A model generated the notes under the pieces. The model saw only the letters and a list, made by a program, of their open reading frames with translations. It searched no databases and was not told the DNA's origin. This document shows, in pieces, positions 1 through 34,799 of a stretch of 34,799 bases of DNA. The DNA comes from a virus: the IMG/VR virus record IMGVR_UViG_3300024273_001035, positions 1-34,799 of that record, one strand, 5' to 3'. Position 1 is the stretch's first letter. Each line of letters starts with the position of its first letter. A program made the position numbers and the translations under genes.

Positions 1-1519
1 AAGTTAATAAGTTAGCAGCAGATGAACCATCAATAGTTACATTGAATGTAACATATTGAGTTTCTGGGTGGAATCCAGCATCAACTAATGCGAATCTAGA
101 TTTAACAGCAACTTTAGGAGCCATAGTTCCTTCAGCGATTGTTTGAACTGATTCAGCCATTAAGTAAGGCATGAATACAACACCTGGTCCGTTTCCGTCA
201 CCTTTTCTACCTACAGTTACTGAATAATCTCCCCAGTTCATTGTTGGGTCAGTGTAGATATTAATACCTGCAACAGATCCTAATGGATAGATAGCTCCAG
301 CAGCTTGCGCGAACGTGTTAGCCATTGGGTTAGCAACGAATCCAGCGATAGACTGTAATACTGTTGCAGTTTGTGGTCCAACAACTGCGAAGTTACCAGC
401 ACCTCTTCTACCTCTGTTAGCGATTAAGTTAGCAGCAGCTAATACTTGAGAAAGGATTCTTCTGTGAATTGAAGGTAAAGTTTCACCACCACCACCTAAA
501 GCAGCAGCCAAAGGTAAATCTAAATCGAAACCGTTTGCAGTGAATGCAGCAGTGATATTAGCAGTACCTAAAGTTCTTAATCTTCCTAAGATGTATTGGT
601 TAATAGATTGAGTTAATTCATTAGTTAAAACAGCTTCAACTTGAGCAACAGCGTCAACTCCGAATTGTTTTAAATCTTGAACTTGTTCTCTTGTTACAGC
701 AGCAGCAACTTGGAAAGTTTCAGCTGAAACTGATTTAGAGAATAAAGAAAGACCCATGATTTTGTCTTTCGTAGATTCACCAGCTTCTCTTGAGAATGGG
801 TTACCTGCATTGTCAGCACCTACGAATCCTTTAATGTGATCCTCTAATGCTTTTACTAATTCAACACCAGTTGCAGTAGCAGGTGCAATTAATGAAGCTA
901 ATGCTAATGTAACGTCAGCGACAACAGTTGCAGCTACGATAGTACCTACTTTGAAAATCATTTTACCGTCAATTCTAGAAGTTCCTATTAATTCATAAGA
1001 ACCGTAATTACCAGCAGATGCTGGAATAGTATCATTAGATAATGCTTCAATCTCAGCGATAACTGCATCAATATCTTCAGCAACGCCTACTTTGATGTAA
1101 GTTGGGGCAACAGTACCGTCAGCACCGTTAACACTACCTAAAGTACCACCTTCGTATACGAAGTCTAAGTAAGATAATAATCCCATTGGTCCAGCCATAG
1201 GAACTACAGGTACTAAGTCTAAACCTACAGTTTGTGCAGCAACTTGCATTGCTAAAGGTAATAATGAAGGAGCTTTATCTCCAGAACCGTTAGATGTAGA
1301 AACACCGTTTGCATATCCAGAAGGTAAAACAGTTGCTCCCATACCAGTTAAGTTCATACCTGGGTTTAAAGACATTGTAGAAGCATCTTCATATAATTTG
1401 TGGTTGTGACAGTATTCTGACATCCAAGCTAATTTGCTAGCGTCATTGATTCCTGTCGCAGATTCGATAATCGGAGACCACGTTGCTCTGATTTCTGATT
1501 CATTGATTAAATTTGCCAT
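1..1519 (-). CDS. 23: Major capsid protein, T4 gp23-like (3' end cut by window edge)
   Basis: The minus frame from the ATG at 1519 stays open to the window edge (506 codons). T4 gp23 is 521 aa, so most of the protein is present. I translated it by eye: it starts MANLINESEIRATWSPIIES and later has an LPLAMQVAAQTVGLDLVPVV segment followed by PMAGPMGLLSYLDFVYEGG, matching the gp23 region around LPLAMRVAAQTIGLDL. It would form the hexameric shell of the head. The gene lies directly after the protease/scaffold gene, as 21-22-23 do in T4. Residues LINE7-S8 look like a prohead-protease site, so the removed propeptide would be only about 7 residues, against 65 in T4. A late promoter motif lies about 110 nt upstream. 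Confidence 0.93.
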   Translation of the reverse strand, partial: MANLINESEIRATWSPIIESATGINDASKLAWMSEYCHNHKLYEDASTMSLNPGMNLTGMGATVLPSGYANGVSTSNGSGDKAPSLLPLAMQVAAQTVGLDLVPVVPMAGPMGLLSYLDFVYEGGTLGSVNGADGTVAPTYIKVGVAEDIDAVIAEIEALSNDTIPASAGNYGSYELIGTSRIDGKMIFKVGTIVAATVVADVTLALASLIAPATATGVELVKALEDHIKGFVGADNAGNPFSREAGESTKDKIMGLSLFSKSVSAETFQVAAAVTREQVQDLKQFGVDAVAQVEAVLTNELTQSINQYILGRLRTLGTANITAAFTANGFDLDLPLAAALGGGGETLPSIHRRILSQVLAAANLIANRGRRGAGNFAVVGPQTATVLQSIAGFVANPMANTFAQAAGAIYPLGSVAGINIYTDPTMNWGDYSVTVGRKGDGNGPGVVFMPYLMAESVQTIAEGTMAPKVAVKSRFALVDAGFHPETQYVTFNVTIDGSSAANLLT

Positions 1520-1625
1520 TTTGTTTAATTTATTTTTTTAATGGTTTTATTGTTTCGTATTTTACGAGTTTTCGATATAATTTCAGTTTTTTGCTTCTTA
1601 ACTAAAGATCGAATATGTTTTAATA

Positions 1626-1638
1626 TTATTATATATCC
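1626..1638 (-). promoter_or_regulatory. Late promoter motif for the capsid gene
   Basis: The minus strand reads GGATATATAATAA. It shares the GATATATAA core with motifs before other late genes in this window. The 168-nt gap between the protease stop and the capsid start holds this motif and a long AT-rich leader. A weak A/T palindrome at 1652-1668 could be a terminator but has no GC stem. Confidence 0.6.
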
Positions 1639-1687
1639 TTATTATTTGTGCGATTTTTTAAAAAAATCAAAAAGTTAGGATTTTTTG

Positions 1688-3601
1688 TTACTTTTTAAAT
1701 CTTTTTGCAATTTCATCACCGATTCCAGTAACATCATAACCAATTGATTTAACTTCTACTGATGTAGATTCATTAATCATAGTTAATTTTTCTAAAACTG
1801 GTGCAGTTTCTCTAAGATCTCTTGTTTGCCAAAAGTTTGCAACTTGGTAAGCTGTTTCTAATTTAACCATCTTAGCTTGTGCCATGATTTGATTTTTCTT
1901 AGATTCAGATAATTTAGCCCATGTTCCATGGTATTCAGCTGGCATCATTGAAATAACAGCAGGATCGTTATTAGTTTGTACTGCTCCCATTAATGAGTTA
2001 GCCCATAATCCTAAGATTTGTCCTTCTGTTAAATAACCTTTACCTTCAATTGCATTTACAACTTTAGCTTTTTCTTCAGTAGATAACGTGTTGAATTCAT
2101 TTACTTTCTCTTCAGAAATAAATTTAAAGAATGATGGTCCTTCGTTTTTCTTAGCATTTACTTTTTCAACTAATGCTTCTAATTTAGAAGTGATTGAATT
2201 TTTGTAAGCTTCCATTGCATCTACTGATTTTCCAGCAGCGTCACCTTCACCTTTAAGTTCTAAGTCACCTTCAACATCTTCAACCTTTTCAGCATCATAT
2301 TTATTACCATCTGCATCGATTACTTCAGGAGAAACATCTTTAGTTTCATCTTTAATAGCTTCTGCTGGAATACCTGCGTCACCTTCAGTAATTTCAACGC
2401 CTGCAGCGTCACCTTCACCTTTAAGTTCTAATTCCTTTTCTTTATCTTCAACTTCTTCAGCATCATATTTATTACCATCTGCGTCAATTACTTCTGGAGA
2501 AACATCTTTAGTTTCATCTTCTAATTCTTCAGCTGGGATTCCTGCCTCATCTTCTAATAATAGGTTAGAGTTTACAGTTTCAGCAACATATTCAGCATAT
2601 TCAGTAACTTTCTCTAAGTTCTCTCTTAAATATTCAGTATATTTAATTAAGTTTTCGTGGGTTGTTACACCATCATTATATGATTCTGCTAAATAATTTG
2701 TGTAATTTTTGATTGCATCAACACTCTCTGCGATGTGCTCTGAATATTGAATAGAATTATCCAATGTTTCGGCAAGTTTTTCTGAGTAAGAAATACCTTG
2801 ATCCGCTTTTTCAGCGATGTGTTCTGAGTATGCGATTGATTCGTCTAATTTCTTAGCTAAATAATCAGTGTACTCTTTTAATGTTTCTAATTGAGAATTT
2901 GTAGACTCTGTCTCTGTTAAAGAGTTCATACCTTCTTTGATAGATTTGATTTCTTCAGAAAGATACTGAGAGTATTTATTAAAATCCTCAACCGTAATAA
3001 ATTTAGACTCTGCCATTTTTGTTTCGTTTATATTTTCGATTGGTTGTTTTTCATCTGTATTATTTATCTCGTAAATAAATAGGTTGTTTTCATTAATAAA
3101 TCCATAAGATTCATTAACTCTTTTAAGTTCAGCATTTTCAAATCCTGGGTCTGCAACTAAATCGTATGTAAATAATTGTTTGATTTTTACAGTACCATTT
3201 GATTCAACAGCTCCGGCTGCTCTACTTGAAATTTGTAAAGGAACTCCAGCATCTACTAGCGCTTTAGCCTGTCGACCAGCATCAGTATCTAATAATCTGA
3301 TACGTCCTTTAACTTGTTTTGTTTCTTTATCATATGTTAACTCCTCAATAATGTGTGAAACATTTTTAAGAGATACATCAAAGTTTGCAGGGTGATCTAA
3401 TTCACCCAATAACTTTGAAGATTTAATTTTTGCCTGTAGAGCTTCAATCTGTGGAAGATATTCGTTCTCAGTATAAATTCGGTTATTACGATTTTTCTTA
3501 TCGATTTCCCCAAAGATACCTTCTAAAACGTAGGTTCCACCATCTTGTTTAAACTCTAACTCCGTAGACGATCTTTCTAGGATCAGTAAGTTTTTAGTCA
3601 T
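1688..3601 (-). CDS. 21: Prohead core protease (gp21-like) fused to a scaffold-like C-terminal region
   Basis: This 637-aa protein is about three times as long as T4 gp21 (212 aa). Residues 1-165 form the S77-type protease: GELDHP with candidate catalytic His70, ISSRAAG with Ser125/126, and LVADPGF with Asp151. An INE-T site (191-194) and an internal Met196 follow. Residues 210-346 are 14-residue coiled-coil repeats with a Y-S/T-E-x-hydrophobic-A-E pattern. Residues 353-457 are two near-identical acidic 49-aa repeats. The C-terminal ~150 aa are globular-looking and contain another site, MINE-S. No separate gp22 scaffold gene lies between this gene and the capsid gene, so the C-terminal region probably serves as scaffold. 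The protease would mature the head by cutting scaffold, capsid and internal proteins. Confidence 0.9.
   Translation of the reverse strand: MTKNLLILERSSTELEFKQDGGTYVLEGIFGEIDKKNRNNRIYTENEYLPQIEALQAKIKSSKLLGELDHPANFDVSLKNVSHIIEELTYDKETKQVKGRIRLLDTDAGRQAKALVDAGVPLQISSRAAGAVESNGTVKIKQLFTYDLVADPGFENAELKRVNESYGFINENNLFIYEINNTDEKQPIENINETKMAESKFITVEDFNKYSQYLSEEIKSIKEGMNSLTETESTNSQLETLKEYTDYLAKKLDESIAYSEHIAEKADQGISYSEKLAETLDNSIQYSEHIAESVDAIKNYTNYLAESYNDGVTTHENLIKYTEYLRENLEKVTEYAEYVAETVNSNLLLEDEAGIPAEELEDETKDVSPEVIDADGNKYDAEEVEDKEKELELKGEGDAAGVEITEGDAGIPAEAIKDETKDVSPEVIDADGNKYDAEKVEDVEGDLELKGEGDAAGKSVDAMEAYKNSITSKLEALVEKVNAKKNEGPSFFKFISEEKVNEFNTLSTEEKAKVVNAIEGKGYLTEGQILGLWANSLMGAVQTNNDPAVISMMPAEYHGTWAKLSESKKNQIMAQAKMVKLETAYQVANFWQTRDLRETAPVLEKLTMINESTSVEVKSIGYDVTGIGDEIAKRFKK
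2231..2545 (-). repeat. Two-copy 168-bp-period duplication in the scaffold region
   Basis: The copies lie at 2399-2545 and 2231-2377. Each encodes 49 aa that differ at only a few positions and share the run ETKDVSPEVIDADGNKYDAE. They are highly acidic. The close nucleotide similarity suggests a recent in-frame tandem duplication. Confidence 0.9.
2564..2872 (-). repeat. 42-bp-period coding repeat (14-aa double heptads)
   Basis: Starting at Tyr244 of the protease/scaffold protein, 14-residue units begin at Tyr244, 258, 272, 286, 300, 321 and 335 (one 7-residue insertion before 321). Typical units are YSEHIAEKADQGIS and YSEKLAETLDNSIQ. An earlier unit starts at Tyr210. The period equals two heptads, which fits an extended coiled coil. 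Confidence 0.85.
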
Positions 3602-3623
3602 AATTATTATTTTATTATATTTC

Positions 3624-3634
3624 TATTATATATC
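3624..3634 (-). promoter_or_regulatory. Late promoter motif for the protease/scaffold gene
   Basis: The minus strand reads GATATATAATA, 23-33 nt before the start codon. It belongs to the same motif family as the capsid-gene motif. Confidence 0.6.
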
Positions 3635-3660
3635 ACTTTAATTTTGTAAAAAAGTAAAAG

Positions 3661-4011
3661 TTATAGTCCTGCTAATGGGTCAGCATCATCGCCGCCATCT
3701 TCTCCTTCTTTCTCCTTTTCATCTTCTTTCTCTTTAGTGGAAATTTCCTCTTGATAATCAGTGTAGAATTTAGTTAAAGTAAAAATATCTTCTTCAGTAA
3801 ATGCTCCATTTCCATAAGTATCATAGAAATATTCTTTAAATTCCTTTTCGGTTTTGCTTGATAAAATAGTTCCTAAAATTTCAGTAGATTTGATTTCCTT
3901 ACCTGAATTGAGCGTAACATCATCGATTACTACTTTAGAATCTTCACCTGCATCAATTGCAGCCTCCTTAAGCGAACCAGTGAATTCCTCGAATGTTCTC
4001 ATTATTCTCAT
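3661..4011 (-). CDS. Acidic prohead core protein, gp67/gp68-like by position
   Basis: This 116-aa protein lies between portal and protease, where T4 has the small core genes 67 and 68. Its start, MRIMRTFEEFTGSLKEAAID, resembles the T4 capsid-targeting sequence (MKTYQEFIAEA type). Met4 (ATG at 4002) is an alternative start that fits this resemblance even better. The C-terminal 30 residues are mostly Glu, Asp and Lys and end DDADPLAGL, like the very acidic T4 gp67. It probably sits in the prohead core and is cut during maturation, possibly after SLKE. I see no clear sequence-level homology beyond composition and position. Confidence 0.6.
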   Translation of the reverse strand: MRIMRTFEEFTGSLKEAAIDAGEDSKVVIDDVTLNSGKEIKSTEILGTILSSKTEKEFKEYFYDTYGNGAFTEEDIFTLTKFYTDYQEEISTKEKEDEKEKEGEDGGDDADPLAGL

Positions 4012-4032
4012 ATTAATTTGTTTTTATTTTTA

Positions 4033-5625
4033 TTACATTGCCATTGGATCTTCAGGCTCAGGCTCTTCTGCCATTGCTGCTGCAGTTCTTGATTTATATG
4101 CTTCATTTGCTGCTTTATCGTCTGGTGATAGTTTTAAATATCTGTCAACCAAGAATTCCATGTCAAAATATGGAGTCTCTTCCATTGTAACTGGATCCGT
4201 TTTAACAAGAGAATCTTTCATTGTTCCAATAAAATCAAGTCTTTTGCTCATGATTTCCATTTGCTTTAATTCAGCAAACATGTTTTCCTCGTTGAATTGA
4301 AGTGATATTTGAGTTTTAAATCCTGCATCATCTTTAAATTCAGGGTATTTCAAACACATTTGTAACCATAATGGTTTAACTAATATCTCTTGGAATGAAC
4401 TACGTAAACGTTTAATAAATTTAGCAAATTTAATTTCATCTCTAATCATTCCATCAGCTTCCATTGCAAAATCACCACCACCATCTTCATACATAAATCT
4501 AGAGTATGGAATTTTTGAAACAGATTTAAGTTTATCTGAGAAATATTTTAATGATTCTGTATCTGATAATTCTGGGCCTTCACCTCCTAATGTTTCAATC
4601 TCGGGTTGTTCACCGTCCTTGCTAGGTAACCAATACTCCTTGTTGAATTGTAACATAGGTTTTCCATTGGTTGTCAGAGATGCACTGTCCCAATCAAAAT
4701 CTACAACTTCTTTATAGTTACTCATTAATTGAGAAAGAGATTGTTTTGCCCTTGTTTTAGATTTACCTCCGACTGGAATAATAAATTTCATTCTATAAGA
4801 TGAGTTCGTCACAGCCCAAATAACTCTGGTATGTTCCATAATTCTCATTAAGTTGAATGCTCTTACAAGTCTTTCAAGGTATGATACTCTACTTGCTGTA
4901 GTAATTGAGGAGTATGAGATGTATATAATTTGAGAATCATATAACTTTCTCTCTTTCATTGGATCATCTTTAAATTGGATCCAAACTTTTTTACCATCTT
5001 CATGGTTATATCCAGGCACTAGGGTTATTGGGTCAATTTCCTTGAAACCAATAATCTCAGTCATTTCTGGATTGTAAATTATCTCAAAGGAAAGATAACC
5101 ATCAATCAGCCATTTTCTAAAGAAGTACCAAGAAGATTGATCTGCTGCAAATCCGAAATATTGATAGATGTCTCTATATGCTTTATTAAGATATTTTTGT
5201 ACCTCTTCAGAAACTTCCATACCAATAATCTCAGGATTGGCTATAAAGTTTTTGTTATCGAATACAATTGACTCATCACATAGAATATCTAAAATGTCTT
5301 CAATCTCATCATGTTGTGAGAATTTTCTAAGTTCATCTCTTTTACCCTTGTAATTTTGGTCAAAAAATGGTATGTTCTTTCGCATTGTTGTGTCAGCCAT
5401 TGAAAGGGCTGCAAATGCACCATACATATCATCGTTATCAAGTCCTAGCGGATTCATTCCACCATAACCAAATGCATCTTCCACAGGACCAATTGCCTGT
5501 GATTGTCTAAGTACCAAATCATCATAATACATTCCAAAAGAAGATAACTTCTTCAGTGTATCACTAAGGACGAACGGTCTTTTGTTTGTACTCAATGGTC
5601 CATTTCTCTGTACGAATCCTGCCAT
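4033..5625 (-). CDS. 20: Portal vertex protein, T4 gp20-like
   Basis: At 530 aa it is close to T4 gp20 (524 aa). It would form the dodecameric ring at the special vertex through which DNA enters and leaves. Supporting segments include EIEDILDILCDESIVFD near the N-terminus, a central ERLVRAFNLMRIMEHTRVIW helix, and SKIPYSRFMYEDGGG followed by EIKFAKFIKRLRSSF, all typical of T4-like portals. It is followed by the core protein and protease, in T4 order (20-67-68-21). The C-terminus is rich in Glu and Pro. A late motif lies just upstream. Confidence 0.92.
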   Translation of the reverse strand: MAGFVQRNGPLSTNKRPFVLSDTLKKLSSFGMYYDDLVLRQSQAIGPVEDAFGYGGMNPLGLDNDDMYGAFAALSMADTTMRKNIPFFDQNYKGKRDELRKFSQHDEIEDILDILCDESIVFDNKNFIANPEIIGMEVSEEVQKYLNKAYRDIYQYFGFAADQSSWYFFRKWLIDGYLSFEIIYNPEMTEIIGFKEIDPITLVPGYNHEDGKKVWIQFKDDPMKERKLYDSQIIYISYSSITTASRVSYLERLVRAFNLMRIMEHTRVIWAVTNSSYRMKFIIPVGGKSKTRAKQSLSQLMSNYKEVVDFDWDSASLTTNGKPMLQFNKEYWLPSKDGEQPEIETLGGEGPELSDTESLKYFSDKLKSVSKIPYSRFMYEDGGGDFAMEADGMIRDEIKFAKFIKRLRSSFQEILVKPLWLQMCLKYPEFKDDAGFKTQISLQFNEENMFAELKQMEIMSKRLDFIGTMKDSLVKTDPVTMEETPYFDMEFLVDRYLKLSPDDKAANEAYKSRTAAAMAEEPEPEDPMAM

Positions 5626-5640
5626 TATATTATTATATTA

Positions 5641-5657
5641 ATTTTAATTATATATTC
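5641..5657 (-). promoter_or_regulatory. Late promoter-like motif for the portal gene
   Basis: The minus strand contains GAATATATAATTAAAAT, 16-32 nt before the portal start and overlapping the end of the upstream gene. It keeps the ATATATAA core but has A in place of the second T of GATATATAA-type sites. Confidence 0.45.
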
Positions 5658-6247
5658 TTTTTTAAATAGTCCCTAAATTGAACTCTTATTTGCATTATAT
5701 TTGTGCCATTAAGTTCCATGAAATCACATAATGCAATTTCTGGCCATTTAGAATAACTTACAACTGCCTGATTGTGTTTTCTCGCAGGTATATATTGTCG
5801 AAGTGCAAAATCACATCCAAATTTTTCTAAATATGTTTTCATTCCCTGATATGTTATTCTTAAAGGTTTTTCCTTTAGGGGATTTGATTGTTCTTTGGTT
5901 GTACTTTTAATAGCTCCACCAAGTCTTCCATACAAATCATCTAATAACTTCTCCTTAACAGGAACTGGCAATAAATTTAAATTAACACCAAAATCATTTC
6001 TTCCAACCTGTTCAATTGCTAACACTACTGGATTTTCATCAAACCATGGAAGTTCGTTTTCATACTTAGGTGAATAACTAAATACATAAATCTTTCCAGC
6101 TTGAAATCTTTCTCTGGTAACTTGTGCCTCTGTTATCTTACGATCTTTAAGTCCATTTTGAAACCATTTCTCAGAAAAGTTAGAGGCCTTTATCTTTCCT
6201 CCATGTTCCTTTGAAAGTTCATCTATTCTTTTTTTAACGTAACCCAT
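5648..6247 (-). CDS. Conserved phage protein of unknown function between gp4 and portal
   Basis: 199 aa. I do not assign a function. The N-terminal third is basic and helical (MGYVKKRIDELSKEHGGKIK). It is followed by a segment with aromatic and Pro residues, YVFSYSPKYENELPWFDENP, and LAIEQVGRNDFGVNLNLLPV. This kind of block looks familiar from uncharacterised proteins of T4-like phages. The C-terminal third contains FALRQYIPARKHNQAVVSYS. Its position between the head-completion nuclease and the portal suggests a head, neck or DNA-packaging role. T4 gene 2 (DNA end protector) sits next to gene 4 in T4, but I cannot show homology to it. Confidence 0.75.
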   Translation of the reverse strand: MGYVKKRIDELSKEHGGKIKASNFSEKWFQNGLKDRKITEAQVTRERFQAGKIYVFSYSPKYENELPWFDENPVVLAIEQVGRNDFGVNLNLLPVPVKEKLLDDLYGRLGGAIKSTTKEQSNPLKEKPLRITYQGMKTYLEKFGCDFALRQYIPARKHNQAVVSYSKWPEIALCDFMELNGTNIMQIRVQFRDYLKKNI

Positions 6248-6263
6248 TAATTATTTATCACAA

Positions 6264-6752
6264 TTATTTTAACCCATTTTTAATGGTATCTTCAGTAAGA
6301 ACTATGAATTTCCAGCTCCTCTCTTCAGCATATTGTTTGGCAGCATTGTACTTGTCCATATTTTTTACATATTGCTCTGCAAGAAATTTATAGGATTCAA
6401 TAGCCTTCTTTGACATTTTGGTTGGTATCTGTGGTTTTTGTATTTGTGCCTTTGGTTTTATTTCAGCCAAAAACTCCTCAGTACTTCCATCCTGTTTTAA
6501 TATTTTAAAATAAAAGTCTGGATGATATGTTCTTTGCTTATTTCCTTGTCTGGACCAATACTTGATTTCAACAGGTTCACTTGACCACACTAAAACCTTG
6601 TCATTAATGTCACACCATATCATGAACTTATACTCCCATGAGCTTCTATATATGATTGGGGGTGGTCCTGCATATTTTTCAGGATTCTTTGGATTAAAAT
6701 AACCTTGATTAAATCCGGAGTTCTTGGTTGGTTTGACGTTTTTAATTGACAT
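6264..6752 (-). CDS. 4: Head completion protein / nuclease, T4 gp4 (gp50)-like
   Basis: 162 aa against 150 in T4. The core YRSSWEYKFMIWCDIND, then VLVWSSEPVEIKYW, YHPDFYF and EFLAEIKPKAQ, has the layout of the gp4 family and of a PD-(D/E)xK nuclease fold. Likely metal and catalytic residues are the Glu of SSWE, the Asp of HPDF and Glu-x-Lys in AEIKPK. In T4 this protein is needed to finish filled heads. The start overlaps the gp55 stop by one base (TAATG), so the two are probably translationally coupled. Confidence 0.85.
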   Translation of the reverse strand: MSIKNVKPTKNSGFNQGYFNPKNPEKYAGPPPIIYRSSWEYKFMIWCDINDKVLVWSSEPVEIKYWSRQGNKQRTYHPDFYFKILKQDGSTEEFLAEIKPKAQIQKPQIPTKMSKKAIESYKFLAEQYVKNMDKYNAAKQYAEERSWKFIVLTEDTIKNGLK

Positions 6753-7126
6753 TATATAGAATAGATTCCACCACCATCTTCTCCACTCGATGATGTGCTA
6801 TCAATTGAGATGGTGCCTTTGTATTTTACAGGGTGGATTTTGTTCCATCCCTTTGCATATCCTCTCTTTGCAATTTCTGTAAAGTATGCAAATGCGTTTG
6901 GATAATCTGGGTTGAAATTTCTCCAATACTTTAAAAGGTCTAACATTGCAAACTGTAGACAATCTTGACGATCATCATTATTTACATAAGACATTTTAGT
7001 AATTGCCCTTTCCGCTAATAATATTAACATCTTTTCTGCAATAGGGGTCAATTTTCCTAAATCCTTTGATTCGGACATTGCTGTATGCAAATCCTTGTTG
7101 TTTAAATAATTTTTCTTTTTAGCCAC
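6752..7126 (-). CDS. 55: Late-transcription sigma factor, T4 gp55-like
   Basis: 124 aa, shorter than T4 gp55 (185 aa). The segment NNDDRQDCLQFAMLDLLKYW followed by FNPDYPNAFAYFTEIAKRGY is the sigma region-2-like core seen in gp55 proteins. The start is a GTG at 7126, preceded by ATATACCAATT. It would direct host RNA polymerase to late promoters, here probably the GATATATAA-type motifs. It is driven by a clear GAAACA-N16-TATAAT promoter and not by a late motif, which makes sense for a gene needed before late transcription. The C-terminal GGGIYSI is unlike a classical clamp-binding tail. Confidence 0.82.
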   Translation of the reverse strand: MAKKKNYLNNKDLHTAMSESKDLGKLTPIAEKMLILLAERAITKMSYVNNDDRQDCLQFAMLDLLKYWRNFNPDYPNAFAYFTEIAKRGYAKGWNKIHPVKYKGTISIDSTSSSGEDGGGIYSI

Positions 7127-7150
7127 AATTGGTATATTTATTTGTTAGAA

Positions 7151-7178
7151 ATTATATGTATTTTGTGTTGTTTGTTTC
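7151..7178 (-). promoter_or_regulatory. GAAACA-N16-TATAAT promoter for gp55
   Basis: The minus strand has GAAACA (7173-7178) and TATAAT (7151-7156) separated by exactly 16 nt. The site lies just downstream of a terminator and 25 nt before the gp55 start. The same layout recurs at four or more other sites. Confidence 0.7.
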
Positions 7179-7205
7179 ATTATTAATAATGTATGGTAAT
7201 ATTGC

Positions 7206-7233
7206 ATAAAAAAAGGGACGCATAGCATCCCTT
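7206..7233 (-). terminator. Rho-independent terminator after the 253-aa gene
   Basis: The stem AAGGGA/TCCCTT (7213-7218 with 7228-7233) has GC pairs inside and is followed on the minus strand by seven T, then ATG. Confidence 0.85.
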
Positions 7234-7256
7234 CTTTAATTTAACCTATATAATTC

Positions 7257-8018
7257 TTATGCGTTTAAATCAGCAATTTTATCTTCCCATGATTTAATTT
7301 CACCGTTGATTAAGTTTTCAGCTTCTTTAATAACCTCATCGCTTCTATCTGCTTCTGATAATAAACCTTTTTGATCTTTTAAGAAAGCGATCATTGATTC
7401 ATATGCTTCAATTTGTTCTTGTTTTTCAGCGATTGAAGCTTCTTCTCCTTCTAATAAAGATTTTAAGAATGAATGTGCAGATTCTCCTGTTTCGTTAGTT
7501 ACATATTCTACTGCTTCATTTGCGTTAGATGCTTTAAAGAATTTAGAGATTCTTGTTTCATTGTTAAATCTTGCAACAAATACTGATTCTTCAATTTTAA
7601 ATAAATCTACAGTAACATTGTTTCCTTTGAAAGATGCTGCAAAGTCTAAGTTTACAAAATTTTCAAGTAATGATGGAATAGATTCAAATAAATCTGCAGT
7701 TGCTTTTTCATTATATCTTACCAATCCAGATGCAATTACGTGATTTGAAAATGTATTTCCTTCAATTAACATCGTGTTATGTTGGAATTTTCCTTCAGTC
7801 AAATTGTAAATGAATTTGCTTGGTCCATGGAACCATTTAATAGAATCATTAGAAAACTCAAAAGATTCGAATGCTCTAATAGCGTTAGTTAATGTTGAGT
7901 TAGTTAAAACTTCAACCTCCTTAATTTCATTTTCATTCATTTCAAAAACTCTTCCGTTTACATAAAACTGAAAAGACTCTCCTACTTTAGCGAATGGTGC
8001 AAGAATGTTAGTTGTCAT
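7257..8018 (-). CDS. Unknown late protein, own transcription unit
   Basis: 253 aa, not recognised. Residues 1-160 look like a beta-rich globular domain (KVGESFQFYVNGRVFEMNE; GPSKFIYNLTEGKFQHNTML). The last ~80 residues are Glu/Lys-rich and likely helical (EASIAEKQEQIEAYESMIAF onward). It has its own late motif upstream and a strong terminator directly downstream, so it is probably transcribed alone and abundantly. That is typical of a structural or virion-associated protein, but no signal peptide, membrane segment or catalytic motif is visible. Confidence 0.8.
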   Translation of the reverse strand: MTTNILAPFAKVGESFQFYVNGRVFEMNENEIKEVEVLTNSTLTNAIRAFESFEFSNDSIKWFHGPSKFIYNLTEGKFQHNTMLIEGNTFSNHVIASGLVRYNEKATADLFESIPSLLENFVNLDFAASFKGNNVTVDLFKIEESVFVARFNNETRISKFFKASNANEAVEYVTNETGESAHSFLKSLLEGEEASIAEKQEQIEAYESMIAFLKDQKGLLSEADRSDEVIKEAENLINGEIKSWEDKIADLNA

Positions 8019-8043
8019 ATTATTAATTTAATTTATTTCTTTT

Positions 8044-8054
8044 GTTATATATCC
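8044..8054 (-). promoter_or_regulatory. Late promoter motif for the 253-aa gene
   Basis: The minus strand reads GGATATATAAC, 26-36 nt before the start codon. Confidence 0.6.
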
Positions 8055-8070
8055 TTTATTTTTAACCAAA

Positions 8071-8892
8071 TTATCTGTTGTCAATATCTGTCTCGTCAAT
8101 GTCTCTTATATTTGACTGAGATGATCTTGTATTAATTACATTACTTTGAATCTCAAACATTCGATTAGCAACATGTCTTTCTGTAGTTGCTCTACTCATT
8201 CCAAAGCTTTCATCATTACCCCAGTTAAATGCAGGTATAAATGAATTTACCTCAACAGAGAATGTTACTTTATATTGGTCTTTATCCTCAAACGTAAAAT
8301 CAAGAGGTCTTTCCTGTGTGTAGTCCTCTGGAAATGCATAATAAGATGCTATTCTATAAGTACCTTCATTTAAATGTCCAACCTCTACATTAAAGTAATT
8401 TGATTTGTAAAGTCTTTTGATAATTGACTCAGTTATCTTAAATGAATCAAGCGCAGACGAAACAAGAATCTCAATATCAAAGCTCATAGTAATTGGAATC
8501 ATGTCAAATTCTGCAGTGTAACCTTCCATTGCACCTTCATTATTCATTTTAGTGTAACTTCCAGTAGTTCTTTTATTAACAAGCTTTCCAGAATCGATTG
8601 ACATTGCTGTTAAATTTGCAACTCCTCTTGGAACAGTATCGTAATTTCCATCTGCAAATCCTTTATCTGGCATACAGTCAGGGCCACTTGCTGTTGTAAA
8701 TAAGAATTGATCTCTTAAGAATTGATCGTCCCCTGTGATTGAATAATAAAAGGGAACATCCACTAAAACTCTCTCATCATTTGAAAGTTGTCTGTGAAAA
8801 TAAACCTTGTTATTTAAATCTGCAAGGAAACCGATAATTATATGTCTTAAGACACTATCATCGGAATTAAACTTCAAGTTGTAGGACGCCAT
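8071..8892 (-). CDS. 15: Tail sheath stabilizer / completion protein, T4 gp15-like
   Basis: 273 aa against 272 in T4 gp15. The N-terminal LADLNNKVYFHRQLSNDERV, continuing into VDVPFYYSITGDDQFL, parallels T4's LFSNIQIKRQLESGDKFIRV segment followed by PITYAS. The middle MIPITMSFDIEILVSSALDS and the C-terminal YKVTFSVEVNSFIPAF also parallel gp15 (PIKMIYELSIF; SLTFEVNGWMYPP). In T4 it caps the finished tail and joins it to the neck. The match was made from memory by eye and is good at both ends. A late motif precedes it. Confidence 0.8.
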   Translation of the reverse strand: MASYNLKFNSDDSVLRHIIIGFLADLNNKVYFHRQLSNDERVLVDVPFYYSITGDDQFLRDQFLFTTASGPDCMPDKGFADGNYDTVPRGVANLTAMSIDSGKLVNKRTTGSYTKMNNEGAMEGYTAEFDMIPITMSFDIEILVSSALDSFKITESIIKRLYKSNYFNVEVGHLNEGTYRIASYYAFPEDYTQERPLDFTFEDKDQYKVTFSVEVNSFIPAFNWGNDESFGMSRATTERHVANRMFEIQSNVINTRSSQSNIRDIDETDIDNR

Positions 8893-8907
8893 TGATTGTT
8901 GTTTATT

Positions 8908-8916
8908 GTATATATC
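8908..8916 (-). promoter_or_regulatory. Late promoter-like motif for gp15
   Basis: The minus strand reads GATATATAC, 16-24 nt before the start codon and abutting the end of gp46. One base differs from the GATATATAA core. Confidence 0.45.
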
Positions 8917-10590
8917 TTAATCTATTTTTATTACATCAAACTTGGAAAATCCATTTTCTCTGTAAATTTGTACCTCTGCATCAAAGATTTCTCTTGGCAG
9001 TGGCGTATGATTAATTACAAATGTATTTATCTTGCTCTCTTTTATAACCTGGCTCAAAATCTTTAGAATATTATGAATTCCATCAGCATCTACTGAACTT
9101 AACAACTCGTCTAAGAATAGTAGGTTCAACTGTGGAAATCTTAATTTAAGAATCTTGATAATTGCAATGATAATAATAAAGTCTGCCTTCTTACGTTCTC
9201 CTGTTGAAAGGGTCATTGGATTAATTTCCTCACCTAAATGATTAATAATACAATTGAACTTCTCATCAAAACGAATGTGGAAATGAAGGTGCATTGTTTG
9301 TACCATTGCAGCAATATTTGCATTAAGTCCTGGTAGAATAGTTTTGATTGCAAGGTTTTTAACACCATCTTCACCAAGAACTTCCTCTATCATTTCTAAA
9401 AATACATAATCATTTGACTTCCCATCCTTAAGATTTTCCTTTTGTTTTTCCTGAACTTCAAAGTCCTTTATGATTTGTTCAAGATGTGAGAAATCAGCAG
9501 TACCTTTAATTGCATCCTTGATTTTTATCAATTCATTTTTAAAGGTTCTAATGTTTGTATTTAATGTCGATACTTTATCTCTAACTGCTCTGTCCTTTGT
9601 TCTTAAATCTGTGATTGATTCTCTAACAGCTTCAACTGCAGTGGTTGCTTGCTCTAGTCTTTCGGGTAATGTGCTTAATTCAGTTTCAATCTCACCCTTT
9701 CTCTCATTATGGAAATCACCGCTTAATGTACTTTCACATGTTGGACATGTATTGTTCTCATAGAGTTCTAATTTCTTTTTAAGTTCAGCCAATTTATATT
9801 TTAACTCAGATTCGCTTGATTGTTTTGTCTGTAAATCTGTTGCAAAATTACCTAGATTTTCTGTGATTTTAATTTGTGCCTTTTCAAGTTTCTTTTTATT
9901 CTCATCATATTTAATAAGAGAATCTTTAAGTTCTTGTATTTTTTGCTTGTCCTTTTCTTGACTCTCTTGCATTAAAATTTCAAGCTTCTCTCTAACTGAT
10001 TCTACATTTTCATTGATTTGACTAAGTTCTCTTGTAAATGAATCAATATCATTTTTTAGGGATCTTCGCTCATCTTTAATTGCAGTTTGCATTTCATTAA
10101 TGATAGAGAATCCAAACATTTTATCAATGATTTGTCTCTTGTCATTACTACTCATTGTTAAGAAAGATTTAAAGTCATTTACTGATAGGATAATAATGTT
10201 CTTAAACACATGGTAAGGTATGCCGAATATTTCCTCTTCTAAATAATCTTGTACTGATTTCTTTCCAGCCTTGTCAAATTCAACACCATTAAGTAAAACT
10301 TTAAAAATACCTGGTGCCAACCCTCTTTCAATAACTACACTCGTAGATTTACATTGAAGTTTGATTCTTACCCAAAGTTCCTTATTAATTCTATTTGGAA
10401 GATCTGACATTTTAACCCCTTCCACTTTCCCATATAAAGCAAAGACTATCGCATTAGCAATAGTCGTTTTACCTTCTCCATTCTTTCCTAATGTTAAGAA
10501 TAGCTCTGATTTATCTTCTTCAAATTCAATCTTTTGAATATTGTTTCCGTAGGAAGCAAAGTTTTTTAATTCTATGCTTTGTATTTTCAT
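8917..10590 (-). CDS. 46: Recombination endonuclease subunit, T4 gp46 (Rad50/SbcC-like ATPase)
   Basis: 557 aa (T4: 560). Walker A is GKNGEGKT at 35-42. Long coiled coils flank a zinc hook, CPTC at 282-285. The C-terminal lobe has a signature-like STGERKKADF and Walker B LLFLDELLSS. With gp47 it resects DNA ends to start recombination-dependent replication. Only 3 nt separate it from gp47, so the pair is co-translated. The protein appears complete. Confidence 0.95.
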   Translation of the reverse strand: MKIQSIELKNFASYGNNIQKIEFEEDKSELFLTLGKNGEGKTTIANAIVFALYGKVEGVKMSDLPNRINKELWVRIKLQCKSTSVVIERGLAPGIFKVLLNGVEFDKAGKKSVQDYLEEEIFGIPYHVFKNIIILSVNDFKSFLTMSSNDKRQIIDKMFGFSIINEMQTAIKDERRSLKNDIDSFTRELSQINENVESVREKLEILMQESQEKDKQKIQELKDSLIKYDENKKKLEKAQIKITENLGNFATDLQTKQSSESELKYKLAELKKKLELYENNTCPTCESTLSGDFHNERKGEIETELSTLPERLEQATTAVEAVRESITDLRTKDRAVRDKVSTLNTNIRTFKNELIKIKDAIKGTADFSHLEQIIKDFEVQEKQKENLKDGKSNDYVFLEMIEEVLGEDGVKNLAIKTILPGLNANIAAMVQTMHLHFHIRFDEKFNCIINHLGEEINPMTLSTGERKKADFIIIIAIIKILKLRFPQLNLLFLDELLSSVDADGIHNILKILSQVIKESKINTFVINHTPLPREIFDAEVQIYRENGFSKFDVIKID

Positions 10591-10593
10591 AGG

Positions 10594-11706
10594 TTAATCT
10601 GTTTGATTATTATATGCATGAAAGTCATGAAGTTTCTTTAATCTATCCTTTATTTGTGTCTTTGTATTTTCATCATGATTTAAACTATCAACATAAATAT
10701 TACAAAGATGCAAAATATTGTAGTTCTTATAAAGATCTTCAATTTGCTCCATGTCATACATTTCTCCATCAATATAAGAATCTTGTTCATATATGTTTGG
10801 ATCTATTTTTCTACTGATCTTTTGGATTTTATTAATCAATCGGGAAAGAGCAGATGATGTTGCGACATTCGATGGAACATAAAGATCTACATAATTATTT
10901 CTAATCTTTTCTTTGAATTCCCCTAGAGGCACATTATATAACTGTGTTAAATTAAATCTCACAAACTTAGGAGATATGGTATTTTCAAAGAAAGTTTCTT
11001 GCATGTCCTCTAAATTAACCAGGTCAAACCCCTTTGTGTTGTCCATATCAGATCTTGTTAGTTCATATGGAGTTCCTACCATTCTAAGCTTTCCTCTACG
11101 TTGTCTGTAGTGAATATGGCCTGAGTAAACCACAGTAAATCGGTCATATGATTCAGAATCTGTACCATGATGATTGTCTACTTTACTGTTTAATTTAATA
11201 CCTCTAACTTCTGAATGGCAGAATACAATTTCAGCCTTTGGATATTCTTGTAGGGTTTCAACTTCATGTGCAGTATCTCTTCTCCATGGCATTAATAAGA
11301 TTTCTCTACCACCCCAATTAAAGGTCTTAGGTTCCTTATAAATTTGCACGTTTGGAATCCATTTAAGAGCATCAATTGAACTTACTTCATTACTCTTCTT
11401 TGCCCAAATATCATGGTTTCCACAAATAACATGTGTTGGTAATATTTTACCAAGTCTTTCAAAAAGATCTACTGAATAGTGAAGTACTTTTATATTGATA
11501 CTTTGTCTGTTATCAAACGCATCTCCAACTTGAACCAATATATCTCCATCCTCATAATTCTCAAGAAGAGTTGGAATAAATTGATTGTCATAAAAATCTT
11601 TTTGCATTTCTAGCCACTCCAATGAATTTGACCTTACACCAAGGTGCATGTCCCCAAGAATCCATATTCTTTTTACTGGCTTATCTAAAATTGCTTGTTC
11701 GATCAT
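10594..11706 (-). CDS. 47: Recombination endonuclease subunit, T4 gp47 (Mre11/SbcD-like nuclease)
   Basis: 370 aa (T4: 339). The metallophosphoesterase motifs appear in order: GDMHLG (Asp19, His21), VGDAFDNR, CGNHDIW, CHSEVRG and SGHIHYRQ. These bind the two metal ions of Mre11-type nucleases. The C-terminal ~120 residues would bind the coiled-coil base of gp46. It lies directly upstream of gp46 in the same operon. Confidence 0.95.
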   Translation of the reverse strand: MIEQAILDKPVKRIWILGDMHLGVRSNSLEWLEMQKDFYDNQFIPTLLENYEDGDILVQVGDAFDNRQSINIKVLHYSVDLFERLGKILPTHVICGNHDIWAKKSNEVSSIDALKWIPNVQIYKEPKTFNWGGREILLMPWRRDTAHEVETLQEYPKAEIVFCHSEVRGIKLNSKVDNHHGTDSESYDRFTVVYSGHIHYRQRRGKLRMVGTPYELTRSDMDNTKGFDLVNLEDMQETFFENTISPKFVRFNLTQLYNVPLGEFKEKIRNNYVDLYVPSNVATSSALSRLINKIQKISRKIDPNIYEQDSYIDGEMYDMEQIEDLYKNYNILHLCNIYVDSLNHDENTKTQIKDRLKKLHDFHAYNNQTD

Positions 11707-11710
11707 ATTG

Positions 11711-12154
11711 TTAGAATAATCTATTTATATTCTTTTTCTTAAGAATGTTTGTTTTTCTGTCAAGGGTTTCAATTAACTCCTCTTTGAATTTATTTCCAAG
11801 TGATTGGTAAAATTTGGTAGGATTTACATTAAAGTAATCACATACTTCTGAAAATATCTCAATGATTGAATGATGTGGTCTTAACTCATCCGAAAGATAT
11901 TCATAAATTTCGTTGATTTCAATCTTCTTTAATTTTATTGTTTGCTCAAATTCATTAATTTCATTGAATTTTTTAAATCTAGATGCTTCAATAAGCTCAT
12001 GAATTTTTGATACAATAATGCCTGATTCTATTTTATCCTCTTCATCTCTGTCATCCGTATAGCTCGGTGATATATTAAAAGAAAATGAAGGGTCCATTTC
12101 AAACTCACTGTCCTCGAATGTATTGTTGAATATTTTGTCTCTTTGTGTTCTCAT
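11711..12154 (-). CDS. Unknown small protein, possible gp33-like late coactivator
   Basis: 147 aa. The N-terminal half is acidic and low in structure (FEDSEFEMDPSFSFN). The C-terminal half is helical (SIIEIFSEVCDYFNVNPTKF, then FKEELIETLDRKTN) and ends NINRLF. Size, acidity and a short hydrophobic tail recall T4 gp33, which links RNA polymerase to the sliding clamp through its C-terminus, but I cannot align it convincingly. The start overlaps the helicase stop by one base (TAATG), and gp47 starts 4 nt after its stop, so it belongs to the 41-47-46 operon. Confidence 0.7.
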   Translation of the reverse strand: MRTQRDKIFNNTFEDSEFEMDPSFSFNISPSYTDDRDEEDKIESGIIVSKIHELIEASRFKKFNEINEFEQTIKLKKIEINEIYEYLSDELRPHHSIIEIFSEVCDYFNVNPTKFYQSLGNKFKEELIETLDRKTNILKKKNINRLF

Positions 12155-13467
12155 TATAAATTGTGTATATTTGAATTTGATACGTCACCTGTTTCTGTAA
12201 GTCTCATGTAATTATAATTTATGTCTAATTTACATTTAACTCCCTTTCCTTCTCCATCTCTAATTTTAAGTACTTTAAGCCAATACTCATTAGAGGCTCT
12301 CATTAAATCATCTTGAATAATTCCAAGCATTAGATCGGCAGTGTGTGAAAGGCCTGCAGATTCTGCAACATCACCCATACCAATGTCACTTGAATTATAT
12401 CCATTTCTATTAATCTGTGTTGCCGTAACAATTAACCATCCATTACGTACTCCCATCGCTCTTAAATCTTCAGCAATTTGCTTGATTTTAAGATACATAT
12501 TTTCAGAGTTTGGATTTCTATAATTTGCTAAAATATTAATATAGTCAATTACAATACAACCTAACTTGATTTTTCTTTCCTCTTCTATTTGTTTTAAATA
12601 TGCTTCAATATCAGGGACCGTTGCTTGGGATGTTGGAAATTGTTTTACAAAAAGATTTCCAGGTGGTGTTAATCCATCACCTACATTTTCAAGTTTTCTT
12701 TTGATTAAGTCTTTATTCTTTGCTTTCGTTTCATATTCACTCATTGGAATTGTAAGCATATTTGCACCGATTCTTTTTAGAACTTTATGTGCTGCCATTT
12801 CCGCTGAAACGAATGCTGTGTTAACACCCATCTTAACAAAGTTTGCAGCATCATTTGCCAAGTAAATGGACTTACCAATATTTTGTTCTCCAACATAAAC
12901 TACTAAAGATCCATCTTTATCATAACCACCTGCAAGTAATCTGTCAAGAAAAGCATATCCACTTGATATTTTTACTCTACCCTCTTGATAGTGATCTTCT
13001 GCATTAAAGAAATCAAGACCAATATCAGAATTAAATACAATGGAGTTTCTATCATTAATTAAGGACTTAACCTTAGAGATAATTGAATCTGCATTATCAG
13101 GAGTAACCTCAGTTGTTTTAATATACTCAATAGTATCAATCAAGGTTGTGTCAAATGTCCTCCATTTAATCCAAGCCTCTGCAGTGGATGTTAACCACTC
13201 TTCATCATACTGTGTCAGATCTGTATTGTAAACCAATTCTATGATTGATTCATCTACTTTACCTTTGAATTTTGGACTTTGAGTAAGAACCTTCATTTGT
13301 TCTGCCTTTGGCGCTTCATGAAACTTTTCATAAAACTTCGTGGCTAAGAAGTGCATTGTATCTATTTCCTCTGATGTGTAAAATCCCTTGTGGATTTTTT
13401 CCAAGTATTTTGGTTTTGCCAAAGATAACTTGAAGAATATTTTTTCAAAATCTTGTCCGAATTTCAT
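12154..13467 (-). CDS. 41: Replicative DNA helicase, T4 gp41 (DnaB family)
   Basis: 437 aa (T4: 475). The N-terminal ~150 aa are helical, followed by the RecA-like motor. Walker A is GEQNIGKS at 193-200, unusual in having Asn-Ile before Gly-Lys-Ser. Walker B lies in LGCIVIDYINIL, and the sensor segment is VTATQINRNGYNSSD. It unwinds DNA ahead of the phage polymerase as a hexamer. No primase gene (61) is in the window. A weaker member of the GAAACA-N16-TATAAT class precedes it. Confidence 0.93.
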   Translation of the reverse strand: MKFGQDFEKIFFKLSLAKPKYLEKIHKGFYTSEEIDTMHFLATKFYEKFHEAPKAEQMKVLTQSPKFKGKVDESIIELVYNTDLTQYDEEWLTSTAEAWIKWRTFDTTLIDTIEYIKTTEVTPDNADSIISKVKSLINDRNSIVFNSDIGLDFFNAEDHYQEGRVKISSGYAFLDRLLAGGYDKDGSLVVYVGEQNIGKSIYLANDAANFVKMGVNTAFVSAEMAAHKVLKRIGANMLTIPMSEYETKAKNKDLIKRKLENVGDGLTPPGNLFVKQFPTSQATVPDIEAYLKQIEEERKIKLGCIVIDYINILANYRNPNSENMYLKIKQIAEDLRAMGVRNGWLIVTATQINRNGYNSSDIGMGDVAESAGLSHTADLMLGIIQDDLMRASNEYWLKVLKIRDGEGKGVKCKLDINYNYMRLTETGDVSNSNIHNL

Positions 13468-13485
13468 TTATTTTTTTTTATACAG

Positions 13486-13513
13486 ATTATATCAAAAGAT
13501 ATGTCTTAGTTTA
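13486..13513 (-). promoter_or_regulatory. Weak GAAACA-N16-TATAAT-type promoter for the helicase operon
   Basis: The minus strand has TAAACT and TATAAT separated by 16 nt, 19 nt before the helicase start. It matches the -10 box and the AAAC core, but not all of the upstream box. Confidence 0.4.
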
Positions 13514-13514
13514 A

Positions 13515-14090
13515 TTATTTTTCTGTTGAGAAAATGTTATGCGTTTTTGAATATGGCTCTTCTCCCCATAGGTTAAAGGCAAGTGCTCTTCTTGTTCCTG
13601 ACAAAACTTTATCAACTAGGTGAGGTACATGTCCTGCATCAAATATGATTAGTCGGTTTGGTCTACATAGGATAACTTCAGGTGGATTTAATTCTCCTTC
13701 AGTAAATACATTAAGAGCACCTCCGGTGAATTCAGATCCAATTGGATAATATACACATCCAATAACTGGACTCATTCTGTCTCCGGTCGCTTGTCGATAT
13801 GCTACATCGTCATCATAATGCATTTCTAAATAATCACGAAATCTTCCATTCGGATCTGCCTCTTGGACTCCTGTCCAATACTCAAAACCATCAATGGTTC
13901 TTACTTCATTTAATGGATGATGTGTTCTCCATACATAATCGATTATTCTTTGTTTAACCGATTTTGCTGGATTATTCCACCAGCCATCCCAGTAATAATA
14001 TACTCCTGGGTCTTGGAAAAATGCTGTGTCATTTGCAATGTCTTGTAACAATTGCTCGTCTTTGATAAAATCGTCAAATACTGCTATCAT
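13515..14090 (-). CDS. 2-oxoglutarate/Fe(II)-dependent dioxygenase (prolyl-hydroxylase-like)
   Basis: 191 aa, one double-stranded beta-helix domain. Iron ligands are His91 and Asp93 in MHYDDD and a distal His157 (or 154) in GHVPHLVD. The 2-oxoglutarate-binding Arg is 167 or 168 in SGTRRALAF. Ahead of the distal His lies GGALNVFTEGELNPPEVILC, the usual G-G-x-L strand of this family. Such enzymes are common in T4-like marine phages. The substrate (protein, nucleic acid or small molecule) cannot be told from sequence. It sits between UvsX and helicase in the replication operon and overlaps the next upstream ORF by 4 nt (ATGA). Confidence 0.88.
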   Translation of the reverse strand: MIAVFDDFIKDEQLLQDIANDTAFFQDPGVYYYWDGWWNNPAKSVKQRIIDYVWRTHHPLNEVRTIDGFEYWTGVQEADPNGRFRDYLEMHYDDDVAYRQATGDRMSPVIGCVYYPIGSEFTGGALNVFTEGELNPPEVILCRPNRLIIFDAGHVPHLVDKVLSGTRRALAFNLWGEEPYSKTHNIFSTEK

Positions 14091-14398
14091 TGGAATGGGT
14101 TGATTTTTATAGAGTAGGTTTCCTTACCTTCCTCAAATTTAGTTTGTTCTATTAGTCCTAGGTTTATTGCCTGTTCAATACCCTTTTCAGTCGTTTCTAT
14201 ATTTCCATTTGCATGATATTTTAACAACGATGCCTTGGAGAATCCGGTCTGTGGTCTGTTTGGTCTATTGATGTTTTCTACAACGTAAATATGTACAATG
14301 TCAAAAGCATCCGGGAAGTTTTCAAGTTCTTCCTGGATACCAAGTACATATTTTATCGGTAGTTTGTCTTCATCAATCTTAAAAAGATTTAACTCCAT
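14087..14398 (-). CDS. Small protein of unknown function downstream of UvsX
   Basis: 103 aa, not recognised. It begins MELNLFKIDEDKLPIKYVLG and has a basic middle part (NINRPNRPQTGFSKASLLKY) followed by an acidic helix and a short beta hairpin. The second half (ASLLKYHANG, TEKGIEQAINLGLIEQ, TYSIKINPF) reads like a small winged-helix domain. That would suggest DNA binding but is only an impression. It starts 1 nt after the uvsX stop, and its stop overlaps the dioxygenase start, so it is translated within that operon. Confidence 0.75.
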   Translation of the reverse strand: MELNLFKIDEDKLPIKYVLGIQEELENFPDAFDIVHIYVVENINRPNRPQTGFSKASLLKYHANGNIETTEKGIEQAINLGLIEQTKFEEGKETYSIKINPFQ

Positions 14399-14399
14399 A

Positions 14400-15509
14400 T
14401 TATTCTTCCATTGAATTTTCTAACATTTCTTCGATATCCAATCCACCTGCATCTGAATTATAATTAAAGATTGGTTGAATATATGCATCGATTTTTTCAA
14501 GTACTTCTTTAGTAAATACTTTGTCAGTAAAGAATTCAGCATTAGAAACTACTTCGTCAAGATGCTCGCAAATCCAACCTCTCGCTGTTGATTTTGGAAC
14601 TTTAACCCCTTTTTCAATAGATCCTCTTGTAATTCCACAAATATCCCATGTTGCATAATGTTCAAGACCAACATATGGATTCATACCTTTACTAAAGTCA
14701 AGGTGGAATTTAATTGGTGTTGGTTTTGCAAAACGGTTTTTACTTGGCTTGGCAGTTACTATAATACCAACTTTATCTGCTCCATCTTTTAATTGTGCTT
14801 TGTTTAACATAAGTACAATGGATGCTGCATATTCAGGTCCTGTTCCACCACCTGCAATTTGCTGTGGAATAAATGATTGTGATTGGTATGTGTGATTTGT
14901 AAAGATAAAAGGAATCTTTAAATCTGCCAATGGAGTCATAATAATTCTAAAGATTGATTTAAGAATCTTAGAACGAGTCATATCCGCTTTATCAGATCCG
15001 GTTGCAGCATCATCAATTTCTTTTTGTGTTGCTAAGTTACCTGCAGAATCCAAGATAATCATAAGTTTTTGAATTTCTCCACCCTTACGTTTAATATCTT
15101 GCATTTTCTGTGTAATCGTAGTAATTGATGTTCTGAAATCTTGAACAGTGTTTACTGGTTGGTAATTTACCTTAGTAGTATCAATACCAAATTTAACCAT
15201 TTGTTCTTTATCTACCGCTGCCTCAGAATCATAATAGATTACCATATAACCCATGTTGATTGCTTCTCGTACTGAGTTTAATGTAAGGAAAGTTTTACCA
15301 GTTCCTGATGGTCCAGCGACTGAACATGATCTGTTATTTGGCCATCCTCTAAAAAGAGAACCGCTGACACATGCGTTTAAGTGATAATTCCCAGTATGAA
15401 TCCATTCAGTAACTTCAGAGAAGTTTGATTGGTCCATTACAGAACCAAGTGGATTAAGTCCAGCAAGTTCCTTGTTTAAATCATCAAATGTAAAATTATT
15501 TTTTGCCAT
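14400..15509 (-). CDS. uvsX: UvsX recombinase (RecA-like)
   Basis: 369 aa (T4: 391). Walker A GPSGTGKT at 66-73; Walker B in KLMIILDSAGN; sensor segment PFIFTNHTYQSQS; then IAGGGTGPEYAASIVLML, the T4-type DNA-binding L2 region. It catalyses strand exchange for recombination-dependent replication and repair, working with gp46/47 and gp41 encoded just downstream. Its start lies inside the end of a 65-aa ORF (14-nt overlap), pointing to coupled translation. Confidence 0.95.
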   Translation of the reverse strand: MAKNNFTFDDLNKELAGLNPLGSVMDQSNFSEVTEWIHTGNYHLNACVSGSLFRGWPNNRSCSVAGPSGTGKTFLTLNSVREAINMGYMVIYYDSEAAVDKEQMVKFGIDTTKVNYQPVNTVQDFRTSITTITQKMQDIKRKGGEIQKLMIILDSAGNLATQKEIDDAATGSDKADMTRSKILKSIFRIIMTPLADLKIPFIFTNHTYQSQSFIPQQIAGGGTGPEYAASIVLMLNKAQLKDGADKVGIIVTAKPSKNRFAKPTPIKFHLDFSKGMNPYVGLEHYATWDICGITRGSIEKGVKVPKSTARGWICEHLDEVVSNAEFFTDKVFTKEVLEKIDAYIQPIFNYNSDAGGLDIEEMLENSMEE

Positions 15510-15693
15510 TGTTTAGTTTTTTATTTTCTTTGTTTCTTAGATCTTCTAATTCATCAATAAGACCTTGTGTCTCATGTTGAATTATTGTCATTTGTCTCTG
15601 TAAGGTTTCAAGTCTTTCATTGATTCTTTTATAAGAATTAACAAATGATAGTTGTTCTGTTGTTAGTTTACTAATATCTAGTGCCATATCCAC
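15496..15693 (-). CDS. Small coiled-coil protein upstream of UvsX
   Basis: 65 aa. From about residue 20 to 60 it is a continuous charged helix with Leu/Ile at heptad spacing (INERLETLQRQMTIIQHETQ and on), ending in a Lys/Asn tail. The start could be Met1 or Met3. It overlaps uvsX by 14 nt and the next upstream ORF by 23 nt, which supports it being translated. No function assigned. Confidence 0.6.
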   Translation of the reverse strand: MDMALDISKLTTEQLSFVNSYKRINERLETLQRQMTIIQHETQGLIDELEDLRNKENKKLNNGKK

Positions 15694-15868
15694 TGTTTGT
15701 TACTTCATTAATTGAATCTAATAAATTCACCTGTGCAGGATCTACATAAACTTCGTTTGCATTTTTGTTCATGTTATTTATTACAAGATTTCTAATAGTT
15801 CTTCCAAGCAATTCATCATTAGGATGTTGTTTTACCAGGTTTACGATTTGGTCGTGTGTTATTTTCAT
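15671..15868 (-). CDS. Small protein after the polymerase C-terminal half
   Basis: 65 aa, begins MKITHDQIVNLVKQHPNDEL and ends VTNSGYGTRY. It may fold as a small helical domain. It starts 2 nt after the polymerase fragment stops and overlaps the next ORF, so it is part of a compact operon. I do not recognise it. Confidence 0.6.
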   Translation of the reverse strand: MKITHDQIVNLVKQHPNDELLGRTIRNLVINNMNKNANEVYVDPAQVNLLDSINEVTNSGYGTRY

Positions 15869-15870
15869 AA

Positions 15871-17067
15871 TTAAAATAATGATGTTGAATAAATTAGGTT
15901 TCTGTTTAGTGAATGTAATCCTACCGCTACCAATACTCTATTCAATGGATCAATTACACTTTTTTCAAATTGTAGTTCATAATCTATAGTTGGAGCAAAT
16001 TCATAAGGATGAGCGCCTGGTTGATACGCAAATATTTCACAAACGTTATGTTTACAGTGATATAACTTTAGCTTCTCGCCATTCCCAATCACCTTGTACT
16101 TGTTTTTGTACTTTGGGTTTGTATTCATTAGGAAGTTATAAAATCCTGCTGCCTTGACATTAGGAGGACACTTAAGACCATACTGAAATTCAATGGTATC
16201 ATCTACGATATATTTCTCAATATTGTTAGTTCTCTTGTTAAAACAGATTTCATCAACACTTGCCAATTGAAACTCTTTCTTACACTGTTTCAAATAGTCA
16301 ACCAATCTTTTTAATAGAGAGGCTGTTGGTTTTTCTGATAGGATTAATTTAAGTGCTTCCGTTAAGTGCTTACGTGCTATTGCAGGGGTTGAACTTTGAA
16401 TTGTATCATATCCAATCGTCTTAATCTTTTTAAGAGATGGGTATCTTTCATCAATTCCAATTTTATCTTCCCATGCGATATTCTGTAAATACTTTTTCTT
16501 TGCTAACCAAATTCCTGAGTATGCAATCGTTTCAAGTTCAAACATAAGGAAGTTTTCCGTATTGGTTGCTTCAGCATATTTGTCCATGCATTTAAAAATA
16601 TACTCTTTAAGTCTAAAGTTGTATATCTTCATAATGAAATCATCGATGGTTAGTTTATCTCCTAACCATTCAATGGACTCATACATTTCCTCAAACTGTA
16701 CATAACATGAATCCGTATCAATATAAACAACAGATGGTCTTACCAATTTGCCTTTTACATTAATGTTAAAATGTGCATGTACCGCTTTATCCTTTGGCCA
16801 GAATTCTTGGAAATACTTATTAAGAATCTTTTCAGAGTATAGAATCGCAGATTGACCCTGTAAAGTGATCGATTCTGCGATGTCTATATTGAAAAAGTGA
16901 AACCACTTATTACCAAATGCACCATAGATGGAGTTAAGCATTACCTTAACTGCCTGTTCATATGCTGTGTATTTGGCAGACAATGTTGAATAATGCTCTA
17001 CCAAGATTTTAATCTCGTCCTGTGTCAGATCACTCTCTGGCTTTAGTATTAATTCATCGATTGTCAT
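15871..17067 (-). CDS. 43B: DNA polymerase C-terminal half (split T4 gp43, family B)
   Basis: 398 aa carrying the second half of a family B polymerase. Motif B is KVMLNSIYGAFGNK (Lys41, Asn45, Tyr48, Gly49). Motif C is VVYIDTDSCYVQF, with the two metal-binding Asp residues. Thumb-like sequence follows. Exonuclease motifs and motif A are absent; they are in the ORF at 21704-23101. The first ~38 residues (MTIDELILKPESDLTQDEIK) match the fingers region before motif B, so the break lies in the fingers loop and little seems lost. Together the halves total 863 aa (T4 gp43: 898). The C-terminus ends STSLF, a possible clamp-binding tail. The clamp gene lies 3 nt upstream. Confidence 0.93.
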   Translation of the reverse strand: MTIDELILKPESDLTQDEIKILVEHYSTLSAKYTAYEQAVKVMLNSIYGAFGNKWFHFFNIDIAESITLQGQSAILYSEKILNKYFQEFWPKDKAVHAHFNINVKGKLVRPSVVYIDTDSCYVQFEEMYESIEWLGDKLTIDDFIMKIYNFRLKEYIFKCMDKYAEATNTENFLMFELETIAYSGIWLAKKKYLQNIAWEDKIGIDERYPSLKKIKTIGYDTIQSSTPAIARKHLTEALKLILSEKPTASLLKRLVDYLKQCKKEFQLASVDEICFNKRTNNIEKYIVDDTIEFQYGLKCPPNVKAAGFYNFLMNTNPKYKNKYKVIGNGEKLKLYHCKHNVCEIFAYQPGAHPYEFAPTIDYELQFEKSVIDPLNRVLVAVGLHSLNRNLIYSTSLF

Positions 17068-17070
17068 ATG

Positions 17071-17832
17071 TTATTCAGCTGTTTGGCAAGTTGCGATTGT
17101 TAAAAGTGTTTCAGAATCTTTAGAACGTAAAACAACACGGTTGTCCATTACATTAGCAGAGTAATCTTCCTTGTCTAAAAGGTTTAAGTATTTTTTGAAA
17201 AGAGTTACATCAGTACCATTAGTTCCATCAAATCCATCAGTAACTAAATAGTTGTAAGTTTTTCCTTTCATTCTAACACCATCTTTACTTGTAGTGATTG
17301 AGAATGTTTCCTCTTTGTCCAATCCAAATAATGAACGAACTTTAGAGATTGCAGTGTAGTCCATATCAAACACATAGTTTGCTGCCTCTACATTAAAGAT
17401 TGCTGCAATTTGAGAATCCGTAAGATCTTTATAACCTAATGATGGCTCAGAACATGCCAATTTGATTTCAAGCTCTTCATTAAAAACTCTAAATTCTGTT
17501 GCAACGAAATCTTCCTCGTTTTCTACAAATTCGATTTCAGCACAAACGTTACCAAATTCAAATTGTTTAAATGCATCAGTTAAACGTGAAGCATCGAAGA
17601 AAGCAATCTTTAATTCTTTAGAACCTGCTGCTTCGATAGTTCCATCTTCCAATTGGAAAACATGTGAAACTGGAATTCTGTGATGTTTTACTGCGTCTCT
17701 CTGTGGGAGATATGCAGAAGCCTGTACTACTTCATCCTTAATTTTGAAATAGATAAAAGTATCTATTACTTTAAGACGATTCACAAAACCGATGAAATTG
17801 TTTTGGTCTACCTTGTCAATTTTAATTTTCAT
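17071..17832 (-). CDS. 45: Sliding clamp, T4 gp45-like
   Basis: 253 aa (T4: 228). It shows the PCNA/gp45 pattern of two beta-rich halves: N-terminal FIGFVNRLKVIDTFIYFKIK, middle GSKELKIAFFDASRLTDAFK, and C-terminal SKDGVRMKGKTYNYLVTDGF followed by LRSKDSETLLTIATCQ. It tethers the polymerase and, in T4, activates late transcription with gp33 and gp55. It has its own GAAACA-N16-TATAAT promoter just after a terminator, and it probably co-transcribes the polymerase C-terminal half and uvsX. Confidence 0.85.
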   Translation of the reverse strand: MKIKIDKVDQNNFIGFVNRLKVIDTFIYFKIKDEVVQASAYLPQRDAVKHHRIPVSHVFQLEDGTIEAAGSKELKIAFFDASRLTDAFKQFEFGNVCAEIEFVENEEDFVATEFRVFNEELEIKLACSEPSLGYKDLTDSQIAAIFNVEAANYVFDMDYTAISKVRSLFGLDKEETFSITTSKDGVRMKGKTYNYLVTDGFDGTNGTDVTLFKKYLNLLDKEDYSANVMDNRVVLRSKDSETLLTIATCQTAE

Positions 17833-17861
17833 GTTGCTTATTTAAATTTGATTATTTAAGT

Positions 17862-17889
17862 ATTATAATGAAAATATTGGTTTTGTTTC
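17862..17889 (-). promoter_or_regulatory. GAAACA-N16-TATAAT promoter for the sliding clamp operon
   Basis: The minus strand has GAAACA (17884-17889) and TATAAT (17862-17867), exactly 16 nt apart, 30 nt before the clamp start. Confidence 0.7.
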
Positions 17890-17903
17890 ACATATTTTAT
17901 GGC

Positions 17904-17933
17904 ATAAAAAAACCTGCCATTACTGACAGGTTT
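17904..17933 (-). terminator. Rho-independent terminator after the CTS-bearing gene pair
   Basis: The 7-bp stem AAACCTG/CAGGTTT (17910-17916 with 17927-17933) is followed by seven T on the minus strand, then ATG. Confidence 0.85.
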
Positions 17934-17944
17934 ACTTGTGTTTC

Positions 17945-18451
17945 TTATTTTTTTATTGTTATTACAAATGCATTGGAAGATCCACCGAGTTTAGACATAT
18001 CATAATTATCAACTCTTGTAGTAACCTTTGGTTCTTTATCCATTACCAATTCAACATCAAAAAACCCAACTTTCATAGCATATGGCTTAACTGCGTTAAT
18101 TGCTGATATATCTTTACTGGTTAATTTGCTTGACATTAATGTTTTTAATGTTTGACCTCTACTAAGTTCATAATTTATGTCATATACTATCCAACTATTA
18201 GGTATTTTGGATTCATCTAAATCCTGTGGCATTCCATTGTAATATGCAGCATATGTATTTCCTTCATCGTAATATTTTGATAATTTATAAGTTCCATATT
18301 TACCACCTATAACATATATAGTTTCTCCCTTTTCACTTCGTTTAGACGCATTTCTTTTTGCTTTTTCTAGGTCATCTGCTGATGAGTTTCCGGAACCGGA
18401 TAAAGGCCCGAATTCATTTACAAACTCTTCAAATAATTTAATGTGTTTCAT
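17945..18451 (-). CDS. Probable head-packaged internal protein with capsid-targeting-like N-terminus
   Basis: 168 aa. It starts MKHIKLFEEFVNEFGPLSGS. The FEEFVNE segment resembles the T4 internal-protein capsid-targeting sequence (MKTYQEFIAE), which gp21 removes after the Glu. The rest (ETIYVIGGKYGTYKLSKYYD, then a C-terminal domain ending AFVITIKK) is a small soluble domain I do not recognise. It follows a sister gene with almost the same N-terminus by 9 nt, and both lie between a late promoter motif and a terminator. It is probably packaged and perhaps ejected into the host. Confidence 0.7.
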   Translation of the reverse strand: MKHIKLFEEFVNEFGPLSGSGNSSADDLEKAKRNASKRSEKGETIYVIGGKYGTYKLSKYYDEGNTYAAYYNGMPQDLDESKIPNSWIVYDINYELSRGQTLKTLMSSKLTSKDISAINAVKPYAMKVGFFDVELVMDKEPKVTTRVDNYDMSKLGGSSNAFVITIKK

Positions 18452-18460
18452 GTTTTATTT

Positions 18461-18901
18461 TTAAAATATTTTTTGATTTGAATTAAACCATGATTGAGCG
18501 TGCTTAGACGATTCGCTATTACTCATTTTCCATGCATTTTTAAAAGCAGGATCGGTTATTTGTCCATTATCCCAATTAGTGTAAATATAAACTCCTTGTT
18601 GCGCAGCTACACTAAAATAATCTTCTCTATCTTTAGAATTTAATGGAAATATGTCAAAACTAATTAACAATAAGTTTGTATCGGTATACCTCGTGAATAC
18701 TTTAATTTTAGAAATCGATGCTCCTTTATGTTTTTTAAGAATTTCCCAATCTTTTCTCATAGATTTATTGTCAGTATCTCCTTCGCTAATATTTGCTTTA
18801 ATCAATTGACTCCATATGCTTTTAACATCTTCATCTCCAAGAGATAGCGTGTTTAATTTTGCCTCGTTTACAAACTCTTCATATAGTTTAATGTATTTCA
18901 T
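18461..18901 (-). CDS. Probable head-packaged internal protein with capsid-targeting-like N-terminus
   Basis: 146 aa. The N-terminus MKYIKLYEEFVNEAKLNTLS has the same segment as the next gene, here followed by Ala. VNE-A is close to the T4 gp21 consensus (I/L-x-E before A/G). The body (SKIKVFTRYTDTNLLLISFD, YIYTNWDNGQITDPAF) is an unrecognised small domain different from its neighbour's. A clear late motif, GATATATAATAA, lies 16-27 nt before the start, although the surrounding genes are replication genes. Confidence 0.7.
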   Translation of the reverse strand: MKYIKLYEEFVNEAKLNTLSLGDEDVKSIWSQLIKANISEGDTDNKSMRKDWEILKKHKGASISKIKVFTRYTDTNLLLISFDIFPLNSKDREDYFSVAAQQGVYIYTNWDNGQITDPAFKNAWKMSNSESSKHAQSWFNSNQKIF

Positions 18902-18916
18902 AATAATTTTTATTTT

Positions 18917-18928
18917 TTATTATATATC
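18917..18928 (-). promoter_or_regulatory. Late promoter motif for the CTS gene pair
   Basis: The minus strand reads GATATATAATAA immediately after the nrdA terminator. Confidence 0.6.
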
Positions 18929-18933
18929 TTTTT

Positions 18934-18979
18934 TAAAAAAATAAAAAGACAGGGATAGTAGCGAACTTTTCCCTGTCTT
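18934..18979 (-). terminator. Rho-independent terminator after nrdA
   Basis: Perfect 10-bp stem AAGACAGGGA/TCCCTGTCTT (18946-18955 with 18970-18979), 14-nt loop, then T-rich sequence on the minus strand. Between it and the nrdA stop, 57 nt hold two further small inverted repeats: CCGTT/AACGG near 18983-18998, and GTGG/CCAC further toward nrdA. Confidence 0.85.
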
Positions 18980-19036
18980 AACTCCGTTAACTAAAACGGT
19001 CCTAAAATGTGGTCCTATTTCATACCACCGGATATC

Positions 19037-20662
19037 TTAACCCTCGCAGCTTTCGCAATCCAATATGTCTCTTGCAAATGATTGGGCTGAACTTTGACTA
19101 AATTGATAGTAAAGAGTTTTGACTCCCTGCTCATGTGCTTTTAAATACAATTGATTAATATCTTTAGCAGGTACACTTGGGTGAATCATTAAATTTAACG
19201 ATTGTGACTGGTCAATAAATTGTTGTCTTTGTCCTGCCTGTAAAATTAATTCACTTGGACTGATTTCAATAAATGATTTGAAAACTGCTTTAGTTGGAAA
19301 ATCTAAATGTTGTACACTTCCATCACGTTTTAGGATTCCTTCCCAAACATCTGGCGTATTTAAACCATATTTCTCTAATTCCTCTGTTAGGAATGGATTC
19401 TTATAAATAGTTTTTGACTTAGCCAAATCTTTAATAAAATAATTAGATTTAATTGGCTCAATTCCCATACTTACTTGACCTAAAATAAATGAACTACTTT
19501 TTGTTGGTGCAATTGCTAATAGCGTAGTGTTAGCATAACCATCTCTAATACATTTGTAGCCTTTTTCATCATGTAGCCATCTAGATGCTGCATCACTTCT
19601 CTCTTTAAGAGTTGAGAATATTTCGTGATTAAGACCCTTTGCTTGTAAAGATTCAAATTCAATTCTTTTAGATTGGAATAGTGAATGATAACCAAGAACT
19701 CCTAACCCTAGGGCTCTGTGTTGCTCTGCAAAACGGTGTGCTCTTGACATACCTGGCATTTTATAAGATTTCTTAACAAACTCATCCATTACTGCATTCA
19801 AGAAAAGAACGTAAGTTTCGATTGCATCTGTTTCTTTAATTTCATCCCAGTGCAACAAATTAATGGAACCTAAACAACACACAAATGAGTTAAAACTATC
19901 GGTTGGTAATTGAATCTCTGAACATAAATTACTTGCCGTAATTTCAAGTCCTAATTCTTTATATGGTGAATTGTTATTGGTGTTGTCCTTAAACATAATA
20001 TATGGAAAACCAAACTCATTTCGTCTTTGAATAACTTTAGCCCAAACCTTACGCTTGTCTGCATCTCCATCTTTCATTTCTTGTAACCATTGATCAGTTA
20101 CAGTAACTCCATATTGTAGATTTTGAATAGGGTTTCCTTCAGAACCCATATCTAAAAATTCTAAAATATCATTATGTTCAATTGGTAACCATGCCGCGCA
20201 TGCTCCTCTTCTTGCTTCTGATTGTTTACAAACATCAACGGTAGTATCGTACATTCTTGCATAGTGAACTGGTCCATCTGCTGTTCCTCCTGTAGAAATC
20301 TTAGCACCTCTTTCTCTGATGTTTCCTAAGAAAATTGAAGTTCCTCCTCCATATTTAGACATCATTCCAATTTCTCTACTCCCATTTAAGATACTATCTA
20401 AAGTATCGTCTACATTGCTACCATAACAACTAACTGGAAGCCCTTTGTCCTTTCCAAAGTTAATCCAAACTGGTGTTGATAAACTATAAAAACCTCTGGT
20501 CATATAATCCTCAAACTTCTTTGCAAATCCTTCTATTTTTAGGTATCTTTCTGCTGTATTTGATACATCTTTAATTCTCTGTTCTGGAGATTCTGTGATA
20601 TATCCTCTTGATAAAAATGTTCTACTGTCTTCGTTGAGCCAGTAATTCTTTTCGTAATCCAT
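19037..20662 (-). CDS. nrdA: Ribonucleotide reductase class I large subunit
   Basis: 541 aa, shorter than E. coli NrdA (761) because the N-terminal ATP-cone is absent. Active-site residues are in place: the first redox Cys in LPVSCYG, the N-x-C-x-E triad in SNLCSEIQLPT, the second redox Cys in FVCCLGSINL, the radical-transfer pair YY in KTLYYQFSQSS, and the C-terminal CESC tail that is re-reduced by thioredoxin or glutaredoxin. It makes deoxynucleotides for phage DNA. nrdB lies 21 nt upstream in the same operon. Lack of an ATP-cone suggests relaxed dATP feedback. Confidence 0.95.
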   Translation of the reverse strand: MDYEKNYWLNEDSRTFLSRGYITESPEQRIKDVSNTAERYLKIEGFAKKFEDYMTRGFYSLSTPVWINFGKDKGLPVSCYGSNVDDTLDSILNGSREIGMMSKYGGGTSIFLGNIRERGAKISTGGTADGPVHYARMYDTTVDVCKQSEARRGACAAWLPIEHNDILEFLDMGSEGNPIQNLQYGVTVTDQWLQEMKDGDADKRKVWAKVIQRRNEFGFPYIMFKDNTNNNSPYKELGLEITASNLCSEIQLPTDSFNSFVCCLGSINLLHWDEIKETDAIETYVLFLNAVMDEFVKKSYKMPGMSRAHRFAEQHRALGLGVLGYHSLFQSKRIEFESLQAKGLNHEIFSTLKERSDAASRWLHDEKGYKCIRDGYANTTLLAIAPTKSSSFILGQVSMGIEPIKSNYFIKDLAKSKTIYKNPFLTEELEKYGLNTPDVWEGILKRDGSVQHLDFPTKAVFKSFIEISPSELILQAGQRQQFIDQSQSLNLMIHPSVPAKDINQLYLKAHEQGVKTLYYQFSQSSAQSFARDILDCESCEG

Positions 20663-20683
20663 TGTTTTTCTGTGTTTCTTTGT

Positions 20684-21664
20684 TTAAAATAAATCGTCTT
20701 CAGTTATTGACTTACTTTTTTTATTATAATCAGTACTGCGTTTGTAAAAGAAATCTCCCTCCTTGGTTGCAGTAATTTCAACATCAAACCACAAGGTCTT
20801 TTCTATTTCTGTAAAATCAACCGCAAACACGGGCTTCATACCGATTCTTGCTAACGAATTATTAAATCTATTTTGAATAAAATTCTTAATGGTATTTTTT
20901 GATAAGAAATCAAGCTCTCCTTTTTCAAAGATCCAATCTAAGATTTTAACTTCAGCTGCATACGCTTTTTTACATGCTGAATCAATTAATTGTTCAAACT
21001 CTGCGTCAAACCACTCTGGATTTTCCTCTTTAATAATGTTAATTAATTCTGAACCAAAGTTTCCATGGATCTCCTCCTCTTTTGATGTTGCTTCAACTAC
21101 ATTAGAGATACCTTTAAATAAATTTTTATCTTTATTAAAGGACATCATAATAAAGAATTGACTGAATAGGCTCACGTGCTCTATAAACAATGAAAATAAT
21201 AATACTGACTTAGTATACATTTTATTGTCCTTACTTCTTGTGCCATCCAAATACTTGCTTAAGTATGCAATTCTATCTTTAATTGCTGGGATTTCTACTA
21301 CATTTTGAAACTCTTCCTCAAGTCCTAAAACTCTAAGTAATTGTGCATAAGCATCTTTGTGTCTTACCTCAGATTCTGCAAATGTCATACCAACATCTCC
21401 AATTTCTGTGATTGGCATTCTCTTATAAAGATCAGCCCAAAATGTTTTAACGTTAACTTCGATTTGTGCAATTGCAAGCATTGCTCTTTTAATTACTTCT
21501 CTCTCCTGATCTGAAATCTTTGTTTTGAAATCATCAATATCTGTTGTGAAATTAAATTCTGTGTGGATCCAATATGAGTGTCTAATTGCGTCTTTATACG
21601 CTAATAAAGAGGGGTATTCGTAGGGTAAAATATTTACTCGTTTTTCGAAGATGTTTCCGTTCAT
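20684..21664 (-). CDS. nrdB: Ribonucleotide reductase class I small subunit
   Basis: 326 aa. The diiron and radical site is visible: EVRHKDAY contains the Glu, His and radical Tyr matching E. coli Glu115, His118 and Tyr122, and KEEEIHGNFG contains the later Glu and His ligands. The C-terminal end, ITEDDLF, is an acidic hydrophobic tail of the kind that docks into NrdA. It forms the first gene of the nrdB-nrdA unit and starts 39 nt after the end of the polymerase N-terminal half. Confidence 0.95.
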   Translation of the reverse strand: MNGNIFEKRVNILPYEYPSLLAYKDAIRHSYWIHTEFNFTTDIDDFKTKISDQEREVIKRAMLAIAQIEVNVKTFWADLYKRMPITEIGDVGMTFAESEVRHKDAYAQLLRVLGLEEEFQNVVEIPAIKDRIAYLSKYLDGTRSKDNKMYTKSVLLFSLFIEHVSLFSQFFIMMSFNKDKNLFKGISNVVEATSKEEEIHGNFGSELINIIKEENPEWFDAEFEQLIDSACKKAYAAEVKILDWIFEKGELDFLSKNTIKNFIQNRFNNSLARIGMKPVFAVDFTEIEKTLWFDVEITATKEGDFFYKRSTDYNKKSKSITEDDLF

Positions 21665-21689
21665 TCTGTTGTAAATTTTTTTTATGTTA

Positions 21690-21700
21690 GTTATATATAA
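21690..21700 (-). promoter_or_regulatory. Possible late-like motif before nrdB
   Basis: The minus strand reads TTATATATAAC, with the ATATATAA core but no G in front. This may be chance in AT-rich DNA. Confidence 0.2.
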
Positions 21701-21703
21701 ATC

Positions 21704-23101
21704 TTACTTTAGCAATTTTCTCAAGTTGTCTGCCTTTGTGTAATATTCATATGATGTTGTTTTGTAATCTTTACGTTGTTGGTATAGGTCACTAAGAATT
21801 TTTCTAAGAATTGAATCATCTGTATTATAAACAACTCCATTATCACATACAATTACATTAGTATCTTTACGTCTTTCTGCAATTTCACTCTTACCTATTT
21901 TTTCAATGTATGCATCTGGAGAAATATTAAATTGTCTCATTATTGAAGGATATAGAGACGCGAAATCGAATGCACTTACACCTTCATAAAATCCAAGGAT
22001 TGGTTCCTTTACAAATGCTCCAGCGTATTGGCCATCTTTTTGACCATCTTTCTTTTCCTCACTTCCAATTCTCATTCCTTGCTCTGCCAATTTTCTTGCC
22101 ATAATCGCTTCAGTAACTGCCACTGGAGAACTTGCTTTATATAGAGGCATGTTTGTGATGTTTGCAAGTGTCAGTAGGACCTCCATTGATTTTAATTTTT
22201 GGTCAATATAATAAACCAATACCGAATCGACTACGTTATAGTAAATGTACTTGACAAAGTTATCTCGATACAAATCCTGTAATGAACCTGTAAATTTAAT
22301 CTTGTTAACTTTTAAGACCTGGCTTGAAACATAATCAAGTGAATTGGATTCCTTTACTTTAACTGATCTATCATATTTATCATATAATTGCATGTAATCT
22401 AGAATTCCAATGTGTAATGGGCGACTATCGTTTTTATCAACAGAACCTGTCATACTTACTTCACTAATATCAATTTGAAGTCTTTTACAACGATTCACAA
22501 TATATTGCCAGTCATAGTTAATAAAATTCCATCCTGTCATCATTGGGAATTTAGGTAAGAATTTCATTAAGAATGTGTACACCATATCATATTCGGATTT
22601 GAACTTATGGTACTTAAATTCCCAGTCCATATCAAAATCTTTGAAGTATTCATTAGTGTCATCTTGTATCTTTTTGATACTTTCAGAATCCATGTCCTCA
22701 AGACCTAATACAATTGCTTTACGATCTGGTGTAATAATTGAGAATGAAAGGATTCTACTTTTAGCCTCCTCTGCTTTAGGGAATCCATCTACAATTTCAG
22801 TTTCAATATCGACAAAGTATGTCTTTGGCATATTATATGCTGTCAATTCTGCTTTATCTTTCTCTGAAAGAGAATCTAAAAAATAAAGAATTGAAAACTT
22901 ATTGTATTGTCTACCATATCCTAATTTAACAGAACGGCCATCCCAATTTTTATAAGTTGGACTGGCCGCTTTATCTTTATCATCACAAACATACCAATTT
23001 TGGAATTTATCCACAGGATATTGTTTGAATGCTACTTCTCCCTTGTCATTATAATACGATATGATAATATCTTTTTCTCTTTGCTCGATATCTAATATCA
23101 T
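21704..23101 (-). CDS. 43A: DNA polymerase N-terminal half (split T4 gp43, family B)
   Basis: 465 aa. Exonuclease motifs: Exo I in FVDIETE (Asp98, Glu100), Exo II in TGWNFINYDW (Asn192, Asp197), Exo III in YYNVVDSVLVYYID (Tyr288, Asp292). Polymerase motif A is FDFASLYPS, with Asp379. It ends soon after the LYQQRKDYK fingers helix, at KADNLRKLLK. Motifs B and C are on the separate ORF at 15871-17067, about 4.6 kb away. No intein splice residues are seen at the end, so the halves probably assemble without covalent joining. Confidence 0.94.
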   Translation of the reverse strand: MILDIEQREKDIIISYYNDKGEVAFKQYPVDKFQNWYVCDDKDKAASPTYKNWDGRSVKLGYGRQYNKFSILYFLDSLSEKDKAELTAYNMPKTYFVDIETEIVDGFPKAEEAKSRILSFSIITPDRKAIVLGLEDMDSESIKKIQDDTNEYFKDFDMDWEFKYHKFKSEYDMVYTFLMKFLPKFPMMTGWNFINYDWQYIVNRCKRLQIDISEVSMTGSVDKNDSRPLHIGILDYMQLYDKYDRSVKVKESNSLDYVSSQVLKVNKIKFTGSLQDLYRDNFVKYIYYNVVDSVLVYYIDQKLKSMEVLLTLANITNMPLYKASSPVAVTEAIMARKLAEQGMRIGSEEKKDGQKDGQYAGAFVKEPILGFYEGVSAFDFASLYPSIMRQFNISPDAYIEKIGKSEIAERRKDTNVIVCDNGVVYNTDDSILRKILSDLYQQRKDYKTTSYEYYTKADNLRKLLK

Positions 23102-23569
23102 TTAATAGTTGTTTTTCTGGCGGTTAACGTTAGCCTCAGCTTTTGCGAAGTAGTAGTTGTATGCTGTTTTTGCATCTAATCCAATTGACGCAGCATAATT
23201 AATTACAAAGTGGATTATATCTACCCATTCCATATACAATTCTTTTTTGTCACCTTCAGATAGGTCTGAAACTTTCATAGTTTCATATTTTGAAAAGTCT
23301 TTTTTCCAGTATTTCCATACTGCATTTCCACTGCCATCTTTAATACCGCCAAGTGCATCAGTCATTTCATGAATTTCATCAACAACTGCATGTGTATTTA
23401 CATGCCAGAAGTTCATAACTTCTCTAATCGACATGTCTTCAAATTTAAAACCATAAGTTTGCTCTTGCATTTTCTTTTGGTTTTCCATGATGTCCGCTAG
23501 GTGGGTGGTTGATTGGTCATAAAAATCTTTTACTTCAAGATCTTTGCATTCGTTATCTATGTTTGCCAT
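23102..23569 (-). CDS. All-alpha NTP pyrophosphatase, dUTPase/MazG-like
   Basis: 155 aa. The dimeric dUTPase/MazG metal sites are seen as DEIHEMTDAL (Glu65, Glu68) and ELYMEWVDIIHFV (Glu114, Asp117), followed by KAEANVNRQKNNY (Lys143, Asn149, Arg150), which would contact the nucleotide. It likely hydrolyses dUTP or another non-canonical dNTP to the monophosphate and keeps it out of phage DNA. It sits directly before the polymerase N-terminal half with no spacer. The exact substrate is uncertain. Confidence 0.75.
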   Translation of the reverse strand: MANIDNECKDLEVKDFYDQSTTHLADIMENQKKMQEQTYGFKFEDMSIREVMNFWHVNTHAVVDEIHEMTDALGGIKDGSGNAVWKYWKKDFSKYETMKVSDLSEGDKKELYMEWVDIIHFVINYAASIGLDAKTAYNYYFAKAEANVNRQKNNY

Positions 23570-23591
23570 AATTTGTTATTTAGTAGTTTTA

Positions 23592-24686
23592 TTAGAAAAG
23601 TGCGTTTTGTTTAAGGGTTGGAGCAACTTTATTTTCATTATCTTTGGATAGATCTGGGCAAAGTTCATCTGCCATCTTAGAAACCTTTTCATCAAAAGTT
23701 TCTTTCGTCCACATATATGATAATACAACATCAGACTGTAACTTTGCATACTCTTCCAATTGAATATCACTTAACATCTCAATGTTCTTCTGAGGTAACC
23801 CAAGAGCCTCTAGATCCTTTGGTGAAGATAACAATACTGACTTCTGAATTGCTGCATAAATCCATCTAATTCTGAACCATCCAGAACCTGCATGAGGATA
23901 TTCAGGACATAAGATTCCCCAATACTTTCCACATGCTTCAAATACGTCAGTTTCTGTTGCTAATTGACTTGCCTCTTTAATACTCTTTGCTCCAAAATAA
24001 TCTACTGGCCATTTTAATTTGTTTCTGCGAACCCATGGTCTATGGTCAACAAGAGAAGCCAACATATGTTTTTTCTCTTTGACTTGAGGTTCTACTTCCA
24101 ATTTAATGTTCCAATTATCAAGCACGTATGGAGTTAAATCTATATTATAGATATTTTTTACTTTAATAATATCTCTAACCTTTTCTTTATCACCCCAATC
24201 AAATGCGGGAATAAGTGCATTTTCAAATTCACCTTCAGCTACTTTTCTAATAACCTCCCTTGCTTCTTCTGGATTAAATGCAGGATTATCTACACCTCCA
24301 TAGAAATATCTACCATCACTCCATTTCTTCGAGATTGATTTATCAAATACTTCTTGCTCAAGCATTTTAGCCCATGATTTTATAGTGCCATCAATCTTCC
24401 AATCTTCATGAAATACAATAACATTCTTTATAGATTTAAGTGCATAAAGAGCGTTAAAGATTTCTCCTGAATAGTTGTTTGAACCAAATTGTCCAACACC
24501 AACGATGGCCAATCCATATTCTGAAAGGTCATCACCCCATTTTACAGTTCTACGATCTACATCATATCCCTGTTTTCTTAATGAGTTACAAATAATGGAA
24601 CTATCATCAATTCTTTTTACTCTTGCTCTTTTATAAGCTTCGTCATCAACCTGCTTTGCAGTACAACCTGTGAAAAGTATCTTCAT
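23592..24686 (-). CDS. GT-B-like glycosyltransferase, possible DNA glucosyltransferase
   Basis: 364 aa. The N-terminal half (MKILFTGCTAKQVDDEAYKR; then SLRKQGYDVDRRTVKWGDDL and LAIVGVGQFG) reads as a Rossmann-like domain. The C-terminal half has GSGWFRIRWIYAAIQKSVLL followed by SSPKDLEALG, a typical GT-B end where the sugar nucleotide binds. The overall layout and length recall T4 beta-glucosyltransferase (351 aa), but I see no direct alignment. The neighbouring dUTPase-like and polymerase genes fit a DNA-modification role. The C-terminus ends LKQNALF. Confidence 0.5.
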   Translation of the reverse strand: MKILFTGCTAKQVDDEAYKRARVKRIDDSSIICNSLRKQGYDVDRRTVKWGDDLSEYGLAIVGVGQFGSNNYSGEIFNALYALKSIKNVIVFHEDWKIDGTIKSWAKMLEQEVFDKSISKKWSDGRYFYGGVDNPAFNPEEAREVIRKVAEGEFENALIPAFDWGDKEKVRDIIKVKNIYNIDLTPYVLDNWNIKLEVEPQVKEKKHMLASLVDHRPWVRRNKLKWPVDYFGAKSIKEASQLATETDVFEACGKYWGILCPEYPHAGSGWFRIRWIYAAIQKSVLLSSPKDLEALGLPQKNIEMLSDIQLEEYAKLQSDVVLSYMWTKETFDEKVSKMADELCPDLSKDNENKVAPTLKQNALF

Positions 24687-24687
24687 A

Positions 24688-24960
24688 TTAAACTTGTTTT
24701 TCGTTAATGTAATTGTCTAAGCCTTGGATATATGCAACTGCATCCAATAAATTATCTTTCTTGTGGTTGTAAGATTCTCTAGAGAATTTAAGAGCAACAA
24801 GTGCTTTAAACATATGTTCTCCAGTAACTTCAATTCCTGTCATGCCTTGAAAAATCATGGCGGCTCTATCCATTCCTTCTGAGAATGGACCATAATTGCG
24901 ATCAGCTTCTTCAGATCTGTGATTTACAATTTGATTTGCTTCTTCTAAAATATTGTTCAT
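24688..24960 (-). CDS. DUF6378-like phage protein
   Basis: 90 aa, one helical domain. The conserved-looking parts are RNYGPFSEGMDRAAMIFQGM and FKALVALKFSRESYNHKKDN, followed by LLDAVAYIQGLDNY. This D-N-x-x-D-x-x-x-Y pattern is the hallmark of a small phage family related to all-alpha NTP pyrophosphatases. It starts the operon dUTPase-like/43A and has a TAAACA-N16-TATAAT promoter. The assignment is from memory of the family. Confidence 0.55.
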   Translation of the reverse strand: MNNILEEANQIVNHRSEEADRNYGPFSEGMDRAAMIFQGMTGIEVTGEHMFKALVALKFSRESYNHKKDNLLDAVAYIQGLDNYINEKQV

Positions 24961-24976
24961 AAATTTGTGTTTAGTT

Positions 24977-25004
24977 ATTATATTCTATTTATCGTTTTTG
25001 TTTA
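24977..25004 (-). promoter_or_regulatory. GAAACA-N16-TATAAT-type promoter
   Basis: The minus strand has TAAACA and TATAAT exactly 16 nt apart, overlapping the last bases of the upstream gene and 16 nt before the 90-aa gene. The upstream box has one mismatch. Confidence 0.55.
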
Positions 25005-25922
25005 TGCCAATTCTTTATAAACATTGATTAGTTCAACGATTCTAGATTGAAGCGCTCTTTGTGAACTTTCATCCTTTACCTTAACATCTAACCCATAAAC
25101 TGAATTTGATAAGATTTTTAATTCGGTTAAAAGGTGTCCAACTGTTGTTTTGTCTAATACATTTTGAGATTGTTTTGCAAAATGAAAGTTAATCAATTCA
25201 GTTAAATTAGCTTTAATCGAATTCATTTTAACAACACACTCATCATAAGTTGCAATGATTTCTCTGTTTGCAGTCTTTTCAAACTCTTCCATTCCACCTA
25301 CAAACTTTGTATCAATTTTAACAAATCGCAAACCTGAATGTGTTGGAATATCAATACGAGAATCATCAATACCTCTAGCTCTGCAAATGTCTTTAAATGT
25401 TTGAATGTTATTTGGTGTAAATTTACATTTAGTTTCAAATACATTTTTAGCATCAATAGAATATAGTGGAACAATATTTGAGTATTCACTTACTGGATAT
25501 GAAATAAATTCAATGTCCATACTATGCAATGTTTTTACAGTTTCATAAATTGCAGTATGTGTTCTGAAGAATCTGGTAGCAAATACCTCATCTTCTAAAG
25601 TATCATATGTGAATTCTTCAGTATCATCGTCATATTCTCTGGTCTCACTGATCTTAGCAACTGTTTCTTGATATTCTTTAACTGAGATTGTTGTAATATT
25701 TTCAGTGTTATCATAACCAATCAACTTTCTTTCAGAAGTTTCATAGGTAATAGTTTCAGGTCTTTCGTTGATAGTCATTAATTCTCCAACCTTCTGACCT
25801 CTTAATGGATCTGTGATTGGATTTCCATTAACACATACATTTGTGGCTGAATAACTTCCAGGTGTTTTGAATGTGTATAAATTTGTTTTTGAATCGTAAC
25901 CTACTTTAATTGAATTTTCCAT
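25002..25922 (-). CDS. Unknown 306-aa protein
   Basis: Not recognised. The N-terminal ~60 residues look beta-rich (SKTNLYTFKTPGSYSATNVC). An acidic stretch (TREYDDDTEEFTYDTLEDEV) follows, then a possible alpha/beta core (SMDIEFISYPVSEYSNIVPL; LRFVKIDTKFVGG) and a C-terminal helical part. There is no signal peptide or transmembrane segment. It starts about 50 nt after the terminator that ends the structured noncoding region. Promoter boxes before it are unclear: TATAAC is present, but no GAAACA box at 16 nt. Confidence 0.75.
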   Translation of the reverse strand: MENSIKVGYDSKTNLYTFKTPGSYSATNVCVNGNPITDPLRGQKVGELMTINERPETITYETSERKLIGYDNTENITTISVKEYQETVAKISETREYDDDTEEFTYDTLEDEVFATRFFRTHTAIYETVKTLHSMDIEFISYPVSEYSNIVPLYSIDAKNVFETKCKFTPNNIQTFKDICRARGIDDSRIDIPTHSGLRFVKIDTKFVGGMEEFEKTANREIIATYDECVVKMNSIKANLTELINFHFAKQSQNVLDKTTVGHLLTELKILSNSVYGLDVKVKDESSQRALQSRIVELINVYKELA

Positions 25923-25972
25923 GATGTTCTATTTCTAATTTGTTATATGTAAATATAATCAATTCTGGTGAC

Positions 25973-26018
25973 ATAAAAAAATCCTGGTAAAAAAGTTATT
26001 AACAATTTCACCAGGATT
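25973..26018 (-). terminator. Rho-independent terminator ending the structured noncoding RNA
   Basis: Stem AATCCTGGT/ACCAGGATT (25980-25988 with 26010-26018), extended by weaker G-T and A-T pairs to about 13 bp, then a run of T and ATG on the minus strand. Confidence 0.88.
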
Positions 26019-26230
26019 AAATTTTAACGGGATAGTTGTTCGTGATTTTCTTCTCGGCAGAATAACCCTTTTTTACGTCTTCGGCTTTGACTTTCGCGAG
26101 CGTCTACTAAAACTTCGACCCATCCTACTTATCACCTATTGAGGTGGTTTGACGTTTGTTTATTTTTTATCCTGGTTAAACTTCCATTTGCCTATCCGCC
26201 GAAGCTTTTAATGGATAATTGGCTATCATA

Positions 26231-26312
26231 GCTGTGTGTACTTTTTGCTGTACCTATCCTCCAGGTTCCGTTCCATTGCTAGTTTATAATTGCTTGTGTA
26301 TTGTTTGCTGTA
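26231..26312 (-). repeat. Imperfect repeat in two hairpins of the noncoding RNA
   Basis: The minus strand has TACAGCAAACAATACACAAG-C (26312-26292) in hairpin A and TACAGCAAAAAGTACACACA-GC (26252-26231) in hairpin B, about 60 nt apart. Both lie inside the stem-loops. Confidence 0.75.
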
Positions 26313-26325
26313 AGGAACCTAATTT

Positions 26326-26340
26326 CTTTTATTATATATC
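26326..26340 (-). promoter_or_regulatory. Late promoter motif before the noncoding RNA
   Basis: The minus strand reads GATATATAATAAAAG. It touches the stop codon of the DUF2828-type gene, so no coding gene follows it for over 400 nt. The ten-base core is the same as before the CTS gene at 18901. Confidence 0.6.
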
Positions 26341-27770
26341 TAAACAATTGGAGCATATCTCTCGCTCGAGATTGTTTTATCCATTATTTGTTGTGGTGAC
26401 TCAATATCACCTCCAAGTAAACTTGTCATAATAGCTGGTGAGAATCCTGAAACTAATGCAGTTCCTAATTTATCAAATGCCACTGGTACTCCTCCATTTC
26501 TGGACTGAATGTTCCAATAAACAATTTGAGGAACTTTGTAACCTGCATCTTCGTACATCTTCTCAATCATTTGTTGAGCAGTAGGATTCCAAGCTGATCT
26601 ATCATTTCTCCATCCACCTCCCCCAGTTGCCGAATTAAATTCCATATCTGATAGGATTAGGATTTTATTTGGCATCTCGTCTTGAGACAATTTATGTTTA
26701 GTTGCTTGATCTAAAATTAACTTAAAGGTAGCCTCTAAGTTTGTTGACATTCCCCAATCAGCTCTGGCCATTTGATGATATCTGTCTTCTAAAGAACCAT
26801 TAACTACTTGTAGTTGTGGGTTATTTGAGAATGTAATAAAAGCATCTTTAAAAGGACCTTCATTTCTTTCAGAAATATAAAGACCTAATGAGATTGCAAC
26901 ATCCATACAGGTTACGGTTTTACTTCCTCCGGCAGGAGTTGACATCGAACCTGAAACATCGACTACTGGTAGGATCATGTCGTTTGCGCCTTCTAAATAA
27001 TTAGGAAGGGCTTTCCATTGCTCATTAGCAACCTTAGCATTTCCATGAGTCAATGATTTTGTAACATCATAAGGATAAACAGCACCTGCATTAATCTTAG
27101 CCTCTCCTTTTACTAGTGATTCGATGTATGCTGAATAACTAGCATATGCATTTTTACCAAACGCTTTCTGGTATCTTGCGCTTGCAACTGATGGTAATTT
27201 ACCGAACTCGATAGAATCCCATTCTCTAGCACACATTTTAGTTTCAACTACATTAGTCAAATTAACTAAAGTTTTACGGTATTGTTTTGGTGACAATTTT
27301 AAGAATGCACGTAACTTTTCAGCTGCTTGACCCTTTCTTGGCATCCATTTTGCACATAGTTGTGATTCCTCTCTAAGAGCATTTGCAATAAGTGTTAATG
27401 CATCTTGCTCAAGATAAGTCCCTACAAGTACTAGTAAGTCATCCCATCTACCATATTCTGAGATTAAATGTAGGTTTGGCTTAAGAACTAAATCATGATT
27501 TTCAGCAAGATAGGCTAAGATGTCTTTGAAAACTTGACGTTCTCCAGCCCCACCTCTAATATCTCTTGCCCAGAATAAAAGTTTCATAGCACGTTTAGGA
27601 TCCTCATTAAATGCTTTTGAAAAGGTTGCAATCAAACGCTGTTTGTCTTGGCCTCTCATTGCTCCAATGTTAAAGAATAAGTCAACGCATGCATTCAACG
27701 AAGTTGAATTAGTTGCCATTCCATTTTCTGTAACAGTATCTTCTTGTCTTAATGCGTCTATGAAGTTCAT
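26340..27770 (-). CDS. Ro60/TROVE-like RNA-binding protein with von Willebrand A domain (DUF2828 type)
   Basis: 476 aa. The N-terminal ~260 residues are helical repeats with FWARDIRGGAGERQVFKDIL (67-86) and SEYGRWDDLLVLVGTYL, typical of TROVE/DUF2828 proteins. The C-terminal vWA domain has a full MIDAS: PVVDVSGSMST (Asp271, Ser273, Ser275), then a Thr in MSTNLEATF and an Asp in ILILSDMEFN. Ro60 relatives bind misfolded RNAs and Y RNAs through the helical ring. A GAAACA-N16-TATAAT promoter precedes this gene, and a structured noncoding region follows it. The DUF2828 assignment comes from memory of motif patterns. Confidence 0.8.
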   Translation of the reverse strand: MNFIDALRQEDTVTENGMATNSTSLNACVDLFFNIGAMRGQDKQRLIATFSKAFNEDPKRAMKLLFWARDIRGGAGERQVFKDILAYLAENHDLVLKPNLHLISEYGRWDDLLVLVGTYLEQDALTLIANALREESQLCAKWMPRKGQAAEKLRAFLKLSPKQYRKTLVNLTNVVETKMCAREWDSIEFGKLPSVASARYQKAFGKNAYASYSAYIESLVKGEAKINAGAVYPYDVTKSLTHGNAKVANEQWKALPNYLEGANDMILPVVDVSGSMSTPAGGSKTVTCMDVAISLGLYISERNEGPFKDAFITFSNNPQLQVVNGSLEDRYHQMARADWGMSTNLEATFKLILDQATKHKLSQDEMPNKILILSDMEFNSATGGGGWRNDRSAWNPTAQQMIEKMYEDAGYKVPQIVYWNIQSRNGGVPVAFDKLGTALVSGFSPAIMTSLLGGDIESPQQIMDKTISSERYAPIV

Positions 27771-27794
27771 TACGTTAATTTTTAATGTTCTTTA

Positions 27795-27822
27795 ATTATA
27801 TTAATTCCTTTTGATTTGTTTC
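27795..27822 (-). promoter_or_regulatory. GAAACA-N16-TATAAT promoter for the Ro60-like gene
   Basis: Exact GAAACA (27817-27822) and TATAAT (27795-27800) 16 nt apart on the minus strand, overlapping the end of the small upstream gene and 25 nt before the start. Confidence 0.7.
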
Positions 27823-28056
27823 AGAAATTACCTGCTTTTGTAAATCTAACCTTAGCCAAAATAATCTCATCAGCTCTTCAAGGTCCTTGTCTGATGTGTT
27901 ATCATCGAGTGCTGTTACAAATATAAAACTGTTAATCATCATTCTGGTGGTCTCTATTTGCTCATTTGTGGCGCATGAACTTATACTGTTATTAATTTTA
28001 TTAATAACATCAATAGACCATTGACTCAGATCCTCTGGTTGAAATATAAAATTCAT
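27796..28056 (-). CDS. Small unknown protein upstream of the Ro60-like gene
   Basis: 86 aa, starts MNFIFQPEDLSQWSIDVINK. It looks helical throughout (ARRANGED as NEQIETTRMMINSFIFVTAL then KDLEELMRLFWLRLDLQKQV) with no known motif. It has its own GAAACA-N16-TATAAT promoter directly after a terminator. It could be a partner or regulator of the next gene, but nothing in the sequence proves this. Confidence 0.65.
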   Translation of the reverse strand: MNFIFQPEDLSQWSIDVINKINNSISSCATNEQIETTRMMINSFIFVTALDDNTSDKDLEELMRLFWLRLDLQKQVISETNQKELI

Positions 28057-28078
28057 GTTTATAAATTAAATGTTAGGT

Positions 28079-28106
28079 ATTATATTGATAGGAGTTGGAA
28101 TGTTTC
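28079..28106 (-). promoter_or_regulatory. GAAACA-N16-TATAAT promoter
   Basis: Exact GAAACA (28101-28106) and TATAAT (28079-28084), 16 nt apart, 23 nt before the 86-aa gene. Confidence 0.7.
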
Positions 28107-28140
28107 ATAAAAAGAAAAGACCCTAATTTCTTAGGGTCTT
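28107..28140 (-). terminator. Rho-independent terminator of the packaged-protein locus
   Basis: Perfect 10-bp stem AAGACCCTAA/TTAGGGTCTT (28117-28140) with a 4-nt loop, followed by a T-rich tract on the minus strand. Confidence 0.9.
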
Positions 28141-28183
28141 CGGTCCATGAATACTATTCGTGGAGTGGCTAATTCGATGATAC

Positions 28184-28372
28184 TCAAATTATATTGTTAT
28201 TCCTTTCGTTAATGAATTGTTCGAAAGTTTTTAACATTTTTTCTCTCTTCTTTTTCTTTTTCTTATATTCTTCCTCTGCGTCACCTGCTCCAGATAAAAC
28301 ATCTCCAGAACCAGGTTGTGTTGATGTTGGAAGTAGTGTAGCTCCCATACCTCCAATATTAATATGTTTCAT
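28184..28372 (-). CDS. Small protein with C-terminal capsid-targeting-like segment
   Basis: 62 aa from the ATG at 28372 (MKHINIGGMGATLLPTSTQP). An earlier in-frame ATG at 28393 would overlap the previous gene; I prefer 28372 because it lies 15 nt past that gene's stop behind an A-rich leader. The middle is Gly/Asp-rich and then Lys-rich. The C-terminus, MLKTFEQFINERNNNII, contains the FEQFINE segment that is N-terminal in typical T4-type internal proteins. Probably a minor head or core protein. Confidence 0.6.
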   Translation of the reverse strand: MKHINIGGMGATLLPTSTQPGSGDVLSGAGDAEEEYKKKKKKREKMLKTFEQFINERNNNII

Positions 28373-28386
28373 TTTTCTTATATTTT

Positions 28387-29418
28387 TTACCAAGCGTAAT
28401 TTTTGTTTTCTATCTTTTTAACAGAATCATTAATGCTCTTAGCACGGGTTTTCATACTACCTTCATGATAATTTCCAGTATAACCAGCTGTCTTTTCTTT
28501 TTCATTATTCGAAGCATCTGTAACATATCTTGAATACTCGTCAAGGATTTGTCTCATTAGGTTAGAAGCATCATTTAATTTAACCTCTTTTCCCTTTGGA
28601 TCTAATCCAATTAAAAGATCATCGTATTTTCCTTTAGTACCTGTTGCGATTGCATCTTTAATTTGATTGCCTAATTTTTCAATAGCATCTAACACTATAG
28701 CGTCCATTGGCATCGCAGCTGCTTTAGTAGCTAAAATATCATAATATCTTTTTTTGTTAATTTCTTTGAACTCCTTGTCATTCATAAATGCAGTAGCACC
28801 TTTTCTAGCAGCATTTCTTTCAACTCTTTGTGATTCTGTAGAATATCTTGCCTTAAGTATTGTTAAATCTAAACAGTATGCTCTGTCTGCTAATTCCGCT
28901 ACCTGTTTCATTGATGAAATACCTGAACCATGCTGATTACTTGCTCCAGATTTTTGAAATCCTGCAGAATCATCTCTTTTTGTAGTTTTTAATGTTCTTA
29001 TTGATTTCTTGTCTCCAGCATAAGATCTCTGCCATTCGGTTGCCATCCATTCGTTAGAACCATCTGTGATTGCTAATAATGTATTTGCTGGAATAGTTTT
29101 CTCTTCACGCCATGATGATGCGCCTGCAAATGGGTTTGGCTTTTCGTTTGTTGTAAAATACATGTAGATTGCGCTTGCTCTCTTTTCTTTCTTTGCCTCC
29201 GCTGGTGTTAATTCAATGATGTCAATATCTTGAATTTTATCTAGTGCAATTTTTGACATATTATAAAATGCAGCTGGAAGATCCTTGTCCATTTTATTAG
29301 CGCCTGTCAAAATGCTTGCAAGTTTTTGTGATGCAAATGCCTCATTTAACGATATATTAGATTCGCTTAATGAGCTAACAAACTCACTAAATGATTCGTA
29401 AATAAATTTTGTTTTCAT
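28387..29418 (-). other. Possible nested product or ancestral gene start inside the polyprotein
   Basis: Met595 lies in ACAATATGAAAACAAAA, a 17-nt string identical to the start context of the ligase-like gene at 34436. The encoded segment (MKTKFIYES against MKTKILNFN) is also similar. This suggests that two packaged-protein genes fused, or that this ATG is still used. Confidence 0.35.
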
Positions 29419-31200
29419 ATTGTTTGTGTTTTTCTTTTCTGATAAGTCTAAGTCCCATCCAAATTCCACGTATGGAATTGCTTCACTAGGATCTACGTCC
29501 CATTTGTCAGCCGCTTTAAGAACAAGCTCTCTTGTTATTTTACTGATAGGGTGTTTTCCAATTTCTTTGTCAAATCCACCAGGAACCCATATTTCAGGAT
29601 TCTTTGCGGTTGCTTCATTCACTGAAATTTGCGAAAGAACTTTCTTACCAAATTTAGATAGTGAAACTCCATCCTCTGAAATTGTAAAATATCTAGTATT
29701 GTTTTTTGTCCAACTTTTAGATCTATTTGAAATATCTGAAACAAATTTTTCAAATGCCTCTTTTGTAATTCTACCGTCTTTGATAAATTCCAAGACTTTG
29801 TTTCTTACATTCGCATTTTTACCAACAGTAACCGCTGGATGATTTTCAGTATATTGTCTCTTTAATGTAAGTTTTTTACCTTCAGTAACTATTGATTCAT
29901 TAACTAATGCTTCAAGTACTTCATCTCTAAAATTTAAACTTCTTCCTGCACCTACACCGATTCTGTTAGATCCATATAAAGAAACTTGAATCTGATAAAT
30001 TTCGCCAGCTTCATCTTCAACTTGGAATTGTCTAAATGCATTTGCTTTTTGACCAAAATCTGTAATTGTATAAGTATGTTTATCTGTTTTAATAGTATCA
30101 CCTATTGTAAGTTTTTTAGCAACTTTAGAATTAAGTTCACCCTCGTTTAATTCTCTAGAATCTTGTGAAGAGTGTTCAATAACTACTGATTCTTCAACGT
30201 TTAATAAGATCCATGTATAATAATGTATGCTACCTTCTCGAGCAATCTCATCGAACTTAGTTTTAAAACCAAATCCTTTAATTAAATCATTTAAGTATTT
30301 TTTAACTGAAGAATCACCAGCATGTACCAAAACCGTAATAGAATTACCATCAATATATGGTGTTTGTGCAATAGATCCCCAATCTGCCTTATCAGCATCA
30401 TGTAGTTTTTGTGGAAGATCTGCTAATAAAACTTTACCTTCAGTAACTACTGATTCTAACATTTTTTTCATGTTCTTTGCAATAGTATCTACTGTATCGT
30501 TTTTCTTACCATATACTGGGTTACTTGGTACTGCCATATTCATAACATTTCCGTTTTGGTAGATATTATATGAACCTCCATCAAATTCTTCTCCATCAAC
30601 ATCTAGGTCAAATGAATCCTCTTCTAATGTTCGTTTATTAACTGTAACTTTAGTTCCATCTGCTTTAGACATTGCATCTGCAAATTTCTGTGCTATAACC
30701 ATGGTTTCTTCTTTTGAAAGTCCTGCTGGTTTTGCATGTGGATTAGAACTTCCATACGCTTCATCCATATTTTCTTTAGCCGCATCATATATTGATTGCA
30801 ACCAATCTTCAAATTGACCAGGTTCTCCTGCTTTAGATAAATCATGATGAGCCTTTGTAAATTCCTTTACGAAAGATTTAAAATCCTTTGAATCTTGTGC
30901 CATTTGGTCAATATCTGCCATGGCTGCTTCATCTAAATTTTCTTTAATTGCTAATTGAACATCCTTGTCCTTACCAGCAACTGCAGCATCAAGCTCTTTT
31001 ATCAAGTCATTTTTCTTTGTGGTTAATCCTTTTAATTCTGCAAGGATATTTGTTTTTTCATCTCCTTCTGCTGCTGCAAATTCTTTTGCCATTGCTGACA
31101 TTTTATTTACAACATCAGTAAACTCAGCTTGAATTTTGTTGATCGATCTCTCGTTTAACATATTCATAGTTTCATTTAGATATTTGTCAAATGCGTTCAT
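28387..31200 (-). CDS. Large polyprotein-like late protein, probably cut by the prohead protease
   Basis: 937 aa, function unknown. Its N-terminus, MNAFDKYLNETMNMLNERSI, contains LNE sites. Several [LV]xE sites before Gly, Ala or Ser lie between compact domains: VTE254-G, LNE353-G, VNE435-S, VTE440-G, VNE529-A and LNE620-A. They would release pieces of roughly 90-320 aa. The pieces around 254 and 440 share the join ESVVTEGK/ESIVTEGK. At Met595 there is an internal MKTKFIYESFSEFVSS segment resembling a fresh capsid-targeting N-terminus. The last 317 residues are Lys/Ala-rich and helical. It lies in a late locus of probable head proteins with a late-like motif upstream. Confidence 0.75.
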   Translation of the reverse strand: MNAFDKYLNETMNMLNERSINKIQAEFTDVVNKMSAMAKEFAAAEGDEKTNILAELKGLTTKKNDLIKELDAAVAGKDKDVQLAIKENLDEAAMADIDQMAQDSKDFKSFVKEFTKAHHDLSKAGEPGQFEDWLQSIYDAAKENMDEAYGSSNPHAKPAGLSKEETMVIAQKFADAMSKADGTKVTVNKRTLEEDSFDLDVDGEEFDGGSYNIYQNGNVMNMAVPSNPVYGKKNDTVDTIAKNMKKMLESVVTEGKVLLADLPQKLHDADKADWGSIAQTPYIDGNSITVLVHAGDSSVKKYLNDLIKGFGFKTKFDEIAREGSIHYYTWILLNVEESVVIEHSSQDSRELNEGELNSKVAKKLTIGDTIKTDKHTYTITDFGQKANAFRQFQVEDEAGEIYQIQVSLYGSNRIGVGAGRSLNFRDEVLEALVNESIVTEGKKLTLKRQYTENHPAVTVGKNANVRNKVLEFIKDGRITKEAFEKFVSDISNRSKSWTKNNTRYFTISEDGVSLSKFGKKVLSQISVNEATAKNPEIWVPGGFDKEIGKHPISKITRELVLKAADKWDVDPSEAIPYVEFGWDLDLSEKKNTNNMKTKFIYESFSEFVSSLSESNISLNEAFASQKLASILTGANKMDKDLPAAFYNMSKIALDKIQDIDIIELTPAEAKKEKRASAIYMYFTTNEKPNPFAGASSWREEKTIPANTLLAITDGSNEWMATEWQRSYAGDKKSIRTLKTTKRDDSAGFQKSGASNQHGSGISSMKQVAELADRAYCLDLTILKARYSTESQRVERNAARKGATAFMNDKEFKEINKKRYYDILATKAAAMPMDAIVLDAIEKLGNQIKDAIATGTKGKYDDLLIGLDPKGKEVKLNDASNLMRQILDEYSRYVTDASNNEKEKTAGYTGNYHEGSMKTRAKSINDSVKKIENKNYAW

Positions 31201-31221
31201 TTATATTGATTTTATTTTATA

Positions 31222-33117
31222 TTATAAGATTATATATTTAGATTTATTTATGAATTGTTCAAATGTCATAATTTCTTCCTGAATTTCAACAGATTCTGGA
31301 ACAACTCCAACTGCATCTTCTAATTTTGACTTTAATTCTTTGTACATTCCATGAATCGCTTTAGGTGTCATTGACTGAAAATCCTTTTCATTTCCATCTA
31401 TCATTGCGTTTCTAACCTTTGTTGCTGAGATATTATCATCAGTTCTTGGAATTTCAAAAAGTCCAAAATCTGCTCTAGCGTTTAATTGGTCTCTGTAGGA
31501 ATCGTTATTAACCATATAGCCATAACCTTTCATTCTATCAGTTCCAGTTCCCCATAATACTGGTTCGTATTTAGGTCTCATTTCATTATATAATGTATCA
31601 ATCGCAGCGTTTGGAACAATATAGATTTCCTTTAAGAAAGGATATTGTTTTTTAACCTGATTGAACATATCAACCTGTGTTTTTTCGTCATAGGGTTTAC
31701 TAAACTCTTCTCCCTTTTTAACCTTTGACTTAACTAAGAATACAACCACTGGAAATCCATTCTCCTTGTGAATTGTTTCTAATACCTTAGCATGTCCAAG
31801 CGTGAATGGTTGAAATCTTCCAACAAACATATTTACTGGAGTTTTACCCTGTTCCATGTGTTTTACTGTAAGGGCTTCATTTAAATTTACTGAAGATTTA
31901 ATCTTATTATGCAACATAAAATTTGTGTAATCATATACTGCATTTTCATCTGTATTTTCTACAAATATCTTTTCGTTAATCACATCGATGATTTCATTCA
32001 TTCTTGTCATTGTGTCCTTGTCAATTAAATCTGACTCTTTAGTTCTTTTCTTTCTAAATGAACTTAAAATCATTTTAAATAATTCAGCAAGAATATCATT
32101 ATTAACAAACTTTAATGTTTTTTCGTTTTTGATGTATTTTGTATTTAATCTAAAAGATTGTGCCTCTGAAAATTCAGCACTTTCAAAATTAACACCAATG
32201 TATTTTGAAGAGTTTTTATCAACATATCCATTAAATAGGACTGACATTATTTCCAAGTATCTGTTGTTTGCGTTTTCCTCATCAAGATTAATGTCGTTTA
32301 AATCCTGTTGTGTAACGTATTCTAAGAAATCAGTTACTGCAATTTGATATGTGTGACTTGAAGCTCTTAAATCTCTTTTATCTGCACCTGCTCTTGAAAA
32401 ATCCTCAAGTTTAAAAGATTTCATTGTTTTTCCTTCAATGAAGTTTACTATTAAACCATCAATTTCACTTTCAAGATCTGCATTTAATGTAGTTGAATAA
32501 ATGTTTGGATTAAACATCTTAAATATTTTAGAAGTAAAACTTGTTTTGTCTTCTGTTTCAATTAAGTAATCAAATGAATCTGAAAATTCTCTGTCACTCA
32601 TTGTCAATAATGATAAAAGTTCTTCTCCCTGTTGTTGTGAAAGATAACCATCAAAAACAACGCTCGGAGATTGAACATCCATTATCTTTGCCCATTTATT
32701 TAATATCATTGGGTCATTGATAGTTTTTCTAACCTTTCCACCTTCACTAAGTTGTTGAATATGTGTAAGTATTAAACTATTTGTTGGTGTTGTGGCATAA
32801 TCTATATTTGATGCTTTAGTTTCTGGCAAGTACTCAAACCCAAATTTCCAATCTAACGGAAACTGAGATTTAACATCACTTGGTAAACTTTGAAAATGGT
32901 TAATTGCCATTTCATAAAGAGATATAATAGTTCTATCAACCAAATTTAATTTGTCTGATGTTGAAGATTTATAAAACTCAAAACCATCTGTATTTCTCCT
33001 AAAAAGAAAAGAAGGTGCAGCAATCTTTTCAGTCACTAACACTCTGTTTTTTAACATTTCAATAAAGTTTTCTCTATTGGTTTCGTTAAAATGCTCTCTT
33101 AATTTTTGTAATGCCAT
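31222..33117 (-). CDS. RNA-ligase-like domain fused to an NMNAT-like nucleotidyltransferase, with C-terminal capsid-targeting segment
   Basis: 631 aa. Residues ~25-240 read as a covalent nucleotidyltransferase (ligase) fold: candidate Lys31 in VTEKIAAPSFLF, then NTDGFEFYK, motif III-like KFGFEYL (91-97) followed by NSLILTHI, motif IV-like EIDGLIVNF (218-226) and motif V-like MKSFKL. Lys31 is followed by IAA and not the usual xDG, so activity is uncertain. Residues 430-600 form a cytidylyltransferase/NMNAT-type domain: GRFQPFTLGH (433-442), WGTGTDR and ISATKVR (563-569). Between them lies LNE414-A, a probable prohead-protease site. The C-terminus has MTFEQFINK. It likely travels in the head and yields two enzymes after cleavage. 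Substrates are unknown. Confidence 0.72.
   Translation of the reverse strand: MALQKLREHFNETNRENFIEMLKNRVLVTEKIAAPSFLFRRNTDGFEFYKSSTSDKLNLVDRTIISLYEMAINHFQSLPSDVKSQFPLDWKFGFEYLPETKASNIDYATTPTNSLILTHIQQLSEGGKVRKTINDPMILNKWAKIMDVQSPSVVFDGYLSQQQGEELLSLLTMSDREFSDSFDYLIETEDKTSFTSKIFKMFNPNIYSTTLNADLESEIDGLIVNFIEGKTMKSFKLEDFSRAGADKRDLRASSHTYQIAVTDFLEYVTQQDLNDINLDEENANNRYLEIMSVLFNGYVDKNSSKYIGVNFESAEFSEAQSFRLNTKYIKNEKTLKFVNNDILAELFKMILSSFRKKRTKESDLIDKDTMTRMNEIIDVINEKIFVENTDENAVYDYTNFMLHNKIKSSVNLNEALTVKHMEQGKTPVNMFVGRFQPFTLGHAKVLETIHKENGFPVVVFLVKSKVKKGEEFSKPYDEKTQVDMFNQVKKQYPFLKEIYIVPNAAIDTLYNEMRPKYEPVLWGTGTDRMKGYGYMVNNDSYRDQLNARADFGLFEIPRTDDNISATKVRNAMIDGNEKDFQSMTPKAIHGMYKELKSKLEDAVGVVPESVEIQEEIMTFEQFINKSKYIIL
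31228..31241 (-). promoter_or_regulatory. Late promoter-like motif before the polyprotein
   Basis: The minus strand reads TAAATATATAATCT, 28-41 nt before the start and inside the end of the upstream gene. It keeps ATATATAA but lacks the G. Confidence 0.35.
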
Positions 33118-33149
33118 ATTTTTATTACTGTAATTAGTTAATGTAGTAT

Positions 33150-34436
33150 TTATCTACCATACTTTATGATACCCATCAATTGATTGATAGCAGCGAAAGT
33201 TCCTGTTAGTTTCATTGTTTTTCCTTTGTATACAAACACAATACCCTCGGTTGGAATAATAGAATCGATTCCTCCAATTCTATCGAGTCTTTCAAGCTCT
33301 CCGATTACTTTGTCAATTTGAGCAACATCACCACCTGTTTTGATTTTGTCAGCTTCAGTTCTAATCTGAGTATGAAGTCTCTGCATTTCAGCAGCAGGGT
33401 TTGCAGCAACAAAGTTACTTGCATTCTTTAAGATAATACTACCTAATTCCAAGAATAAATCTTCAAATGGTCTAATATTTTCTTTGTATTTCTTTTTAAC
33501 GTCTTCCTTGTCAAATTTCTTGATTAATTCAGATTGATCTTTTCCAAGTTCTTTATCTAAACTTCTCATATTAAGAGTTTTCTTGTCATCGTATGCCCAT
33601 CTTAACAATAAACCTTCTTTAAAGTCTTGTGTTAAATCTGGGAAATTGTTGTCAATCAATTCTCTCCACCACATTTCATGGTATTTTGAAACCTCATCAG
33701 CATCTGTTAAATTATATCTGGTTCTAAGATCTTCAACCTTTTTAATGAACTTTGCTTTGTTAGTGTCAAAATCAAGGTCTTTACCAATCTTAATAATCTG
33801 TGGAGGAATTATAGTAAATACCTTCCCTACGTGTGCCTTGACATCCTCTAGGGCCTTAGCTATAGTTTTAGCGTATTTATTATCATCTCCAATAATATTA
33901 CCCTCACCGTCAGTTATTTTAATTCCATGAAACTGTATAATGTCTCTATCATAATAAATAACATTAGGATTTTTAGAGTAGATAAGTTCCATATTCATGA
34001 AGTTCTTACCATTATCGAATGCCTCTAAATCTTTGGCTGGTAATTTAATAAGAGCATTTGCTAAATCTTCTGCAGCAAACTGAAACGTCTCTTCAACCAT
34101 TTTACTTGGATGGCCTGCAAATTTTTGTTTAAATGTTTTAAGATCCATTGGATTCTTAAGTTCAGTTTTGTTTCTTGCGAATTTAACCTGACCATCTTGA
34201 ACCGTAGCAAATACATTTTGTCCATCTGTTTTTTCAGTAGGATCTTCTTCGAATGTCAAATCCCCTGAAAGACCTGCTTCAATTATTTTCTTAAAGTCGC
34301 CAAATGTAAGGTCTCTCTCATCAAATGGATGTGACATATGTCCTGCAGCTCCACCTTCAAGTAGAAGTTGTTCGTTTAATCTTACTTCGTATTTTTCAGT
34401 TAGAAACTGATTAAAATTAAGGATTTTTGTTTTCAT
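33150..34436 (-). CDS. Second ligase-like nucleotidyltransferase with capsid-targeting-like N-terminus
   Basis: 428 aa. Motif I is EKTDGQNVFATV (Lys69, Asp71, Gly72), the KxDG signature of ATP-dependent ligases and capping enzymes. It is followed by GQVKFARNK, a motif III-like FMNMELIY (Glu150), and C-terminal motifs EGIVFVYKGKTMKLTG (IV and V). The N-terminus MKTKILNFNQFLTEKYEVRL continues into NEQLLLEGG. It has FNQFLTE like a capsid-targeting sequence, with possible cuts after RLNE22 or LLLE27. A helical insert lies between motifs III and IV. It may be an RNA or DNA ligase or a related adenylyltransferase. It is next to another ligase-like gene. Confidence 0.7.
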   Translation of the reverse strand: MKTKILNFNQFLTEKYEVRLNEQLLLEGGAAGHMSHPFDERDLTFGDFKKIIEAGLSGDLTFEEDPTEKTDGQNVFATVQDGQVKFARNKTELKNPMDLKTFKQKFAGHPSKMVEETFQFAAEDLANALIKLPAKDLEAFDNGKNFMNMELIYSKNPNVIYYDRDIIQFHGIKITDGEGNIIGDDNKYAKTIAKALEDVKAHVGKVFTIIPPQIIKIGKDLDFDTNKAKFIKKVEDLRTRYNLTDADEVSKYHEMWWRELIDNNFPDLTQDFKEGLLLRWAYDDKKTLNMRSLDKELGKDQSELIKKFDKEDVKKKYKENIRPFEDLFLELGSIILKNASNFVAANPAAEMQRLHTQIRTEADKIKTGGDVAQIDKVIGELERLDRIGGIDSIIPTEGIVFVYKGKTMKLTGTFAAINQLMGIIKYGR

Positions 34437-34449
34437 ATTGTAAATATAA

Positions 34450-34485
34450 TAAAAAAATATGACCCAGAAAAATCCAGGTCATATT
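34450..34485 (-). terminator. Rho-independent terminator between the partial ORF and the ligase-like gene
   Basis: 9-bp stem AATATGACC/GGTCATATT (34456-34464 with 34477-34485) followed by a T run on the minus strand. No promoter motif of either class is visible in the 13 nt left before the next start. Confidence 0.8.
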
Positions 34486-34500
34486 AATTTTAATTTTTTA

Positions 34501-34799
34501 TTAAGATTCCTGTGCGATCATGGCCTGAATAATATCAGATGAGATCCATCCTGCTGCTTTAAAAAAATCATGAGCTAAATTCATTACCTTCTTTTCTCCA
34601 GCGGAAGTTACTTCGTTTTCTGAACCATTTTCGTTGTTATCATTCCAGTCTTCAACTTCATCTTCTACTGCTCTTGCAACTTTAGATGCTGAAGTTATTT
34701 TTGTAGATTTTTCATGGTAATCTTCCCAGTATTTAACGTCAATTGCTTCATTAGTAAATGATTCTCCTAAAGAACCTGTTAACATTCCGACTGCAGCAC
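34501..34799 (-). CDS. Partial ORF, probable head-associated protein (5' end outside window)
   Basis: The frame is open to the window edge and reads AAVGMLTGSLGESFTNEAID at the edge, so the true start is probably beyond 34799. At least 98 aa are visible. The FTNE-A segment resembles the other prohead-protease sites. The rest is acidic and helical (KVARAVEDEVEDWNDNNENG) and ends AMIAQES. No function is assigned. A terminator follows directly. Confidence 0.6.
   Translation of the reverse strand, partial: AAVGMLTGSLGESFTNEAIDVKYWEDYHEKSTKITSASKVARAVEDEVEDWNDNNENGSENEVTSAGEKKVMNLAHDFFKAAGWISSDIIQAMIAQES

Follow-up and report, generated by a model that had tools for sequence, protein, structure and literature searches.

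The analyzed window, i.e., the whole 34,799-nt stretch of phage DNA, contains a conserved structured RNA of approximately 350 nt (positions 25974 to 26325, minus strand) that is strongly linked, both physically and phylogenetically, to an adjacent DUF2828 gene encoding a protein with a modeled Ro60-like fold. We consider this RNA to be a probable Y-RNA-like partner of that protein. From the evidence presented below, we infer its transcription, its binding to and gating of the protein, and a role in RNA repair.

Boundaries, structure, and conservation of the RNA

The window is part of a large T4-like phage, and its portal protein shares 59% identity with the portal protein of an uncultured phage of 462 kb. 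Two minus-strand genes approximately 4.6 kb apart (21704 to 23101 and 15871 to 17067) together encode the family B DNA polymerase, one the exonuclease and the first part of the polymerase domain and the other the rest; the genes between them include ribonucleotide-reductase-like ones. The gene at 31222 to 33117 (minus strand) encodes a large protein whose C-terminal domain is cytidylyltransferase-like.

All of the genes around the RNA are on the minus strand. The DUF2828/DUF7788 gene (26340 to 27770, minus strand) stops with a TAG at 26342 to 26340, the next gene starts at 25922, and the RNA lies in the gap between them. Its 5′ end was placed from a promoter-like motif, ATATATAA (26332 to 26339, minus strand), located immediately upstream, and its 3′ end from an intrinsic terminator (25975 to 26018, minus strand) composed of AAUCCUGGU and ACCAGGAUU (stem, 26018 to 26010 with 25988 to 25980) followed by a U run (T run in the DNA). 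The RNA starts 20 nt past the DUF2828 stop codon, with the first helix beginning approximately 12 nt past ATATATAA. This motif is present eight times on the coding strand of the window versus once on the opposite strand, and six further copies are found shortly 5′ of gene starts (31200, 21664, 18901, 8018, 5625, and 3601), a distribution that supports a putative promoter motif common to several window genes. An earlier reading of the sequence alone (the sequence-only reading) had proposed an RNA driven by a late promoter and ending in a strong terminator. The shared promoter-like motif was recovered, while late timing is plausible at most; the terminator was corroborated by a terminator hairpin 3′ of the RNA in all 44 relatives with a locatable 3′ end (14 distinct stems). 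No conserved reading frame was seen in the RNA region.

The same reading had placed a structured noncoding RNA within 25973 to 26340 and had suggested a search for covarying helices in homologs. Such helices, together with a pseudoknot, were found on the minus strand. Among 22 distinct sequences, 90.4% of the cells for 32 pairs in seven helices were standard pairs in the true register, compared with 34 to 43% in slid structures. Double-change cells numbered 52, versus 15.0 in shuffles and 1 to 3 in slid structures, and 15 of the 32 pairs changed on both sides. This covariation is decisive evidence for a real structured RNA. Helices P1, P2, P7, and P11 were the best supported, while P3 and P8 were consistent (one double-changed pair each) and P5 was only partly aligned in the test. 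A plain minimum-free-energy fold was uninformative.

The first hairpin, P1 (module 1; 26261 to 26320, minus strand), is closed by a covarying stem, AGGUUCC (26320 to 26314) with GGAACCU (26269 to 26263), and contains CAGCAA at 26310 to 26305 and a GG tail. Module 2 (26027 to 26259, minus strand) is closed by helix P2, GGAUAG (26259 to 26254) with CUAUCC (26035 to 26030), and contains CAGCAA at 26250 to 26245 and a C-G-U tail; its loop has grown into a structured domain of approximately 200 nt. P2 is 99% paired, with a fifth pair that alternates among C-G, A-U, and G-C, and the second position after the stem is a G in 39 of 41 cases. Hairpin P3, GUAC-AGCAAAAA-GUAC (26238 to 26253, minus strand), is 98% paired with one double change. 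P4 (26190 to 26223, minus strand; GCC/GGC and UAUCC/GGAUA) was delineated by eye as a variable hairpin domain that differs widely in sequence and length among relatives, with complementary ends retained. Hairpin P5 (UGG/CCA) and pseudoknot P6 occupy 26158 to 26186 (minus strand). P6 joins the P5 loop to a downstream strand (GUUU, 26181 to 26178, with AAAC, 26161 to 26158), and four standard pairs are possible wherever both strands were located (GUUU/AAAC, GUCU/AGAC, GACU/AGUC, GAUC/GAUC, or GGCU/AGCU). Helix P7 (26075 to 26155, minus strand; ACGUC, 26155 to 26151, with GACGU, 26079 to 26075), of which three pairs change on both sides, encloses P8 (minus strand; GUC, 26119 to 26117, with GAC, 26104 to 26102; 98.5% paired). 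All four pairs of hairpin P11, UUCU-GCCG-AGAA (26051 to 26062, minus strand), change on both sides, and this hairpin is 98.9% paired. A candidate pairing of the CUGU tail with an ACAG in the loop was dropped because the tail varies without compensation.

Among 77 environmental loci that encode a relative of the DUF2828 protein, approximately 50 have the large RNA just downstream of this gene. The RNA is retained down to 70% protein identity of this neighbor and was not found beside DUF2828 relatives at ≤63% identity. Within the window's clade, it was absent solely where the contig ended and was present in all near relatives whose sequence extended far enough, in agreement with the proposed linkage of the RNA to a Ro-like gene. 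The downstream gene varies among relatives, and in several of them DUF2828 is separated from the RNA by a 121-aa gene that has no Pfam match (e.g., L009, 3464 to 3829).

Covariance models of the large RNA (R1 and R2) had matches confined to the window's own clade and contig L111; a blastn search of phage records with the RNA as the query returned a single match, to the terminator region. Pattern matches at L127, L129, L130, and L132, loci without the RNA, were rejected as chance. L111 carries a truncated core of the large RNA (1295 to 1611, minus strand) beside a tmRNA and seven tRNA genes, and no DUF2828 was found on this 63-kb contig, which may be incomplete. In this copy, both stems have been lost through the absence of module 1 and of the 3′ strand of module 2, which would be anticipated for stems that serve DUF2828.

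The neighboring protein

The 476-aa protein contains the Pfam domains DUF7788 and DUF2828 and belongs to PHROG 850 ("RNA-binding protein"). These two domains were detected in all of the 20 proteins searched, which yielded no TROVE Pfam match and one weak vWA_Ro60 match. For an AlphaFold model of the protein derived from 20 relatives (pLDDT, 79), the best PDB matches were 9kop (TROVE domain), 9l5y (Ro60 of Thermus phage phiLo), and 9nf8 (human Ro60/La), with E values of 3e-9 to 6e-6 over full-length alignments; four Ro60/TROVE chains were the sole matches at an E value of ≤0.001. The vWA metal-site motif DxSxS is intact (DVSGSM), with D271, S273, and S275 invariant in the 20 proteins. Judging from the model, the DUF2828/DUF7788 protein is Ro60-like by fold (helical ring plus vWA), not TROVE by sequence profile. 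Thus, of the TROVE/DUF2828-type vWA neighbor described earlier, the DUF2828/DUF7788 and vWA assignments and the Ro60/TROVE fold were retained, and the TROVE family assignment was not. The phiLo Ro60 (9l5y) and the TROVE domain of 9kop are similarly phage encoded and have the same overall fold over the full length; they differ in being TROVE family proteins, with approximately 17% identity in the structural alignment.

The CAGCAA hairpin and its linkage to DUF2828 genes

DUF2828 relatives with <64% identity mostly have, instead of the large RNA, short hairpins of a single plan beside the gene: a 6- to 9-bp stem whose first strand is followed by 1 to 3 nt, CAGCAA, and a variable loop and whose second strand is followed by N-G-U. 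The large RNA is two such hairpins in tandem, namely, P1 and P2, the latter with an expanded loop. DUF2828 genes lacking any linked RNA had been named as an outcome that would speak against the association. Relatives at ≤63% identity do lack the large RNA, and most of them carry the simpler hairpin, which corresponds to the ends of the large RNA; this finding strengthens the association.

Two hairpins beside DUF2828 in L054 are GGTTTC-TTTCAGCAA-...-GAAACC-TGT and GGATCG-TTTCAGCAA-...-CGATCC-TGT. Stand-alone hairpins are also present, in arrays of two to five in the phages, near DUF2828 in Felixounavirus GEP101, Campylobacter phage NCTC12673, Listeria phage LP-124, Mycobacterium phage Archie, Staphylococcus phage CoN_Ph11, Aeromonas phage LAh_9, and Vibrio phage BUCT194, as well as beside DUF2828 in Clostridia and other bacteria. 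Overall, the copies (approximately 50 to 110 nt, including arrays of two to six) lie upstream of, downstream of, or far from DUF2828. The bacterial copies are mostly in the 5′ region of the gene; 37 of 80 bacterial DUF2828 contigs have a hairpin within 1 kb, and about half have none under a strict rule. The stand-alone modules most often end in UGU (U, 73/93; G, 90/93; U, 59/93), and (N)CAGCAA alone is fixed across the wider hairpin set.

Many copies are located between tRNA genes (e.g., L285). Some window-clade phages have separate hairpins elsewhere in addition to the large RNA (G018, at 112 kb; G022, at 209 kb; G149; and G150), and these are in tRNA-gene regions where checked. The hairpins of GAP32, Ci1, and ValKK3 are about 9 to 200 kb from DUF2828 (in GAP32, 306 to 312 kb versus 106 kb). 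Clusters of tRNA genes are found near DUF2828 in the Felixounavirus, Campylobacter, and Listeria phages and in Vibrio phage BUCT194, RtcB and an RNA ligase in Listeria phage LP-124, and an RNA ligase in GAP32 and LAh_9. The presence of RtcB, RNA ligases, and tRNA clusters nearby suggests RNA repair or quality control. Two further observations concern these phage loci. One with DUF2828, tRNAs, and CAGCAA hairpins contains a permuted tmRNA match (L077, 915 to 1311), and Campylobacter phage NCTC12673 has a second, partial DUF2828-like frame (6549 to 7055) far from the full gene.

Among 106 loci, 97 hairpin matches were ≤1 kb from DUF2828 on the same strand, 16 were further off, and 14 were on the opposite strand. 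This corresponds to 4.91 matches per 10 kb in the vicinity of DUF2828 and to 0.28 in the remaining sequence (17-fold; Fisher P = 3e-12, conditional on the motif and with partial reuse of related, nonindependent loci). Permuted hexamers averaged 3.9 near matches, including those overlapping the motif (ACAGCA, 79; AACAGC, 31), and were otherwise rare near DUF2828. The G two bases past the 3′ strand, which was not part of the search pattern, was present in 90 of 93 near matches versus 4 of 13 others (P = 4e-8) and followed 48 of 51 distinct stems among the near matches. In seven complete cultured phages, 23 of 50 matches were ≤3 kb from the single DUF2828 gene and on the same strand.

The 30 hairpins used to build a covariance model (R3) were picked for complementarity and came from outside the window's clade. 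R3 detected the window RNA (module 1; E = 7e-5). At an E value of <0.01, it detected hairpins in 11 of 12 DUF2828 phages versus none of 6 DUF2828-free phages, including 5 of the 6 DUF2828 phages that had contributed no sequence to it, and it recovered GAP32, Ci1, ValKK3, and phiM7, which have DUF2828 and no adjacent hairpin in the strict scan. The match in Acinetobacter phage ME3 was weak (E = 0.03), and environmental phages G015 and G017 had no R3 match, with a 6-bp version detected in G017 (L057) by pattern scan. The DUF2828-free phages T4, phiKZ, SPO1, P-SSM2, G, and K had no R3 match below an E value of 0.038. Furthermore, in one bacterial family (119 genomes), the 5 genomes with a hairpin were all among the 10 with DUF2828, and the hairpins were located 83 to 520 nt upstream of the gene (hypergeometric P = 1.4e-6).

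These data bear on the possibility that the hairpins and the large RNA are independent phage RNAs that share tRNA-cluster islands with DUF2828 and do not bind its product. Copies between tRNA genes and sometimes far from DUF2828 (as in GAP32 and L285), as well as the L111 core next to a tmRNA and tRNAs without DUF2828, would fit such independence. We nevertheless consider it unlikely, because hairpin presence tracks DUF2828 in phages and in all five bacterial genomes, and because the DUF2828-free L111 copy has lost both stems. Phage K, which was used as a control and has published noncoding RNAs (PMC9241854), has annotated tRNAs and neither DUF2828 nor a hairpin.

Alternatively, the RNA could act in cis, either within the DUF2828 message, as its 3′ end or an attenuator, or as a leader of the downstream gene (e.g., in DUF2828 autoregulation), which could account for the short distance to the stop codon and for the 5′ positions of most bacterial copies. 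Such a role appears improbable, given that the downstream gene varies, that the 121-aa gene can intervene before the RNA, that a separate promoter motif and terminator flank the RNA, and that copies occur upstream, downstream, far away, and in arrays.

The size, the pseudoknot, and the strong conservation of loop sequences, along with a ROOL RNA adjoining DUF2828 in Listeria phage LP-124, might instead indicate a ribozyme or a large ornate RNA comparable to ROOL, GOLLD, or OLE, acting alone or as a homo-oligomer. This is very doubtful, since no Rfam match was obtained and the outer modules represent the element that also occurs as small stand-alone hairpins, whose simplicity is at odds with such a role. 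Finally, the notion that an AT-rich gap folds like any other, to which its mildly unusual folding energy (z = -2.1) would lend itself, is already refuted by the covariation, the conservation in approximately 50 loci, and the hairpin statistics.

Proposed function and comparison with known RNAs

For a Y-RNA-like partner of the DUF2828 protein, the recognition element would be the hairpin itself, comprising the closing stem, CAGCAA at the 5′ side of the loop, and the conserved G 3′ of the stem. One to several stand-alone copies would be carried by most DUF2828-encoding phages and bacteria, beside the gene or in tRNA clusters. In the window's clade, two copies would have been fused in one transcript, with the second loop expanded into the pseudoknotted domain of approximately 200 nt. 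By analogy with YrlA on Rsr and Y RNAs on Ro60, the stem and CAGCAA may dock on the DUF2828 ring, thereby occupying or gating it, and the loop domain could serve as a tether, gate, or decoy that tethers or presents other RNAs. The likely task would be the handling of damaged or misfolded RNA, chiefly tRNA, during infection. In the literature searched, no RNA partner of phage DUF2828 proteins was described, and the term DUF2828 appeared in no paper on phages; one collection contains 682 records of phage DUF2828 genes. The partnership is directly testable in laboratory phages of Escherichia coli, Mycobacterium smegmatis, or Listeria. If our interpretation is correct, an RNA ligand could be assigned to an entire class of Ro-like proteins of phages and bacteria, and the RNA would illustrate the growth of a minimal Y-RNA-like hairpin into a large, structured molecule.

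Two features define YrlA Y RNAs, namely, a closing stem for holding Rsr and a tRNA-like domain (PMC8394870). As in YrlA and its TROVE protein Rsr, the RNA gene here is linked to that of a Ro60-like protein (PMC8394870, PMC7790460), a stem joins the 5′ and 3′ ends of the RNA (P1 and P2, which covary), the loop domain is modular, and RNA-repair genes such as rtcB are neighbors (PMC8394870, PMC7790460). In contrast to YrlA, the phage RNA has no tRNA-like domain (ARAGORN detected no tRNA in the window) and no Rfam match: no family was assigned to the large RNA at gathering or relaxed thresholds, and the YrlA/Y RNA models did not match at E values up to 5. The phage and bacterial element is also distinguished by the invariant CAGCAA, multicopy arrays, and a DUF2828/DUF7788 partner gene in place of TROVE. 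The element therefore belongs outside the YrlA-type Y RNAs, and its reading as a known bacterial Y RNA was abandoned.

ROOL and GOLLD resemble the window RNA in being large, structured, and encoded by phages in the vicinity of tRNA islands (PMC12286853). The RNA described here is smaller, is made of CAGCAA modules, and has no sequence or covariance match to them; the ROOL, GOLLD, and OLE Rfam models did not match it. A separate ROOL-like RNA was detected in Listeria phage LP-124 (L152, 5018 to 5569; 87 bits, with a gathering threshold of 99) approximately 1 kb from DUF2828, between this gene and the tRNA cluster.

The Class I RNAs of Dictyostelium start with AAG and have a short stem, an 11-nt motif by its 5′ strand, a variable loop, and a CUGU end (PMC7919456). 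They are reported to be absent outside Dictyostelia and to have the RRM protein Rnp1A as a partner (PMC7919456). Their model, RF01414, was the best of 4,227 Rfam families for module 1 (E = 0.001 to 0.005), at a score below the gathering threshold (27.5 versus 41.5 bits), and it also weakly matched Aeromonas phage modules. Shared features are a closing stem of approximately 6 bp, UUACAGCAA beside its 5′ strand, a variable loop, an AAG-type start, a length of approximately 60 nt, and several clustered copies (PMC7919456). As in Class I RNAs, the structure rather than the sequence of the short closing stem is conserved in the hairpins. The 11-nt Class I motif CCUUACAGCAA corresponds to UUCCUUACAGCAA in the window, and the neighbor here is DUF2828 instead of Rnp1A. 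At the 3′ end, where Class I RNAs have CUGU, UGU is the most frequent ending of the stand-alone modules, and the window modules end in UGG and CGU. The likeness may stem from a common ancestor, from convergence, or from a protein partner shared by both. We tentatively raise the possibility, which we hold to be less probable than not, that DUF2828/DUF7788 and the CAGCAA hairpins constitute an old phage and bacterial ribonucleoprotein system, with the Class I RNAs as its eukaryotic branch (Y-RNA analogs) and the window form as a derivative with a 200-nt effector domain in the second hairpin. If so, a candidate function would emerge for the Class I RNAs, which have been reported from Dictyostelia alone (PMC7919456).
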